Shown: positions 1 to 64,000 of the stretch, in pieces
How positions within the stretch are numbered: the first letter of the stretch is position 1
Layout of the letters: the number at the start of each line of letters is the position of its first letter
From: Roseburia intestinalis L1-82
Lineage (GTDB): Bacteria > Bacillota > Clostridia > Lachnospirales > Lachnospiraceae
Length of the DNA stretch: 64,000 nt
Assembly: GCF_900537995.1 (NCBI RefSeq)
Contig: NZ_LR027880.1
Location: forward strand, 1,930,001-1,994,000
Reading direction: 5' to 3'
Notes under the pieces: generated by a model
Databases searched by the model: none
The model's input: only the letters and a program-made list of their open reading frames with translations
Told to the model about the DNA's origin: nothing
Program-made: the position numbers and the translations under genes

Positions 1-191
1 TGAAAGACCAGACCGGACATCTGGTGATCGTGACAAACCAGATCTTTGAGGACGGAATTATCTATGAACCGGAAACGATGGAATACATTAGAAATCTGGG
101 TCAGATCAACCAACAGTTAGCAGAAATGGCGGATTCGGTGATTGAGGTTGTGGCAGGAATCCCGATTTTTATAAAGGGGGAGAAATTATGA
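1..191 (+). CDS. cobU: Adenosylcobinamide kinase / guanylyltransferase, C-terminal end (partial)
   Basis: The gene enters from outside the window; the open frame has its first complete codon at base 3 and stops at 189-191. About 62 C-terminal residues are visible. They include a stretch resembling the CobU end: a TNQIFEDG segment in the place of the usual SNEVGxG, then a helix with NLGQINQQLAEMAD, then VVAGIPIFIK. CobU phosphorylates adenosylcobinamide and attaches GMP in the late cobalamin pathway. The stop overlaps the cobS start by four bases (ATGA), so the two are translationally coupled. The kinase P-loop is upstream of the window, so its integrity cannot be judged. Confidence 0.75.
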   Translation, partial: KDQTGHLVIVTNQIFEDGIIYEPETMEYIRNLGQINQQLAEMADSVIEVVAGIPIFIKGEKL

Positions 192-955
192 TGACAACAT
201 TAAGAGCACTGGTCATTGCATTTTCCATGTATTCCCAGATACCGATGCCGCAGTTTACCTGGCAGGATAAAGAAATGAAGTATGCATTCTGCTTTTTCCC
301 GTGGGTTGGAGCGGCCATCGGCGGTATCACGATGTTCTGGTGGTGGTTCTGCGGAAAATTTTCGGTTGGAAATGTGGCATTTGCCATGATTGGCACAGCC
401 ATTCCACTTGCAGTTACCGGAGGATTTCATGTGGATGGATTTATGGATACGATGGATGCGTTCCATTCTTACCAGCCGAGAGAGAAAAAACTTGAGATAT
501 TGAAGGACTCGCATATAGGTGCTTTTTCTGTAATCTGTCTGGTGCTGTATGAACTGATTTATATCGGAGCATATTCAGAGATAGATGCAGTACGGCAGGC
601 GGGGATCGTGGCAGCCGGATTTTTCTTATCACGCTGTCTTTCCGGTATTGCTGCGATGACTTTTCCGGGTGCAAAGAAAGAAGGACTTTTGTATATGTTC
701 ACGAGCAAAGCGCATGAGCGGGCCGTAAAGACCGCACTGTTTTTGCAGACAGCATCGGTGGCGGTGCTGATGCTGTATTTAGACGGAGTGACGGGAGTGG
801 CAGTGTTAGTGGGCGCAGGTCTTACTTTTCTGTATTATTATAAGAAATGTAAAAAGGAACTTGGAGGTATTACCGGGGATACCGAAGGATATTTTGTGAC
901 AGTGTGTGAGTGTGTGATCGTTGTGGCAGCTGCGGTATGTGGAATTATACGATGA
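188..955 (+). CDS. cobS: Adenosylcobinamide-GDP ribazoletransferase (cobalamin synthase)
   Basis: CobS joins adenosylcobinamide-GDP with alpha-ribazole (phosphate) in the membrane. The 255-residue protein has the family length and several hydrophobic segments. It carries the family signature at residues 78-94, where GGFHVDGFMDTMDAF matches the usual GGLHLDGLADTxDG. Two ATG codons, at 188 and 191, follow a GGGGGAG ribosome site; either is possible. It sits between two CobU-type genes and ahead of cobC-like and cbiB genes, a typical cobinamide-to-cobalamin cluster. Confidence 0.93.
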   Translation: MMTTLRALVIAFSMYSQIPMPQFTWQDKEMKYAFCFFPWVGAAIGGITMFWWWFCGKFSVGNVAFAMIGTAIPLAVTGGFHVDGFMDTMDAFHSYQPREKKLEILKDSHIGAFSVICLVLYELIYIGAYSEIDAVRQAGIVAAGFFLSRCLSGIAAMTFPGAKKEGLLYMFTSKAHERAVKTALFLQTASVAVLMLYLDGVTGVAVLVGAGLTFLYYYKKCKKELGGITGDTEGYFVTVCECVIVVAAAVCGIIR

Positions 956-985
956 TAAAGGAATAACAAAAAAAGAGGGTGTAAA

Positions 986-1366
986 ATGAGACTGGTTTTA
1001 GGTGGAGTGGCACAGGGAAAACGCAATTATGTAAAAACAGCGTATCATATATCAGAGAACGACATTTTTTCGGGCGAAAACGCAGAACTTGAGCAGTTAT
1101 GCGGTGCAAAAGCAGTAGATAAGTTCCATCTGTGGGTAAGAAGAAAAGTGAAAGAGCAGGCAGATGTGCCAAAACTCACAGAAACATTTATAAAGAAAAA
1201 CCCGGATTGTATCGTGATCTGCAATGAAGTCGGATGCGGTGTGGTGCCGATGTTAAAAGAAGAAAGAGAGTACCGGGAGCAGGTCGGAAGGATGCAGGTC
1301 ATTCTGGCAAAATCTTCGGAGAGTGTGGAGCGTGTGATATGCGGGATAGCACAGAAAATAAAATAA
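986..1366 (+). CDS. Short CobU-like protein (second adenosylcobinamide kinase family member)
   Basis: This 126-residue protein is shorter than standard CobU, which is about 180 residues, but keeps recognisable landmarks. It has an N-terminal P-loop-like GGVAQGKR where CobU has GGxxSGKS, and a central ICNEVGCGVVP segment followed by a helix with REQVGRMQ. The middle portion of the fold appears reduced. Because the preceding gene (ending at 191) is also CobU-like, the operon carries two family members flanking cobS. It may be a specialised kinase or guanylyltransferase, or a partly redundant copy; sequence alone does not say. It overlaps the next gene's start by 28 bases. Confidence 0.7.
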   Translation: MRLVLGGVAQGKRNYVKTAYHISENDIFSGENAELEQLCGAKAVDKFHLWVRRKVKEQADVPKLTETFIKKNPDCIVICNEVGCGVVPMLKEEREYREQVGRMQVILAKSSESVERVICGIAQKIK

Positions 1367-1980
1367 CAATGGCATTTATCCGGCATGGAGAGACAGCGTC
1401 GAACCGCAGAAAAAGTTATCTTGGCTGGACAGATGAACCGCTTTCTGAGGACGGATGTGAAATGCTGTTGCGCAACAGGAAAAATTATCCTGCAGCAGAC
1501 CTTATTTTTACGAGTCCCATGCTAAGGTGCAGACAGACAAAAGAGATTTTATATAAAGATCAGCCTTATCAGATCATAGAAAAATGGAAAGAAATGAACT
1601 TTGGCAGTTTTGAGGGAAAGACTTACTTTGATTTAAATGGAAATGAAGATTATCAGAGATGGATCAACAGTGGCGGCACACTGCCGTTTCCGGACGGAGA
1701 GAGCCGGGCAGAATTTATCACAAGGTGTAAAGCGGGACTGTTGGATTGCCTGATGGAATTAGAAAAACAGGTAACTGTACCGGAAAAGGTTGTCTGCATT
1801 GTACATGGCGGCATGATTATGGCACTTTTTGACAGTTATGGACAGGGTTCCTATTTTGACTATCAGTGCAGGTGCGGACAGGGATACGAATGTACGCTGT
1901 CCTATGCAGTAGACGCAAATGGGATGGTGAAAGAGACATCAATTTCCATGCGTGATGAAAAATTAATTTTTGGAGAGTAA
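1339..1980 (+). CDS. cobC: Histidine phosphatase, probable alpha-ribazole-phosphate phosphatase
   Basis: A 213-residue histidine phosphatase (phosphoglycerate mutase superfamily). The catalytic RHGETASN lies near the N-terminus and a second histidine lies in VCIVHGGM. In this setting it most likely removes the 5' phosphate in nucleotide-loop assembly, as CobC does; the exact substrate is inferred from the cluster. I chose the ATG at 1339 because GGAG lies eight bases upstream. A later ATG at 1369 would begin directly at the catalytic motif but has no clear ribosome site. Confidence 0.8.
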   Translation: MRDSTENKITMAFIRHGETASNRRKSYLGWTDEPLSEDGCEMLLRNRKNYPAADLIFTSPMLRCRQTKEILYKDQPYQIIEKWKEMNFGSFEGKTYFDLNGNEDYQRWINSGGTLPFPDGESRAEFITRCKAGLLDCLMELEKQVTVPEKVVCIVHGGMIMALFDSYGQGSYFDYQCRCGQGYECTLSYAVDANGMVKETSISMRDEKLIFGE

Positions 1981-1984
1981 AGAC

Positions 1985-2959
1985 ATGTATTATCATATGA
2001 TAGCATTTCTGGCGGGATTTCTGCTGGATCTACTGATCGGGGATCCGCACTGGCTGTATCATCCGGTGCGCCTGATCGGAAATCTGATCGCAGCGTTGGA
2101 TCATAGACTGCTTGATGTGACAGGCATAAGAAATGAAAAAAAAGAACGGCGCGCAGGTATTTTGCTAGTGACCGTTGTACTGCTTGCGACTGGAGCGGTG
2201 AGCGGTCTTTTGCTGTGGGGAGCTTATGCGATTGCGCCGGTGGCAGGCTGTATTTTAGAAAGTATCATGACCTATCAGATCCTTGCGACGAAATGCCTGA
2301 AAGTTGAGAGCATGAAAGTGTATGAACGTCTGCGGGCAGATGATCTTGCGGGCGCAAGAAATGCAGTGGCAATGATCGTCGGACGCGATACGCAAAATCT
2401 GGATGCGGCAGGGGTCGCGAAAGCGGCTGTGGAGACAGTAGCAGAAAATACGTCGGACGGTGTGATTGCTCCGATGATCTGTTTGGCGATCGGAGGTCCG
2501 GTGTTAGGGTTTTTATATAAGGCAGTCAACACGATGGACTCGATGGTGGGCTACAAGAATGAACGTTACCTGAATTTTGGAAGGACGGCAGCAAAACTCG
2601 ATGATGTGGTGAATTATATCCCGGCGCGGATCAGTGCGGCGCTGATGATTGCAGCCGCCTATGGGCCGGGAAAACAGTTTTCCGGGAAAGATGCCCTGCG
2701 CATTTTTAAGCGTGACCGTTACAATCATGCAAGTCCGAACTCTGCCCAGACCGAGGCAGCCTGTGCGGGTGCCCTGCATCTTCGCCTGGCGGGGGATGCA
2801 AGCTATTTTGGAAAAATCGTAAAAAAGCCATTTATCGGGGATGATTTAAGACCGGTGGAAGCGGAGGATATCGTGCGGGTAAATGTGCTTTTGTACCGGA
2901 GTGCGGTGATCGGAGAAATCCTGTGTCTGCTGGCACTTTTGGTGGTAACATTATTCTGA
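1985..2959 (+). CDS. cbiB: Adenosylcobinamide-phosphate synthase
   Basis: CbiB attaches the aminopropanol arm to adenosylcobyric acid at the membrane. The 324-residue protein opens with a hydrophobic helix and the family motif GDPHWLYHPVRLIG. It continues with SDGVIAPM and NTMDSMVGY segments and ends in a hydrophobic helix. The ATG at 1985 is preceded by GGAGAG with seven bases spacing, so it is preferred over an in-frame TTG at 1970 that overlaps the ribosome site. It is the last cobalamin gene here; no clear terminator hairpin follows. Confidence 0.93.
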   Translation: MYYHMIAFLAGFLLDLLIGDPHWLYHPVRLIGNLIAALDHRLLDVTGIRNEKKERRAGILLVTVVLLATGAVSGLLLWGAYAIAPVAGCILESIMTYQILATKCLKVESMKVYERLRADDLAGARNAVAMIVGRDTQNLDAAGVAKAAVETVAENTSDGVIAPMICLAIGGPVLGFLYKAVNTMDSMVGYKNERYLNFGRTAAKLDDVVNYIPARISAALMIAAAYGPGKQFSGKDALRIFKRDRYNHASPNSAQTEAACAGALHLRLAGDASYFGKIVKKPFIGDDLRPVEAEDIVRVNVLLYRSAVIGEILCLLALLVVTLF

Positions 2960-3028
2960 CAGTGAGGATGCCATTCAAAATGAAAAAATGGTTTATATGA
3001 TTAAATGAAAGAAAGAGAGTCTATATCA

Positions 3029-3505
3029 ATGTTTCGTAAAATGAGAAGATTTAAACAGGAATTGAGCAAGGAAGAATGTATGGAGATTTTGAAAAATGAA
3101 CCGAGAGGCGTGCTTTCTGTATTAGGTGACGATGGTTATCCGTATGGTATGCCTGTCACTCATTGGTACAATGAAAAAAACGGGAAAATTTATTTTCACG
3201 GTGCAAAATCGGGACATAAAATAGATGCGATAAAAAATTGTGACAAGGTTTCTTTCTGCGTCTATGATAAAGGCTATCGGAAAGAAAATGACTGGGCGCT
3301 GAATATAAAGAGCGTTATTGTGTTCGGACGTGTCCGCTTTGTAGAAGATCAGGACACAATAAATCAGATATGCACGAATATGTGTGATAAATTTACTGAC
3401 GATAAGGAATATGCGAAAGTGGAACTTTCAAAATGCGGGTCGAGTGTGTTGTGTCTGGAATTAAATCCGGAACATATAACGGGGAAACTGGTAAATGAGT
3501 CATAG
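3029..3505 (+). CDS. Pyridoxamine 5'-phosphate oxidase-fold flavin protein (NimA-like)
   Basis: A 158-residue protein of the small split-barrel PNPOx/NimA-like family. Residues from about 20 on read as a flavin-binding split barrel: RGVLSVLGDDGYPYGMPVTH, then YFHGAKSGHKIDAI, which typically contacts FMN, then CFCVYDKGYRK-like and SVIVFGRVRFV strands. Such proteins bind FMN or related cofactors; the substrate is unknown. The ATG at 3029 starts at MFRKMRRFK, common in this family, and has a GAAAGAGAG purine block upstream. An ATG at 3005 would add eight residues. Confidence 0.8.
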   Translation: MFRKMRRFKQELSKEECMEILKNEPRGVLSVLGDDGYPYGMPVTHWYNEKNGKIYFHGAKSGHKIDAIKNCDKVSFCVYDKGYRKENDWALNIKSVIVFGRVRFVEDQDTINQICTNMCDKFTDDKEYAKVELSKCGSSVLCLELNPEHITGKLVNES

Positions 3506-3527
3506 AATACGGTAAAGTGAAAACTAC

Positions 3528-3556
3528 TTGTTCTTTTTGTTATAAATTGATATAAT
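3528..3556 (+). promoter_or_regulatory. Predicted sigma-A promoter
   Basis: TTGTTC at 3528-3533 and a perfect TATAAT at 3551-3556 are separated by 17 bases. They lie about 80 bases before the membrane-protein gene at 3637, in the gap after the flavin-protein gene. The -10 is strong and the -35 weak. Confidence 0.55.
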
Positions 3557-3636
3557 GACCAAAGACAGCATGTCATAGGAAAATGGAATTATTTATCCGG
3601 ATGACATTATAGCAGAAAGAGGAGAGGGATTAAGGT

Positions 3637-4023
3637 ATGAGTGAACCTGAAAATTATGTAAAAAAAGAGGAGCCGCGCGTATCCATAAAACAGCGCAGGA
3701 AAAAAAGTATAGGAGGCACACTGGGAACACTGTTTGCGGAGAATCAGAGTATGCTGATGCTGTTTGCAGCTATTGCTGCAGCACTTGCGGTGATTCTGAC
3801 AGGAATCATTGCACTGCATATGCCGGTCGTTCCAGTCTGCCTGATCGTATTATTAGAGACTGGAATTGCCTGCTGCCTGCATGATGTGCCGATCTGGCTG
3901 CATGCGATCGCTGTGATCGTTCAGATCATAGCCGGGGTTCTCACCGGAGCCACTGTTTTTATGGTGCTGTGTGTGGTAGAATATTTGGTCGGGATTTTAT
4001 GCCTGCGTTATGTGAGAGATTAA
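3637..4023 (+). CDS. Small integral membrane protein, function unknown
   Basis: A 128-residue protein with a basic, charged N-terminal tail (about residues 1-35) followed by three or four closely packed hydrophobic helices, roughly residues 40-60, 64-82, 88-108 and 108-124. The N-terminus is rich in Lys/Arg and should stay in the cytoplasm. I recognise no catalytic motif. A GAGAGG ribosome site precedes the ATG. It has its own predicted promoter and is followed by a strong hairpin at 4037-4080, so it may be a single-gene unit. Confidence 0.7.
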   Translation: MSEPENYVKKEEPRVSIKQRRKKSIGGTLGTLFAENQSMLMLFAAIAAALAVILTGIIALHMPVVPVCLIVLLETGIACCLHDVPIWLHAIAVIVQIIAGVLTGATVFMVLCVVEYLVGILCLRYVRD

Positions 4024-4036
4024 GGGATGAGTATGG

Positions 4037-4086
4037 AAACGGACTTTTGCTATGGGGAGATTTTTAGCAGGAGTCCGTTTGTATTT
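4037..4086 (+). terminator. Stem-loop between membrane-protein gene and HD-hydrolase gene
   Basis: Bases 4037-4051 pair with 4066-4080 (15 positions, two of them mismatched or wobble) around a 14-base loop. The following tract is only modestly T-rich, so it may terminate weakly or stabilise the upstream message. Confidence 0.5.
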
Positions 4087-4100
4087 ACAGGAGGAAAAAG

Positions 4101-4595
4101 ATGAATTTAAATCAGTTATTTTGTGAAATGATACAGTATTACAGGAATGATCCCAAAAGAATCCAGCATTTTACAAAGGTACACAGCTATGCAAAGCTGA
4201 TCGGGGAACTTTCCGGCATGCAGGGGGAAGAACTGCTGACACTCGAGGTGGCTGCTTATGTACATGATATCGGGATCAAAGTGGCGGAGGAAAAGTATGG
4301 AAGCAGTAACGGCAGGCTTCAGGAGCAGGAAGGGCCGGCAGTGGCAGAGGATATGCTTGGCAGAATGCATTTTGACGAAAAAATCATCCGGAGAGTGTCC
4401 TATCTGGTCGGACATCACCACACTTATGACCAGATTGACGGTCTGGATTACCAGATACTGGTGGAGGCAGATTTTCTGGTCAATCTCTATGAGGATGGCG
4501 TGACAAAAGAGGCTGTGATGCATGCATACAACAAAATTTTCCGCACGGAACATGGAAAACGCATCTGTGCAGAAATGTTTGGAATCGAGGAATGA
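4101..4595 (+). CDS. HD-domain phosphohydrolase
   Basis: This 164-residue protein is a compact HD superfamily metal-dependent hydrolase. The signature VHDIGI places the metal ligands at H55-D56, a GHHHTYD cluster follows at 104-110, and the distal acidic residue is probably D124 in VEADFLV. Family members hydrolyse nucleotides or other phosphoesters; the substrate is unknown. GGAGG lies just upstream of the ATG. The gap to the next gene is three bases, so it is co-transcribed with the glycosyltransferase-like gene and queH. Confidence 0.85.
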   Translation: MNLNQLFCEMIQYYRNDPKRIQHFTKVHSYAKLIGELSGMQGEELLTLEVAAYVHDIGIKVAEEKYGSSNGRLQEQEGPAVAEDMLGRMHFDEKIIRRVSYLVGHHHTYDQIDGLDYQILVEADFLVNLYEDGVTKEAVMHAYNKIFRTEHGKRICAEMFGIEE

Positions 4596-4598
4596 CCG

Positions 4599-5771
4599 AT
4601 GGAATCGCAGGAAAAGATTTTAGTATTCTGTTCCAGAGAGATCTGCTATTTGTCCGGAAATTTTTTTGCACATCAGCTTGCGGCGGCATTTGATGATCTG
4701 GGATATGAGACTACTGTTTGTGAATTTACATCCCAGGATGATCTTGATGCCGTGCTTTCTCCGTTTTTTGGGAAAAAATATCGTGCAGTATTTGATTTTA
4801 ATTCCTTGCTGCCACGGCTTGCGATGGATGACGGAACACCGGTGATCGACCTGTTCGACGGGCCGTTTTATGATTATATCGTGGATCATCCGTTGTTTCA
4901 TTATAATTGTCTGATGACGCGGGCAAAAAACTTTCATGCGATTGTTCTTGACGAGGGGCAGGCAGATTATGTGAAAAAATATCATCCGCAGGTAAAGAGC
5001 GTACATATGCTTCCGCTTGGCGCAACCATCGCTTTATTTGACGGCGAAAAAAATCCCGCAGACCATATCCTTTTTATGGGGACTTATGATGCGCCGGAAA
5101 AAGTATATGATATCGTAAAGGCGGCACCGGAGCCATTTTGCGGGATGATGAAGCGGATCATAGAAATGCGGATTGCGGTGCCGGAACTTCCAATGGAAGA
5201 AGCATTTGCGGCATGTTTAAAAGAAGATGACATGGAGCTTGACGAAGCGCAGTTTGCACTTTTTATGAATACGATGTATGCGTCGGATGCTTATATCAGG
5301 GATTATTTCCGGAAAGCGGCACTCGATGAACTCTTGAAAAAGAAAATACCGGTTCAGTTAGTCGGCGAGGGATGGGAAAAATACCAGACACCGTATGAGA
5401 GATACCGGACGATCGAGAAGCCGGTCACCTTTGATCTTTCCTTTGAAAAGATTGCAAGAGAACAGATCATGCTTGATGTTTCGCCGATCTTTAACCGGGG
5501 CGTCCATGACCGGGCAATCGCAGGGATGGCGAACCGTACCGTGGTGCTGACAGATTCGAATCCGTACCGGTGTGCGCATTTTAAAAACCGCAAGGATATG
5601 ATGTTTTATTCGCTGGCAAAAATAGATTCGCTTTCCGAGGCTGCCGGGGAACTGATGGAAAATGAAAAACTCCGTTCAGAAATCCGGGAAAATGCATATC
5701 AGACCTTTTGTGCCGGACATACCTGGAGGGCGCGTGCAAAAGAAATATTGTCATGGGAGGCAGAAGATTGA
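4599..5771 (+). CDS. Glycosyltransferase-like protein (CgeB/DUF3880 type)
   Basis: A 390-residue two-lobed protein resembling the CgeB/DUF3880 group of GT-B glycosyltransferase-like proteins. The N-terminal half has alternating strands and helices (ILVFCSREICY, a mid-lobe DLFDGPFYDYI). The C-terminal lobe has the nucleotide-sugar-region pattern FNRGVHDRAIAGMA followed by VVLTDSNPY and ends in a helix with TWRARAKEIL. CgeB is associated with spore coat glycosylation in Bacillus; a spore or surface role here is only inference. No signal peptide or membrane helix is visible. Its stop overlaps the TTG start of queH. Confidence 0.7.
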   Translation: MESQEKILVFCSREICYLSGNFFAHQLAAAFDDLGYETTVCEFTSQDDLDAVLSPFFGKKYRAVFDFNSLLPRLAMDDGTPVIDLFDGPFYDYIVDHPLFHYNCLMTRAKNFHAIVLDEGQADYVKKYHPQVKSVHMLPLGATIALFDGEKNPADHILFMGTYDAPEKVYDIVKAAPEPFCGMMKRIIEMRIAVPELPMEEAFAACLKEDDMELDEAQFALFMNTMYASDAYIRDYFRKAALDELLKKKIPVQLVGEGWEKYQTPYERYRTIEKPVTFDLSFEKIAREQIMLDVSPIFNRGVHDRAIAGMANRTVVLTDSNPYRCAHFKNRKDMMFYSLAKIDSLSEAAGELMENEKLRSEIRENAYQTFCAGHTWRARAKEILSWEAED

Positions 5772-6418
5772 AGCAGAATTATCAGAAAATGTTAGAGGAA
5801 ACCATTGAAAAAAATCAGCGCGAAGAGCGAGTGCCTTCCCTGCTGCTGCATAGCTGCTGTGCGCCGTGCAGCTCTTATTGTCTGGAGTATCTGTCCCAGT
5901 ATTTTAAAATTACGGTTTTTTATTATAATCCGAATATTTATCCGGAGGAAGAATATACAAAGCGTGTGGCGGAACAGCAGCATTTTATTGAGCGGCTTCC
6001 GGCAAAATATCCGATCTCTTTTGTGGAGGGAACCTATGACAAAGAGTACTTTTATGAGATGGCGCGCGGTTTAGAGGATGTGAAAGAGGGCGGGGAACGC
6101 TGCTTCCGCTGTTATGAGCTGCGCCTTAGGGAATCGGCAGAGCTTGCAAAGGAACTTCACATGGATTATTTTACGACGACATTATCTATCAGCCCGCTCA
6201 AAAATGCGGAAAAATTAAATGAGATCGGAGACCGTCTGTCGGAAGAATACGGGATCGCATATTTGAATTCTGATTTTAAAAAGAAGAATGGCTATAAGCG
6301 TTCCGTGGAACTATCGGAGGAGTATGGCATGTACCGCCAGTATTACTGTGGCTGTGTTTTCTCAAAGCGGGAGCGGGATGCACAGATCGCGGCAAAAGCG
6401 GCAGCTGGGAATGCATAA
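5768..6418 (+). CDS. queH: Epoxyqueuosine reductase QueH
   Basis: QueH (formerly DUF208) reduces epoxyqueuosine to queuosine in tRNA using an iron-sulfur cluster and is the non-cobalamin alternative to QueG. The 216-residue protein has the adjacent cysteine set HSCCAPCSSYC near the N-terminus, CFRCYELR in the middle and YYCGCVFS near the end, matching the expected cluster ligands. The start is probably TTG at 5768: GGGAGG at 5755-5760 lies seven bases ahead. The ATG at 5753 is immediately next to that site and cannot use it. Confidence 0.9.
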   Translation: MKQNYQKMLEETIEKNQREERVPSLLLHSCCAPCSSYCLEYLSQYFKITVFYYNPNIYPEEEYTKRVAEQQHFIERLPAKYPISFVEGTYDKEYFYEMARGLEDVKEGGERCFRCYELRLRESAELAKELHMDYFTTTLSISPLKNAEKLNEIGDRLSEEYGIAYLNSDFKKKNGYKRSVELSEEYGMYRQYYCGCVFSKRERDAQIAAKAAAGNA

Positions 6419-6445
6419 ATTCCTGTATAAAAATACAACAGGGAC

Positions 6446-6474
6446 TTGCGGCGAAAAGACACTTCATGTAGAAT
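6446..6474 (+). promoter_or_regulatory. Predicted promoter for argH
   Basis: TTGCGG at 6446-6451 and TAGAAT at 6469-6474 with a 17-base spacer, about 37 bases before the argH start. The -35 matches weakly. Confidence 0.45.
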
Positions 6475-6511
6475 GGAAGATAATTTATGTAAGGAAAGTG
6501 AGGATTTAGAT

Positions 6512-7897
6512 ATGGCACAGTTATGGGGAGGACGCTTTACAAAGGCAACAGATCAGCTTGTATATAATTTCAATGCGTCTATCACATTTGACCAGAAGTT
6601 TTATAAACAGGACATTGAGGGCAGCATTGCACATGTCAAAATGCTTGGAAAACAGGGCATTTTAACGGAGCAGGAGATGAACGACATCATCACAACACTG
6701 CAGGAGATCAAGGAGGATGTGGAGAGCGGAAAATTAGAGATCACATCGGAATATGAGGATATTCACAGTTTTGTGGAGGCAAATCTGATCGACCGTCTTG
6801 GAGATACTGGTAAAAAACTGCATACCGGACGCAGCCGTAACGACCAGGTAGCACTTGATATGCGTCTTTATACCAGGGACGAGGTGCTCGCGGTGGACGG
6901 ACTGCTAAAAGAACTTCTGACTACAATCTTACATATTATGGAAGAAAATACAGAGACGATCATGCCGGGCTTTACCCATCTGCAGAAAGCACAGCCGATC
7001 ACATTAGCACATCATATGGGTGCTTACTTTGAGATGTTTAAGCGTGACCGTCTGCGTCTGCATGATATTTATGAGCGCATGAATTACTGTCCGCTCGGTT
7101 CTGGTGCACTTGCTGGCACGACCTATCCGTTGGATCGTGAATATACTGCAGAGCTGCTCGGTTTTTACGGACCGACCTTAAACAGTATGGACGGTGTGTC
7201 GGACCGTGATTATCTGATCGAGTTCTTATCTGCATGTGCGACGATCATGATGCACCTTTCACGTTTTTCCGAGGAAGTCATTATCTGGAACTCCAATGAA
7301 TACCAGTTTGTGGAAATCGATGATGCATACAGCACAGGAAGCAGTATCATGCCGCAGAAGAAAAACCCGGATATCGCAGAGTTAGTGCGCGGTAAAACAG
7401 GACGTGTCTACGGTGCATTGATGTCACTGCTCACAACCATGAAGGGAATCCCGCTTGCATACAATAAAGATATGCAGGAGGACAAAGAGCTTTCTTTTGA
7501 TGCAATGGATACGGTAAAAGGCTGTGTCGCTTTGTTCAACGGCATGCTTGCCACCATGCGCTTTAACAAAGACAGAATGCGCCAGTCCGCAAATCATGGA
7601 TTTACGAATGCCACAGATGCGGCTGATTACCTGGTAAACCACGGTGTTCCATTCCGTGATGCACATGGAATCGTCGGACGTATCGTGCTTTACTGCCTCG
7701 ATAAAAAGATCCCGATCGATGATATGAGTTTAGAGGAATTAAAAGCGATCAGTCCGGTATTCGAGGAGGATATTTATGATGCGATCTCTATGGAAACATG
7801 CGTCAATAAACGTCTGACAGTCGGTGCTCCGGGCAAAGAGGCAATGGAGAAAGTCATTGAAAAAGAGCGTGAATATCTGAGTAAGGAATGGATGTAA
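6512..7897 (+). CDS. argH: Argininosuccinate lyase
   Basis: ArgH splits argininosuccinate into arginine and fumarate in the cytoplasm. The 461-residue protein has the family length, begins MAQLWGGRFT as is usual, and contains the fumarase/aspartase superfamily signature GSSIMPQKKNPD. It also has the HTGRSRNDQVA and GFTHLQKAQPI active-site regions. The ATG at 6512 follows AGTGAGG; upstream in-frame ATGs would add residues absent from the family. No other arginine gene is nearby, so it is detached from the rest of its pathway. Confidence 0.97.
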   Translation: MAQLWGGRFTKATDQLVYNFNASITFDQKFYKQDIEGSIAHVKMLGKQGILTEQEMNDIITTLQEIKEDVESGKLEITSEYEDIHSFVEANLIDRLGDTGKKLHTGRSRNDQVALDMRLYTRDEVLAVDGLLKELLTTILHIMEENTETIMPGFTHLQKAQPITLAHHMGAYFEMFKRDRLRLHDIYERMNYCPLGSGALAGTTYPLDREYTAELLGFYGPTLNSMDGVSDRDYLIEFLSACATIMMHLSRFSEEVIIWNSNEYQFVEIDDAYSTGSSIMPQKKNPDIAELVRGKTGRVYGALMSLLTTMKGIPLAYNKDMQEDKELSFDAMDTVKGCVALFNGMLATMRFNKDRMRQSANHGFTNATDAADYLVNHGVPFRDAHGIVGRIVLYCLDKKIPIDDMSLEELKAISPVFEEDIYDAISMETCVNKRLTVGAPGKEAMEKVIEKEREYLSKEWM

Positions 7898-8078
7898 TAC
7901 TTTTACACACTGACGTGATATTGTGACAAATGCACAAGTTTTCGCCAAAAATACAGGAAACTTTGACAAAATAAGCATTGCTTTTTTCCGGGAAATAGCA
8001 TAATATATTTACTATGAAAGACACATGTTTGCGACAGACGGACAAACAAAGAATAAGGGACGAGGAGATTAGAGCAAA

Positions 8079-9170
8079 ATGAGCGAAAAGTTAAAAGTTG
8101 GTATTCTTGGCGGAACAGGTATGGTAGGACAGAGATTTATCTCTCTTTTAGAGAATCACCCATGGTTTGAGGTGACAACCATTGCAGCAAGTCCTAGAAG
8201 TGCCGGAAAGACCTATGAGCAGGCGGTTGGTGACCGTTGGAAAATGGATACTCCAATGCCGGAGGCAGTGAAAAACATCGTTGTCATGAATGTCAATGAG
8301 GTAGAGAAAGTAGCAGCAGAAGTCGATTTCGTATTCTCCGCAGTAGATATGACCAAAGAAGAGATCAAAAAGATCGAGGAAGATTATGCTAAGACAGAGA
8401 CACCTGTTGTTTCCAATAACAGCGCACACCGCTGGACACCGGATGTTCCTATGGTAGTGCCGGAAGTAAACCCGGAACATATGGAAGTTATCAAATACCA
8501 GAAAGAGCGTCTTGGTACCAAACGCGGTTTCGTTGCCGTAAAACCAAACTGCTCCATCCAGAGCTATGCACCGGTACTTACTGCATGGAAAGAGTTTGAA
8601 CCGTATGAAGTAGTTGCCACAACCTATCAGGCAATTTCCGGAGCTGGTAAGACATTTAAAGACTGGCCTGAGATGGTAGGAAACATCATTCCTTACATCG
8701 GTGGAGAGGAAGAAAAATCTGAGAAAGAGCCGCTTCGTATCTGGGGTCATGTGGATGCAGAGAAAAAAGCGATCGTTCCTGCAGAATCACCGGTGATCAC
8801 CTGCCAGTGTATCCGTGTTCCGGTATTAAACGGACATACAGCAGCAGTATTTGTAAAATTTAAGAAAAACCCGACCAAAGAGCAGCTGATCGAGGCATTG
8901 AAAAACTTCAGCGGTGTTCCGCAGGAGTTAGGACTTCCAAGTGCACCAAAGCAGTTCATCCAGTACTTAGAGGAAGACAACAGACCACAGGTTTCCTTAG
9001 ATGTTAACTATGAGAATGGAATGGGTATCTCTGTCGGCAGATTAAGAGAGGATACCGTATACGACTGGAAGTTTGTCGGACTTTCCCACAATACAGTCCG
9101 CGGTGCAGCAGGCGGTGCAGTACTTTGCGCAGAATTGTTGAAAGCACAGGGATATATCACAAAGAAATAA
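8079..9170 (+). CDS. asd: Aspartate-semialdehyde dehydrogenase (archaeal/fungal-type branch)
   Basis: The enzyme converts aspartyl phosphate to aspartate semialdehyde for lysine, threonine and methionine synthesis. The 363-residue protein starts with the NADP-binding loop GILGGTGMVGQRF. Its catalytic cysteine is C158 in KPNCSIQS, followed by the substrate-region YQAISGAGK. The length and the NCSIQ form match the branch described first from archaea and fungi rather than the shorter E. coli type. GAGGAG precedes the start. The codons are strongly biased, suggesting high expression, and a clear terminator follows. Confidence 0.95.
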   Translation: MSEKLKVGILGGTGMVGQRFISLLENHPWFEVTTIAASPRSAGKTYEQAVGDRWKMDTPMPEAVKNIVVMNVNEVEKVAAEVDFVFSAVDMTKEEIKKIEEDYAKTETPVVSNNSAHRWTPDVPMVVPEVNPEHMEVIKYQKERLGTKRGFVAVKPNCSIQSYAPVLTAWKEFEPYEVVATTYQAISGAGKTFKDWPEMVGNIIPYIGGEEEKSEKEPLRIWGHVDAEKKAIVPAESPVITCQCIRVPVLNGHTAAVFVKFKKNPTKEQLIEALKNFSGVPQELGLPSAPKQFIQYLEEDNRPQVSLDVNYENGMGISVGRLREDTVYDWKFVGLSHNTVRGAAGGAVLCAELLKAQGYITKK

Positions 9171-9190
9171 TAAAAATAGGAAATAACAAA

Positions 9191-9228
9191 AAGCGCCATC
9201 GGATCAGGACGTCCGGTGGCGTTTTATA
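9191..9228 (+). terminator. Rho-independent terminator after asd
   Basis: A ten-base-pair stem (9194-9203 with 9212-9221, one G-U pair) around an eight-base loop is followed by TTTTATATT. Confidence 0.85.
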
Positions 9229-9257
9229 TTGCCTAAAAAGTTAAAAAATGATATAAT
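9229..9257 (+). promoter_or_regulatory. Predicted promoter for the ATPase-topoisomerase pair
   Basis: TTGCCT at 9229-9234 and TATAAT at 9252-9257 with a 17-base spacer, directly after the asd terminator and 36 bases before the ATPase start. Confidence 0.55.
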
Positions 9258-9293
9258 TTCTCCTATGTGAAATACAAACGGGAGGGCGGAAAC

Positions 9294-10658
9294 ATGGTTG
9301 TAAAAACGGCTGTTTTAAAGGAATTAGAAACACTGTATGCAAAGTCCGGCAATCAGTTATGCGTTTTATATGGCAGGCCGGATCTGGAAAAAGAATTGTT
9401 ATTGAAGACTTTCCTGCAGAACAAAAAAGCCTTTTATTATCGTGCACGGTATGCGTCACCGGAGTCTCAAAAACAGATGATGGCGGAAGCGTTAGAGGAA
9501 AAACTGCAGGTCAGGCTGCAAAAATATGATTATGAGGAATATTTTAACCGGATCAAAAGCGGTGGACCGGAAAAGCTTATCTTAGTGATCGATGAGTTTT
9601 CTTATATTGCCAAAAAAGATACGGATTTTATTAATGCTGTTTTAAAATTAAAGGCAAAAAAATTGTATCCGGGGCCGGTCATGATCCTGCTGTGCAGCTC
9701 TGTTGTATCGTGGGTTGAGAAGGAAATGGAAAATTGTATCGGCACAGATGCAGTGAAAAAGATCGATCAGACGATCAAGCTTTCCAATCTGAATTTTCTG
9801 GAAGTTGTGCGTGTACTTCCGGATTATCCGGTCAGCGAATGTATCCGGGTTTACGGCGTGATCGGCGGGGTTACCGGTTATATCAATCACTGGAACCCGA
9901 AGGTAGATTTAAAGACCAACATCTGCAGGCAGATTTTATCAAGAAACGGCTATATGTATAATAAGGCAGAAAATATTATCGGTGCAAGCCTGCGGGAATT
10001 GTCCGTGTATGATACAATCTTAGCTTGTATTGCGGGCGGGTGTGACAAATTAAACGACCTGTACTTAAAGACAGGATTTTCGCGTGCAAAGATCAGCGTC
10101 TATATGAAAAATCTTGCCGCTTCCGACATTATCGAAAAGGCAGTATCGTTTGAGACCGGCGGATGGGAGAATGCCAAAAAGGGAGTTTACCGGATCCGGG
10201 ATAACTATGTCAATTTCTGGTTCCGCTTTATTTATCCGCATTTGTCAGCTCTCTACATGATGTCTGCGGAAGAGTTTTATGATACTTACATCGAACCGGG
10301 ATTAAATACCTACTTAAACCGTTACTTTGTGGGTGTCTGCATGGAATATCTGTGGCTTTTAAATCTTACAGGAAAATTGCCGCTTCATATTAAAAAAATG
10401 GGAACATGGATCGGCAAGACAGGAAATATTGATATCATTGCCCAGAATGAAGTGCGGGAAAATCTGGTCGGTTTGTGCAACTGGGAAAAACCGCAGGTCA
10501 CAATGGAGATGTGTGAAGAATTGTTTGCAAATATGAAAAAAGCAAAGATCAGTGCGAATTATTATTTCCTGTTTTCTGCGAGCACATTTGAACAGGCAGT
10601 TGTTGAAATGGCAGAACAGGATAAGCGTTTTGTTCTGATCGATATGAGTGAATTATAA
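9294..10658 (+). CDS. DUF234-type (archaeal-ATPase family) protein with degraded P-loop
   Basis: A 454-residue protein with the layout of the archaeal-type ATPase/DUF234 family. It has an N-terminal P-loop domain, a winged-helix region around TGFSRAKISVYMKNL, and a C-terminal DUF234 nuclease-like part starting near VNFWFRFIYPHL. The Walker B motif LILVIDEFSYI is good. The Walker A position reads YGRPDLEKELL instead of GxxxxGK[ST], so the second glycine and the Ser/Thr are replaced by glutamates, and ATP hydrolysis is doubtful. GGGAGGGCGGA precedes the ATG at 9294. The topoisomerase gene follows after 23 bases, so both are probably one transcript. Confidence 0.75.
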   Translation: MVVKTAVLKELETLYAKSGNQLCVLYGRPDLEKELLLKTFLQNKKAFYYRARYASPESQKQMMAEALEEKLQVRLQKYDYEEYFNRIKSGGPEKLILVIDEFSYIAKKDTDFINAVLKLKAKKLYPGPVMILLCSSVVSWVEKEMENCIGTDAVKKIDQTIKLSNLNFLEVVRVLPDYPVSECIRVYGVIGGVTGYINHWNPKVDLKTNICRQILSRNGYMYNKAENIIGASLRELSVYDTILACIAGGCDKLNDLYLKTGFSRAKISVYMKNLAASDIIEKAVSFETGGWENAKKGVYRIRDNYVNFWFRFIYPHLSALYMMSAEEFYDTYIEPGLNTYLNRYFVGVCMEYLWLLNLTGKLPLHIKKMGTWIGKTGNIDIIAQNEVRENLVGLCNWEKPQVTMEMCEELFANMKKAKISANYYFLFSASTFEQAVVEMAEQDKRFVLIDMSEL

Positions 10659-10681
10659 AACAGAAACGGAGAAATACTTTA

Positions 10682-13600
10682 GTGGCAAAGTCTTTGATAA
10701 TAACGGAGAAACCAAGTGTAGCGCAGGAATTTGCAAGGATTCTCGGCGTGAGCGGACGAAATGACGGATATATTGAAAATGACAAATATGTCATTACATG
10801 GTGTGTCGGCCATTTGGTGGAGATGGTCTATCCGGAAGAATACGATGAAAAATACAAAAGATGGAGGTTGGAAGATTTACCGTTTCTGCCGGAAGAATAT
10901 AAATACAATGTAATACCAGATGTCAGCAAACAGTATGATACGGTGCATCGGATGCTTTTCAGAGAGGACATAGAAACTGTCTACTGGGCAGGCGATGCCG
11001 GAAAAGAAGGACAGACGATTGAGGAAAATATCAGACGCTTTGGCGGGGTCAGACCGGGGATGAAAGAACTCCGTGTCTGGATTGACTCGCAGACGGAAGA
11101 GGAGATTCTGCGCGGAATCCGTGAGGCAAAGCCAATGGCAGAGTATGATAATCTGGCAAAATCCGGTATTATGCGCACAATTGAAGATTATGCAATGGGA
11201 ATCAATTTCTCCAGGGCGATGTCGGTAAAGTACGGGAAACTATTGAATGATGCTGCGGCGACTAAAAGTTATACGGCGATCGCGGTGGGACGAGTCATGA
11301 CCTGTGTACTTGGAATGGTCGTGATCCGTGAGCGGGAGATCCGCAACTTTGCGGAGACGCCGTTTTACCGTGTGGTGGGAGGATTCCTGCCGGAAGGCGC
11401 GGAAACGGAGGAGACAGTAACCGCAGAGTGGAAGGCGGTAAATGGTTCTAAATATTTTGAATCGCCCCTTTTGTATAAGGAAAATGGTTTTAAAAAGCGC
11501 GAAAGCGCGGAAAATCTGATCGGTGAACTTGACGGAAAACAGGCGGTCGTAAAATCCTTAGAGCGCGGCACATCCAGAAAGAAAGCACCGTTATTATTTA
11601 ACCTTGCAGAGTTACAGGCAGAGTGTTCGAAACGATATAAGATCAGCCCGGATGAGACGTTACAGGTGGCACAGGACTTATATGAGAAAAAACTGACGAC
11701 TTATCCGAGAACGGATGCGAGAGTGCTCTCGACGGCAGTTGCAAAGGAGATCGGGAAGAACTTAAATCGTTTAAAAACCTATGAGCCGACGAAAACTTAT
11801 ACGGAGCGTATTTTAAAAGAGGGTACTTACCGGAATATTGCACGTACACAGTATACTGACGATTCAAAGATCACCGATCACTATGCGATTATTCCGACCG
11901 GACAGCTCACAGAACTTGGTTCGTTAAGCGATTTACAGAGAAGAGTGTATGACCTGGTCGTGCGCCGCTTCTTAAGTATCTTTTATCCGGCGGCTGAGTA
12001 TGAAACGATCAAACTGGTGGTACAGGTGGGGGCAGAACAGCTTTTTGCATCTGCAAAGGTGTTAAAAAATCCGGGATTTCTTGAAATCATGGGAAGACCG
12101 GGAAATGATGAAAATAAGGAAGAAGAAAGTGCGGGACTCTTAAAACTGGCAGGGCAGTTAAAGACCGGTGATCCCCTGAAGGTGGACGGTTATGAGATCA
12201 AAGAGGGAAAGACCGCACCGCCGAAACGCTATACCTCCGGTTCGATGGTGCTTGCGATGGAAAATGCCGGACAGCTTATTGAGGAGGAAGAATTAAGGGA
12301 ACAGATCAAAGGCTCCGGAATCGGAACTTCTGCGACGAGAGCTGAGATCATCCGCAAACTGGTGCGTATCGGGTATCTGAATCTGAACCAAAAGACGCAG
12401 GTGCTAAGCCCGGAAGCGATCGGAGAGATGGTGTTTGAGGTGGTGAGCATGACCGTGCCGGCACTCTTAAATCCGAAGATGACGGCTTCCTGGGAAAAGG
12501 GACTCGACGGTATCACGCGTGGAACAGTCATCATGGAAGATTATCGCAGTAAACTGGAAGATTTTATCCGCAAAGAAACGGTTTCCATGATCGAACATGA
12601 CCTGACCGGCAATCTTGCGGCGAGGATTCATCCGTTTGTCGGAAAAGGCGGAAGAGGGCTTGCCGCAAAGAAAAAAATAGAGGCAGTCTGCCCGGTCTGT
12701 GGCGGGGAGATGGAGACGACACCGTTCGGCTATGGATGCAGCAATTATAAAAAGGACGGAAGCGGCTGTAAATTTTCCATCGGAACCATTGCGGGCAGAG
12801 ATTTAGCGGAAGAGGAAGTGGTCGAACTTCTGACGAAAGGACATACGGAAGTGCTCTCCGGTTTTATCTCAAAGTCCAGAAAACGCTTTTCTGCTGCACT
12901 GGTACTTGAAAAAGATGAGAATGGAAAAGCATCAGTCAATTTTGACTTTTCCAAAAATGAACCTGAAATATTAGAAGGGGTGAAATGTCCGGTCTGCGGT
13001 TCTGATATGGAAATCACTTCTTTTGGTTACAGTTGTGTGAAACACCGTGAAGATCCGGAAAGCTGTTATTTCTACATTGGAAAAATCGCGGGAAAATCCC
13101 TTAGTGTGGATGACCTGACTGATCTGCTGCAAAAAGGAGAGACGGAGGTCTTAAAAGGGTTTACCGCAAAAAATAAAAAGAAGTTTTCGGCGGCATTGCT
13201 TTTGAAAACAGGAGAGGATGGCAGAAAAACAGTCGAATTTGATTTTTCAAAGAATGAGGCAGAGATATTAGAAGATGTAGTCTGCCCGATGTGCGGCGGA
13301 CAGATCCAGAAAACATCATTTGGTTATGGCTGTATGAATTACGACCAGCAAAATCCGCAGAGCTGCCGCTTTGCCATCGGTACACTTGCCGGACGTGATC
13401 TGACAGAGTCACAGGTGAAATCACTTTTAACCGACGGCAGAACGGAGACGATCCGCGGTTTTAAGTCAAAGACGGGCAAAAAATTTGATGCCTGCGTGGC
13501 ATTAGAAACCGATGAAACCGGTCGGAAATATTTAAAGTTTGACTTTGATCATGCGGAGGCAAAAAAGATAAAAGATGTTTCCTGTCCGCTCTGCGGCGGT

Positions 13601-14635
13601 GACATTGTGCAGACACCGTTCGGGTATGGCTGTGCAAATTATAAAAAAGATGATCCGGAAAGCTGCCGTTTTTCCATTGGAAAGATGGGAGAAAAAACGT
13701 TAAATGAGGCACAGGTAAAACAGCTTCTGACAGAGGGGCGGACGGCGACGATCCGCGGATTTAAGTCAAAGACAGGAAAGAAGTTTGATGCAAGGATTGC
13801 TTTAAAAAAAGACGAATCCGGCAAGGTAATCGGACTAAAATACGATTTCTCGGATGTGGAAGCCCCCAAATTAAAAGATGTGAAATGCCCGGTCTGCGGC
13901 GGTGATATGGTGAAAACGCCGTTCGGCTATGGCTGCGCAAATTATAAAAAAGATGATCCGGAAAGCTGTCGTTTTTCGGTTGGACAGATCGCAGGAGTAA
14001 AATTAAAAGAAGCACAGGTCAAAGAACTTTTAACCAATGGAAAGACCGGTGTGATCGAAGGATTTATCGCAAAGACCGGAATGAAATTTGATGCTCCGTT
14101 AAAACTGACCAAAGAGGGGCAGATCACCTTTGATTTTCCGGAGAAACCAAAACCTGTCGAGACAACAGTAAAATGTCCGAGGTGTGGGGAACTCTTAAAG
14201 AAAAGCCAATGGTACTATGAGTGTGACTGCGGTTTTAAGGTAGGGCATACGGTTGCGAAAGTGCCGCTTTCGGAAGCAATCATAAAAGAACTGTTGGAAA
14301 CCGGAAAGACAAAGGAAAAAGTGACTGGATTTAACTCGAAAGCAGGGAATGTGTTTGATTCCTGCCTAAAATATGAGGATGAGCGGATCAGTTTTGATTT
14401 TGACAATCCGGGAAGCCTGTCTCTACAAAAACAGGAGTCAGAGAAACAATCAGAAGTGCAGATGGCTGTGCAGGAAAATGAGACTGAAAAACAGCAGCCA
14501 CAGCAGGCAGAACAGACACCGGATGGTGCGGATGATTTCTATGCCACTATGGCGGATGAGGCTGCAGCATTTCAGGAACAGGAAGAAGCAGAATGGATCG
14601 CTGGAAGTAATTTTTTAGATGAATTTATGCCATAA
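10682..14635 (+). CDS. topB: Type IA DNA topoisomerase III with six C-terminal zinc-repeat modules
   Basis: A 1317-residue topoisomerase starting at GTG (10682) with GGAG about ten bases ahead. The N-terminus MAKSLIITEKPSVAQ begins the TOPRIM domain, and the catalytic tyrosine is Y341 in TTYPRTD. Core TopB is about 650-700 residues. The rest is six tandem modules starting near residues 670, 768, 868, 967, 1068 and 1164. Each has a CPxCG zinc-ribbon half, further cysteines, and a GFxSKxxKxFxA-type half, as in the Toprim C-terminal repeat family. The sixth module has diverged (CPRCG, CDCGF). A Gln/Glu-rich tail ends the protein. It may relax or decatenate DNA, and the modules probably bind single-stranded DNA. 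Confidence 0.93.
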   Translation: MAKSLIITEKPSVAQEFARILGVSGRNDGYIENDKYVITWCVGHLVEMVYPEEYDEKYKRWRLEDLPFLPEEYKYNVIPDVSKQYDTVHRMLFREDIETVYWAGDAGKEGQTIEENIRRFGGVRPGMKELRVWIDSQTEEEILRGIREAKPMAEYDNLAKSGIMRTIEDYAMGINFSRAMSVKYGKLLNDAAATKSYTAIAVGRVMTCVLGMVVIREREIRNFAETPFYRVVGGFLPEGAETEETVTAEWKAVNGSKYFESPLLYKENGFKKRESAENLIGELDGKQAVVKSLERGTSRKKAPLLFNLAELQAECSKRYKISPDETLQVAQDLYEKKLTTYPRTDARVLSTAVAKEIGKNLNRLKTYEPTKTYTERILKEGTYRNIARTQYTDDSKITDHYAIIPTGQLTELGSLSDLQRRVYDLVVRRFLSIFYPAAEYETIKLVVQVGAEQLFASAKVLKNPGFLEIMGRPGNDENKEEESAGLLKLAGQLKTGDPLKVDGYEIKEGKTAPPKRYTSGSMVLAMENAGQLIEEEELREQIKGSGIGTSATRAEIIRKLVRIGYLNLNQKTQVLSPEAIGEMVFEVVSMTVPALLNPKMTASWEKGLDGITRGTVIMEDYRSKLEDFIRKETVSMIEHDLTGNLAARIHPFVGKGGRGLAAKKKIEAVCPVCGGEMETTPFGYGCSNYKKDGSGCKFSIGTIAGRDLAEEEVVELLTKGHTEVLSGFISKSRKRFSAALVLEKDENGKASVNFDFSKNEPEILEGVKCPVCGSDMEITSFGYSCVKHREDPESCYFYIGKIAGKSLSVDDLTDLLQKGETEVLKGFTAKNKKKFSAALLLKTGEDGRKTVEFDFSKNEAEILEDVVCPMCGGQIQKTSFGYGCMNYDQQNPQSCRFAIGTLAGRDLTESQVKSLLTDGRTETIRGFKSKTGKKFDACVALETDETGRKYLKFDFDHAEAKKIKDVSCPLCGGDIVQTPFGYGCANYKKDDPESCRFSIGKMGEKTLNEAQVKQLLTEGRTATIRGFKSKTGKKFDARIALKKDESGKVIGLKYDFSDVEAPKLKDVKCPVCGGDMVKTPFGYGCANYKKDDPESCRFSVGQIAGVKLKEAQVKELLTNGKTGVIEGFIAKTGMKFDAPLKLTKEGQITFDFPEKPKPVETTVKCPRCGELLKKSQWYYECDCGFKVGHTVAKVPLSEAIIKELLETGKTKEKVTGFNSKAGNVFDSCLKYEDERISFDFDNPGSLSLQKQESEKQSEVQMAVQENETEKQQPQQAEQTPDGADDFYATMADEAAAFQEQEEAEWIAGSNFLDEFMP

Positions 14636-14640
14636 GAAAT

Positions 14641-14681
14641 CTCCGGCAGACAGAAATTCTTGTCTGTCCGGAAATTTTTTT
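14641..14681 (+). terminator. Terminator after the topoisomerase gene
   Basis: An interrupted inverted repeat, CTCCGGCAGACAG against TGTCTGTCCGG with one bulged base, is followed by AAATTTTTTT. Confidence 0.75.
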
Positions 14682-14700
14682 GCAGTGTTCGAATATTATT

Positions 14701-14729
14701 TTGACAGATCTGTGAAAACGTTTTACAAT
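14701..14729 (+). promoter_or_regulatory. Strong predicted sigma-A promoter
   Basis: A perfect TTGACA at 14701-14706, a 17-base spacer and TACAAT at 14724-14729 lie about 80 bases before the beta-helix gene at 14812. Confidence 0.75.
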
Positions 14730-14811
14730 AGAACCAGTATGCAAACAGAAATGCCAGGATCACACTGGATTCATATCCATGTGAGAGAGACATTCTGGGA
14801 TGGAGGAAAAG

Positions 14812-15483
14812 ATGGAAAACGCAAAAATCAGCAATTTATATGATTTAGATGAAACAATCGCAAAAGAATATTTAGAACAGTTTACATATCCATGGGAGGC
14901 TTTAAAAGGGATCAGTGAGTTCATAAAAAAACTTGGACCAACATTAGATCCGGAAAAGTTTGAAAAAAGAGGCGAGGATATCTGGGTTGCAAAGAGTGCA
15001 AAAGTGGCACCGACAGCATGTTTAAACGGTCCGCTGATCATTGATGAGGATGCAGAAATCCGTCACTGCGCATTTGTCCGCGGCAGTGCGATCGTAGGAA
15101 AGGGTTCTGTTGTCGGCAATTCCACAGAACTGAAAAATGATATTATTTTCAATTCCGTTCAGGTGCCGCATTATAATTATGTTGGCGATTCCATTCTTGG
15201 CTATAAATCGCATATGGGTGCAGGTTCGATCACGTCAAATGTGAAATCCGACAAGACACTGGTTGTGGTAAAAGACGGTGATGAGAAGATCGAGACTGGA
15301 TTGAAAAAATTCGGTGCCATGCTTGGGGATTATGTGGAAGTTGGATGTAACTCTGTATTAAATCCTGGAACGGTGATCGGCAGACATACAAATGTATATC
15401 CGCTTTCAAGTGTCAGGGGAGTGATCCCGGCAAACTCAATTTTTAAGAAACCGGGCGAGGTTGTACAGAAAAAAGAAGCATGA
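14812..15483 (+). CDS. Left-handed beta-helix (hexapeptide-repeat) protein, nucleotidyltransferase C-domain-like
   Basis: A 223-residue protein. After about 60 residues of helical N-terminus come imperfect hexapeptide repeats (IWVAKSAKVAPTA, GSAIVGKGSVVGNS, LGDYVEVGCNSVLNPGTVIG). These form a left-handed parallel beta-helix like the acyltransferase half of GlmU-type enzymes. There is no nucleotidyltransferase domain. Homologues are often labelled UDP-N-acetylglucosamine pyrophosphorylase, but the missing catalytic half makes that doubtful; an acyltransferase or binding role is as likely. GGAGG five bases ahead supports the ATG at 14812 over one at 14800. Confidence 0.75.
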   Translation: MENAKISNLYDLDETIAKEYLEQFTYPWEALKGISEFIKKLGPTLDPEKFEKRGEDIWVAKSAKVAPTACLNGPLIIDEDAEIRHCAFVRGSAIVGKGSVVGNSTELKNDIIFNSVQVPHYNYVGDSILGYKSHMGAGSITSNVKSDKTLVVVKDGDEKIETGLKKFGAMLGDYVEVGCNSVLNPGTVIGRHTNVYPLSSVRGVIPANSIFKKPGEVVQKKEA

Positions 15484-15489
15484 TATTCT

Positions 15490-15518
15490 TAAACTTAAGA
15501 TCCGGACAGGTCGGATAA
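15490..15518 (+). promoter_or_regulatory. Possible flagellar sigma (sigma-28/sigma-D) promoter
   Basis: TAAA at 15490-15493 and TCGGATAA at 15511-15518 resemble the TAAA/GCCGATAA pattern used for motility genes. The 17-base spacing is longer than the usual 15-16 and two -10 positions differ. The location upstream of a chemotaxis receptor makes it plausible. Confidence 0.35.
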
Positions 15519-15568
15519 GTTATGGCAGAAAATATTGATTATATTTTAAGTACAGGGAGATAAAATAT

Positions 15569-17065
15569 ATGGAAGAAGAAAAGAAATATATTTATAATGA
15601 TAAAGCGGAACGGATCAAAAAGATGAACCGGTTCTATATAGGTGCAACCATATTTCTTGGAATATTGTTTTTACTGTATCTGTGGCTCCGCATGGCAAAT
15701 CAGAATCTGGTAAATGCAACAGTATATGGGAATACTGTATTAATAATAGGCGCATCAGTTTTGGACACGATTATTTATCATAAAGATCATGCAACAGCAA
15801 AATTAAAAGTGATTGCTACGCTTGAGATGGGATTAGAGTATCTGTTAGTCGGAGTACAGACAGATGCACATTTTATTACGTATGTACTGATCGTTTTAGT
15901 TGCGTTACAGATTCCGTACTATGATGAAGGTGGATTAAAAAGAACCTGTGTGGGAGTGAGTATTCTCTACGTGATCGTTACGATTGTTCAGGGAATAAAG
16001 GGTATTACTGTATTGAACGTGGATACAATATGTTCTGTGGTCGGCGTGCTTGGCGTTTTATTTATGGTTTCAAGAATTGGAAAGATCACATTATTGTTTA
16101 ACGCAGATGCACTTGGATCCATAGATGAGGAACACAAAAAGCAGAATGAAATTTTACAGGGAGTGCTTGAGATTTCCAAAACTGTTCAGGAAGAATCAGT
16201 TAAGAGCAGCAGCCTGATCGGAAAACTGGTCGAGACGACCAATTCTGTAACTGGCAGTATGCAGGAGATTACAACGGCTTCCGGAATGAATGCAAACAGC
16301 ATCGAAGAACAGAATACCATGACTGCAACGATCCAGGATGCGATCGAGGAAACAAGTGAGCGATCAAAACAGATGGTGGATATCGCAATGAATTCAAATG
16401 ACAGCATTCAGGAAAATATGCGTGTGATGGATGAGTTGAAAGATCAGGCAGAGCAGATCACAAATACAAATCATGATGTTACTGAGGCAATGACCAAACT
16501 TCAGGATAAGACAAAAGAAGTAGAAGAGATTGCAGGTATGATCTTAAATATTTCAAGCCAGACAAACCTGCTGGCGTTAAATGCATCTATTGAGAGTGCA
16601 CGTGCCGGAGAAGCCGGAAGAGGTTTTGCGGTTGTAGCAGAGCAGATCAGACAGCTTGCGGAACAGACAAAAAATTCGACGGAAGAGATCACGAGAATTA
16701 CAAACGAACTGAATGCAAATGCAAATGATGTGGTTGTATCAGTAGAAGGTTCTGTACAGGCAACGGAAGATCAGAAAGAAAAGATTCTTGCTGCGTCAGA
16801 AACATTTAATCTGCTTAATAAAAATATAGGTGAGCTGGTTGCCCATATTGAAGAGGTCAATAAAAAGGTAAGCGGACTTTCAGATTCCAACAATAAGATT
16901 GTGGTAAACTGCTCGCAGCTTTCGGCAGCGACTGAGGAAGTTACGGCGAGTGCAGAACAGGTACATACACTCAGTGAAGAAAACCTTGATGTTGCAAAAC
17001 AGGTTCAGAATGCGGTAGAGAAAATTCACAGTACGGCAGATGATATAAAAAAGTTTTTGCACTGA
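15569..17065 (+). CDS. Methyl-accepting chemotaxis protein with six-helix membrane domain
   Basis: A 498-residue receptor. Residues 20-190 hold six hydrophobic helices with short connections and no large extracellular domain, so sensing is probably within or near the membrane. The rest is the cytoplasmic signalling coiled coil, whose hairpin tip has [21 protein letters not shown] followed at once by [17 protein letters not shown], the invariant CheA/CheW contact region. No HAMP domain is obvious. The protein would form dimers in receptor arrays. A lipoprotein gene starts 21 bases downstream, so the two may be co-expressed. Confidence 0.93.
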
Positions 17066-17086
17066 CAGAAAGGAGTGCATAATTAT

Positions 17087-18679
17087 ATGAAAAATAAAGT
17101 GTGGTTGTTTACAGCCGCACTTTTGCTTTTTACAGCAGGGTGTGGGAAGACAGATCTGACAGAAAAGGAAATAAACGGAGATGAGCAGAAAACGATAGAA
17201 AGCCAGGAGACGGAAAAAACGACAGAAAAGGATGGAAATGCATCCGGAGAAAAGAAATCTGTGACAGAAAATGAAAACGCAGAATTACAGGAAAATGGGG
17301 AAAGTTATACCTGGGAGGATGTTACATTACAGTTTCCAAAAAGCTGGAAAGACAAGTATGTTGTTGCGGAAGATGAAAATGGATTTACGGTTTTTCAGAA
17401 GGCTTCCTATGAGAAAGAAAAAGGGATGGGATACCTTTTTGGCATTTCGAAGGACACGGAATGGTATCCGGATGCTGCCGGTGTAAGTATTTTAGGATAT
17501 ACCGATGATGGAGTGTTATATGAGGTTGTGAGGCCTACGGATGTGAGCTGCGATGTGGAAAATGAGGATACTTTAAATGAATATCAAGGGATGATGCAGC
17601 AGTCAGATACGGTAGTACAGAATGCGGTCATTGATACACAGAACCTGCACAAAGATGCTGACCAGTATATCATTCCGGTCAGTATGACACAGACAATTTC
17701 GGCAGACAGTCTTATCAATATGTCGGACAATGATTTATGGTTAGCACGCAATGAAATCTATGCAAGACATGGACGGGGTTTTACCAATGAATATCTGCAG
17801 AGTTATTTTAATGCATGTTCCTGGTATGAAAAAACGGCGGAGACAGATGCATTTGACGAGTCTGTGTTAAGCCAGACAGAGAAAGATAATCTGAAAGTGA
17901 TACAGGAAGCAGAAAAAACATATGCAGACGAACATCCATATCCGAAAGAGTATAAAACAGGACAGAAAGTTATGGAAGATATTGATGGAGACGGCAGGGA
18001 AGAAGAAATACGTTATGATGTGAAAGAGAGTGGCGATTATGCAGGGTATTCCTGTATCCTTACCGTGAATGGAACTTCATATGAACTGTGCGAATATGCG
18101 GCGATGGTGACACCGGAAACAGATTGCTTTTATGTCACTGATATTAATGCTTATGATGATTCGTTAGAGATTGCTGTCTTAGATGATGGGCCGAGTGGTG
18201 ATTATGTGACATATTTTTACCGGTATGATGGAAACACACTCGAATTTGCCGGAGAAGTTACTGGTTTTCCTTTTAAAGAAAAAAATGGCGGTATCAACGG
18301 CTTTACCGGACAAAGCGGAATCTATGGAACAATTCGTACAGATATTCTTGAGACAGCATACTTAAATGGCTACTGGTGGTATGACAGTGATGCGGGGAAA
18401 TTAGAGTATATGGATACCGGAATGCACAGGTATCAGTATTTCACACCGCACAGATTATATGTGGATCTCCCACTGTGGGAGGCTATGGATCAGACATCAG
18501 ACCAGGTGACGGTTTCATCCGGTCAGGATGTATTCTTTATCAGTTCCGATGCAAAGGAATGGATCTATGTTCGTGCCAAAGACGGAACAAAAGGATATAT
18601 TCATGTGGATGGGGAAAATATCAGCAACGCCGGCAGACTGGGGTCGGAAGTTTTTTCAGAATTGAATTATTTTGATTAG
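17087..18679 (+). CDS. YARHG-domain lipoprotein
   Basis: A 530-residue secreted lipoprotein. The signal peptide ends in LLLFTAGC, so the cysteine at residue 17 would be lipidated. A Glu/Lys/Thr-rich linker follows. A YARHG domain lies in the middle (LARNEIYARHGRGF ... CSWYE), then an acidic DIDGDGREEE segment like an integrin/EF-hand calcium loop, and an SH3-like end around the VTVSSGQDVFF segment. YARHG proteins are extracellular and their role is unknown. The ATG at 17087 gives a normal signal peptide; a GTG at 17075 overlaps the AGGAG site. Its position behind a chemotaxis receptor is suggestive only. Confidence 0.85.
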   Translation: MKNKVWLFTAALLLFTAGCGKTDLTEKEINGDEQKTIESQETEKTTEKDGNASGEKKSVTENENAELQENGESYTWEDVTLQFPKSWKDKYVVAEDENGFTVFQKASYEKEKGMGYLFGISKDTEWYPDAAGVSILGYTDDGVLYEVVRPTDVSCDVENEDTLNEYQGMMQQSDTVVQNAVIDTQNLHKDADQYIIPVSMTQTISADSLINMSDNDLWLARNEIYARHGRGFTNEYLQSYFNACSWYEKTAETDAFDESVLSQTEKDNLKVIQEAEKTYADEHPYPKEYKTGQKVMEDIDGDGREEEIRYDVKESGDYAGYSCILTVNGTSYELCEYAAMVTPETDCFYVTDINAYDDSLEIAVLDDGPSGDYVTYFYRYDGNTLEFAGEVTGFPFKEKNGGINGFTGQSGIYGTIRTDILETAYLNGYWWYDSDAGKLEYMDTGMHRYQYFTPHRLYVDLPLWEAMDQTSDQVTVSSGQDVFFISSDAKEWIYVRAKDGTKGYIHVDGENISNAGRLGSEVFSELNYFD

Positions 18680-18826
18680 TGTATAAAAACAAATACACGG
18701 AATAAAGATAATTTTTTTCGATTAGGACTTGTAGATTTCAACAAAATGTGCGAAAATAGGTAAGGTATGTTAAATGTATAACAAAGTCTGATACATACAG
18801 TTCTATTAAGTGAAAGGAGTCTTAAA

Positions 18827-19519
18827 ATGATTTACACTAAGGAAGTCGAAAACATGTGTCCTGTAGCAAAGGGCGCAAAACATGAACCAGCTCCAATTCC
18901 GGAAGAAGGCAAATGGGTTCATTCTAAAAAAATTGAAGATATTTCAGGTTTTACACACGGTGTTGGCTGGTGTGCTCCTCAGCAGGGTGCCTGCAAGCTT
19001 TCATTAAATGTAAAAAATGGTGTAATCGAAGAAGCTTTAGTTGAGACAATCGGATGCTCTGGTATGACACATTCCGCAGCTATGGCAGCAGAGGTATTAC
19101 AGGGCAAAACTATTCTTGAAGCATTAAACACAGACCTTGTTTGTGATGCAATCAATACAGCAATGAGAGAGTTATTCTTACAGATCGTTTACGGTCGTAC
19201 ACAGAGTGCATTCTCTGATGACGGTCTTGCAATCGGTGCTGGTCTTGAGGATTTAGGTAAAGGACTTCGTTCCCAGGTTGGTACAATGTACGCTACCAAA
19301 GAGAAAGGTGTTCGTTACTTGGAGATGGCAGAAGGTTATGTAACCGGTATTGCTCTTGACGAGAATAACGAAGTTATCGGATATCAGTTCGTTTCTCTTG
19401 GAAAAATGACTGACTTCATCAAAAAAGGCGATGATCCTAACACTGCATGGGAAAAAGCAAAAGGACAGTACGGCCGTGTGGCAGATGCTGTTAAAATCAT
19501 CGACCCGAGAGAAGAGTAG
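18827..19519 (+). CDS. NifU/IscU-like iron-sulfur scaffold family protein
   Basis: A 230-residue protein whose middle resembles the NifU N-terminal/IscU scaffold fold. It has a GWCAPQQGAC segment (C49, C56) and an ETIGCSGMTHSAAMAAE segment (C77) in the place of the GCxxSxAS loop, with a further cysteine at C106. An extra N-terminal part (C11) and a C-terminal domain after residue 140 are not typical of IscU. It pairs with the GGGtGRT gene 18 bases downstream, and both have the codon bias of highly expressed genes. A GAAAGGAG site precedes the ATG. Whether it builds or carries clusters is unproven. Confidence 0.75.
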   Translation: MIYTKEVENMCPVAKGAKHEPAPIPEEGKWVHSKKIEDISGFTHGVGWCAPQQGACKLSLNVKNGVIEEALVETIGCSGMTHSAAMAAEVLQGKTILEALNTDLVCDAINTAMRELFLQIVYGRTQSAFSDDGLAIGAGLEDLGKGLRSQVGTMYATKEKGVRYLEMAEGYVTGIALDENNEVIGYQFVSLGKMTDFIKKGDDPNTAWEKAKGQYGRVADAVKIIDPREE

Positions 19520-19537
19520 GAAAGGAGACGGACGAAA

Positions 19538-20548
19538 ATGGCATTATTTGAAGGATATGAAAGAAGAATTGACCAGATCAACGCTGTGTTAAACAGCTAT
19601 GGTATCAGCTCTATCGAAGAAGCTGAAAAAATTACAAAAGATGCTGGACTTGATGTTTACGATCAGGTAAAGAAAATCCAGCCAATCTGTTTCGAGAACG
19701 CTTGCTGGGCTTACACTGTAGGTGCTGCAATCGCAATCAAAAAAGGATGTACAAGAGCTGCTGATGCTGCTGCAGCAATCGGTGAGGGACTTCAGGCATT
19801 CTGTATTCCGGGTTCTGTTGCAGACCACAGAAAAGTAGGTTTAGGACATGGTAACCTTGGTAAAATGTTATTAGAGGAAGAGACAGAGTGCTTCTGCTTC
19901 TTAGCAGGACATGAGTCATTCGCAGCAGCTGAGGGTGCAATCGGTATCGCTGAGAAAGCAAACAAAGTACGTCAGAAACCATTACGTGTTATCTTAAACG
20001 GACTTGGAAAAGATGCTGCACAGATTATCTCCCGTATCAACGGATTCACATTTGTTGAGACACAGTATGATTACAAAGCTGCAAAATTAAATGTTGTATA
20101 TGAGAAAGCATATTCCAACGGACTTCGCGCAACTGTAAAATGCTACGGTGCAGATGACGTTCAGGAAGGTGTTGCAATCATGCATCATGAGAACGTAGGT
20201 GTTTCCATCACTGGTAACTCTACAAACCCAACACGTTTCCAGCATCCGGTTGCAGGTACATACAAAAAAGAATGTATCGAGCAGGGTAAGAAATATTTCT
20301 CAGTTGCTTCCGGCGGTGGTACAGGACGTACACTTCACCCGGACAACATGGCAGCAGGTCCTGCTTCCTACGGTATGACAGATACCATGGGACGTATGCA
20401 CTCTGATGCACAGTTCGCAGGTTCTTCTTCCGTACCGGCTCACGTTGAGATGATGGGTCTGATCGGAATGGGTAACAACCCTATGGTTGGTGCTACAGTT
20501 GCTGTTGCAGTTTCCGTTGAGGAAGCTCATAAGGCTGGTAAGTTCTAA
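19538..20548 (+). CDS. GGGtGRT family protein, function unknown
   Basis: A 336-residue soluble protein of the family named after its motif, here GGGTGRT at residues 259-265. The N-terminus is MALFEGYERRIDQI. Other conserved-looking parts are CIPGSVADHRKVGLGHGNLGKM, which holds histidines and glycines, and FLAGHESFAAAEGAIGI. No membrane segment or signal peptide is seen. It is preceded by AAAGGAG and by the scaffold-like gene, and the two probably act together. The codons are strongly optimised. A terminator follows, so the two genes form one compact unit. Confidence 0.85.
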   Translation: MALFEGYERRIDQINAVLNSYGISSIEEAEKITKDAGLDVYDQVKKIQPICFENACWAYTVGAAIAIKKGCTRAADAAAAIGEGLQAFCIPGSVADHRKVGLGHGNLGKMLLEEETECFCFLAGHESFAAAEGAIGIAEKANKVRQKPLRVILNGLGKDAAQIISRINGFTFVETQYDYKAAKLNVVYEKAYSNGLRATVKCYGADDVQEGVAIMHHENVGVSITGNSTNPTRFQHPVAGTYKKECIEQGKKYFSVASGGGTGRTLHPDNMAAGPASYGMTDTMGRMHSDAQFAGSSSVPAHVEMMGLIGMGNNPMVGATVAVAVSVEEAHKAGKF

Positions 20549-20565
20549 GATAAATTTAAAGCATA

Positions 20566-20612
20566 GAAAGAAACGGGATTTTTGTATTTGCAAGAATCCC
20601 GTTTCTTTTTTT
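20566..20612 (+). terminator. Terminator after the GGGtGRT gene
   Basis: A perfect 12-base-pair stem (20569-20580 with 20595-20606) with a 14-base loop is followed by a run of seven or more T. Confidence 0.92.
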
Positions 20613-20746
20613 GTATAAATTTATTTGAAATTCGAAATCAGTACCTTTTGGAGGATATTGCAAAGTATGGAAAACAAATATATTAGCAGAAGAGTATTTT
20701 GAAAAGGGAATACAGGAAGAAAATATTTTTATTTTTCAAAAACAGG

Positions 20747-20776
20747 GTGATAATCGAACATATTTTCTGCTATAAT
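20747..20776 (+). promoter_or_regulatory. Predicted promoter of the polymerase cassette
   Basis: A perfect TATAAT at 20771-20776 has a weak GTGATA at 20747-20752, 18 bases ahead. The candidate LexA box lies between the two elements. Confidence 0.5.
20755..20769 (+). promoter_or_regulatory. Candidate LexA (SOS) box
   Basis: CGAACATATTTTCTG resembles the Gram-positive SOS box CGAAC-N4-GTTCG. The left half is perfect and the right half weak. It abuts the TATAAT at 20771-20776, so bound LexA would block the promoter. The downstream Y-family polymerase and YolD partner are classic SOS genes. Confidence 0.55.
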
Positions 20777-20819
20777 AATATCTATACCAGAAAAACAGAA
20801 AGCGAGGCATCATCCGGTC

Positions 20820-22349
20820 ATGAGTGATTCATCCCATATCTATATTGCAATCGATCTCAAATCTTTTTATGCATCAGTAGAATGTGTCGAACGGGAATGC
20901 GATCCGCTGACGACAAATCTTGTCGTCGCAGATGAGAGCAGAACAGAGAAAACAATCTGTCTTGCAGTATCACCGTCACTGAAAGCATATGGAATTCCGG
21001 GGCGTGCGAGGTTATTTGAGGTCGTGCAGAAAGTAAAGCAGATTAATAAAGAACGGAGAAGCAGGATCGCCGGAGGTGTGTTTACCGGAAAATCAGCAAA
21101 TGCGGAAGAACTGAAAAAAGATCCGACACTGGAACTGACCTATATTGCAGCGCCGCCGCGTATGGCTCTTTATATGGAGAAAAGTAACCAAATCTATGAC
21201 ATCTATTTAAAATATGTGGCACCGGAAGATATGCATGTGTATTCGGTGGATGAAGTATTTATGGATGTAATACATTATCTGAAAACATATCAGATGAGTG
21301 CGAGAGAACTGGCAGAGAAAATGATCCGGGATGTTTTAAAAGAAACAGGGGTTACAGCAACCGCCGGCATCGGCACGAATCTGTACCTGTGTAAGGTTGC
21401 AATGGATATCGTTGCCAAACATGTAACGCCGGATGCAAACGGCGTGCGGATCGCAGAACTTGACGAAATGAGTTATCGCAGACTGCTGTGGGATCACAGA
21501 CCACTGACGGATTTCTGGAGAGTCGGTGGTGGTTATCGGAAAAAACTAGAGGCGGCAGGACTGTATACGATGGGGGATATTGCACGCTGTTCCTTAGGCG
21601 GTGAACAGGATTTTTATAATGAAGATTTTCTTTATAAAATGTTTGGTATTAATGCAGAACTTTTGATTGACCACGCGTGGGGATATGAACCGACCACGAT
21701 TGACCTGATCAAAGCGTACAAGCCGGAGACAAACAGCATCAGTTCCGGGCAGGTGCTGCAGTGTCCTTATGAGTTTGAAAAAGGAAAACTGATCGTCCGG
21801 GAAATGACAGATCTGCTTGTGCTGGATCTGGTGGAAAAGCACTTAGTCACAGATCAGATGGTGCTTACGATCGGCTATGATATTGATAACCTGACGGATC
21901 CAAAACGGAGAAATGCGTATCACGGGGAAGTGACCATTGACCGCTATGGAAGAAGGGTGCCAAAACACGCACACGGAACGATCAATCTGAAAAACCAGAC
22001 ATCCTCCACGAAACAGATCATGGATGCAGTGATGGAGTTGTATGACCGTATTGTAGATCCGAATCTTCTGATCCGCCGGATCTATGTGGTAGCCTGCAGG
22101 TTATCGGATGAATCATCGGCAAAACAGGAAGATACGTTTGAACAGCTTGATCTGTTTACAGATTATGCGGCATTAGAACAGAAAAAGCAGGCGGAAAAGG
22201 TAAAGAAGGAAAAAGAGAGAAAACTGCAGGAGGCAGTCCTCAGTGTGAAAAAGAAATATGGGAAAAATGCCATGCTAAAGGGGATGAATCTGCAGGAGGG
22301 GGCTACCAGTGTGGAGCGTAACCGGCAGATCGGAGGGCATAAAGCATGA
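20820..22349 (+). CDS. Y-family DNA polymerase (UmuC/UvrX-type)
   Basis: A 509-residue translesion polymerase. The first catalytic aspartate is in IAIDLKSFYASVE and the second acidic pair in YSVDEVFMDV. A little-finger/C-terminal region follows, ending in a Lys/Glu-rich tail. It belongs to the UmuC-type group with Bacillus UvrX/YqjW rather than to short DinB proteins, and copies past damaged bases with low fidelity. The ATG at 20820 has a GCGAGG site 12 bases ahead. The next gene overlaps by four bases. A probable LexA box upstream suggests damage induction. Confidence 0.9.
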   Translation: MSDSSHIYIAIDLKSFYASVECVERECDPLTTNLVVADESRTEKTICLAVSPSLKAYGIPGRARLFEVVQKVKQINKERRSRIAGGVFTGKSANAEELKKDPTLELTYIAAPPRMALYMEKSNQIYDIYLKYVAPEDMHVYSVDEVFMDVIHYLKTYQMSARELAEKMIRDVLKETGVTATAGIGTNLYLCKVAMDIVAKHVTPDANGVRIAELDEMSYRRLLWDHRPLTDFWRVGGGYRKKLEAAGLYTMGDIARCSLGGEQDFYNEDFLYKMFGINAELLIDHAWGYEPTTIDLIKAYKPETNSISSGQVLQCPYEFEKGKLIVREMTDLLVLDLVEKHLVTDQMVLTIGYDIDNLTDPKRRNAYHGEVTIDRYGRRVPKHAHGTINLKNQTSSTKQIMDAVMELYDRIVDPNLLIRRIYVVACRLSDESSAKQEDTFEQLDLFTDYAALEQKKQAEKVKKEKERKLQEAVLSVKKKYGKNAMLKGMNLQEGATSVERNRQIGGHKA

Positions 22350-22798
22350 AAGGGAAAAATATATTTCAGGAAAAAGAAACACATAAATATGATGATATCA
22401 TCCATCTGCCACATCATGTCTCAACAAAACATCCGCAGATGGCGTTATCAGACAGGGCTGCACAGTTTTCGCCTTTCGCAGCACTTACAGGGCATGAGGA
22501 CTCTATCCGTGAGACGGCAAGACGAACAGAAGCATTCTTAGAACTCGATGAGGACAAAAAAGAACAGCTTGATGAAAAAATGCATGTTTTACAGGAATAT
22601 TTTTCGGAAAAGCCGGAGATTATGGTTACTTATTTTGTGCCGGATGAAAAGAAAGCCGGTGGGGCTTATGTTACGCATCGTGGCAGGATACGGAAAATAG
22701 ATACTTATCTGCGCAGACTTTTATTTGAGGATGGAACGGAAGTTCACATGCAGTATATTTTTGAGATGGATGGCGAAATATTTGGGGATACAGAGTGA
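22346..22798 (+). CDS. YolD-like protein
   Basis: A 150-residue YolD-like protein. The family hallmark is MALSDRAAQFSPFAALTGHE near residues 31-50, followed by a C-terminal half with RIRKIDTYLRRLLFEDG. YolD proteins are encoded next to UvrX-type polymerases and are thought to play a UmuD-like accessory role; the mechanism is not settled. Its ATG overlaps the polymerase stop (ATGA), so the two proteins are translationally coupled. Confidence 0.85.
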   Translation: MKGKNIFQEKETHKYDDIIHLPHHVSTKHPQMALSDRAAQFSPFAALTGHEDSIRETARRTEAFLELDEDKKEQLDEKMHVLQEYFSEKPEIMVTYFVPDEKKAGGAYVTHRGRIRKIDTYLRRLLFEDGTEVHMQYIFEMDGEIFGDTE

Positions 22799-22818
22799 AA
22801 AAGGACAGATGGGTAAAT

Positions 22819-22847
22819 TTGACAATCAATATTTCGGATGGTATAAT
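22819..22847 (+). promoter_or_regulatory. Perfect consensus sigma-A promoter
   Basis: TTGACA at 22819-22824 and TATAAT at 22842-22847 with a 17-base spacer, matching the consensus at all 12 positions. It lies 65 bases before the first YhgE/Pip gene and should drive the cassette. Confidence 0.85.
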
Positions 22848-22911
22848 CTCCCCGATAATAGGGACTTTTGCTCTATGAAAGAATATGGATGAGTTAAGGA
22901 GCTTGTGAGGC

Positions 22912-25131
22912 ATGAAAAATATATGGCGTATTTTTAGCGGAGATATGAAGAGACTGGTGCGGAATCCTTTTGCGCTGGTGATCGCGATCGGTCTTTGTAT
23001 CATACCTTCGTTGTATGCGTGGTTTAATATATACTCAAACTGGGATCCGTACGCAAATACCAAAAATATCAAGATTGCAGTAGCCACAGAGGATACAGGT
23101 TACCAGATGGATGACGGAACTACTGTTAATATGGGCGATTCGGTCATTGAGAGTTTGAAGGAAAATGATAAGATCGGATGGGTGTTTACAGATACAAAAG
23201 ATGCGGCTTTAGAGGGTGTATACAGCGGCGAATATTATGCAGCGGTCATCATCAGCTCTGACTTTACATACAGTATGTATAATGTATTTCGTGAAGATTT
23301 TAAGGGACCGACCATCTCTTATTATGAAAATGAAAAAAAGAATGCCGTGGCGACAAAGATTACGGATTCTGCGGTGTCCACCTTAAAACAGAGCATCAAT
23401 GAGCAGTTCATAGAAGTACTTGCAAGCAATATATTTGAGCAGACAAATCATATTTCCGAACAGATGGAAGAGAACGATAAGTTTGCTTATTTTCAGAATA
23501 AACTGGAAAATCTGAATGAAAATCTGATCGGTTACAGTAAAATGATCGATACGTTCATTGCCGGAAATTCGGAACTTTCCCAGGCGGTTGCAGAGGCGAA
23601 AGGCAGCATCCCGGGACTCAGTGACAAGGTATCCGACGGTGCAAAGAGTTTTGGTACGGCGAGAAGCAGCCTGGATGATACAAAGACATCCTTAAAATCA
23701 TTCAGTGAAAATGTGAACCAGACCATGACAAGCATCAATGATTCTATGAATAAAATTCAGGGGAGTATCAATGCGACGAATCTTGCCGGGGATGCACAGC
23801 AGACGGCAGACAGTCTGAATCAGGCAGCACTGGATGCAGTGGAACTGCAGCGGGAACTGAACCGTTTGCAGGAACATTTAAAAAAAGTGGTCGTTGAAGA
23901 TAGCGTGTCGGATGCAGACCGTACCGTCATTCAGAAAATCATTGAGACGATTGAATCGATCAATGGCGGGGCAACAGATATTGAAAAAGCGATCAGCAGC
24001 ATTAATCAGATCGCAATGGGATTCTCCGGAGATTCCCAGACGGATACAATCAATACACAGGTATCGGGCAGTATGGTTGCGGATGCAATCAACAAATCGT
24101 TGTCGGATATGACGCAGGTTCTCACCACCTGTTCACAGGCAATCACAAATATGCAGGAAATGTATACGACAAGCCTGGTTCCACAGTTAGATAATGTGAT
24201 CGACAGCATGAGTCAGATGTTGAACAATGTATCAGATATTCTGACAAGACTAGATGACACGTTAGGAGATATGAGTTCTGTATTTTCCGGCATTGAGACG
24301 ACCGCTACAGGAGCAAATGACAGTTTAGAACAGATTCAGACGGTTATCGATGGTGTGAGTGAAAAATTAACGAAGCTGTTAGACCGGTTAAATTCGGTTG
24401 AGGATGATGAAAAAGTACAGGCATTTATGGAGTTCATGAAGGGCGATCCGGAAGGATATGGTGAGTTTTTCTCCCAGCCGGTGCTGGTTACGACAGAGGA
24501 GGTTTATCCGATTCCAAACTATGGCTCGGCAATGACTCCGTTTTACACGATTCTTGCGATCTGGGTTGGAGGAACGATTCTCGTCGCGCTGATCAAGGTG
24601 AAGGCAGAACCGAAAAATCTGAAAAATGTAAAATCCTATCAGCTCTTTTTTGGAAGATATCTGCTGTTTTTTGTGATGGGACAGTTACAGGCACTGATCA
24701 TTGTATTAGGAGATATCTATATCCTGCATTGTCAGATTTTATATCCGGGGTGGTTCTGGCTGGTGGCATCGCTTGCCAGCGTTACATTTACACTATTGAT
24801 CTATTCACTTGCCCTTTCATTCGGTGATGTGGGTAAGGCACTTGCGGTTGTGATCATGGTAATTCAGATTGCGGGATCCGGCGGAACGTTCCCAATTGAA
24901 CTTTTACCGGCAGTTTACCGGAATATCTATATATTTTTCCCGTTCCCATATGCGATCAATGCCATGCGTGAGACGATCGGTGGTATGTATGGAAGCGATT
25001 ATATGAAGAATCTGGCGGAACTGATGATCTTTGCGGTAGTTGGACTTCTGATCGGACTTGTAATCCGTATTCCGTTTGTGAAACTGAATCACTTTGTGGA
25101 AAAACGAATGGAAGATACAAAAATGATGTAG
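22912..25131 (+). CDS. YhgE/Pip domain membrane protein (first paralogue)
   Basis: A 739-residue protein of the YhgE/Pip (phage infection protein) family. One N-terminal membrane helix (about residues 20-38, before WFNIYSNWDPY) anchors a roughly 490-residue extracellular part. The family YYENEKKNA segment is followed by long heptad-rich helices. The C-terminus has about five membrane helices of the ABC-2 permease type, with the family feature GSGGTFPIELLP. Lactococcal Pip is a phage receptor, and other members act in secretion or export. The substrate is unknown. It shares the same architecture as the gene at 25616, with a small membrane protein between. Confidence 0.88.
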   Translation: MKNIWRIFSGDMKRLVRNPFALVIAIGLCIIPSLYAWFNIYSNWDPYANTKNIKIAVATEDTGYQMDDGTTVNMGDSVIESLKENDKIGWVFTDTKDAALEGVYSGEYYAAVIISSDFTYSMYNVFREDFKGPTISYYENEKKNAVATKITDSAVSTLKQSINEQFIEVLASNIFEQTNHISEQMEENDKFAYFQNKLENLNENLIGYSKMIDTFIAGNSELSQAVAEAKGSIPGLSDKVSDGAKSFGTARSSLDDTKTSLKSFSENVNQTMTSINDSMNKIQGSINATNLAGDAQQTADSLNQAALDAVELQRELNRLQEHLKKVVVEDSVSDADRTVIQKIIETIESINGGATDIEKAISSINQIAMGFSGDSQTDTINTQVSGSMVADAINKSLSDMTQVLTTCSQAITNMQEMYTTSLVPQLDNVIDSMSQMLNNVSDILTRLDDTLGDMSSVFSGIETTATGANDSLEQIQTVIDGVSEKLTKLLDRLNSVEDDEKVQAFMEFMKGDPEGYGEFFSQPVLVTTEEVYPIPNYGSAMTPFYTILAIWVGGTILVALIKVKAEPKNLKNVKSYQLFFGRYLLFFVMGQLQALIIVLGDIYILHCQILYPGWFWLVASLASVTFTLLIYSLALSFGDVGKALAVVIMVIQIAGSGGTFPIELLPAVYRNIYIFFPFPYAINAMRETIGGMYGSDYMKNLAELMIFAVVGLLIGLVIRIPFVKLNHFVEKRMEDTKMM

Positions 25132-25190
25132 CGGAAGCAAAGCGTGAAAAGCAAGTCTTTTTTATAGATAGCAGAATTGGAGAGAGAAGA

Positions 25191-25619
25191 ATGGAAGAAA
25201 AAAGCAGATACGAGGAAATGTATGGAAAACTCGTTGCATATGAACAGAATATCCATTTGCAGAATCAGAAACGGATCAAGATCGGACTCAAATGTATTGC
25301 GATCATTCCGCCTATATTTTTGATCCTGTTATTCTGGACAGACAGTAACAAGGTGGTTTTCCTGATTTTATGGATCGTATCATTATTTGCACTTGCAACT
25401 TATCTGATCCTTGTAGAGTATGTAGATTATAACCTGCAGGAGAAGCTAAACGAACTGCGGGATGAAGAGGATAAAGCTGTGGATGTTCTTATGGGAAAAC
25501 AGCTTGACGAAGTAGAGGAAAATATTAAGAATGCCATTCAGAAATTAGATGAAAAGTTTAATTCCGAGGCAGAGATACCCAAAATAACAGAGAGTGATAC
25601 AAAGGAGAAAACAGAATGA
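25191..25619 (+). CDS. Small two-helix membrane protein between YhgE paralogues
   Basis: A 142-residue protein: a charged N-terminus (about 30 residues), two hydrophobic helices (about 33-49 and 55-77), then a charged C-terminal part with heptad spacing (roughly 80-125) likely to form a cytoplasmic coiled coil. I recognise no named family. Its stop overlaps the start of the second YhgE gene by four bases (ATGA). The coupled position suggests a partner or assembly subunit of the YhgE proteins, which is an inference from context. GGAGAG precedes the ATG. Confidence 0.75.
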   Translation: MEEKSRYEEMYGKLVAYEQNIHLQNQKRIKIGLKCIAIIPPIFLILLFWTDSNKVVFLILWIVSLFALATYLILVEYVDYNLQEKLNELRDEEDKAVDVLMGKQLDEVEENIKNAIQKLDEKFNSEAEIPKITESDTKEKTE

Positions 25620-27763
25620 AAAATATATTTAAAATCTTTATCTCCGATGTGAAACGGATTTTCCAGAACGTGGTTGCGGTTGTGGTTATCATGGGACTTT
25701 GTGTGATTCCATGCCTCTATGCATGGTTTAATATATTTTCAAACTGGGATCCGTATGGTGAAAGTTCGACTTCAAACCTGAAGGTTGCAGTGGTATCAGA
25801 AGATGAAGGTGTAACGGTGGCGGGTATTTCTGTCAATATCGGTTCATCCGTTGTTGAAGCGTTACAGGAAAACAAGGTTATGGGATGGGTATTTACTGAG
25901 ACATCCGACGAGGCGGTGGATGGTGTATACAGCGGTGAATATTATGCGGCTCTTGTGATTCCGGATGATTTTACGGAGGAGATGATCAGCTTCCTTGGTG
26001 GACAGATCGAACACCCGGATATTATTTATTATGAAAATGAAAAGAAAAATGCGATAGCGCCGAAGATTACCTCAAAAGCCAAAACGTCTGTTCAGGAACA
26101 GGTGAATGCAAGCTTCGTGAGCACACTTGCGGAGGCAATGATGCAGGTCGGGGATGCAGTTGCGGGAAACGATGTTGACGGAGGTTCACTTGCGGATACA
26201 ATTACGCAGCGGTTAAACGATGTAAGCGGTGATCTGCAGAGCTACATCAACATCTTAAATTCATTTGCAAGTATTTTAAATTCTGCACAGAGTATCGTCG
26301 CAACAAGCCAGGTCATGCTTCCGGGACTTGATTCCATGGTTTCTACAGGTCAGGACACGGTAAACAGCATGGAAAGTCTGATACTTGCCGGAAATGCAAC
26401 GACGGATACGGTTACCCAGATGGTTACATACAGTTTTGATCTGGTTGAGAACAGCCTGAATAATGTGTCCATGGTGATACAAAATGACATGGAAAAACTG
26501 GGAAAATACGAAGATGCGGCAGGAAACGGACTGAATGCGACAATATCCGTAGTGCCTTATCTGGAAAAAATGTTTAATGACTCGGTTTCAAGCTGGGAGG
26601 GACCAGCAGATGACGAGACAAGAATGCAGATCCAGGGTGTGCGTGACCAGTTAAAGATGATTGAACTTGAACTGAACGGACTTGCAGAAAACGGAACTGC
26701 CACAGCGGAGGATATCAATACCTTAAAAGGACAGATTACAACCGAGATTGAAAATTGTAAGACGGCTCTGGATGCGCTGCAGCATACGTTTGAGTATACC
26801 GTAAAACCACAGCTTGATTCCACGATGAATGCAATGCAGAATTCCATGATCGCAACGACATCGATTTTAAACGGAATCAATGCGGATTTTGGCGATGTGG
26901 AAAAGGTGCTGTCAAAATACGAGGACACGCTCTCAAGGGGAAGTGCAGATTTATATGATTCTTTAGAAATGGCGCAGGAGTTATATAATAAACTGACGCA
27001 GATCATCGCGGATTTCACCACATTGAGACAGGATGAACAGTATCAACAGTTTATGGAGATATTAGAGACAGATCCACAGCAGCTGGGCAGTTTCATCTCT
27101 TCTCCGGTAAATCTTGACACTGTCGGAATTTATGAGATTGAAAATTATGGCTCTGCCATGGCTCCGTTTTATACGATTCTGGCATTGTGGGTAGGTGCGC
27201 TGATTCTGGTTGCGATTATTCATGTGAAAGTAGAACCGGAAGAGGGCATCACGGATATAAAACCATATCAGGCATATTTCGGGCGCTATATCCTGTTTTT
27301 CCTGATAGGGCAGACACAGACACTGATCACGGTGCTTGGAGATTTGTTTTATGTGCGGATACAGTGTCATAATCCATTCCTGTTCTGGCTTGCCGGAGCA
27401 GTCAGCAGTTTTGTATTTACGCTGTTTATTTACTCGCTTACCGTTGCATTTGGAAATGTCGGTGAGGCACTTGCAATCGTTGTTATGGTTATCCAGGTTG
27501 CCGGTGCGGGCGGAACATTCCCGATTGAGACATTACCGCAGGTATACCAGTCACTTTATAAATATCTGCCATTCCCGTATGGAATGAATGCCATGAGAGA
27601 GACAATCGGTGGAATTTATCAGATGAACTACTGGATCTATGTTGGAAAACTTGCAATTTATCTGGTCGTTTCGCTGGTCATTGGACTTCTTATTGCGATA
27701 CCGTTCCGTAAACTGAACCATGTCATTGAAAAGAGCAAGGAAAACACGGAGATCATGATCTGA
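25616..27763 (+). CDS. YhgE/Pip domain membrane protein (second paralogue)
   Basis: A 715-residue paralogue of the protein at 22912 with the same layout. It has an N-terminal helix before WFNIFSNWDPYG, an extracellular helical region beginning after YYENEKKNAIAPKI, and a C-terminal ABC-2-like membrane domain with GAGGTFPIETLP and the final FRKLNHVIEK. The terminal domains are far more similar between the two proteins than the extracellular parts, as expected for subunits that share a pore but present different surfaces. Hetero-oligomer formation is an inference. Confidence 0.88.
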   Translation: MKNIFKIFISDVKRIFQNVVAVVVIMGLCVIPCLYAWFNIFSNWDPYGESSTSNLKVAVVSEDEGVTVAGISVNIGSSVVEALQENKVMGWVFTETSDEAVDGVYSGEYYAALVIPDDFTEEMISFLGGQIEHPDIIYYENEKKNAIAPKITSKAKTSVQEQVNASFVSTLAEAMMQVGDAVAGNDVDGGSLADTITQRLNDVSGDLQSYINILNSFASILNSAQSIVATSQVMLPGLDSMVSTGQDTVNSMESLILAGNATTDTVTQMVTYSFDLVENSLNNVSMVIQNDMEKLGKYEDAAGNGLNATISVVPYLEKMFNDSVSSWEGPADDETRMQIQGVRDQLKMIELELNGLAENGTATAEDINTLKGQITTEIENCKTALDALQHTFEYTVKPQLDSTMNAMQNSMIATTSILNGINADFGDVEKVLSKYEDTLSRGSADLYDSLEMAQELYNKLTQIIADFTTLRQDEQYQQFMEILETDPQQLGSFISSPVNLDTVGIYEIENYGSAMAPFYTILALWVGALILVAIIHVKVEPEEGITDIKPYQAYFGRYILFFLIGQTQTLITVLGDLFYVRIQCHNPFLFWLAGAVSSFVFTLFIYSLTVAFGNVGEALAIVVMVIQVAGAGGTFPIETLPQVYQSLYKYLPFPYGMNAMRETIGGIYQMNYWIYVGKLAIYLVVSLVIGLLIAIPFRKLNHVIEKSKENTEIMI

Positions 27764-27784
27764 TCCCACACGAAGGAGCTTAAA

Positions 27785-27961
27785 ATGTTACTGATTCGAA
27801 TGGTATTACTTTTGACAGGACTTCTTATGACAGTTGTGCCGGGGGCGTGCACGAGAAAAGACCAGAGAGGTGATCTGAATGCAGAAAAAAGGATACGGCA
27901 GATTGGCATCTGGCTTGTGGCAGCAGCAGTCATATGGATTATTACCGCAAAATTTTTCTGA
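27785..27961 (+). CDS. Very small membrane protein (58 residues)
   Basis: The ATG at 27785 has a GAAGGAGC ribosome site about seven bases ahead and opens a 58-codon frame ending in TGA. The product has two hydrophobic stretches (about residues 1-20 and 41-56) joined by a charged loop with TRKDQRGDLNAEKR. It follows the second YhgE gene by 21 bases, so it is probably the last gene of that operon. I recognise no family. The good ribosome site and the two-helix pattern support it as real. Confidence 0.65.
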   Translation: MLLIRMVLLLTGLLMTVVPGACTRKDQRGDLNAEKRIRQIGIWLVAAAVIWIITAKFF

Positions 27962-27999
27962 AAATCGACTATGATTTCGGGCAGATGAAAAATTGTTTA

Positions 28000-28027
28000 T
28001 TGACAAAATATTTCGATGTGATATCAT
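28000..28027 (+). promoter_or_regulatory. Predicted promoter for ilvN-ilvC
   Basis: A perfect TTGACA at 28000-28005 and TATCAT at 28022-28027 with a 16-base spacer, 49 bases before the ilvN start. Confidence 0.65.
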
Positions 28028-28076
28028 AGCTTTAGTGTGATGTGTGATTAAAGTATTAAACTATTGGAGATGCAGA

Positions 28077-28601
28077 ATGAGAAAACAGGTATTATCTCTA
28101 TTAGTGGAGAATAACCCGGGCGTGACAAGTCATATTTCAGGACTTTTCAGCAGAAGAGGTTACAACATTGACAGTTTTTCTTCCGGCGTGACCGCAGATC
28201 CGAGATATACAAGGATTACGATCGTCGCGACCGGCGATGAACAGATTTTAGAGCAGATTGAAAAACAGCTTGCGAAGCTGGAAGATGTTGTAGACATCAA
28301 AAAACTTGAAAATGGTTCATCCGTGACGAGAGAGCTGATCTTAGTAAAGATTCGTGCGAAAGATACAGAACGTCAGCCAATCTTAAATGTAACCGAGATC
28401 TTTCATGGAAAAGTTGTGGATGTAACCCACGATTCGATGGTGATCGAATTGACAGGCCATCAGGACAAGCTGGATGCATTTTTAGATCTTCTGTCCGGAT
28501 ATGAGATTTTAGAACTTGCGCGAACCGGACTGACCGGATTGTCGAGAGGCATTTCCGATGTCGTTATGTTAGACGAAGACGGCAAAAGAGTATCATTATA
28601 A
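28077..28601 (+). CDS. ilvN: Acetolactate synthase small (regulatory) subunit
   Basis: The 174-residue regulatory subunit of acetolactate synthase binds valine through its N-terminal ACT domain (LVENNPGVTSHISGLFSRRG) and activates the catalytic subunit. The length and the C-terminal domain match bacterial IlvN/IlvH. GGAGA six bases ahead supports the ATG at 28077. The large subunit gene (ilvB) is not beside it, which is unusual; ilvC follows after 70 bases, so the two form a small isoleucine/valine unit. Confidence 0.95.
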   Translation: MRKQVLSLLVENNPGVTSHISGLFSRRGYNIDSFSSGVTADPRYTRITIVATGDEQILEQIEKQLAKLEDVVDIKKLENGSSVTRELILVKIRAKDTERQPILNVTEIFHGKVVDVTHDSMVIELTGHQDKLDAFLDLLSGYEILELARTGLTGLSRGISDVVMLDEDGKRVSL

Positions 28602-28617
28602 CAAAATAAGCAGATAA

Positions 28618-29694
<1,077 letters not shown>

Positions 29695-29766
29695 TTTTTA
29701 GCTGAGTAATGAGACAATGGATATTATACTTTAGAGTATAGATTTATTGTTGGAAAGATAAAAGAA

Positions 29767-29808
29767 AGAATCATCATGTGGTACATTTCATATGATGGTT
29801 CTTTTTTT
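29767..29808 (+). terminator. Terminator after ilvC
   Basis: A stem of about 14 base pairs with a few wobbles (29767-29780 with 29789-29802) around an eight-base loop is followed by seven T. Confidence 0.85.
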
Positions 29809-29887
29809 ACCTTAAGAACTTGTGAACCGGTATCAGAAAAACTTTTATGACAGCTGGAGGAAACGTTTCTGACAGGGCGGTTGGTAC

Positions 29888-29915
29888 TTGACAAAACCAT
29901 GGTATATGATAAAAT
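29888..29915 (+). promoter_or_regulatory. Predicted promoter for the leuS leader
   Basis: A perfect TTGACA at 29888-29893 and TAAAAT at 29910-29915 with a 16-base spacer, just before the T-box leader. Confidence 0.65.
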
Positions 29916-29930
29916 AAATCATGTTGTGAA

Positions 29931-30294
29931 TAAAATACATCAGACTTTGATAAGGAATAGTAAGAATTTTTTATTTTTCAGAGAGCTGCCGGATGCTGCG
30001 AGACAGTAAAGAAAAATTCCCAACTCGCCTTTGAGTCCTTTTGTCCAAGCTATCAGTTAGGTTTATAGTGTGTAAGCAAAAGCGTGTTGTCCGCGTTAAG
30101 GATCATAAGAGCGTATTGTCTTGTTTTCATGTTAAAATTGATCTGACAGATGAGCAGATGGATTTTAAATATTGACAGATGGGAAATGAAATCAAAAGAA
30201 TACGAATTAGAGTGGTACCACGGAGTAAGATAGACTTCGTCTCTAAGAGGATGTGCAATTTTAAAAGCATATCTTCGGAGACGGAGTTTTTTTT
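29931..30294 (+). promoter_or_regulatory. T-box riboswitch leader of leuS, probable leucine specifier CUC
   Basis: The T-box element AGTGGTACCACGG is at 30211-30223. Stem I features upstream include AAGGAATAGTA and CAGAGAGCTG near 29953-29986 and the AACTCGCCTTTGAGT region at 30022-30036. The codon CTC at 30024-30026 is a good candidate specifier for tRNA-Leu. A terminator stem (30235-30244 with 30277-30286) is followed by eight T. In this class, uncharged tRNA pairs with the specifier and T-box and favours the antiterminator, so leuS is read when leucyl-tRNA is short. Confidence 0.88.
30235..30294 (+). terminator. T-box regulated terminator
   Basis: The ten-base stem (30235-30244 with 30277-30286, with wobble pairs) overlaps the region that would form the antiterminator with the T-box bulge. 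A run of T follows at 30287-30294. Confidence 0.8.
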
Positions 30295-30303
30295 CGCAAA
30301 AAC

Positions 30304-30468
30304 AAGGAGGAAAATCCGCTCCTCGCCATAGGGCTCGGATTTTTCTTCGAAAAACAAGGAGGAAAATCGTCTCCTCGTCAAAGGACTCGGATTTTGCTCC
30401 GCAAAACAAGGAGGGAAATCCTCTGCTCCTGCAAGGGCAGTCGCATTTTTCTTCGAAAAACAAGGAGG
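30304..30468 (+). repeat. Tandem 52-54-bp repeats carrying Shine-Dalgarno copies before leuS
   Basis: Units start at 30304, 30356 and 30408 (lengths 52, 52 and 54), and a fourth partial unit at 30462 forms the leuS ribosome site. Each unit begins AAGGAGG and ends in a small hairpin with a three-base loop: TTTTTC-TTC-GAAAAA, TTTTGC-TCC-GCAAAA, TTTTTC-TTC-GAAAAA. The result is three extra AAGGAGG sites upstream of the real one at 30462-30468. No convincing coding region lies in this stretch. Confidence 0.9.
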
Positions 30469-30473
30469 ATTAT

Positions 30474-32891
30474 ATGTCAGAACTTTACAATCACAAAGTC
30501 GTTGAGAAAAAATGGCAGAAAGTCTGGGATGACAATAAGGCTTTTGCTGCGACAGACGACTACAGCAAACCAAAATATTATGCACTGGTAGAATTCCCAT
30601 ATCCGTCAGGACAGGGACTTCATGTAGGTCATCCGAGACCTTATACAGCACTTGATATCGTAGCAAGAAAGCGCAGAATGCAGGGCTATAACGTACTGTA
30701 TCCGATGGGATGGGATGCATTCGGACTTCCGACTGAGAACTATGCGATCAAAAATAAGATCCATCCGAAGATTGTAACCGAGAATAACGTAAAGCGTTTC
30801 AAAGAGCAGCTTCATTCTTTGGGCTATTCTTTCGACTGGGACAGAGAGATCAACACTACAGATCCGAGTTATTACAAATGGACACAGTGGATTTTCTTAA
30901 AACTGTTTAAAGCAGGACTTGCTTACAAAAAAGAGATGCCGATCAACTGGTGTACTTCCTGTAAAGTAGGCCTGGCAAACGAGGAAGTTGTAAACGGTGT
31001 CTGCGAGCGCTGTGGTGCTCCGGTTGTCCGCAAGGTAAAGAGCGAGTGGATGTTAAAGATCACCGATTATGCTGAGAAGCTGTTAGAGGGATTAAATGAT
31101 GTAGATTATATCGAGCGTGTCAAGGTTTCCCAGAAAAACTGGATCGGTAAATCACAGGGTGCAGAGGTAGATTTTGCGATCGCCGGAAAAGAGGACAAAC
31201 TCCGTGTTTATACGACACGTTGTGATACATTATTTGGTGCTACTTACATGGTTGTATCTCCGGAGCATCCGATCATTGATAAATATAAAGACGAGTTAAA
31301 GAACTGGGATGCGATTGCTGCATACCGTGAGGAAGCTGCAAAGAAATCCGATTTTGAACGTTCAGAACTTGCAAAAGATAAGACGGGTGTGGAGATTGAC
31401 GGTCTTATGGCAGTCAATCCGGTAACCGGAAAAGAAATCCCGATCTGGATTTCCGATTATGTATTAATGTCTTACGGAACAGGCGCGATCATGGCAGTAC
31501 CGGCACATGATGAGAGGGACTGGGAATTTGCCAAAAAGTTCAATATTCCAATGGTACAGGTTGTTGCAAAAAATGGTGAGGAAGTTGACATCAACGAAGC
31601 GGCATTTACAGATGTTGCAACCGGTGTTCTGATCAATTCTGAGTTCTTAAACGGACTGGAAGTAAAAGATGCAAAGGCAAAAATGATTGCATTTTTAGAG
31701 GAAAAAGGCATTGGTACAGCAAAGACTAACTATAAATTAAGAGACTGGGTATTCTCCCGTCAGCGTTACTGGGGTGAGCCGATCCCGATCGTTCACTGCG
31801 ATAAATGCGGCTATGTGCCGATTGATGAGAGCGAGCTGCCACTGATGCTTCCTGAGGTAGAGAGCTACATGCCGACTGACAATGGAGAGTCACCGCTTGC
31901 TGCCATGACAGACTGGGTAAATACGACCTGTCCTTGTTGTGGAGGTCCTGCAAAGAGAGAGACAGATACAATGCCGCAGTGGGCTGGATCTTCCTGGTAT
32001 TTCTTAAGATATACCGATCCGCACAATGATGAGGCACTTGCAAGTCCGGAGGCATTAAAATACTGGATGCCGGTAGACTGGTACAACGGCGGTATGGAGC
32101 ATACAACACTCCATCTGTTATATTCCAGATTCTGGCATAAATTCCTCTATGACGAGAAAGTAGTTCCATGTCCGGAGCCTTACCAGAAACGTACTTCCCA
32201 CGGAATGATCCTTGGTGAGAACGGAGAGAAGATGTCAAAATCCAGAGGAAATGTCGTAAATCCGGATGATATCGTAAGAGAGTATGGTGCAGATACCTTA
32301 AGAACTTATGAGATGTTCATTGGAGCATTTGATTTAAGTGCATCCTGGTCTGAGGATGGCGTCAAGGGCTGCCGTCGTTTCTTAGAGCGTGTATGGAAGT
32401 TACAGGACATCATGACAGAAGAAACCGGATATTCCAAAGAACTTGAGACAAAGATGCATCAGACCATCAAGAAAGTCAGCAGCGATTATGAAAATCTGAA
32501 ATACAATACCGCGATCGCTGCAATGATGGCTTTGATTAACGAGTTCTATAAGAAAAATGCTGTGACTAAGGGCGAGTATGAGACACTCTTAATTCTGTTA
32601 AACCCTGTTGCTCCGCATATCACAGAGGAACTCTGGCAGATCATTGGCGGAACAGGTTATGTATACCAGCAGAAATGGCCGGAATTTGACGAGGCAAAAA
32701 CAGTTGAAAATACGGTTGAGATCGCAGTACAGATCAATGGAAAAACGAAAGGAACATTGGCAATCGGCAGAAATGACGCAAAAGATGATGTTATTGCAAA
32801 AGCAAAAGAATCAATTGCAGATAAGCTGACTGGAAACATTGTAAAAGAGATTTACGTTCCGGGAAGAATTGTCAATATTGTAATGAAATAA
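30474..32891 (+). CDS. leuS: Leucine--tRNA ligase
   Basis: LeuRS charges tRNA-Leu. The 805-residue size is normal. The class I signature HVGH sits in [16 protein letters not shown] near residue 50 and the KMSKS loop in [10 protein letters not shown] near residue 585. The editing domain lies between ([28 protein letters not shown]), followed by zinc-type cysteine pairs ([15 protein letters not shown]). The ATG at 30474 is five bases behind AAGGAGG. The gene is controlled by the T-box leader, and a MATE gene follows one base after the stop. Confidence 0.98.
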
Positions 32892-32892
32892 G

Positions 32893-34236
32893 ATGAAAAA
32901 AGGAACAAACTTATTAGAGGGTTCCATCTGGAAGGGGATTGTGTCATTTGCAATCCCCCTCTTTTTAGGGAACCTGTTTCAGCAGTTATATAATACCGCC
33001 GATTCCCTGATCGTCGGTAATTTTCTTGGCAGTGATGCTCTTGCAGCTGTCAGTTCTTCCGGCAGTCTGATATTTCTGATGGTCGGCTTTTTTAATGGAA
33101 TTGCAGTTGGTGCCGGCGTTGTCATTTCGAAATATTTTGGAGCAGCAGATTATGAAGGATTGAAAAAAGCAGTACATACCAATATTGCATTTGGTCTGGT
33201 GTCCGGCTGTATCCTGACAGCGGTCGGAATGATATTGGCACCCCAGATTCTTGTATTGATGGGAACGCCGGAGTCGGTGCTGCCAAACTCCATTGTATAT
33301 TTCAGGGTATATTTTGCGGGATCGGTCGCATTTGTCATGTATAATATCGTGATGGGAATCTTGCAGGCGGTCGGGGACAGCAGACATCCGCTTTATTATC
33401 TGATCTTCTCATCGATTGTAAATATTGTACTGGATTTATTGTTTGTAGGTTTACTGGGATTTGGCGTTGGTGCTGCGGCACTTGCGACGATCATCTCGCA
33501 GTTTTCCAGCGCATTTTTATGTATGCTCCGTCTGATGCGCACCAAAGATGTCTATCAGGTACAGATCTCACAGATCCGTTTTCATAGGGGAATGTTGGGA
33601 CAGATCATCGGAATCGGACTGCCGTCCGGTATGCAGAACTCCATCATTTCATTTGCCAATATCATCGTGCAGACGAATATCAACAAATTTGGTGTGATGG
33701 CAGTTGCGGGATGTGGTGTTTATTCGAAAATAGAAGGATTTGCATTTTTGCCGATCACCTGTTTTGCAATGTCGCTCACAACGTTCATCGGGCAGAATCT
33801 CGGAGCAAAACAGTATGACAGGGCCAAAAAAGGTGCGTATTTTGGCATTACCTGTTCGACACTGCTTGCAGAAGTTGTCGGTGTGATCGTATTTTTTACA
33901 ATTCCGCAGCTTGCAGCGGCATTTAACAATGAAGCGCAGGTTGTTGAATTTGCAACCAGACAGGCTCACATAGAAGCATTTTTCTATTGCTTCCTGGCAT
34001 TTTCGCACTGTATCGCCGGTATCATGCGCGGTGCGGGAAAATCTACCGTGCCGATGTTTGTCATGCTTGCATCCTGGTGCATCATAAGAATTACATACAT
34101 CACGGTTACCGTGCATTTTATCCCGAAAATCCAGGTCATCTTCTGGGCGTACCCGCTGACCTGGTCAATCAGTTCGGTGATCTTTTTGATTTACTTCTTA
34201 AAAGCGAATTGGCTATATAGTTTTGAAAAGAAATAA
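32893..34236 (+). CDS. MATE-family multidrug/sodium antiporter
   Basis: A 447-residue integral membrane protein with twelve predicted helices in two related halves, as in MatE transporters. The N-terminal part has GLFLGNLFQQLYNTADSL-like family residues (PLFLGNLFQQLYNTADSLI), and the second half repeats the pattern at IGLPSGMQNSIISF. Such proteins export drugs or metabolites in exchange for Na+ or H+; the substrate is unknown. The ATG follows the leuS stop by one base without a clear ribosome site, so it is probably translationally coupled. Its last codons are copied in a tandem repeat downstream. Confidence 0.9.
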   Translation: MKKGTNLLEGSIWKGIVSFAIPLFLGNLFQQLYNTADSLIVGNFLGSDALAAVSSSGSLIFLMVGFFNGIAVGAGVVISKYFGAADYEGLKKAVHTNIAFGLVSGCILTAVGMILAPQILVLMGTPESVLPNSIVYFRVYFAGSVAFVMYNIVMGILQAVGDSRHPLYYLIFSSIVNIVLDLLFVGLLGFGVGAAALATIISQFSSAFLCMLRLMRTKDVYQVQISQIRFHRGMLGQIIGIGLPSGMQNSIISFANIIVQTNINKFGVMAVAGCGVYSKIEGFAFLPITCFAMSLTTFIGQNLGAKQYDRAKKGAYFGITCSTLLAEVVGVIVFFTIPQLAAAFNNEAQVVEFATRQAHIEAFFYCFLAFSHCIAGIMRGAGKSTVPMFVMLASWCIIRITYITVTVHFIPKIQVIFWAYPLTWSISSVIFLIYFLKANWLYSFEKK

Positions 34237-34336
34237 AGTTTATTGAGCCAATTCGCTTTGCCAACCTGGCTGTATAGTTTTGAGAAAAAGTAAAGTTTTA
34301 TTTAGCAGTTGGCTTTGCCAACCTGGCTGTATAGTT
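34210..34336 (+). repeat. Tandem 57-bp repeats at the MATE gene end
   Basis: Units start at 34210, 34267 and 34324 (partial), exactly 57 bases apart. The first includes the last MATE codons and stop; the second copies them with changes, including an in-phase TAA. Inverted repeats are built in: 34201-34214 pairs perfectly with 34246-34259 around the stop codon, and GCCA-ACC-TGGC recurs at the unit junctions. Confidence 0.88.
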
Positions 34337-34340
34337 CATG

Positions 34341-34375
34341 ATAATAGAATGTTCGCGGAGCGTGCATTCTATTAT
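34341..34375. terminator. Hairpin between convergent MATE and LysR genes
   Basis: A perfect 11-base-pair stem (34341-34351 with 34365-34375) around a 13-base loop lies between the ends of the convergent genes. The flanks have no long T-run on either strand, so termination strength is uncertain. Confidence 0.6.
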
Positions 34376-34385
34376 ATTGTATCTG

Positions 34386-35276
34386 TTAAAAGTTTTTATA
34401 AAACCGGATAAATTCCCCAAGTGTTTTGGAAGGTTTTGTCGTTGTTTTATAGGCAAAACCGACCTCACGCTTATGGATTGGGATGCCAAGCGGAATCTCC
34501 ACTAAGGCGCCGGAGGCGAGATCCTCTTTTACAAAACTTTTGATGACGCAGGCAACGCCGACACCGATACGGGCAAAGTCGATCAGAAGATCCATGCTGG
34601 AGATGTCGATGGATTCCTTGACCTGAATCTGGTTGTCAGAAAGATAGTCGTCGATATATTGGCGTGTCATATTGTTTTTATCGAGCAGCATCAGTGTTGA
34701 GTTTGTAAGGATCTGATCCTTGTGGACGCCGCGCGCGCGCAAATTCCGCAGATAGTCTTTGGTGCAGACAAAGATATCTTCGATCTCTTCGAGAAAATCA
34801 AAATGGATATTTTTTAAATTATCCGGTTTTCCTACCAGACCGATATCGATCTTATTGTCCTCGAGCAGTTCAAGTGTCTCGTTGGTCGACTGGCAGGTGA
34901 TGGAGATAGAGACATGCGGGTTCTGTCTTATAAATTCCTGCAAATAAGGAAGCAGCAGATATTTACAGAGGGTTGCGCTGACACCGATCTTTAAGTGTCC
35001 GACACCGAGCTCAATGGAACGTTTTAATTTTTCCTCACCGAGGGTTAAAGTCTCAAAGGCACTGCTCACATGGTCGTAGAGCAGTTTTCCCTCATCGGTT
35101 AAGACAACGCCGCGCGAACTTCGGGAAAACAGCTTGCAGCCGACACCTTCCTCTAATTTCTGGATGGATTTACTGATGGCAGGCTGGCTGATGTAGAGTT
35201 CTTTGGCAGCCTTTGAAATGTTGCCGGTATTTGCAACGGTATAAAAAATCCGGTAAGATGATAAATTCTGGTTCAT
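34386..35276 (-). CDS. LysR-family transcriptional regulator, divergent from leuCD
   Basis: A 296-residue LysR-type regulator. The N-terminal winged helix-turn-helix reads TGNISKAAKELYISQPAISKS, as one line of 21 would run past the limit, so the key part is AAKELYISQPAISK. The two-part effector domain begins near residue 90 (GHLKIGVSATLCKYLLLPY). The start at 35276 is supported by an AAAGGAA site. It is transcribed away from leuC, the classic arrangement for a regulator of its neighbour, so it probably controls leuCD with a pathway metabolite as effector. No such effector can be read from the sequence. Confidence 0.9.
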   Translation of the reverse strand: MNQNLSSYRIFYTVANTGNISKAAKELYISQPAISKSIQKLEEGVGCKLFSRSSRGVVLTDEGKLLYDHVSSAFETLTLGEEKLKRSIELGVGHLKIGVSATLCKYLLLPYLQEFIRQNPHVSISITCQSTNETLELLEDNKIDIGLVGKPDNLKNIHFDFLEEIEDIFVCTKDYLRNLRARGVHKDQILTNSTLMLLDKNNMTRQYIDDYLSDNQIQVKESIDISSMDLLIDFARIGVGVACVIKSFVKEDLASGALVEIPLGIPIHKREVGFAYKTTTKPSKTLGEFIRFYKNF

Positions 35277-35324
35277 GATAAAATTCCTTTCTGATACTGG
35301 ATACATCGATAATTTTTCTCATTA

Positions 35325-35390
35325 TACCATGAAGTTTAGTTATGGTAAATATATTTAATATGTATTTTTATTATAGTAACACCTGTGTTA
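35325..35390. promoter_or_regulatory. Candidate LysR operator dyads in the LysR-leuC gap
   Basis: Two inverted repeats lie between the divergent genes: TACCAT at 35325-35330 with ATGGTA at 35342-35347 (11-base gap), and TAACAC at 35377-35382 with GTGTTA at 35385-35390 (two-base gap). The first fits the LysR-type spacing. No strong -35 is seen for leuC, which suits an activated promoter. Confidence 0.45.
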
Positions 35391-35504
35391 GAATAACATA
35401 CAGATAGGACAGCGAATGTTGTTCTACACACACATCACACAAAAAACGGGAACGGGCACACACCATTCCTGACACAGATTTTAATTTTTTAGGAGGATAT
35501 ACCC

Positions 35505-36767
35505 ATGGGGATGACGATGACACAGAAAATCCTTGCAGCTCATGCAGGACTTCCATCAGTCAGTGCCGGACAGCTTATTGAGGCAGATTTGGATCTGGTT
35601 TTAGGCAACGACATTACTTCACCGGTAGCGATTCATGAAATGGATAAAATGAAGGTGGACGGTGTCTTTGATAAGGATAAGATCGCACTTGTATTAGATC
35701 ACTTCGTGCCGAATAAGGATATCAAATCTGCACAGCATTGTAAATGCGTCAGAGAGTTTGCATGCCGGCATGATATTACAAATTATTTTGATGTAGGAGA
35801 GATGGGAATAGAGCATGCACTGCTGCCGGAGAAAGGTCTTACCGTGGCAGGCGATGTCATTATCGGTGCGGATTCCCACACCTGTACCTACGGTGCGCTG
35901 GGTGCATTTTCCACCGGAGTCGGCAGTACGGATATGGCGGCTGGTATGGCAACCGGAAAAGCATGGTTTAAAGTCCCGGCAGCGATCAAATTTGTCCTGA
36001 CCGGCAAACCGGCAAAATGGATCAGCGGAAAAGACATCATTTTACATATCATCGGAATGATTGGTGTGGACGGTGCGCTCTACAAATCAATGGAATTTGT
36101 TGGGGACGGCATTTCCTTCCTTTCTATGGATGACCGTTTTACAATCGCAAACATGGCAATCGAAGCAGGCGGAAAAAATGGTATTTTCCCGGTAGATAAT
36201 CTTGCAAAGGAATATATGGAAGCACATTCCAAACGTCCATATGTTGTCTATGAGGCAGATGAGGATGCAGAGTACGAGGAGACTTATACGATCGACCTTA
36301 GTACTTTAAAGCCAACCGTTGCATTCCCACACCTTCCGGAGAATACAAAGACGATCGACGAGGTCGGTGACATCAAGATCGACCAGGTAGTGATCGGCTC
36401 CTGTACAAATGGAAGAATGGATGACCTGCGTGTGGCAGCATCTATTTTAAAAGGCAAAAAAGTAGCAAAAGGATTGCGTGTGATCGTGATCCCGGCAACA
36501 CAGAAGATCTACCTCGATGCGATGGAAGAGGGACTGTTAAAGACCTTTATCGAGGCTGGTGCAGTTGTAAGTACACCGACCTGCGGACCTTGCCTTGGCG
36601 GTTATATGGGAATCCTCGCAGAGCATGAGCGCTGCGTTTCCACCACAAACCGTAACTTCGTAGGAAGAATGGGACATGTGGAGTCTGAGATTTATCTTGC
36701 CAGCCCGGCAGTAGCGGCAGCAAGTGCGATCACCGGAAAACTTTCCGGACCGGATGAAGTAGCATAG
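35505..36767 (+). CDS. leuC: 3-isopropylmalate dehydratase large subunit
   Basis: LeuC with LeuD isomerises 2- to 3-isopropylmalate in leucine synthesis. The 420-residue size matches the shorter HacA/LeuC type (with a separate small LeuD) rather than the 465-residue proteobacterial form. The 4Fe-4S ligands are in [12 protein letters not shown] and [13 protein letters not shown]. Substrate-site [13 protein letters not shown] is also present. AGGAGG eight bases ahead supports the ATG at 35505 rather than one at 35511. leuD follows after 23 bases. Confidence 0.96.
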
Positions 36768-36790
36768 GTTTAAGAAAAAGGAGAGTAAAC

Positions 36791-37279
36791 ATGAAAGCAG
36801 CAAAAGGTCATGTATTCAAATACGGAGACAACGTAGATACCGATGTCATCATTCCGGCAAGATACTTAAATTCTTCTGATCCGAAGGAACTGGCATTGCA
36901 TTGCATGGAAGATATCGATAAAGACTTCGTAAAGAATGTCAAAGCAGGAGATATCATGGTGGCAAATAAAAACTTTGGATGCGGTTCATCCAGAGAGCAT
37001 GCACCGATCGCCATCAAGGCAGCCGGTGTGAGCTGTGTTATCGCAGAGACATTTGCACGCATTTTTTACCGCAATTCGATCAACATCGGACTTCCGATCA
37101 TCGAATGTCCGCAGGCGGCAAAAGAGATCGAGGCCGGGGACGAAGTAGAAGTCGACTTTGATACCGGAGTGATCACGGATGTGACAAAGGGTACCTCATA
37201 TCAGGGACAGGCGTTCCCGCCGTTCATGCAGAAAATTATTGACTGTGAGGGACTGGTCAACTATATTAACCAGAAATAA
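36791..37279 (+). CDS. leuD: 3-isopropylmalate dehydratase small subunit
   Basis: The 162-residue swivelling domain partner of LeuC. It contains [14 protein letters not shown] near the start and the signature [15 protein letters not shown], followed by [15 protein letters not shown]. The length agrees with the archaeal/clostridial-type LeuD. It is the second gene of the unit and is followed by a strong terminator. The leuA and leuB genes are not in this stretch. Confidence 0.96.
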
Positions 37280-37300
37280 AATGAAAATGAATGAATAAGA

Positions 37301-37358
37301 AAATCCGTCAAAGACTGGGACTGCATTTCTATGCAGTGGGTCTTTGGCGGATTTTTTT
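37301..37358 (+). terminator. Terminator after leuD
   Basis: A 14-base outer stem (37302-37315 with 37340-37353, including wobbles) encloses a second perfect hairpin ACTGCAT-TTCT-ATGCAGT and is followed by seven T. Confidence 0.9.
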
Positions 37359-37436
37359 GTTTTGTCGTAATAAAGAAAATGTGTATCATTTTGTGCATGA
37401 AATGATCAATTAAGTCTATATGTTTCTATAAAATTT

Positions 37437-38312
37437 TCAAATATAATAGGAATCATCCTGCATGGTTTTCGAATCTGTTTGTTTCAGTTTACGGTATTGC
37501 AGGGGTGACATACCTGTATTCTTTCGGAAAATCTGCGAAAAATACGACTGTGATGAAAAACCTGTGCTGGATGCAACTTCTGCAATCGAGCGACTGGAGC
37601 TGAGCAATAGTTCTTTGCTTGCAGCGAGTCTGGTTTCCATCAGGTAATTGATGGGGGATGTTCCAACATACTCCGTAAAAGAATGTGATAAATAAAATTT
37701 GTTGATATGGGTGATTTCAGCGAGCAGATCTAAAGTAATATTTTTTGCATAATTAGCATCAATATATTTTTTCGCAACAAAACATTCCTTTGATATTTGC
37801 AAAGTGGTATCAGATATGACAGAAAGATGCTGTTCGCGTGTAATATAAACAAGCAAAACCTGTAGGAGACCATGACAGATTGCTTCAAAACCTGGCTTTC
37901 TTGCATTAAACTCTTTTATCATAATCTGGGAAAAATTAATAAAGTGTGTTTTGGCGGAACCATAATTATAGTAGCTGTATCCTTTTGGGTTAGCAGCGTT
38001 TTGGGAATTAAAATAGAAAGCGAGCCCTTCTACACCAAATACAATATAGGTCATAGGATCGTTTGACATCGTTTTTTCCGTATGTTCAATATGTGGATTT
38101 ATGATTATCAGATCGTCTGCACATACAGAAACCGTATCATTTTCAATGTAAAATACACCTTTTCCACTGATAACATAGAAAAGTTCAGAAAACTGATGGG
38201 TGTGAGGGTGGCTTTGCCAATCCCCTTCGTATTTAGAAATAGAAATATAACGAAGTTTAAAATCCGGATCGGGTACTCCTTTGTACTCAAAATTAATTAA
38301 TTCATTACTCAT
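37437..38312 (-). CDS. AraC-family transcriptional regulator of the glycan locus
   Basis: A 291-residue AraC regulator. The N-terminal cupin-like sensor contains HPHTHQFSELFYVISGKG and the C-terminal two-helix-turn-helix unit contains LLAEITHINKFYLSHSF and ASSTGFSSQSYFSQIFRKN, ending at GMSPLQYRKLK. An AGGAAG site precedes the start. It is divergent from the GH112 gene, and the 269-base gap is very AT-rich. It probably activates the locus in response to a sugar such as lacto-N-biose or lacto-N-tetraose; the inducer is inferred from the neighbours. Confidence 0.9.
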   Translation of the reverse strand: MSNELINFEYKGVPDPDFKLRYISISKYEGDWQSHPHTHQFSELFYVISGKGVFYIENDTVSVCADDLIIINPHIEHTEKTMSNDPMTYIVFGVEGLAFYFNSQNAANPKGYSYYNYGSAKTHFINFSQIMIKEFNARKPGFEAICHGLLQVLLVYITREQHLSVISDTTLQISKECFVAKKYIDANYAKNITLDLLAEITHINKFYLSHSFTEYVGTSPINYLMETRLAASKELLLSSSRSIAEVASSTGFSSQSYFSQIFRKNTGMSPLQYRKLKQTDSKTMQDDSYYI

Positions 38313-38581
38313 TTGTATTATCTTCCTGTTGTATCAAATTTTATATCTTATAGATTAAAACCGCAATATTACTAAAATAATGTTGTGAAACTGATGAATA
38401 AAATAGCAATTAAATAGGGTTTCTTATTGCAAGTATACAGTAATTTATGATAAATGCAAATATTTTATTGAGTATAAAGCAAGATATATAAAAATTAGAG
38501 CAACATAAAAATTGAAGCAGTTGATGCAGACAGATATACTTAAAAACATCAGGTGATGAGACAAGAAAGGAGAAGACAGGA
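38313..38581. promoter_or_regulatory. AT-rich divergent regulatory region of the glycan locus
   Basis: These 269 bases between the AraC gene and the GH112 gene are AT-rich throughout and hold no convincing reading frame. Several near-promoter sequences such as TTGAGT occur, but none has a fitting partner at 16-18 bases, so I cannot name the start sites. It is the expected binding place of the AraC-type regulator. Confidence 0.45.
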
Positions 38582-40744
38582 ATGACAAAACAAACAGGCA
38601 GACTGACATTGCCGACCGATGCAGACATTGTCGAGGAAACCATACGATTGAAAAATCTTCTTGGAGCAGATGCATTGCGTGACTGTGACGGAACGGAGAT
38701 GCCGGATGCGTTATTGAATGAGCCGGTAAAGAAATATGCAACGTATTATACGACCAGAAAGGATAATGCCTGGGCCGAGCAAAATCCGGAAGAGATTCAA
38801 CAGGAATACCTGATCAGCAATCGCGTAACTGCAAGAAGTGAAAAACTATGTATAAGATTGATGGAAGGATTTCATACACAGCAGTTAAAAGTCAATACGT
38901 TGGATGATCCCAAAAGATGGTGGGAAGTAATTGATCGCACAACGGGTGAAGTGGTTTCTGTCGATGACTGGGAATTTAAAAAAGAACGGGAAGAAGTTGA
39001 AATAAAAACCATTCCTTATCATGAATATACGGTAAGTTTTCTGGCGTTTTTAATATGGGATCCTGTACATATGTATAACTTTATTACAAATGATTGGAAA
39101 GATACACCACATCAACTGACATATGATGTGCGGCAGCCGAAAACCCAGAAGTACGTAAAAGAAAAATTAAAACGCTGGTGTGAAGAAAACCCGCAGATCG
39201 ACGTGGTAAGATTTACAACTTTTTTTCACCAGTTTACACTTACCTTTGATGATAAAAAACGTGAAAAATTTGTAGAATGGTTTGGATATAGTGCAAGTGT
39301 AAGTCCATACATATTAGAGAAATTTGAAAAGTGGGCAGGGTATAAATTCAGACCGGAATTTATTGTGGATCAGGGATATCACAACAGCATGTTCCGTGTG
39401 CCAAGTCGTGAGTTTAAGGATTTTATTGAATTCCAGCAGCAGGAAGTTTGTGCGCTTGCCAAGGAACTTGTAGATATTGTTCATTCCTATGGAAAAGAAG
39501 CGATGATGTTTTTGGGAGATCATTGGATAGGGACGGAACCATACGGAAAATATTTTGCAGAAATTGGTCTGGATGCAGTAGTTGGTTCTGTTGGCAGTGG
39601 TGTGACACTCCGTATGATTTCAGATATAAAAGGGGTTAAATATACAGAAGGAAGGCTTTTGCCATATTTTTTCCCCGACGTGTTTGGAGAAGGCGGAGAT
39701 CCCATAGGGGAGGCAAAGGACAACTGGATGAAAGCGAGAAGGGCAATTTTACGTTCTCCGCTTGACCGCATCGGATATGGCGGATATTTAAAATTGGCCA
39801 GTGAATGGCCGGGATTTATAGAAGAGATTCAAAGTGTTGTCGGGGAATTCAGACAGATACATGAAAATATGAACGGGACGAAATCTTATGTTGCACCATT
39901 TAAAGTAGCAGTTTTAAACTGTTGGGGAGGTTTGCGGAAATGGATGTCAAACCAGGTGCATCATGCAATATGGCACAGAGAAACTTATTCTGCAGAGGGA
40001 GTGCTGGAATGTCTGAGTGGAATGCCGTTTGATGTGGAATTTATCTCTTTTGATGATGTGAAAAAAGGAATCCCAAAAGATATCAGGGTGATCATCAATG
40101 TTGGAGATGCATATACGTCATTCAGTGGAGCTGAAAATTGGATTGATGAAGCAGTTGTAACAACGTTAAGACAGTTTGTGGATGAAGGTGGTGGATTTAT
40201 CGGAGTAGGAGAACCGACAGCATATCAGCATCAGGGAAGATTTTTCCAGCTGGCGGATGTGCTTGGTGTAGATCGTGAGATGGGTTTTTCACTAAGTACA
40301 GATAAATATAACGAGAAAAATCCGCAGCATTTTATCTTGGAAGATATTGAAGGGGATATTGATTTCGGAGAAGGTACGACCCGCATTTATGCGCAGGGAG
40401 ATCATTATCAGATTCTTGCAATGGATGGAGAATACAGCCAGCTGGTTGTTAATCAATACGGAAAAGGTCACGGTGTTTACTTTGCAGGATTGCCGTATTC
40501 CCCTCAGAACTGCCGTATTCTGCTTCGTGCAATTTATTATGCAGCGGGAATGGAACAGGAGATGAAACGATATTACGTAACAAATGTAGATACTGAGGTC
40601 ACTGTTTTTCAGAAAACGCAAAAAATAGCTGTCATAAATAATTCAGGAAAAGAATGTCAGACAGATCTGTATATCAATGGCGATTTTATCGTAAGGTTGA
40701 CACTAGAACCAGGAGAAATGCGGTGGTTGAATGAGACAATGTAA
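38582..40744 (+). CDS. GH112 1,3-beta-galactosyl-N-acetylhexosamine phosphorylase
   Basis: A 720-residue GH112 enzyme that phosphorolyses Gal-beta-1,3-GlcNAc (lacto-N-biose) or Gal-beta-1,3-GalNAc to galactose 1-phosphate and the hexosamine. The length matches bifidobacterial lacto-N-biose phosphorylase. The N-terminal barrel carries FTTFFHQFTLTF and MMFLGDHWIGTEPYGKYF, and the second part has an amidotransferase-like fold with GGGFIGVGEPTAYQHQGR. No signal peptide is present, so it acts inside the cell. GAAAGGAGAAG precedes the ATG. Its preference between LNB and GNB cannot be read from the sequence. Confidence 0.92.
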   Translation: MTKQTGRLTLPTDADIVEETIRLKNLLGADALRDCDGTEMPDALLNEPVKKYATYYTTRKDNAWAEQNPEEIQQEYLISNRVTARSEKLCIRLMEGFHTQQLKVNTLDDPKRWWEVIDRTTGEVVSVDDWEFKKEREEVEIKTIPYHEYTVSFLAFLIWDPVHMYNFITNDWKDTPHQLTYDVRQPKTQKYVKEKLKRWCEENPQIDVVRFTTFFHQFTLTFDDKKREKFVEWFGYSASVSPYILEKFEKWAGYKFRPEFIVDQGYHNSMFRVPSREFKDFIEFQQQEVCALAKELVDIVHSYGKEAMMFLGDHWIGTEPYGKYFAEIGLDAVVGSVGSGVTLRMISDIKGVKYTEGRLLPYFFPDVFGEGGDPIGEAKDNWMKARRAILRSPLDRIGYGGYLKLASEWPGFIEEIQSVVGEFRQIHENMNGTKSYVAPFKVAVLNCWGGLRKWMSNQVHHAIWHRETYSAEGVLECLSGMPFDVEFISFDDVKKGIPKDIRVIINVGDAYTSFSGAENWIDEAVVTTLRQFVDEGGGFIGVGEPTAYQHQGRFFQLADVLGVDREMGFSLSTDKYNEKNPQHFILEDIEGDIDFGEGTTRIYAQGDHYQILAMDGEYSQLVVNQYGKGHGVYFAGLPYSPQNCRILLRAIYYAAGMEQEMKRYYVTNVDTEVTVFQKTQKIAVINNSGKECQTDLYINGDFIVRLTLEPGEMRWLNETM

Positions 40745-40826
40745 CTATTGATAATTTATGAGTGGTATCATACCGTCATATTTTATAAAATAAAAAAATA
40801 ATAATTTTTGCAGGGAGGTATTTTTT

Positions 40827-42185
40827 ATGAAGAAAAAAGCATTGGGATTCATGTTGGCAGCAACTATGACAGTATCTGTGTTTGCCGGATGTGGTGGGAA
40901 CCAAAATGAAGGAAACACGAACGAAAAAGAAAATGTTACGAACAGTAATGAGGATACGCAGAGTGTTTCCGCAGAAACAAATGAAAATGGAGATGAAACA
41001 CTTACGGTATGGTGCTGGGATCCCACTTTTAATATTTATGCCATGGAACAGGCAGAAAAGATTTATCAGAAAGACCATCCAGATTTTAAACTGGATATTC
41101 AGGAAAATATTTATAATGATATTGAGACAAAGCTGATTACAGCTGCAACGTCAGGAGATTACAGTACTTTACCGGATATTTTTCTGATGCAGGACTATTC
41201 ATTCCATAAAAATATTGCCAATTTTCCTGGAATTTTTACAGAATTAACAGATTCCGGAATTGATTTTTCGCAGTTTACAGAGGGAAAACTTGCAGATTCC
41301 ACGGCAGAGGGAAAAAATTATGGACTTCCTTTTGATAATGGTGCAACGATTATGGCAATTCGTTCGGATATGGTAGAGGCGGCAGGTCTTACGGTTGACG
41401 ATTTTAAGGATACTACATGGTCACAGTTTGAGGAACTTGCAAAAAAAGTAGTAGAGGCGAATGGAGTGCCAATGATCGCTTCCTCCGGTGGATCCGAATT
41501 ACTTATGGAAATGCTGCAGTCGGCAGGAGCCTCACCAATTGTTGACGGAAAGGTTCATATTGCAGACAATGAAGCGTTAAAAAAGACAATGGAAGTTTAT
41601 AAAAAATTAGTTGATGAGGGTATTATTGCCGAGTATACGGACTGGGATCAGTATATTGCCTCTATGAATGACGGAAAAACAGCAGGAGTGATCAATGGAT
41701 GCTGGATCATGTCATCCATTCAGGCGGCAGAGGATCAGTCAGGAAAATGGGCAATTGTAAACATGCCAAAACTGGATGGAGTTGATGGAGCCACAAATTA
41801 TGCAAATTGTGGTGGTGCAAGCTGGGCAGTATCTTCTAACTGTAAGAATACAGAACTTGCATTTGATTTCTTAAAATCTACATTTGGAAGCAGTGTGGAA
41901 TTATATGATGATCTGTTGCCGAATGCAGGTGCGATTGCAAGCTACATTCCGGCTGCACAGTCTGATGTATATAATCAGGCATCAGATTTTTATGGTGGAC
42001 AGGCAGTATATAAAGATATCGTTGGATATGCAGGTTCGGTTCCAGCATTTGACTGTGGTGCATACTATTCGGACATAAGAAGTGCATTGACAGATGCAAT
42101 CACAAATGTTGTTCAGAATAATGCTGATATTGACGGTGAAATGAATAATGCACAGGAAACATTAGAATTTAATATTGAAAATTAA
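40827..42185 (+). CDS. ABC sugar-binding lipoprotein of the lacto-N-tetraose/lacto-N-biose transporter
   Basis: A 452-residue substrate-binding protein of the carbohydrate (CUT1) type. The signal peptide ends VSVFAGCGG with the lipidated cysteine at C22. An acidic, Asn/Glu-rich linker is followed by the mature lobes (LTVWCWDPTFN, AATSGDYSTLPDIFLMQDY). GGGAGG precedes the ATG. It is preceded by GH112 and followed by two permeases, so its ligand is probably a host beta-1,3-galactosyl glycan. The hairpin downstream may raise its level relative to the permeases. Confidence 0.92.
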   Translation: MKKKALGFMLAATMTVSVFAGCGGNQNEGNTNEKENVTNSNEDTQSVSAETNENGDETLTVWCWDPTFNIYAMEQAEKIYQKDHPDFKLDIQENIYNDIETKLITAATSGDYSTLPDIFLMQDYSFHKNIANFPGIFTELTDSGIDFSQFTEGKLADSTAEGKNYGLPFDNGATIMAIRSDMVEAAGLTVDDFKDTTWSQFEELAKKVVEANGVPMIASSGGSELLMEMLQSAGASPIVDGKVHIADNEALKKTMEVYKKLVDEGIIAEYTDWDQYIASMNDGKTAGVINGCWIMSSIQAAEDQSGKWAIVNMPKLDGVDGATNYANCGGASWAVSSNCKNTELAFDFLKSTFGSSVELYDDLLPNAGAIASYIPAAQSDVYNQASDFYGGQAVYKDIVGYAGSVPAFDCGAYYSDIRSALTDAITNVVQNNADIDGEMNNAQETLEFNIEN

Positions 42186-42202
42186 ATATGTAAAGTGGTT
42201 TG

Positions 42203-42231
42203 TACCGGGAACAAATTTTATGTTCCCGGTA
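42203..42231 (+). promoter_or_regulatory. Intercistronic hairpin between binding protein and permease genes
   Basis: A perfect 11-base-pair stem (42203-42213 with 42221-42231) and a seven-base loop AATTTTA, with no T-run following. Such structures commonly protect the upstream message or reduce downstream expression in ABC-transport operons. Confidence 0.8.
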
Positions 42232-42250
42232 TTACATTAGGAGAAAATAT

Positions 42251-43135
42251 ATGGAGAAAAAAAGAAAATTAAGTCTGGAAAGAAAACATAACCTCACTGG
42301 TTGGGCGTTTTTGCTTCCGGCAGCTATATTGATTTTTGTATTTTGTTTTTATCCCATGATACAGGCGCTTATGCTGTCATTTAAGAATGGTATGGGAGAT
42401 TCTGTAAGGTGGGTTGGATTTGCAAACTATGTCAGGATACTGAAGGACAAAACATTTTTGCAGTGCCTTTTCAATACAGTATTTTATTTTATCATACAGG
42501 TTCCAGTCATGTTGATCATTGCCCTTGTTCTTGCTCAATTACTGAACAATCCGAATATAAAGGGAAAAGGAATCTATCGAACTATGATTTTCCTGCCATG
42601 TGCAACATCACTGGTATCGTATTCTATGATTTTTAAGTCACTGTTTGCGCAGGATGGTCTGGTAAATCACGTTATTTCTGCGATTGGACTTCCGACCGTA
42701 GACTGGTTTCAGAATGCATGGGCTGCAAGATTTGTAATTATAATCGCGTTGGTCTGGAGATGGACCGGTTACAATATGGTGTTTTATCTTGCAGGGCTGC
42801 AGAATATTGATTATTCCGTCTATGAGGCGAGTCGTATTGATGGGGCATCACCGTTTCAACAGTTTACAAAGATCACCATTCCACTGTTAAAGCCTACCAT
42901 ATTACTGACGGCTATTATGTCAACGTCTGGAACACTGCAGTTGTTTGACGAGTCTGTAAATTTAACGGCTGGTGGACCGGGAAAGTCAACAATGACATTG
43001 ACGCATTATATTTATAACATTTCTTTTGTGGAGACACCAAAATTTAATTATGCGGCAGCACTTTCAGTGTTTATCCTTATTATAGTGGCAATTTTGTCTG
43101 CAATTCAAATGAAAGTAGGTGACAAACGTGAGTAA
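42251..43135 (+). CDS. Sugar ABC transporter permease (MalF type)
   Basis: A 294-residue permease with six hydrophobic helices. The EAA-type loop is YEASRIDGASPFQQFTKITI (about residues 197-216), which contacts the transport ATPase. The ATG at 42251 follows AGGAG with seven bases spacing; upstream in-frame codons run through the hairpin and are not likely to be used. It pairs with the next permease. No ATPase gene is in the locus, so it probably uses a shared MsmX-type ATPase made elsewhere. Confidence 0.92.
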   Translation: MEKKRKLSLERKHNLTGWAFLLPAAILIFVFCFYPMIQALMLSFKNGMGDSVRWVGFANYVRILKDKTFLQCLFNTVFYFIIQVPVMLIIALVLAQLLNNPNIKGKGIYRTMIFLPCATSLVSYSMIFKSLFAQDGLVNHVISAIGLPTVDWFQNAWAARFVIIIALVWRWTGYNMVFYLAGLQNIDYSVYEASRIDGASPFQQFTKITIPLLKPTILLTAIMSTSGTLQLFDESVNLTAGGPGKSTMTLTHYIYNISFVETPKFNYAAALSVFILIIVAILSAIQMKVGDKRE

Positions 43136-43934
43136 AGGAAAATTATGTATATCACATATTGTATTGATTTTTGCAAGTTTTTTGTCTGTATTTCCACTAT
43201 ATTACATGGTTTGTGGTGCAACCAATCAAAGTATTGATGTGGTCAGGGGAAAACTGCTTCCTGGAACATATTTAGTCGAAAATTTTAAGGCATTGATTGC
43301 CAATCAGAATCTGGGGCTGGCAATGATCAATTCATTTCGAAATGCGATTCTTATGACGATTATCACATTATTGGTCTGTTCAATTGCAGGTTATGGATTT
43401 GAAATTTATCATGATAAGGGAAAAGACATATTGATGAGTGTATTGTTGTTAGCTATGATGCTGCCATTTGTTGCAATCATGATCCCGCTTTTTAAAATGA
43501 TCTCTTCCTGGAATCTGGTCAATAGCTGGATTGCATTTGTTTTGCCGTCTATTTCAACGCCATTTATGATTATGATGTTCCGTCAGGCGGCGCGGTCTTT
43601 CCCTCATGATATTATAGAGGCGGCTCGTCTGGAGGGGCTAAGTGAAATACAGATTTTTTTCCGGATGTTTGTGCCTGTTATGAAATCAACATATGGAGCT
43701 GCAATGACGGTTACTTTTATGAACGCATGGAATAGTTATCTGTGGCCAAAGATTGTCTTTCAAAATAATGATTCCATCACAATGCCAATGCTTGTGGCAA
43801 ACTTAAAAAGCGGCTACAGTGTTGATTATGGGATGTTGATGCTCGGTGTACTGATCTGTACACTTCCGACGGCGATTATTTTCTTATGTCTGCAGAAAAG
43901 TTTTGCAAATGGAATTACGGGGGCTGTTAAATGA
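43128..43934 (+). CDS. Sugar ABC transporter permease (MalG type)
   Basis: A 268-residue permease with six helices and the EAA loop IEAARLEGLSEIQIFFRMFV. The GTG start at 43128 has AGGTGA five bases ahead; an earlier GTG at 43119 would overlap that site. It overlaps the preceding gene by eight bases and the next (ATGA) by four, so the genes from the first permease to the GH136 subunits are tightly coupled in translation. It forms the membrane heterodimer with the MalF-type protein. Confidence 0.92.
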   Translation: MSKGKLCISHIVLIFASFLSVFPLYYMVCGATNQSIDVVRGKLLPGTYLVENFKALIANQNLGLAMINSFRNAILMTIITLLVCSIAGYGFEIYHDKGKDILMSVLLLAMMLPFVAIMIPLFKMISSWNLVNSWIAFVLPSISTPFMIMMFRQAARSFPHDIIEAARLEGLSEIQIFFRMFVPVMKSTYGAAMTVTFMNAWNSYLWPKIVFQNNDSITMPMLVANLKSGYSVDYGMLMLGVLICTLPTAIIFLCLQKSFANGITGAVK

Positions 43935-44395
43935 TAGAAAAAAGATACTGCCTTACACCAGAAGAGTGGGCATATGCGAAAGCCGAACTTGTTCTTGCAG
44001 AAAAGCTGGGGTTGATTGAAAACGCCGATATAGAGGCGTTGGAAAAAAGATGTGCAGAAAAAAATGAAGAGAATGCCAGGCTTGAAATGGAGAAAAAGGT
44101 ATTTTACGGACCGCGCAGATATTCATTGCCGATGTATCTACAGTATGAATTGACGCGTTTCCGGTTAGATTTTGTACAGCCGACAGAAAATATTAGAAAA
44201 TCAGGAATCAGTCCGGAGATTACAGAAAATCAGAAAAAAGCTTTCTATGAACGGAATAAAGATTTATTTGGAAGATATTTTGGAGATCTTTTTTCTTATG
44301 AAGAGGTAGAGCAGATCATTGAAAAAAGATTGCGGGAGGAAGTGTATGACAGACTTGTGCAGGAAATATTATGTCGATTCGATAAACGGAAGTGA
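43931..44395 (+). CDS. GH136 lacto-N-biosidase small subunit (GH136 I-type)
   Basis: A 154-residue protein, mainly helical and highly charged, without signal peptide or membrane segment. It begins MIEKRYCLTPEEWAYAK and later has YGPRRYSLPMYLQYELT. In published Roseburia and Eubacterium GH136 enzymes an N-terminal helical domain or a separate short protein is required for the beta-helix part to fold or act; the position and size here match that separate 'I' part. The identification comes from context and recall of that work. The next gene starts inside its last 50 bases. Confidence 0.72.
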   Translation: MIEKRYCLTPEEWAYAKAELVLAEKLGLIENADIEALEKRCAEKNEENARLEMEKKVFYGPRRYSLPMYLQYELTRFRLDFVQPTENIRKSGISPEITENQKKAFYERNKDLFGRYFGDLFSYEEVEQIIEKRLREEVYDRLVQEILCRFDKRK

Positions 44396-45632
44396 TACCA
44401 ATGACGGTTTGAGTGAAAACAGTGCATTCGCAAGTCTTTTTGCCATCAATAGGCTTGCACTAAAACCGGGGGATCACATATTGCTTGCGTGTGGAAGTGT
44501 TTTTGAAAAACAGTTTTTACAGATTCGTGACAGCGGAACAAAGCAGATGCCGATTGTAATTGGAAGTTATGGATGTGGTGAAGATCCTCTGATAAAGACA
44601 GACGGACAGGGAATCTGGTATCAGGATTATGGAAAAGAACTGGATTCGCCGATGCATGTTTACCATGGTTATGTTTCCTCGGCAGTACTTCTATTTGATG
44701 CCGAGTATATTATCATACAGGATATTGAGATTACAAACAGTGCGGATAAAGTGATCGGCGAAAATTATTCACAGGCAGATAAAATGGAGCGTACAGGTGT
44801 TGCAGTCGTTGCAAAAGAGAAAGGTTTAAGATGTGGAATCACACTTCGAAATCTTAAAATCCATGATGTTCATGGAAATGTTTATGACAAGCATATGAAT
44901 AATGGCGGCATCTATATGACAGCATTACAGCCAGCGGAAGAAGCAATGACAGGAGTGGCAAGATTTTCAGATATCCTGGTGGAGGGATGCTATGTATATC
45001 GTGTGAGCCGTTGGGGGATCGCAGTCGGGTATAGTTATGCACATGAGAAATTTGCGGGTGCAGAACTGGATAAAAAAAGGTTTTTGAAATATGGTCATGA
45101 GAATATTGTGATACGGGATAATTATGTGAAAATGGCAGGTGGAGATGGAATAACGGTCATGTATGCACTGCGCCCGTTTGTGGAACATAATATGACCGAT
45201 TCTGTGGCATGTGAGATCAATGACCGTATTTATTGCAATCCGGGCAACCGTGGTGGAAAGGTTGCTGCGGCAATCTGGCCATGGAAATGTAAAGATGCGT
45301 TGTTTTGTTATAATGAAGTGGCAGACACGCGGCTGAATCAGGACGGGATGGCTTACGATGCAGATTCCGGGGATGGAACGGTGTATGAGTATAATTACAG
45401 CAGGCAAAATGAAGGCGGTTGTGTGATGTTTTGTATGCAGGAGGCCATTCATAACACATTTCGTAATAACGTCAGTTATGATGATTTAGGTGGAACCATC
45501 AGCCCGTCCGAAAACCCGGATGCACTGCTTACAGATAATATATTTTATGTTCGCAAGGGAGTTCCTTTTGTGAGAAAGAATATGGATGGTGGAAACTTTA
45601 CGGAAGAAAATAATCAGATCATACAGTTATAA
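44346..45632 (+). CDS. GH136 lacto-N-biosidase catalytic subunit (beta-helix, GH136 II-type)
   Basis: A 428-residue right-handed beta-helix protein that probably releases lacto-N-biose from lacto-N-tetraose. Repeated helix rungs run from about residue 110 (YIIIQDIEITNSA, ITLRNLKIHDVHG, ILVEGCYVYRVS, IVIRDNYVKMAGGDGI). Two aspartates, D333 and D340 in QDGMAYDADSGD, have the seven-residue spacing of the catalytic pair of the bifidobacterial enzyme LnbX. There is no signal peptide, so it should act on imported substrate. GGGAGGA five bases ahead fixes the ATG at 44346, inside the preceding gene. Confidence 0.82.
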   Translation: MTDLCRKYYVDSINGSDTNDGLSENSAFASLFAINRLALKPGDHILLACGSVFEKQFLQIRDSGTKQMPIVIGSYGCGEDPLIKTDGQGIWYQDYGKELDSPMHVYHGYVSSAVLLFDAEYIIIQDIEITNSADKVIGENYSQADKMERTGVAVVAKEKGLRCGITLRNLKIHDVHGNVYDKHMNNGGIYMTALQPAEEAMTGVARFSDILVEGCYVYRVSRWGIAVGYSYAHEKFAGAELDKKRFLKYGHENIVIRDNYVKMAGGDGITVMYALRPFVEHNMTDSVACEINDRIYCNPGNRGGKVAAAIWPWKCKDALFCYNEVADTRLNQDGMAYDADSGDGTVYEYNYSRQNEGGCVMFCMQEAIHNTFRNNVSYDDLGGTISPSENPDALLTDNIFYVRKGVPFVRKNMDGGNFTEENNQIIQL

Positions 45633-45653
45633 AATCCATACCATGGCAGATCA

Positions 45654-46745
45654 TCACTCCATCACCTGATACGGAATTTTAGTCCCCATCCCCGAACTAA
45701 AATGCAGTTCATAATCCTCCGTAATAAAAACGGCTTCTGTATTATCCAGACTTTCCACAAGCGCCATCCCGTCAGCTAAACCCAGTGCAAAACAGGTGGT
45801 GGAGAGTCCATCACCGTCCACGGATTCGTCCGTGATGATCGAAACACCCAGCAGTCCGTTATCATAGGGATATCCGGTAGCAGTATCTAAAATGTGATGA
45901 TAGCGTTTGCCGTCCACCTCAAAATAGCGCTCATAAACACCGGAAGACACAACGGTCTGGTCGGTCACGGATACAGCGAGCATTGCAGCGCCCTCATCGT
46001 CAAACGGACGCTGGATGCCAATATTATAGGAAGAACCGTCCGGTTTTGCACCAAGACAGAGCACATTGCCGCCGAGGTTGATATAGCCGCAGGCGGCTCC
46101 TTTTTGATTCAGGTAATCTTTCATGCGGTCTGCAATATATCCTTTGGCAATTCCGCCGAGATCAATTTTAGCGGACGGATCTTTTAAGGTGACGGTATTG
46201 CCATCTACAACTACATTCTGATAGTCTACTGTCGTTAAAGCCTTTTTGATCTCATCATCAGATGGAATCATAGAGGCATCTGTTTTCTCTAATAAAGCCT
46301 TGGTAGAAACATCCCACAGATCCGATAATTTTCCAATCGTAATATCAAATTTTCCATTGCTCAGATCTCCATAATAAAGACCTTTTTTGATCAGTTCTGC
46401 GGTCTCTTCATGCACGGTGACAGGTGCACCGTCTGCCGCATTGATTTTTGACACATCGCTGTCTGCGATCGTGTTGGAAAAATAATTTTCATAAGTGTCT
46501 GCCAGAGAAAAACAGTCATCGAGCAGGGTTTCGTCTTTTGTTCCATATAAGGTGACGGTAATGACGGTATTAAAATAAAAACCCGATTTGGAGATCGATT
46601 CGCCGGAGCCGGAAGTTTTGCCAAAATTGAGCCGGGATGGCAGATCACAACCCGATAGCAGTAAAACCGGCATAGACAGCAGTATACATAAAAATAATCG
46701 ATAGTTTCGTTTCATAAAAATCTTATTTTTCAAGTTATTCTCCAT
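45654..46745 (-). CDS. ApbE-family FAD:protein FMN transferase lipoprotein
   Basis: A 363-residue ApbE-like protein that attaches FMN to target threonines of exported flavoproteins. The signal peptide ends LLLSGC (a lipobox). Family landmarks are FYFNTVITVTLYG near the start of the mature protein, AKIDLGGIAKGYIADRM and INLGGNVLCLG in the middle, and HHILDTATGYP. It is convergent with the GH136 genes and not obviously related to them. The start could be 46745 or an ATG at 46715; neither has a strong ribosome site. The upstream region now borders an insertion sequence. Confidence 0.9.
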   Translation of the reverse strand: MENNLKNKIFMKRNYRLFLCILLSMPVLLLSGCDLPSRLNFGKTSGSGESISKSGFYFNTVITVTLYGTKDETLLDDCFSLADTYENYFSNTIADSDVSKINAADGAPVTVHEETAELIKKGLYYGDLSNGKFDITIGKLSDLWDVSTKALLEKTDASMIPSDDEIKKALTTVDYQNVVVDGNTVTLKDPSAKIDLGGIAKGYIADRMKDYLNQKGAACGYINLGGNVLCLGAKPDGSSYNIGIQRPFDDEGAAMLAVSVTDQTVVSSGVYERYFEVDGKRYHHILDTATGYPYDNGLLGVSIITDESVDGDGLSTTCFALGLADGMALVESLDNTEAVFITEDYELHFSSGMGTKIPYQVME

Positions 46746-46820
46746 TTCCAGTCAGTCTGCCGTGAGAATACACAGCAGATACGCTTTTGTTCGTTATCTG
46801 AAACATCATTTCATAAAATG

Positions 46821-46916
46821 GTGTCATTCGAACATCACTGTAGCATAAAAATGAATATGCTACAAGCATTCACTTTTTTTCTTTGATATTTTGCATCAGA
46901 TATGATAGAGTATAAT
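46821..46916. repeat. Left copy of the 96-bp direct repeat flanking the IS element
   Basis: Identical to 48877-48972 over 96 bases. The base on each outer side differs, so the match ends there. It contains a TATAAT at its right end (46911-46916) and fits a long target-site duplication. Confidence 0.93.
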
Positions 46917-48876
46917 CTCATCTTTGACAGTTGATTAGTTAAAAAAGTGCCACAATCCCTGTAAATACAAGGGGGGTGGCACTTTTATCTGCATACACGA
47001 AATATAGTAATGTTTTATCTCCGCTTACTTTTTTTCTGAATTCCTTTCATTTTCCGTTTTGTTATGAATTGATAGTCCGTTCTGAATCCGCAGGTTTCAT
47101 GGAGATCATCAGTGATTTCCTGACGTTCATATACCGGCATGAAGCCCTGTTCTTCTATATCCGTAAATTTTATGTCTTTTAAAGTGTGAAGTAATTGTTC
47201 TGTGGTATAAGTCCCTTTCAAGGAGCGGTTTAATAACCGGAAATGTAACAGAGCAAGAAAGCAGGTGAGGAAATGAGCTTTAATCCGATCTTCACGGTTT
47301 AAGTAAACGGGTCTGGCTTCAAAGTCTGTTTTCATAGTTCTGAAACAGTCTTCAATCTGCCATCTTCCTTCACTGACTTTTAAGATATCTGCAACGTCAT
47401 CATCAAGCAGGTCTGTACATACCGCATAAAGTCCGTCATACATTTCTTCTTCAGCAATCTTATCCGTATCGAGATAATAGTGGATCTTAGCTTTTTCTCC
47501 TTCGTTGGTTACAGCTACCTTATTTACAAATCTTGCAGGATCATTTGGATTTTTACGCTGTTTTTTTAGAGAGCCATTTGCAACCATTTTTTCTGCCCGA
47601 CAGATCTGCTCCGCACGGATGGCTTTCTGATAAGCGGCATATTTAGGGGAGTAGGTTATGATTAATTTTTGATCCAGTTTTTTTGTTGTCAATGGTTCGT
47701 CTTTATAATAAAGCTGGTTCTTGTCATCATCTGTCAGTTTTGTGAGATCAACAGGTTTATCATCTGAGAGACGTTTGAAGCCAGTTTTCTTTAAAGCCCA
47801 TGCCCGGTCTTCAGCAGGCAGCTTTTTGATGGACTGAGTGACAATAAATGCCCTCTGTCCCATGTGATTAAGAACACGGTTATCCTCAGAAGCAAGTCCG
47901 GCGTCACTACAATAGATAAACTTATCACAGCCGAATTGTTGGAGAATCTTTGTTTCTAAAGGTTTTAAGGATTTCTGCTCATTTTGGTTTCCAGGAAAGA
48001 GTGAGAAAGCCAAAGGTATTCCGTCACCATCTGTAAAGAGTCCCATTTGAATAATGGGATTCGGACGGTGCTCTTTGCTTTTTCCGTATTTTTTATCTCC
48101 ATCTTCCTGTTCGATTTCAAAGTAGTAGTTTGTGCAATCATAATAAAGGATCCGATCCATTCTGTCACCAAGAAAAAAGCTGTTTTTATAAACTTCTGAT
48201 TGAATAAAATCCATTTCAGAAGCAAGAACAGAAAGAGCTCGGTAAACATCATGAAGTTCATAAGTTGGAGGCTCAAGGAACTGTTTTGCTGCTCGAAAGG
48301 AAGAACTTTTGCTGGAAGGTTCCAGAACCCTTGTATAAATTAAATCAGATAAAATAGCATTAAGATCATACTCGAATTTATGTCGGCTTTTGATTTTTCG
48401 GCAGACAGAATCGAGCTTAAGTCCATAGTAAATAGACTGAAGAAAAAGATATCCGCCAGAAAAAAGTTTCTGCTTATTATAGTCCATGAGTCTGTTGGAA
48501 TGAAATGGAATCATGACAGTAGCATCCTCTTTTTCACTTTTATATTTCAGTGTTTCAAGACGAGCCTGTTCATTTGCCCATTCAACAACTCCGTCACGAT
48601 CCGTGTGGAGCTGCGCCGATAATTCAGCTAACGTACCTAATTTTCGGATGGTTTTGGAAGTACTTTTCCCATTGGCATTTGTATAGGACTGAGTGATGTA
48701 AAAGGACTCAGAATTTTTTGATTTTGATGTTGTTATACGCACAATAATCACCTCTGTCACTATTATACCACATATCACCAAATATTACTATATAATAAAA
48801 ATAAAAATTTGACAAAAAAATAAGCCTATTTCAAGGCTTTGTGGTACTTTTTTGGATTTCAATGTGTCAAACTCCC
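46917..48876 (-). mobile_element. IS1634-type insertion sequence, intact
   Basis: An element of about 1960 bases holding one intact transposase on the minus strand. Its ends carry imperfect inverted repeats: TTTGACA at 46923-46929 and again (reverse strand) at 48865-48871, each followed after 11 bases by AAAAAAGT and CCACAA. Five to six outermost bases on each side do not pair. The 96-bp flanking direct repeats are far longer than usual for IS elements but are known for IS1634, which makes long and variable duplications. Insertion lies between apbE and proB and breaks no gene. Confidence 0.88.
47015..48742 (-). CDS. IS1634-family transposase
   Basis: A 575-residue DDE transposase of the IS4-like superfamily, IS1634 group. 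The N-terminus reads VRITTSKSKNSESFYI. The catalytic residues are probably the aspartates in YYDCTNYYF and IYCSDAGLAS and the glutamate in RWQIEDCFRTMKTDF, the YREK-like part of this group. The GTG start at 48742 has AGGTGA seven bases ahead, so an upstream ATG at 48781 is less likely. The reading frame is uninterrupted, so the element may still be mobile. Confidence 0.93.
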   Translation of the reverse strand: MRITTSKSKNSESFYITQSYTNANGKSTSKTIRKLGTLAELSAQLHTDRDGVVEWANEQARLETLKYKSEKEDATVMIPFHSNRLMDYNKQKLFSGGYLFLQSIYYGLKLDSVCRKIKSRHKFEYDLNAILSDLIYTRVLEPSSKSSSFRAAKQFLEPPTYELHDVYRALSVLASEMDFIQSEVYKNSFFLGDRMDRILYYDCTNYYFEIEQEDGDKKYGKSKEHRPNPIIQMGLFTDGDGIPLAFSLFPGNQNEQKSLKPLETKILQQFGCDKFIYCSDAGLASEDNRVLNHMGQRAFIVTQSIKKLPAEDRAWALKKTGFKRLSDDKPVDLTKLTDDDKNQLYYKDEPLTTKKLDQKLIITYSPKYAAYQKAIRAEQICRAEKMVANGSLKKQRKNPNDPARFVNKVAVTNEGEKAKIHYYLDTDKIAEEEMYDGLYAVCTDLLDDDVADILKVSEGRWQIEDCFRTMKTDFEARPVYLNREDRIKAHFLTCFLALLHFRLLNRSLKGTYTTEQLLHTLKDIKFTDIEEQGFMPVYERQEITDDLHETCGFRTDYQFITKRKMKGIQKKSKRR

Positions 48877-48972
48877 GTGTCATTCGAACATCACTGTAGC
48901 ATAAAAATGAATATGCTACAAGCATTCACTTTTTTTCTTTGATATTTTGCATCAGATATGATAGAGTATAAT
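48877..48972. repeat. Right copy of the 96-bp direct repeat, containing the likely proB promoter
   Basis: Perfect copy of 46821-46916. Its end holds TATAAT (48967-48972), the probable -10 of proB, 55 bases from the start. Because the repeat carries it, insertion left the proB promoter region intact. Confidence 0.9.
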
Positions 48973-49027
48973 ACAGTGCATATGTTCGAAAAAGAATAAT
49001 CAGAAATAAAGGGGATTCAATGGGAAA

Positions 49028-49879
49028 ATGGACCAGAAAAGTTTTCACTTTCATGAGAAAAAAAGAGTTGTTGTTAAGATCGGTTCTTCTTCATTAAATT
49101 ATGAGGAGACCGGTAGTCTGAATTTTACAAAACTAGAGCACTTAGTGCGCGAGCTTTGCAACTTAAGAAACAGGGGGATGGATGTCTGCTTAGTCAGTTC
49201 CGGTGCGATCGCAGTTGGAAGACAGTCGCTTGGCATGACAGAGCGGCCACGGGAACTCTCTACAAAACAGGCATGTGCAGCAGTCGGACAGGCAAGACTG
49301 ATGATGATCTACCAGAAGCTGTTTGCAGAATATAACCAGGTGGCAGGTCAGGTGCTTATGACCAAAAATACCATGGTCAACCCAGTTTCCAGAGAAAATG
49401 CCAAAAATACATTTGATGAATTGTTCCGTTTAGGTGCGATCCCGATTGTCAATGAAAATGACACGGTATCTACCTATGAGATGCAGTTTGGTGACAATGA
49501 CACGCTTTCTGCGATCGTTGCTTCCCTGATTGGAGCAGATCTTTTGATTTTGTTATCCGATATTGACGGATTATTTACGGATGATCCGCATAAGAATCCG
49601 GATGCAAAATTGATCGAAGTGGTCGAAAAGATGGATTCAGACATTCTTGGAATGGCAAAGAGTACGACCGGAAGCGATGTCGGAACCGGCGGCATGGCGA
49701 CCAAGCTGACCGCGGCAAAGATCGCGACACTTTCCGGGACAGATATGATCATTGCAAACGGAGCAGATGTCTGTGTACTGCATCATATTTTTGATGACAG
49801 CTTTAGGGGAACCATTTTTAAGGCACAGAAAAAGGAAACATTCCGTATACAGGATTTTATATTAGAAACAATCGGATAG
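49028..49879 (+). CDS. proB: Glutamate 5-kinase (short form without PUA domain)
   Basis: ProB phosphorylates glutamate in proline synthesis. The 283-residue protein has the amino acid kinase fold: VVVKIGSSSL at the N-terminus, VSSGAIAVG, PIVNENDTVS and LLSDIDGLFTDDP. The E. coli enzyme (367 residues) has a C-terminal PUA domain that is absent here; short forms occur in other Firmicutes. An AAAGGGGA site lies 12 bases before the ATG. proA is near but separated by two unrelated genes. Confidence 0.95.
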   Translation: MDQKSFHFHEKKRVVVKIGSSSLNYEETGSLNFTKLEHLVRELCNLRNRGMDVCLVSSGAIAVGRQSLGMTERPRELSTKQACAAVGQARLMMIYQKLFAEYNQVAGQVLMTKNTMVNPVSRENAKNTFDELFRLGAIPIVNENDTVSTYEMQFGDNDTLSAIVASLIGADLLILLSDIDGLFTDDPHKNPDAKLIEVVEKMDSDILGMAKSTTGSDVGTGGMATKLTAAKIATLSGTDMIIANGADVCVLHHIFDDSFRGTIFKAQKKETFRIQDFILETIG

Positions 49880-49931
49880 AAAAAGATTAGTGTGAATAAT
49901 AAATTTTTCACGCGCAGGAATGGAGATTTTA

Positions 49932-50156
49932 ATGAAACAGGAACAGATTGACAGAATCAACGCACTTTACCGCAAATCACAGGCGGAAGGACTTACCGAG
50001 GCGGAAAAAGAAGAACAGGCAATGCTGCGAAAGGCTTATGTTGCGGATGTAAAACGCAATCTTGTAGCACAGTTAAATAACATTGATATGCAAAATCCGG
50101 ACGGTACGGTCACAAACCTTGGCGAAGAATATGGAAATAAGAAAAAGCTTTCCTGA
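49932..50156 (+). CDS. DUF896 (YnzC-type) small protein
   Basis: A 74-residue soluble helical protein of the DUF896 group. The family pattern is IDRINALYRKSQAEGLTEAE followed by an EEQAMLRKAYVADVKRN stretch. Bacillus YnzC is linked to the SOS response by position only, and the function is unknown. GGAG six bases ahead supports the ATG at 49932 over one at 49920. The downstream folate gene starts within its last 26 bases. Confidence 0.9.
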   Translation: MKQEQIDRINALYRKSQAEGLTEAEKEEQAMLRKAYVADVKRNLVAQLNNIDMQNPDGTVTNLGEEYGNKKKLS

Positions 50157-50724
50157 TAAAAAAGAAATCCGGAAAAAACATCTTGCCATCCGAAATGCAA
50201 TGTCAGAACCTGAAAAACATGAAAAGAGCAGAAAAATCTGTGATAATCTGTTAAAATCGGACTGGTATGCCAAAACAGACTGGATTTTTGGATATTATCC
50301 GCTTGGAAAAGAAGCAGACTGCCTGACGTTTCTCAGACAGGCGTTACATGATGGAAAACATGTCGCGCTGCCACGGACAGGAACAGACTGTACCATGGAA
50401 TTTTACGAGATCACATCTTTCGCACAGACATCAGAGGGTGCATTTCATGTCATGGAACCAACTGTGGAATGCCGCCGTATAAATCCCATGGATTTATACG
50501 ACCAACAGGTTGCAGTCTTAGTTCCAGGAGTCGTCTTTACCCCCACTGGCAGCCGCTACGGCTACGGTAAGGGCTTTTACGACCGCTATTTTGCAAGATT
50601 TGCAAAGCTAAACCGCTATGCATTAGCTTACGAGAACCAGCTTGAACCAGAGTTGGAAGTACTTGATACAGATATAAAAATGTATCGTATCTATACCGAA
50701 GAAAGTGAATATAAGATAATCTGA
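50131..50724 (+). CDS. 5-formyltetrahydrofolate cyclo-ligase
   Basis: A 197-residue enzyme that converts 5-formyl-THF into methenyl-THF with ATP. The ATP/folate-site motif near the C-terminus is [15 protein letters not shown], with PGVVFTPTG before it. The N-terminus has the usual basic helix [16 protein letters not shown]. The ATG at 50131 overlaps the DUF896 gene by 26 bases and has only a weak GGCGA site, so translation may be coupled. An earlier ATG at 50083 gives an unusual N-terminus. Confidence 0.92.
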
Positions 50725-50735
50725 GGCAATTCAAA

Positions 50736-50815
50736 GCGAAACGCTCCCAAAACCTTCGACTGTTGTTAAACAGGTGCCCGTTTTACAACAACCACAGCCT
50801 ATCGCAGAGTTTCGC
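50736..50815 (+). promoter_or_regulatory. Nested inverted repeats ahead of proA
   Basis: GCGAAAC at 50736-50742 pairs with GTTTCGC at 50809-50815. Inside it TGTTGTTAAAC at 50761-50771 pairs with 50780-50790 (11 positions, one mismatch) around an eight-base loop. This lies in the 146-base gap between the folate gene and proA. No T-run follows, so it is more likely a leader structure than a terminator. Confidence 0.5.
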
Positions 50816-50870
50816 CCCAAGTATCGCCGCAACACCGTATAAACATTTCACAGAAAGGAAAGGTATCATC

Positions 50871-52139
50871 ATGGAACTAGAACCAATATGCCAGGGAGCC
50901 AAAGCTGCATCCCGCACCCTTGCCACGTTAGGCGCCAATGAGAAAAATCAGGCTCTTATCGCAGTGGCAGATGCACTTATTGCTGCATCTGCTGATATCA
51001 TTGCCGCAAATGAAAAAGACCTTGAAAATGGCAGGAATAATCATATGCCGGAAGGACTATTAGACCGTCTGATGCTAAATGAAGCGAGAATCGCACAGAT
51101 TGCGGAAGGTCTGCAGCAGGTAGCGGCTTTAGATGATCCGATCGGGGAAGTCCTTTCCATGAAAAAACGTCCGAACGGTCTGATGATCGGAAAAAAACGT
51201 GTACCGCTTGGTGTGGTCGGCATGATCTATGAGGCAAGACCGAATGTGACCGTTGATGCCTTCGGGCTTTGTTTTAAGACCGGGAATGCTGTGATCTTAA
51301 AGGGGGGAAGTGATGCGATCTATTCGAATATCGCGATCGTTTCGGTTATCCAGAAGACATTAGAGCAGCTTGGTATTCCAAAAGAAGCAGCATCTCTGAT
51401 CGAAGATACGTCAAGGGATACTGCGACAGCATTCATGAAAATGAACCAGTATGTCGACGTTCTGATTCCACGTGGTGGAGCAGGACTGATCCGTGCAGTT
51501 GTGAATCAGGCAACGATACCTGTGATCGAGACAGGAACCGGAAACTGTCATATTTTTGTGGACGAGTCTGCTGATTTTGACATGGCGGTAAATATCATTC
51601 TGAATGCCAAAACCCAGAGGATCGGTGTCTGTAATGCCTGCGAGTCGCTTGTCATTCATGAAAAGATCGTGGATGCGTTTATGCCGAAACTGACAGAGGC
51701 ACTTCAGAAAAAAAACGTGGAGGTGCATGCAGATGAGAGAAGTTTTGCGGCAGCAGAAGCCGACGCTGCATTGAATAAAGAACTAATCAAACCGGCGGTG
51801 GAAGAAGACTGGGGCAGGGAATATTTAGATTATACGATCTCTGCAAAGACGGTAACTTCCGTGGATGAGGCAATCGCCCATATTAACCGCTATAATACAG
51901 GACATTCCGAGGCAATCATTACGGAAAATTATACCAATGCACAGAAGTTTTTAGATGAAGTGGATGCTGCCTGTGTCTATGTCAATGCATCCACACGGTT
52001 TTCGGATGGTTTTGAGTTTGGTTTTGGCGCGGAGATCGGTATCAGCACGCAGAAACTTCATGCAAGAGGTCCGATGGGCTTAGAAGCATTAACCAGCACA
52101 AAATATATCATTTATGGAAATGGTCAGGTAAGACCATAA
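50871..52139 (+). CDS. proA: Glutamate-5-semialdehyde dehydrogenase
   Basis: ProA reduces glutamyl phosphate to the semialdehyde in proline synthesis. The 422-residue protein has family length and the aldehyde-dehydrogenase catalytic cysteine in [13 protein letters not shown]. Further landmarks are [30 protein letters not shown] and [20 protein letters not shown]. The ATG at 50871 follows GAAAGGAAAGG. It works with the proB product 1 kb upstream. Confidence 0.96.
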
Positions 52140-52176
52140 GAAAAAGCAATAGAAATAGTGAGGATTTAACAGTTTT

Positions 52177-53667
52177 ATGAGTCAGAAAGTTACAACGGGA
52201 GTGCGCCCGACATTGCGCATCGCAGATAAAAACCAGATTCCGGCAACGGAACCGGAACGTCAGTATTACTTTATGGATATTGCAAAAGAGTATTTAAGAC
52301 AGCTTTCCGAGGAAAAAGGAAGTCCGCTGACTTTTCATGTATCCACATTCGGATGCCAGATGAATGCAAGGGACTCCGAAAAATTAGTCGGTATTCTGGA
52401 AAAGATCGGCTATGTGGAGGAAGATTCCGAGGAAGCAGATTTTGTTATTTATAACACCTGTACGGTTCGTGAGAATGCAAACAATAAAGTATACGGACGA
52501 CTGGGATACTTAAACGGCTTTCAGAAGAAAAATCCATTTATGATGATCGGACTGTGCGGTTGTATGATGCAGGAACCGACAGTGGTAGAAAAGATTAAAC
52601 AGAGTTACCGTTTTGTAAACCTGATCTTTGGAACACATAATATCTATAAATTTGCAGAGCTGATCGTTACCGCATTGGAAAACAGTTATTCAGAGCATGC
52701 GGCAGGTCATGGTACATCCATGACGATCGATATCTGGAAAGATACCGATAAGATCGTTGAGGATCTTCCGGTTGAAAGAAAATACTCCTTTAAATCAGGT
52801 GTTAATATTATGTTTGGATGCAACAACTTCTGTAGTTATTGTATCGTACCGTATGTGCGCGGCAGGGAGCGGAGCAGAGAGCCCAAAGAAATCATCCGTG
52901 AGGTGGAACGCCTTGCGGCTGACGGAGTTGTGGAAATTATGCTTCTGGGACAGAATGTCAATTCTTATGGCAAAAATTTAGAGCAGCCAATGACGTTTGC
53001 ACAGCTTTTGCAGGAGATCGAAAAGGTAGATGGCATTGAGCGTATCCGTTTTATGACTTCCCATCCAAAGGACCTTTCCGATGATCTGATCGAAGTTATG
53101 AAAAATTCCAAAAAGATCTGTAAACATCTGCATCTTCCATTACAGTCAGGAAGCAGCCGTATTTTAAAACTGATGAACCGGCGCTATGACAAGGAACATT
53201 ATTTAGAACTGGTAGATAAGATCCGTGCCGCAGTGCCTGATATTGCACTTACAACGGATATTATTGTCGGATTCCCTGGAGAGACAGAGGAAGATTTTGA
53301 GGAAACCATGGACGTGGTACGTAAAGTGCGTTACGACAGTGCGTTTACTTTTATTTATTCCAAACGTACCGGAACTCCTGCGGCAGTGATGGAAGACCAG
53401 ATCCCGGAGGACGTGATCAAGGCACGGTTTGACCGTCTGTTAAAAGAAGTGCAGACGATCTCCGCAGAAAAAGCAGGAGCGCTGACCGGACAGACACTTC
53501 CGGTTCTGATCGAAGAAAAAAATGAGCAGGATGCGTCACTTGTGACCGGAAGACTCAGCAATAACTCTGTGGTACATCTTCCTGGAACTGAGGATATGAT
53601 CGGAAAAATCGTGGATGTGAAACTGTTGGAATGCAAAGGCTTCTATTACATGGGGGAGAGTATATAA
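52177..53667 (+). CDS. miaB: tRNA-2-methylthio-N6-dimethylallyladenosine synthase
   Basis: MiaB is a radical SAM methylthiotransferase acting on A37 of tRNAs that read codons starting with U. The 496-residue protein has the N-terminal UPF0004 domain (STFGCQMNARDSE, CGCMMQEP), the radical SAM cluster motif CNNFCSYC, and a C-terminal TRAM-like domain with VTGRLSNNSVV. Its final codons encode GFYYMGESI. That end, including the stop, is copied twice in the tandem repeat downstream. AGTGAGG lies some distance upstream of the ATG. Confidence 0.96.
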   Translation: MSQKVTTGVRPTLRIADKNQIPATEPERQYYFMDIAKEYLRQLSEEKGSPLTFHVSTFGCQMNARDSEKLVGILEKIGYVEEDSEEADFVIYNTCTVRENANNKVYGRLGYLNGFQKKNPFMMIGLCGCMMQEPTVVEKIKQSYRFVNLIFGTHNIYKFAELIVTALENSYSEHAAGHGTSMTIDIWKDTDKIVEDLPVERKYSFKSGVNIMFGCNNFCSYCIVPYVRGRERSREPKEIIREVERLAADGVVEIMLLGQNVNSYGKNLEQPMTFAQLLQEIEKVDGIERIRFMTSHPKDLSDDLIEVMKNSKKICKHLHLPLQSGSSRILKLMNRRYDKEHYLELVDKIRAAVPDIALTTDIIVGFPGETEEDFEETMDVVRKVRYDSAFTFIYSKRTGTPAAVMEDQIPEDVIKARFDRLLKEVQTISAEKAGALTGQTLPVLIEEKNEQDASLVTGRLSNNSVVHLPGTEDMIGKIVDVKLLECKGFYYMGESI

Positions 53668-53757
53668 AATCCTGGGAAGAAGCCTTCGGCTTCTATTACA
53701 TGGGGAGTGTATATAAAATTCCGGGAAGAAGCCTTTGGCTTCTATTATATGGACGAG
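53638..53757 (+). repeat. Tandem 49-50-bp repeats at the miaB end
   Basis: Units start at 53638 (50 bases), 53688 (49) and 53737 (partial, about 21). Each begins GGCTTCTATTA, copying the last miaB codons. Perfect hairpins sit at the junctions: AGAAGCC-TTC-GGCTTCT (53678-53694) and AGAAGCC-TTT-GGCTTCT (53727-53743). The third unit provides GGACGAG, five bases before the start of the next gene. Confidence 0.92.
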
Positions 53758-53762
53758 CAAGA

Positions 53763-54131
53763 ATGAAGAAAAAAGATATTACTTTTTTAGCTGTAGTTTT
53801 CATAGGCTTAGCAGGGATCGCGGCAGGATTTTATCTGACACATCAGGATACCGGTGCAAGCGTGGAGGTTACAGTAGACGGAGCAATCTATGGAACTTAT
53901 CCGCTTGATGTGGACAAGGAGATCCCAATCCAGAAGGACGGGAAAACGACGAATCTGCTTGTGATCAAAGATGGAAAAGCGGATGTGACAGAAGCAGACT
54001 GCCCGGACAAACTCTGTGTGCACCAGAAAGCTATTTCAAAAACAAATGAAACAATCGTCTGTCTGCCAAACAAAGTAGTGGTGCAGGTGATTGGTACAGG
54101 AGAAAGTGAGTTGGATTCCATTGCGAGATAA
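53763..54131 (+). CDS. NusG domain II-containing protein
   Basis: A 122-residue protein with one N-terminal membrane helix (about residues 6-24) and an outside NusG-II domain. The domain has the pattern CPDKLCVHQKAISKTNE followed by IVCLPNKVVVQV. Such proteins are usually encoded with a Gx transporter gene and often a flavin-transferase partner in Gram-positives; their role is not known. The ATG at 53763 is preceded by GGACGAG, formed by the repeat; a reading frame upstream runs only through the repeats and is discounted. Confidence 0.87.
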   Translation: MKKKDITFLAVVFIGLAGIAAGFYLTHQDTGASVEVTVDGAIYGTYPLDVDKEIPIQKDGKTTNLLVIKDGKADVTEADCPDKLCVHQKAISKTNETIVCLPNKVVVQVIGTGESELDSIAR

Positions 54132-54618
54132 GAAAAAAACGGCATACTTAGGTGTATATCTGGCACTGGCACTGATCTGCAGCTATGTGGAGTCACTGAT
54201 TCCGTTTTATTTTGGAATACCAGGTGTAAAACTTGGACTGACGAACATTGTTGTGGTACTGATGCTATATTGCGTTGGCACAAAAGAGGCACTGGCAGTT
54301 TCTGCATTGCGTATCGTGCTGGCGGGTTTTCTGTTTGGAAATATGTTCAGTATTTTATATAGTCTGGCAGGCGGACTGCTCAGTTTCCTTGTAATGTATC
54401 TATTAAAAAGGATGAAATGGTTTGGCGTTCTGCCTGTCAGTGTGAGCGGTGGAATTTTTCACAATGTCGGACAGCTTATTGTGGCAGCGTATGTTGTTGA
54501 AAATTATAATATTTTTTATTATATGCCGGTGCTTTTATTTGCCGGTGCGCTGACCGGGTTTCTGATCGGCATTGCGGCACAGGAAATGATAAAACGGATT
54601 GGAAACCGGATGGTGTAA
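54106..54618 (+). CDS. Gx transporter family membrane protein (HepS component I-like)
   Basis: A roughly 170-residue protein with five or six hydrophobic helices. It contains GIPGVKLGLTNIVVVLMLY and LVSxxxGIFHNVGQLIVAAY-type family features. Homologues are labelled heptaprenyl diphosphate synthase component I or Gx transporter, and may carry small molecules in energy-coupling fashion. The start is uncertain: a GTG at 54106 follows AGGAGA closely, a TTG at 54091 or 54121 is also possible, and all overlap the NusG-II gene, so the genes are coupled. Confidence 0.85.
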   Translation: MSWIPLRDKKKTAYLGVYLALALICSYVESLIPFYFGIPGVKLGLTNIVVVLMLYCVGTKEALAVSALRIVLAGFLFGNMFSILYSLAGGLLSFLVMYLLKRMKWFGVLPVSVSGGIFHNVGQLIVAAYVVENYNIFYYMPVLLFAGALTGFLIGIAAQEMIKRIGNRMV

Positions 54619-54670
54619 TTAGATTACTGCTCATGCGATCAGTGTGGACAGCAGCATTAGGAGGATTAAC

Positions 54671-55282
54671 ATGTATTCATACATCAAAGGCATTTTGAGA
54701 GATATGGATGAGGAGAGCATTGTGGTGGAAACCGGAGGAATCGGTTACCATATCTACACAACCGGACAGACATTCCGGTATCTTCCTTCTGTCGGGGAAG
54801 AAGTAAAAGTATATACTTATCTGCATGTCAGGGAAGATGCCATGCTGCTTTTTGGATTTCTGACCAAAGATGAATTGAAAATCTACAAGCTGCTTTTAGG
54901 TGTCAGCGGGATCGGACCGAAGGGAGCACTTGCGATTCTGTCCGTGATGACGACCGATGATCTGCGGTTTGCAGTCCTTGGTGATGATGCAAAAGCGATT
55001 GCAAAGGCACCGGGAGTCGGTACAAAGACGGCGCAGAGACTGATTCTGGAATTAAAAGATAAAATGAGCTTAGAAGACGCGTTTGAACAGAAGTTTGAAA
55101 AGACGGGCGAACCGGCAGAAAATCACGCCCAGGGCACCAAAAACGAGGCGGTGCAGGCTTTAGTTGCACTTGGATATTCGTCCTCGGAGGCGCTGCGTGC
55201 ATTAAACGGCATTGAGATTACAGAAGAGACGGACGTGGAAGAAATATTAAAGATGGCATTAAAGAATATGGCATTTTTATAG
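54671..55282 (+). CDS. ruvA: Holliday junction branch migration protein RuvA
   Basis: A 203-residue RuvA, which binds four-way DNA junctions as a tetramer and recruits RuvB. It starts MYSYIKGIL, has helix-hairpin-helix motifs around LLGVSGIGPKGALAIL and APGVGTKTAQRLILELKDK, and a C-terminal domain III (NEAVQALVALGYSSSEA) that touches RuvB. AGGAGG precedes the ATG at 54671. ruvB follows after 19 bases. No SOS box was seen upstream. Confidence 0.97.
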   Translation: MYSYIKGILRDMDEESIVVETGGIGYHIYTTGQTFRYLPSVGEEVKVYTYLHVREDAMLLFGFLTKDELKIYKLLLGVSGIGPKGALAILSVMTTDDLRFAVLGDDAKAIAKAPGVGTKTAQRLILELKDKMSLEDAFEQKFEKTGEPAENHAQGTKNEAVQALVALGYSSSEALRALNGIEITEETDVEEILKMALKNMAFL

Positions 55283-55301
55283 AAATGTGGTGAAAAATTA
55301 A

Positions 55302-56294
55302 ATGGAAAAAAGAGTCATTTCCACACAGGTGCAGGAAGAGGATATTAAAATCGAGAAAAGTCTGCGCCCACAGACGCTTGATGATTATATCGGACAGCAG
55401 AAGGCGAAGGAAAATTTAAAAGTATATATTGAAGCTGCAAAACAGAGAGGCGAGGCGTTGGATCACGTACTTTTTTATGGACCTCCGGGACTTGGAAAGA
55501 CGACGCTTGCGGGAATCATTGCAAATGAGATGGGGACGCATCTTAAAGTGACATCGGGTCCTGCAATCGGAAAGCCGGGCGAAATGGCGGCTATCTTAAG
55601 CAATCTGCAGGAGGGGGATGTCCTGTTTGTGGATGAGATACACAGGCTGAACCGTCAGGTGGAGGAAGTGCTATATCCGGCAATGGAAGATTATGTGATC
55701 GATATTATGATTGGTAAAGGTGCAACAGCTCGTGCAATCCGTCTGGATCTGCCCAAATTTACACTGGTTGGTGCAACCACAAGGGCGGGACTTTTGTCGG
55801 CACCGCTCCGTGATCGTTTCGGTGTGGTACATCATCTGGAGTTTTATACGGTGGAAGAATTAAAGACGATCATCCTGCATTCGGCAAAAACACTTGGAGT
55901 GGAGATTGATGAGAAAGGTGCATTTGAGCTCGCGAGACGTTCACGCGGAACACCGAGACTGGCGAACCGTCTGTTAAAGCGTGTCAGGGATTTTGCAGAA
56001 GTGAAATATGATGGAAAGATATCGAAAGAAGTTGCTGCTTTTGCACTGGATCTTTTAGAGGTGGATAAGATGGGACTCGATCAGAATGACCGCAATATCT
56101 TAAAGATCATGATCGAAAAATTTTCCGGCGGGCCGGTAGGACTCGATACGTTAGCAGCAGCGATCGGCGAAGATTCCGGGACGATTGAAGACGTGTATGA
56201 ACCGTACCTGGTCAAAAACGGATTTATTAACCGTACGCCGAAAGGACGCGTGGTAACTGATTTTGCATATCAGCATTTCGGATTGACAAAATAG
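55302..56294 (+). CDS. ruvB: Holliday junction branch migration DNA helicase RuvB
   Basis: A 330-residue AAA+ motor that drives branch migration with RuvA. Walker A is [11 protein letters not shown], Walker B is LFVDEIHRL, and sensor and arginine-finger residues are in [17 protein letters not shown]. The winged-helix C-terminus ([15 protein letters not shown]) binds DNA. The length is normal. No terminator hairpin follows the stop, although a promoter for the next gene starts there. Confidence 0.98.
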
Positions 56295-56323
56295 TTGATT
56301 TTAACGTTGTATGTCATTATAAT
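56295..56323 (+). promoter_or_regulatory. Predicted promoter of the zapA-like gene
   Basis: TTGATT at 56295-56300 and TATAAT at 56318-56323 with a 17-base spacer, immediately after the ruvB stop and 68 bases before the next start. Confidence 0.65.
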
Positions 56324-56390
56324 ATACCATATATTGTGATGTTCGGTAAAAGAAACAGTAAAAACTGCAGAAGACCGGAGGAGAAGATAA

Positions 56391-56861
56391 ATGGCAGAGA
56401 AAACAAGTGCAGAAGTTGTGATCGGCGGAAAAGTATATACATTAAGCGGATACGAAAGCGAGGAATATCTTCAGAAGGTTGCAGTCTATATCAATGGGAA
56501 ATTAAATGAATTTGACAGTATAGAGGGTTATCAGAGATTTCCGGCTGACATGAAGGCAACTTTGTTACAGCTTAATATCGCAGATGATTATTTTAAGGCA
56601 AAAGCCCAGGCTGAAAAGTTAGAGCGTGAGATTGAGGCAAAAGAAAAAGAAATTTATAACCTGAAACACGATCTGATCGCAGAACAGATCCAGTCGGAAA
56701 ATGATAAGAAAGAGATCAAGCGTTTAGATACAGAAAATCGAGAATTACTGTTGAATAAGGCGCGTTTGGAATCGTCATTAGAGGAGTCGCTTCTTGGGAA
56801 GATTGAGGATGAAGATACCTCAGAAAAAGATGAAACAGAACAGGAAGATACCGCTGATTAA
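56391..56861 (+). CDS. zapA: ZapA-like cell division protein
   Basis: A 156-residue protein. Residues 5-75 match the ZapA fold (AEVVIGGKVYTLSGYESEEYLQKVA), which binds FtsZ and bundles its filaments. A long coiled coil follows (about 75-130, with KAQAEKLEREIEAKEKEIYN) and then an acidic tail. It is longer than E. coli ZapA (109 residues) because of the extended coil. CGGAGGAG precedes the ATG. The gene opens a likely unit with the U32 peptidase. Confidence 0.9.
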   Translation: MAEKTSAEVVIGGKVYTLSGYESEEYLQKVAVYINGKLNEFDSIEGYQRFPADMKATLLQLNIADDYFKAKAQAEKLEREIEAKEKEIYNLKHDLIAEQIQSENDKKEIKRLDTENRELLLNKARLESSLEESLLGKIEDEDTSEKDETEQEDTAD

Positions 56862-56962
56862 TAGTAGATGGGTACCTGTAGCAGAGAACTGCCATACAGG
56901 AAAAAGTGAGGGGACGGAGAGGTTATTTTCGTCCTTTTATGTTTTTGATGGAGAGAATCAGA

Positions 56963-59272
56963 ATGAACAGTAATAAACGATATCAGAATATAGAATTGTT
57001 AGCGCCGGCAGGTTCCATGGAAACTTTTCAGGCCGTGATACATGCCGGTGCAGATGCAGTTTACCTCGGTGGCGGCAGATTCGGTGCACGCGCCTATGCG
57101 AATAATTTTACTGAGGAAGAACTGCTTCTGGCAATTGATTATGCGCATATTCATGGGAGAAAAGTGTATCTTACGGTAAATACATTATTTAAAGAACGTG
57201 AGTTGACAGAGGAATTATATTCGTATCTGCTGCCTTATTATGAGCAGGGATTAGATGCAGTCATTATTCAGGATATGGGGGCTTTTCGGCTGGTGCGGGA
57301 GGCTTTTCCGGGACTTTCCATACATACGAGTACACAGATGACCGTGACAAACCGCTATGGTGCAATGATGATGAAAGAACTCGGAGCAGACCGTGTTGTG
57401 ACTGCGCGTGAGATGTCCTTTGCGGAGATACGGGATATCAAAGATCATGTGGATATTGAGATCGAAAGTTTTGTCCACGGGGCGCTCTGTTACTGTTATT
57501 CCGGGCAGTGCCTGTTTAGCAGTATGTTAGGAGGACGCAGCGGAAACCGTGGCAGATGTGCACAGCCGTGCCGTCTTTCTTATGAGGTCATGGATGAGAA
57601 AAAACATCCGGTAAAAACGGGGAAAAAAGAGCGTGACCTTTACATTTTAAGCCCGAAAGATCTCTGTACGGTGTCAATGATCCCGGAACTGATCGAAAAT
57701 GGAGTGGATTCCTTTAAAATTGAGGGAAGAATGAAACAGCCCGAATATGCAGCCGGTGTGGTATCGGTTTATCGCAAATATATAGACTATTACATCAATG
57801 CATGCCTGCGCACGGATGAGGTGACTGCAAAGAAAGATTTCAAAGTAACGAAAGAAGATATACAGCATCTTTATGATTTTGGAAACCGCAGTGGATTTAC
57901 CGATGGATACTATAAAAGACATAATGGCAGAGAGATGATCACACTTGATAAGCCATCACATACAAAAGGAAATGAAGCACTCTGGGAAGAAATAAAAGAA
58001 CAGTATGTAAGGTCCGAAAAAAAAGAAAAAATCAATGGAATCTTAAGATTAAAAAAAGATTGTCCTGCTAAACTGGAAGTTGCATTAAATGATATCCGGA
58101 CCTCTGTGGATGGAGATGTGGTACAGGCAGCATTAAAACAGCCGCTTGCGGAAGAAAAAGTAGCTGCAAGCATAAAAAAGACCGGAAATACACCGTATGA
58201 GTTTGCAGAACTTGACATAGATATGGATGACGATATATTCCTTCCCGTACAGGCACTGAATGTGCTGCGGAGAAATGCACTTGAACGGTTGAGCGAGGCA
58301 TTGACCGCACCTATGCGAAGAAGGGAAGCTTCGCATAAAACAGAAATGGCGGCAGGAGAAACATCCGGCGAAGAATGGCAGAAGGAAACGGTATCTGTGA
58401 AAAAAGAGCGAAAGACAGAGAAAGGCAGCGTAACACCGTATCTTTCGGTTTCCATCGAGAATCGTTCCTGTATCACACTTTTGCTTGATGCATCTTATGT
58501 AGATGCCATTTATCTTGACAGCAGCTGTTATACCAGGGAAAATCTTTTCACAGCATTAAAAGAAGATGTGAGCCGTATCCACTCGGCGGGGAAAAAGGCG
58601 TATTATATCATGCCGGCAGTATTCCGGCTTTCTGCACTTTCATTTTATGAAAGGAATCTTTCCGGAATGAAGCAGACCGGGGTAGACGGATTTGTGGTAA
58701 AAAGCTATGATGAACTTGCGTTTATCCGTCAGAATCTGTCGGATATGGATGTGATTTTAGATCATAATCTGTATACATGGAACTCCTATGCCAAAAAGCA
58801 GTTTTGGGATAGGAAGCCGGTGCGCGATACCGTTCCCTTGGAACTGAACCGGAAAGAGCTGCAGGGAAGGGACAATACACACAGTGAGATGTTTCTGTAT
58901 GGCAATCTGCCGCTGATGGTGTCGGCACAGTGTGTACATGCCAATGCCGGGGCTGACCGGGGGTGTGACAAAATGCGGACAGTTACTTATTTAAAGGACC
59001 GTTATGGAAAATATTTCCCGGTCAAAAATAACTGTACGGAATGTTATAATACGATTTATAATACAGCTCCGCTGATCCTGTTCCCATATCGGAAGGAGCT
59101 GGAGAAAATGGGGATCCATGCGTACCGGATCAGCTTTACGACGGAGCAGGGACCACAGGTAAAACAGATTTTACATTTATATGAAAAAATATTTTTGAAT
59201 GGGGAAAAAAGTCTGCAGGAACTGTATACAGGCGAATATACCGGTGGACACTATAAACGAGGAGTAGAATAA
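56963..59272 (+). CDS. U32 family peptidase-like protein (RlhA/YhbU type)
   Basis: A 769-residue U32 protein. The N-terminal part is a TIM-barrel-like region with ELLAPAGSMETFQAVIHAGA, then ESFVHGALCYCYSGQCLFSS and a cluster NRGRCAQPCRLSYEV that may bind an Fe-S centre. A middle region resembles DUF3656, and the C-terminus has further cysteines (CDKMRTVTYL, NNCTECYNTIYN). U32 proteins such as RlhA hydroxylate rRNA; others are called collagenases without strong support. The ATG at 56963 follows GGAGAG. It has no signal peptide. Confidence 0.9.
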   Translation: MNSNKRYQNIELLAPAGSMETFQAVIHAGADAVYLGGGRFGARAYANNFTEEELLLAIDYAHIHGRKVYLTVNTLFKERELTEELYSYLLPYYEQGLDAVIIQDMGAFRLVREAFPGLSIHTSTQMTVTNRYGAMMMKELGADRVVTAREMSFAEIRDIKDHVDIEIESFVHGALCYCYSGQCLFSSMLGGRSGNRGRCAQPCRLSYEVMDEKKHPVKTGKKERDLYILSPKDLCTVSMIPELIENGVDSFKIEGRMKQPEYAAGVVSVYRKYIDYYINACLRTDEVTAKKDFKVTKEDIQHLYDFGNRSGFTDGYYKRHNGREMITLDKPSHTKGNEALWEEIKEQYVRSEKKEKINGILRLKKDCPAKLEVALNDIRTSVDGDVVQAALKQPLAEEKVAASIKKTGNTPYEFAELDIDMDDDIFLPVQALNVLRRNALERLSEALTAPMRRREASHKTEMAAGETSGEEWQKETVSVKKERKTEKGSVTPYLSVSIENRSCITLLLDASYVDAIYLDSSCYTRENLFTALKEDVSRIHSAGKKAYYIMPAVFRLSALSFYERNLSGMKQTGVDGFVVKSYDELAFIRQNLSDMDVILDHNLYTWNSYAKKQFWDRKPVRDTVPLELNRKELQGRDNTHSEMFLYGNLPLMVSAQCVHANAGADRGCDKMRTVTYLKDRYGKYFPVKNNCTECYNTIYNTAPLILFPYRKELEKMGIHAYRISFTTEQGPQVKQILHLYEKIFLNGEKSLQELYTGEYTGGHYKRGVE

Positions 59273-59276
59273 CGGT

Positions 59277-60653
59277 ATGGAAAATCTTATCGTGGAAGTT
59301 TCAAAATATCTGATGATCATATTGTTTGCATGTTATGCATATGAGTGTTTTTCGGCATTTCGCAGCAGGATCAGTACGGAAAAGCGGAATCATATTTTTG
59401 ACAGACAGATTTTTTTAATGTATCTGATCCATCTGGATGCATTTTTAGTGCTCTATACAGTTACGGATGAAATTAATCTGATCATTCTTTATTTTCTTCA
59501 GGTAATTTTAGTGACGATCGTGATCGTTAATTATCAGTTACTGTATCCAAAAGCGTCCAGACTTGTGACAAATAATATGTGCATGCTTTTAATGGTCGGC
59601 TTTATTATGCTGACAAGGCTTTCTTACGAGAAGGCGATCAGACAGTATGCGATTGCGATCTGTGCATCCGTTATTACAATTGTGATACCGGTACTGATAC
59701 GGAAAGTGCAGTCCTTACGAAGACTGACCTGGCTTTATGCGATGATCGGCATTGTCGGACTTGCTGCAGTTACCATATTTGGTTCCACGAGCTATGGTGC
59801 GAAGATCTCGGTTACGATCGGTGGCCTGTTTTCGATACAGCCATCTGAATTTGTAAAAATTTTATTTGTATTTTTTGTGGCAGGCATGCTCTATAAAAAT
59901 ACGGATTTTAAAACAGTCTGTATCACAACGATCGTGGCGGCAGTGCATGTGCTGATCTTAGTTGCGTCGAGAGATCTTGGAGGTGCGTTGATCTTTTTTG
60001 TCACCTATCTGGTCATGCTCTATGTTGCAACCAGAAAACTGTTTTATTTTGCCGGTGGTCTGCTGGTCGGATGTATTGCTGCAGTAGCTGCATATGGACT
60101 GTTTTCACATGTCCGTGTCAGAGTTGTGGCATGGCGGGATCCGCTCAGTGTGATTGACAACGAGGGATATCAGATCTGTCAGTCGCTGTTTGCAATCGGA
60201 ACCGGCGGCTGGTTTGGAACGGGACTGTATCAGGGGTCGCCGAATAAGATACCGGTTGTTGAGCAGGATTTTATTTTTTCTGCAATATCAGAAGAATTAG
60301 GCGGTATTTTCGCAATTTGTCTGATCATGGTGTGCATCAGCTGCTTTTTGATGTTTTTAAATATTGCAATGCAGATGAAAGAACAGTTTTACAAGCTCGT
60401 GGCGTTAGGACTGGGTACAGTATATGCGTTCCAGGTATTTCTTACCATTGGCGGAGTGACTAAGTTTATCCCGTCAACTGGAGTGACACTGCCGTTAGTC
60501 AGCTATGGAGGAAGTTCATTACTGGCAACCATGATGCTGTTTGCGGTAATTCAGGGACTGTATATTTTAAGACAGGATGAGGGAGAAAACAATGCGAGAA
60601 AAAAACAGCGAAAGACCGGATACGAGAGACAACAGGTCGAAGAACTCTACTAA
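59277..60653 (+). CDS. FtsW/RodA/SpoVE-family glycan polymerase
   Basis: A 458-residue membrane protein with about twelve helices. The SEDS family marks are IQPSEFVKILFVFFVAG, LVASRDLGGALIFFVTYL, and the C-terminal FIPSTGVTLPLVSYGGSSL segment. The first about 110 residues hold three or four helices before the core, longer than usual for FtsW. SEDS proteins polymerise lipid II, always with a class B PBP; the next gene supplies one and overlaps it by 62 bases. Whether the pair serves elongation, division or sporulation cannot be told. Confidence 0.92.
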   Translation: MENLIVEVSKYLMIILFACYAYECFSAFRSRISTEKRNHIFDRQIFLMYLIHLDAFLVLYTVTDEINLIILYFLQVILVTIVIVNYQLLYPKASRLVTNNMCMLLMVGFIMLTRLSYEKAIRQYAIAICASVITIVIPVLIRKVQSLRRLTWLYAMIGIVGLAAVTIFGSTSYGAKISVTIGGLFSIQPSEFVKILFVFFVAGMLYKNTDFKTVCITTIVAAVHVLILVASRDLGGALIFFVTYLVMLYVATRKLFYFAGGLLVGCIAAVAAYGLFSHVRVRVVAWRDPLSVIDNEGYQICQSLFAIGTGGWFGTGLYQGSPNKIPVVEQDFIFSAISEELGGIFAICLIMVCISCFLMFLNIAMQMKEQFYKLVALGLGTVYAFQVFLTIGGVTKFIPSTGVTLPLVSYGGSSLLATMMLFAVIQGLYILRQDEGENNARKKQRKTGYERQQVEELY

Positions 60654-62082
60654 GACAGGAAAAAAGAAAAAGAATACAAAAAACCGGGAATTTGCAGTGA
60701 TCACATATTCATTTCTGGCACTGTTTATCTGTCTGATGGGATATTTTTCTTACTTCCAGTTTTTTAAGAGCGAGGAATTTATCAATAATCCTTATAATAC
60801 CAGACAGGAGACATTTGCACAGAAGATCGTGCGCGGGCAGATTCTGACGAATGATGGACAGGTGCTTGCGGAGACGGTGACGGACAGTGAGGGAAATGAG
60901 ACAAGGAGATATCCGTATGGCAGTATATTTTCCCATATAGTCGGGTATTCTACCAAGGGAAAATCAGGCATCGAGTCACTGGCAAATTTTAATCTGTTAC
61001 GGTCAAATACAGCTTTTATAGATAAAGTTGGAGACGAGATGCAGGGGGAGAAAAGTCCTGGGGACAATGTGGTCACAACATTGGATTATGGACTGCAGGC
61101 AACGGCATACGATGCATTGGGGTATTATAAGGGAGCAATCGTTGTATTAGAGCCTTCCACCGGAAAGATTCTTGCGATGGTGTCAAAACCGGATTTTGAT
61201 CCGAACACGATTGCAGCCGACTGGGATAATCTGACCGCAGATGACAACACGGATGCAGCACTCTTAAATCGTGCGACGCAGGGACTTTATCCGCCGGGAT
61301 CGACATTTAAGATCCTGACAACTTTAGAGTATATTCAGGAACATGCAGACTATGAAAATTACAGTTATACCTGTACAGGCAGTTATACGGTTGGAAATCA
61401 TACGATCCACTGCTATGGAAACAAGAGCCATGGAACGCAGAATCTGCGCCAGGCATTTGCCAATTCCTGCAATGCATTTTACGCATCGCTTGGAATGGAA
61501 CTTGACATCGACCAGTTTGGACAGCTGTGTAATAAAATGCTGTTTAATACCAGCCTTCCGACGGATCTGCAGGCATCTAAGAGCAGTTTTGTGTTGGATA
61601 AGTCAGACGGATCTTCGGCAATTATGGCAACTTCCATTGGACAGGGACAGACACTTGTGACACCGTTTCATATGGCGTTGCTTGTCAGTGCAATCAATAA
61701 TGATGGAGTACTGATGAAGCCATATGTGTTAGACCGTGTGGAGAGCAGCGACGGAACACTGGTCGAGCAGTATGAGCCGGAAGAATACGGTACGCTTATG
61801 ACAACGGATGAGGCAGCAATTTTAAAAGATTATATGAATTATGTGGTGGAGACAGGAACCGGTAAAAAACTGAGCGGTCAAAGCTATGAGGCGGCAGGAA
61901 AGACTGGATCAGCAGAGTATTCTACCGGTGCAGATTCCTCGCATTCCTGGTTTGTGGGATATGCACACCGGGATGATAAATCCGATATTGCAATCGCTGT
62001 CATCGTGGAAAAAGCAGGTGTCGGAAGTGAATATGCCGTGCCGATTGCAAAAGAGGTTTTTGATGCATATTATAATGAATGA
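60592..62082 (+). CDS. Class B penicillin-binding protein (peptidoglycan transpeptidase)
   Basis: A 496-residue protein with a Lys-rich cytoplasmic N-terminus, one membrane helix (about residues 35-53), a small dimerisation region, and the transpeptidase domain. The catalytic serine is S237 in PPGSTFK, the SxN motif is SCN at 292-294 and the KTG motif is KTG at 437-439. It is short, like mycobacterial PbpA, and lacks a large pedestal. The ATG at 60592 follows GGGAGAA; an ATG at 60577 overlaps that site. It cross-links the glycan made by the preceding SEDS protein. Confidence 0.93.
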   Translation: MREKNSERPDTRDNRSKNSTKTGKKKKNTKNREFAVITYSFLALFICLMGYFSYFQFFKSEEFINNPYNTRQETFAQKIVRGQILTNDGQVLAETVTDSEGNETRRYPYGSIFSHIVGYSTKGKSGIESLANFNLLRSNTAFIDKVGDEMQGEKSPGDNVVTTLDYGLQATAYDALGYYKGAIVVLEPSTGKILAMVSKPDFDPNTIAADWDNLTADDNTDAALLNRATQGLYPPGSTFKILTTLEYIQEHADYENYSYTCTGSYTVGNHTIHCYGNKSHGTQNLRQAFANSCNAFYASLGMELDIDQFGQLCNKMLFNTSLPTDLQASKSSFVLDKSDGSSAIMATSIGQGQTLVTPFHMALLVSAINNDGVLMKPYVLDRVESSDGTLVEQYEPEEYGTLMTTDEAAILKDYMNYVVETGTGKKLSGQSYEAAGKTGSAEYSTGADSSHSWFVGYAHRDDKSDIAIAVIVEKAGVGSEYAVPIAKEVFDAYYNE

Positions 62083-62086
62083 AATG

Positions 62087-62115
62087 TTGCATGTGCTTTT
62101 GAAAAGTATTATACT
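62087..62115 (+). promoter_or_regulatory. Predicted promoter of the NUDIX gene
   Basis: TTGCAT at 62087-62092 and TATACT at 62110-62115 with a 17-base spacer, right after the PBP stop and 47 bases ahead of the NUDIX start. Confidence 0.6.
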
Positions 62116-62161
62116 TATTAGCATGACAGTATTATAAAAAACCACATCAGGAGGTATTGCG

Positions 62162-62614
62162 ATGATCGAGGCAACAAGTTGTGGTGGTGTGGTAATATTT
62201 CGCGGCAAAATATTGCTCTTGTACAAAAATTACAAAAATAAATACGAGGGATGGGTACTTCCAAAGGGAACTGTGGAAGCAGGAGAAGAATATAAGGATA
62301 CAGCGATGAGGGAAGTATATGAAGAGACTGGTGTGAAAGCAACCCTGATGAAATATATCGGGAAAAGTCAGTATTCATTTACGGTACCGGAGGATGTTGT
62401 GGAGAAGACGGTGCACTGGTATCTGATGATGGCAGACAGTTATTACAGCAAACCACAGCGTGAAGAATATTTTGTCGATTCCGGTTATTACAAATACCAT
62501 GAGGCGTATCATCTTTTGAAATTTCCGAATGAAAAACAGATGTTAGAAAGAGCGTATGAGGAATATCAGGAATTAAAGAAGAATAATCTGTGGGGCAGCC
62601 ACAGGTATGAATAA
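62162..62614 (+). CDS. NUDIX hydrolase
   Basis: A 150-residue Nudix enzyme. The box spans residues 36-58 in the exact G-x5-E-x7-RE-x2-EE-x-G form (GTVEAGEE ... REVYEETGV), which binds Mg2+ and hydrolyses a nucleoside-diphosphate-linked substrate. A short beta strand precedes it. The substrate may be a dinucleoside polyphosphate (Ap4A-type) or an oxidised nucleotide; the sequence does not decide. AGGAGG stands seven bases before the ATG. An unknown gene follows after 32 bases. Confidence 0.93.
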   Translation: MIEATSCGGVVIFRGKILLLYKNYKNKYEGWVLPKGTVEAGEEYKDTAMREVYEETGVKATLMKYIGKSQYSFTVPEDVVEKTVHWYLMMADSYYSKPQREEYFVDSGYYKYHEAYHLLKFPNEKQMLERAYEEYQELKKNNLWGSHRYE

Positions 62615-62646
62615 ACAAAACACATCAGAAAGATGGAGCAGGATGT

Positions 62647-62964
62647 ATGATATGGTATAAGGATTTGTATGTTGGAGAAAGTATTGTACATAAGACAAAG
62701 AAGGTCAAATGGAAGATTATGCACAATGCCGGACAGATTGGGATTTATGTGATCACATTAGCCTCTAACACACAGAATCTGCTTGATATCATACCATCAT
62801 ACGAACTGATGCAAAAAGGGTATCCGAAAAAAGATATGGTGGTTGTGGGACTGGCAAAGGGCTATGATGAAGCGATTGAGGTCGCAGCATCCATTGTGGA
62901 TGAAGTGTACCACAGTACCGGCACATTTGCCGTCCGCGCCTATCTTGCAGAAAAACAGGGGTAA
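62647..62964 (+). CDS. Conserved small protein of unknown function
   Basis: A 105-residue soluble protein starting MIWYKDLYVGESIVHKTKK. It has alternating strand and helix character (VYVITLASNTQNLLDII-like central part, then MVVVGLAKGYDEAIEVAASIVDEVY) and no membrane segment, cysteine or catalytic motif. I do not recognise a named family. It lies between a NUDIX gene and the DUF2953/GerW pair, with ten bases to the next gene, suggesting one transcript. GGAGCAGGA precedes the start. Confidence 0.7.
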   Translation: MIWYKDLYVGESIVHKTKKVKWKIMHNAGQIGIYVITLASNTQNLLDIIPSYELMQKGYPKKDMVVVGLAKGYDEAIEVAASIVDEVYHSTGTFAVRAYLAEKQG

Positions 62965-62974
62965 GGAGCGTAGA

Positions 62975-63913
62975 ATGTCAGTTATATTGCTCATATTAAA
63001 AATAATCGGCTGGATCCTGCTGACGCTGCCTGCACTTTTTCTGCTGATTGTTTTTCTTGTATTAGTTGTGCCGGTTCGTTACAGGACGGATGGAAGCATA
63101 GAAGAAAATATCCGGGTTCAGGGGAAAGTGCATTGGCTGCTTCATATTCTGTCGTTTGGCTTTTCTTATAACGAGGAAGGTTTTTCTTATACGCTGAAAC
63201 TCTTTGGAAAACGTATCGCTCTGGGGGAGAAGCTGGAGGACGAAGAGGAAGAACCGGATGCAGACAGTACAGACACGGCAGTGCATGAGACAAAAGCAGA
63301 GGTTGAAAACATACTTCCATCAGATTCAAAAATGCAACGGCGGGATGTCAGTGTAAAAGATGCAGCAGAAGCCAATGAAAAGAAAGATTCAAAAGATGGT
63401 ACAGATACGAAAGAGCAGACGTCTATAGTACGAAAGAATATAGATGAGACAGATTCTGAAAAAGTATCGTTTGGACAGAGGATAACAAGTAAATTTCACG
63501 ATATCACTAATAAAATCAAAGGTATTCGTGGAAAACTGGCAGACCTGTCCGGGCAGGCAGGAAAAATAAAGGCTGCACTGACCGATGAACATAACCGTAA
63601 TAGTGTTTCTGCAATCTGGAAAGAACTTAAATATTTACTGAAACATTCGCGTTTTCGAAAGATTGACACAGAACTGAATTTTGCACTGTGGGAGCCGTCA
63701 GCGACCGGACAGGCACTTGGAATCCTTGCCATGTTTCCGGCAATCTATCAGTATGATATTGGGATTTATCCCGATTTTGAAGCAGATAAGACATATGTGA
63801 AAGGTACTTTTCTGGTAAAGGGGCACATCCGTCTCGTACATGTACTTATATCCGGTATCCGTCTGTTAAAGGAGCGTGATATCCGGAATTTTATAAAGAA
63901 ATTTTTTAAGTAA
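62975..63913 (+). CDS. DUF2953 (YtfI-like) protein
   Basis: A 312-residue membrane protein. One N-terminal helix (residues 4-32) is followed by a DUF2953 part with VRYRTDGSIEENIRVQG and LLHILSFGFSY, a long low-complexity Lys/Asp/Glu-rich linker (about 90-180), and a conserved end with FALWEPSATGQALGILAMFPAIY. In Bacillus the DUF2953 gene ytfI lies directly before the germination gene ytfJ (gerW), as here. AAGGAG precedes the ATG at 62975. Its role is unknown, but the pairing suggests sporulation or germination. Confidence 0.85.
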   Translation: MSVILLILKIIGWILLTLPALFLLIVFLVLVVPVRYRTDGSIEENIRVQGKVHWLLHILSFGFSYNEEGFSYTLKLFGKRIALGEKLEDEEEEPDADSTDTAVHETKAEVENILPSDSKMQRRDVSVKDAAEANEKKDSKDGTDTKEQTSIVRKNIDETDSEKVSFGQRITSKFHDITNKIKGIRGKLADLSGQAGKIKAALTDEHNRNSVSAIWKELKYLLKHSRFRKIDTELNFALWEPSATGQALGILAMFPAIYQYDIGIYPDFEADKTYVKGTFLVKGHIRLVHVLISGIRLLKERDIRNFIKKFFK

Positions 63914-63940
63914 AGAAAAAGAGAAAGGCAGGTTTTTATT

Positions 63941-64000
63941 ATGGCAGACAACAGTTTTCATACAACAGTAGAGTCCTTGTTTAAGGGGATGGACAGTTTT
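63941..64000 (+). CDS. GerW (YtfJ-like) spore protein, N-terminal end (partial)
   Basis: The first 20 codons read MADNSFHTTVESLFKGMDSF and run off the window. The segment HTTVESLFKGMDSF is typical of the start of GerW/YtfJ, a spore germination protein. AAAGGCAGG lies ten bases ahead of the ATG. It follows the DUF2953 gene, the same order as ytfI-ytfJ in Bacillus. Only the N-terminus is visible. Confidence 0.8.
   Translation, partial: MADNSFHTTVESLFKGMDSF

Follow-up and report, generated by a model that had tools for sequence, protein, structure and literature searches.

A Roseburia-type operon in Roseburia intestinalis L1-82 predicted to import lacto-N-tetraose, cleave it intracellularly and phosphorolyse the product

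The stretch of the Roseburia intestinalis L1-82 genome analysed here (64,000 nt of contig NZ_LR027880.1, positions 1,930,001 to 1,994,000; hereafter the window, in whose numbering positions are given unless assigned to the genome) contains a compact set of glycan utilisation genes. The initial annotation had described a GH112 enzyme, a binding protein, two permeases and a GH136 pair in one orientation beside a divergent AraC regulator, and all of them were found at that place and on that strand, the regulator (37437-38312) lying just beyond the range 38582..45632 that it had covered. The features are as follows:

37437..38312, minus strand: AraC-family regulator (cupin/AraC_binding and HTH_18 domains, Pfam), divergent from the operon
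38479..38515, plus strand: candidate operator for the regulator, a pair of (G/A)CAA half-sites with a spacing of 21 bp that extends into the -35 element (from a pattern, with putative function)
38512..38540, plus strand: sigma-70-like promoter TTGAAG-17-TATACT (consensus scan, 9 of 12 matches)
38582..40744, plus strand: GH112 beta-1,3-galactosyl-N-acetylhexosamine phosphorylase, 720 aa (TIGR02336)
40827..42185, plus strand: CUT1-type solute-binding lipoprotein, 452 aa (SBP_bac_8/SBP_bac_1)
42202..42232, plus strand: strong 12-bp hairpin between the binding-protein and permease genes (folding compared with shuffles)
42251..43135, plus strand: CUT1 permease A (BPD_transp_1), listed as an open reading frame from 42200
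43119..43934, plus strand: CUT1 permease B, 271 aa (BPD_transp_1)
43931..44395, plus strand: GH136I, LnbY-like helical subunit, 154 aa (alignment to the 6kqs chain)
44346..45632, plus strand: GH136II, catalytic beta-helix subunit, 428 aa (match to 6kqs)

Reading of the start sites indicates that permease A likely begins at ATG 42251, behind AGGAG, and not at TTG 42200, and that GH136II likely begins at ATG 44346, behind GGAGG, and not at TTG 44319; the genes of GH136I and GH136II overlap by 50 bases. All four components by which a Roseburia locus for the utilisation of human milk oligosaccharides (HMO) is recognised, namely GH112, GH136, an ABC transporter and a regulator, are present (PMC7335108; Pichler et al., 2020). 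In that paper the GH112, GH136I and GH136II sequences of R. intestinalis L1-82 served as references, and its Supplementary Fig. 1 presumably shows this very locus.

The assignment of the last two genes comes from their likeness to the Eubacterium ramulus lacto-N-biosidase ErLnb136 (6kqs). GH136II matches this enzyme with an E value of 1.6e-176 and 63% identity, in an alignment to the solved fold that begins at GH136II residue 7, and GH136I aligns to chain positions 63-179 (E 4.8e-17). The acid/base, the nucleophile and the stacking Trp of the beta-helix catalytic subunit (W313, D333 and D340 of GH136II, aligned with W548, D568 and D575) and the active-site Tyr of the LnbY-type partner (Y116 of GH136I, aligned with Y145) are all conserved. 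Both proteins score under the cut-offs of the LnbX and LnbY models (GH136II, 304.7 bits against 2500 for NF047897; GH136I, 36.6 bits against the curated 400 for NF047894). Compared with the ErLnb136 domain (residues 7-224), GH136I lacks, as judged from the alignment, about 30 N-terminal and about 40 C-terminal residues, and the GH136I of a Roseburia hominis-like locus (L123) is just as short. The claim that neither GH136 part has a signal peptide was borne out, as no signal peptide or transmembrane segment is recognisable on either by the two means used, inspection of the start sites and hydropathy over the 60 N-terminal residues. The best 12-residue Kyte-Doolittle mean in this region is 1.35 for GH136I and 1.51 for GH136II (at residue 28), compared with 1.92 for the binding protein and 2.92 and 2.80 for the permeases. 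The two proteins are predicted to form a complex, a two-subunit lacto-N-biosidase of the intracellular type, that would release lacto-N-biose (LNB) from lacto-N-tetraose (LNT).

The GH112 protein scores 1057 bits against TIGR02336, the equivalog model for phosphorylases of LNB and galacto-N-biose (GNB), whose cut-off is 560.3. Its alignment to 3wfz retains the position of D313, which we take to be the acid catalyst. The binding protein carries an N-terminal signal with, by eye, a lipobox-like VFAGC, and it is 74% identical to its L123 counterpart, the range for binding protein and permeases together being 74-82%. When the MsmX-type ATPase, GalT, GalK and LacZ of the same genome were searched for in the window, no match was found (tblastn, E 1e-8). 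The genome encodes a single UgpC/MsmX-type ATPase above the family cut-off, at 3228730-3229830, with 7x0q and MsmX (6yir) as its nearest solved relatives. A binding protein and two permeases with no ATPase at the locus and an MsmX-type ATPase elsewhere is the arrangement of a CUT1 importer with a shared ATPase, and the protein at 3228730-3229830 probably serves this importer. The genes lacZ, galK and galT lie at genome positions 1295089-1302535, with one unnamed open reading frame between them, nagA lies at 4033582, and there are two ROK kinases with a putative role as GlcNAc kinase. The initial annotation had regarded the lack of an own ATPase and of kinase and Gal-1-P genes as novel; this view has to be given up, as these functions are encoded elsewhere in the genome and the 19-kb stretch of L123 likewise shows no MsmX-type ATPase, GalT or GalK (LacZ has a weak match there, of 25% identity). 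In Lachnospiraceae bacterium GAM79 (L006), an ABC ATPase with 50% identity to MsmX across 234 residues lies just downstream of GH136II.

The locus is very probably an HMO/mucin-glycan operon of the Roseburia type, in which the glycan is imported whole, split inside and phosphorolysed, with a shared ATPase and activation by AraC. Gene content, homology, catalytic residues, the absence of a recognisable signal peptide and the presence of the remaining pathway genes were computed here, and from these we infer the substrate, complex formation, the action of the regulator and the ATPase used. The binding protein and the two permeases, driven by the MsmX-type ATPase, would import LNT, LNB and GNB; the cytoplasmic GH136I-GH136II complex would convert LNT to LNB and lactose; and GH112 would convert LNB or GNB to galactose-1-phosphate and GlcNAc or GalNAc. 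Lactose would then pass to LacZ, galactose-1-phosphate to GalT and GlcNAc to an N-acetylhexosamine kinase and NagA, while the divergent AraC regulator would activate the operon from a direct-repeat site adjoining the -35 element. This order of events, already proposed in the initial annotation, has good support from homology and corresponds to the model published for R. hominis, where growth on LNT, LNB and GNB, activity of the co-expressed GH136 pair and activity of GH112 were reported (PMC7335108); the available parts of that paper report no growth of R. intestinalis on LNT. It is rather unlikely that the locus serves mainly GNB and LNB freed by other bacteria from mucin or glycolipids, with LNT cleavage as a secondary activity. 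The R. hominis binding protein does prefer LNB, followed by GNB and then LNT, and its level, like that of GH112, increases when the species is grown on mucin together with Akkermansia (PMC7335108). Besides, L129, a related locus, has a transporter and a GH112 of the same type as here, with no GH136 up to the contig end, and its genome (G022, only 68% complete) gave no GH136 match either. But the operon keeps a full GH136 pair whose active-site residues are conserved, and use of GNB or LNB would not require it. A changed specificity of the pair, for instance towards release of Lewis-a/b as in R. inulinivorans, is highly improbable: GH136 specificities diverge within Roseburia (PMC7335108), but GH136II is 63% identical to the LNT-cleaving ErLnb136 and retains the named active-site residues, no fucosidase was recognised on reading the window translations, and the R. 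inulinivorans enzyme is predicted to be extracellular (PMC7335108).

The promoter scan yielded 39 sites where shuffles gave 29.5 (sd 6.3), and the promoter is weak as lone evidence. The operator pattern was derived from four promoters (those of the window, L002, L006 and L123), where it matches by construction. Allowing up to 2 mismatches it has 1 match in the whole genome, as does the reversed control pattern, and when 3 mismatches are allowed a match turns up in 10 of 100 shuffled versions of the window. The Gemmiger loci (L003-L005) have a half-site spacing of 18 bp, and their score for the full pattern is at chance level (14/20, a value reached by 76-97 of 300 resampled sequences); in L014 it is marginal (16/20; 10 of 300), and in L027, L129, L063 and L016 it is not significant (63, 69, 285 and 213 of 300, respectively). 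The direct repeat is a candidate operator that occurs once in the genome and also before three related operons (L002, L006 and L123). A literature search returned no paper on an AraC regulon for HMO use in Roseburia. The hairpin at 42202-42232 folds with -21.4 kcal/mol (75 nt folded; z -3.52, 1 of 200 shuffles equally stable) and has no T-run; it may act on the level of the binding-protein mRNA.

The layout, for which novelty had also been claimed, turned out to be shared, with identical gene order and orientation in 5 of the 78 loci retrieved. All seven genes are arranged as in the window in [Ruminococcus] faecis, three Gemmiger formicilis genomes and GAM79 (L002-L006), with 42-69% identity for AraC and 55-60% for GH136I; in L002 the reading frames of GH112 (in pieces, at 77-91%) and of permease B are interrupted, which may reflect assembly errors. 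A literature search found no paper on GH136 in Gemmiger formicilis. The window GH112 is 85-87% identical to the Gemmiger and GAM79 copies (L003-L006) but shares only 56-57% identity with the enzyme of the R. hominis-like locus (L123), from which it is separated into a deeply distinct clade of a quick tree (41 of 52 loci with a match covered >90% of the query; own-genome copies L001 and L113 were left out and the window was included, for a total of 40 rows, 37 of them different, with L002 absent). Because of this distance, the equal use of LNB and GNB by the R. hominis enzyme is not directly transferable. LeuC, the one control for which all these genomes were compared, gives the opposite order, being 68% identical in Gemmiger and 96% in the R. 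hominis-like genome, and this discordance makes horizontal exchange likely somewhere, in either direction. It is limited to these two comparisons: GAM79 (GH112 87%, LeuC 87%) and G009 (79% and, partially covered, 83%) agree with plain descent, and the LeuC match of [Ruminococcus] faecis, at only 42%, is probably another homologue and provides no control. The GH136II tree supports transfer less clearly than GH112 does: the window groups with Gemmiger (support 93, not starred), and the copy of the R. hominis-like locus falls within the same set of 9 rows; this was also a quick tree, of 49 rows, from which rows with <=57% identity or <=90% coverage were removed and in which the G035 copy appears three times. 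LysR-leuC-leuD occurs without cassette genes in L132, L134 and the short L133, but these were rejected as a clean empty site, since the right-hand genes of the window queried (ApbE, IS1634, proB and on) were not found in those stretches either. Tentatively, and at somewhat less than even probability, R. intestinalis may carry a horizontally travelling GH112-first cassette common to Gemmiger (Oscillospiraceae) and other Lachnospiraceae, and not the R. hominis locus by descent, with a deep-clade GH112 of possibly different LNB/GNB preference and a conserved direct-repeat AraC operator.

In conclusion, R. intestinalis, a butyrate producer of the gut, appears to have in its genome the full import-first route for type-1 glycans of milk and mucin, and the locus points to cassette exchange between families of gut Firmicutes. 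The operon type is largely ordinary and the concept is unchanged, because earlier work described and tested this type of locus in the sister species R. hominis; the earlier statement that related Roseburia and Eubacterium loci are known agrees with the published R. hominis system and E. ramulus ErLnb136 (PMC7335108). The HMO locus of R. hominis A2-183 (RhLNBBP, RhLnb136I/II, RhGLnbp112) resembles the window in its binding protein, two permeases, GH112, AraC-type regulator and intracellular GH136 encoded by two genes. In L123, whose gene order is consistent with the published R. hominis locus (PMC7335108), GH112 is the last gene, whereas it is the first in the window, the AraC regulators are 39% identical, and the locus lies far from leuC, unlike in the window. 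ErLnb136 of E. ramulus has the same two GH136 domains and catalytic residues, but its subunits are fused in one protein and GH42 replaces GH112 (PMC7335108). Bifidobacterium longum LnbX/LnbY likewise combines a GH136 catalytic beta-helix with a required partner protein; in contrast to the window, signal peptide and transmembrane segments are present (PMC7335108) and the genes stand outside any locus with other CAZyme genes.

The locus described in the initial annotation is real and had been read correctly, with GH112, the CUT1 binding protein, both permeases, GH136I, GH136II and the AraC regulator all present. The window covers positions 1930001-1994000 of a single-contig genome of 4493348 bases. 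This genome very probably belongs to R. intestinalis L1-82: one of its GH10 proteins matches PDB chain 6sgf, a beta-xylanase entry corresponding to the CBM86 of R. intestinalis, at 138 of 138 aligned residues. From left to right, leuC and leuD (assigned from a reading of the sequence) are followed by the minus-strand AraC gene and then, on the plus strand, by GH112, the binding protein, permease A, permease B, GH136I and GH136II.

Features of the locus (window coordinates)
37437-38312, minus strand: AraC regulator, upstream of the plus-strand genes
42251, plus strand: likely start of permease A, slightly shifted from that of the listed ORF (42200), behind a good ribosome-binding site
44346-45632, plus strand: GH136II, likely start slightly shifted from the earlier TTG 44319 and behind a good ribosome-binding site; the plus-strand gene run stops at its end

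Downstream lie an ApbE gene in the opposite orientation and then an IS1634-family transposase (47015-48781); the region 46839-48920 is bounded by two identical, near-palindromic 26-nt copies, possibly target duplications. Elsewhere in the window, a T-box leader (RF00230, 103.4 bits, 29938-30247) precedes a gene at 30474 that resembles leucyl-tRNA synthetase, and leuCD- and ilv-like genes, named by reading, are close by.

The mechanism proposed for these genes, import followed by intracellular cleavage, is judged sound, and one of the same kind has been published for R. hominis by Pichler et al. 2020 (PMC7335108). Residues 7-425 of the 428 in GH136II align to the structure of the E. ramulus lacto-N-biosidase ErLnb136 (6kqs) with 63% identity. 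The catalytic or active-site residues named for that enzyme in the same study, W548, D568 and D575, map to W313, D333 and D340 of GH136II, and Y145 of subunit I to Y116 of GH136I, the chain numbering of 6kqs being shifted by two from the published residue numbers. GH136I has 154 aa and aligned to chain positions 63-179 of this biosidase. Such short subunits are frequent, with 145-179 aa in 108 of 120 homologues among the matches listed (262 found) in a search that limited candidate length, and GH136I of the R. hominis-like locus L123 is likewise short; the R. hominis GH136I/GH136II pair was active on co-expression (PMC7335108). GH112 scores above its equivalog cut-off.

Every pathway step has a candidate gene somewhere in the genome. 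The UgpC ATPase model gave 105 matches, one above the cut-off (3228730-3229830), whose solved relatives include MsmX (6yir). The genes lacZ, galK and galT are clustered, with one unnamed ORF separating lacZ from galK; GH42 has four matches (two strong), GH2 nine, nagA lies at 4033582 and two ROK proteins are encoded. No galactokinase would be needed on the GH112 arm, because GH112 releases galactose-1-phosphate directly (PMC7335108). Since the genome holds one GH112 and one GH136 match, the locus is the sole such route found in it.

A contig search yielded 123 stretches encoding a relative, and the best 80 of these, forming 78 loci, were compared. Many end at contig boundaries, so the absences of genes in the following classes are soft.

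Arrangements among the 78 compared loci
Split short GH136, orthologous binding protein, GH112 before: 5, each with divergent AraC
Orthologous binding protein, GH112 after: 1
Orthologous binding protein, no GH112 seen: 4 with split GH136, 1 with fused GH136
Split GH136, GH112 after, without orthologous binding protein: 23
Split GH136, neither GH112 nor orthologous binding protein: 10
Fused GH136, without orthologous binding protein: 3
GH136II longer than 500 aa: 29
Short GH136II, subunit I not seen: 2

The exact layout, in which the initial annotation had placed the novelty, is thus not new: the five loci of the first class, from [Ruminococcus] faecis, Gemmiger formicilis (three) and Lachnospiraceae bacterium GAM79, share the GH112-first order and the divergent AraC. 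In the GAM79 locus, an ABC ATPase gene (positions 11499-12197 of the stretch L006) lies shortly after GH136II, its product showing 50% identity to MsmX over 234 residues. GH112 of the window type occurs in two same-genus genomes (L128, L129); in L129, perhaps an LNB/GNB-only version, its gene follows those of the orthologous transporter, and the contig breaks off before any GH136 comes into view. Two loci from Spirochaetales metagenome bins (L063, L064) combine the orthologous transporter with a split GH136, and the identity of their permease B is 80-82%; this could reflect transfer or a binning error.

The identities of GH112 and of LeuC, encoded beside the locus and used as a control for descent, suggest that the cassette has likely been exchanged horizontally somewhere, in either direction and in one or more transfers. 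The window GH112 shares 85-87% identity with its counterparts in GAM79 and Gemmiger (Oscillospiraceae) and 56-57% with that of the R. hominis-like genome G035, whereas LeuC identity is 96% for G035 and 68% for two Gemmiger genomes; both are therefore discordant, in opposite senses. For GAM79 (LeuC 87%) and G009 (83%, partial) the two proteins agree, with no discordance; LeuC identity is 96% for G022 and 93% for G034. Among 60 same-genus genomes drawn, 27 (own included) have a GH112 match, and besides the own genome only G009 (79%) and G022 (82%, partial) exceed 70% identity. In the GH112 tree, the window copy groups with GAM79 and three Gemmiger copies (support 96, starred), and a wider set adds G009 and Anaerobium (support 100, starred); the eight remaining same-genus genomes represented in the tree are separate from this set. 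A match to GH136II below E 1e-200 was found only in G000 and G035 among 36 same-genus genomes (own included; completeness from 58%). The lower GC content of the locus (39.7% vs 42.6% in the window) is a weak sign of such exchange.

Direct half-sites two helical turns apart beside a −35 element would suit an AraC-type activator. The motif GCAA-N17-GCAAC before GH112 (38479-38515), which reaches into the −35 element, is a candidate AraC operator. L002 ([Ruminococcus] faecis), L006 (GAM79) and L123 have this arrangement, with its 21-bp spacing, ahead of their leading operon gene as well, even though the leading gene of L123 encodes the binding protein rather than GH112 and its AraC is only 39% identical. 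With up to two mismatches allowed, the full pattern matches once across the whole genome, and so does the reversed control pattern; a scan of the window also gave a single match. The Gemmiger half-sites have a spacing of 18 bp, and there the full pattern does not reach significance. A stable 12-bp hairpin without a T-run (42202-42232), between the binding-protein and permease A genes, may raise binding-protein output.

The closest same-genus locus, L123 of G035, differs in its order GH136I-GH136II-GH112, with GH112 last. This order fits RHOM_04110 (GH136I) and RHOM_04120 (GH112) of R. hominis; G035 is very probably R. hominis. PMC7335108 documents the R. hominis system by growth experiments, proteomics, enzyme assays and binding measurements, and GH112, GH136I and GH136II of R. 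intestinalis L1-82 served there as reference sequences; in the passages covered of PMC10629584 and PMC8950772, no GH112 or GH136 of R. intestinalis is among the tested enzymes. In conclusion, the locus is a published kind of system and has very probably already been noted in the literature itself, to which the likely cassette exchange and the candidate operator are two modest additions.
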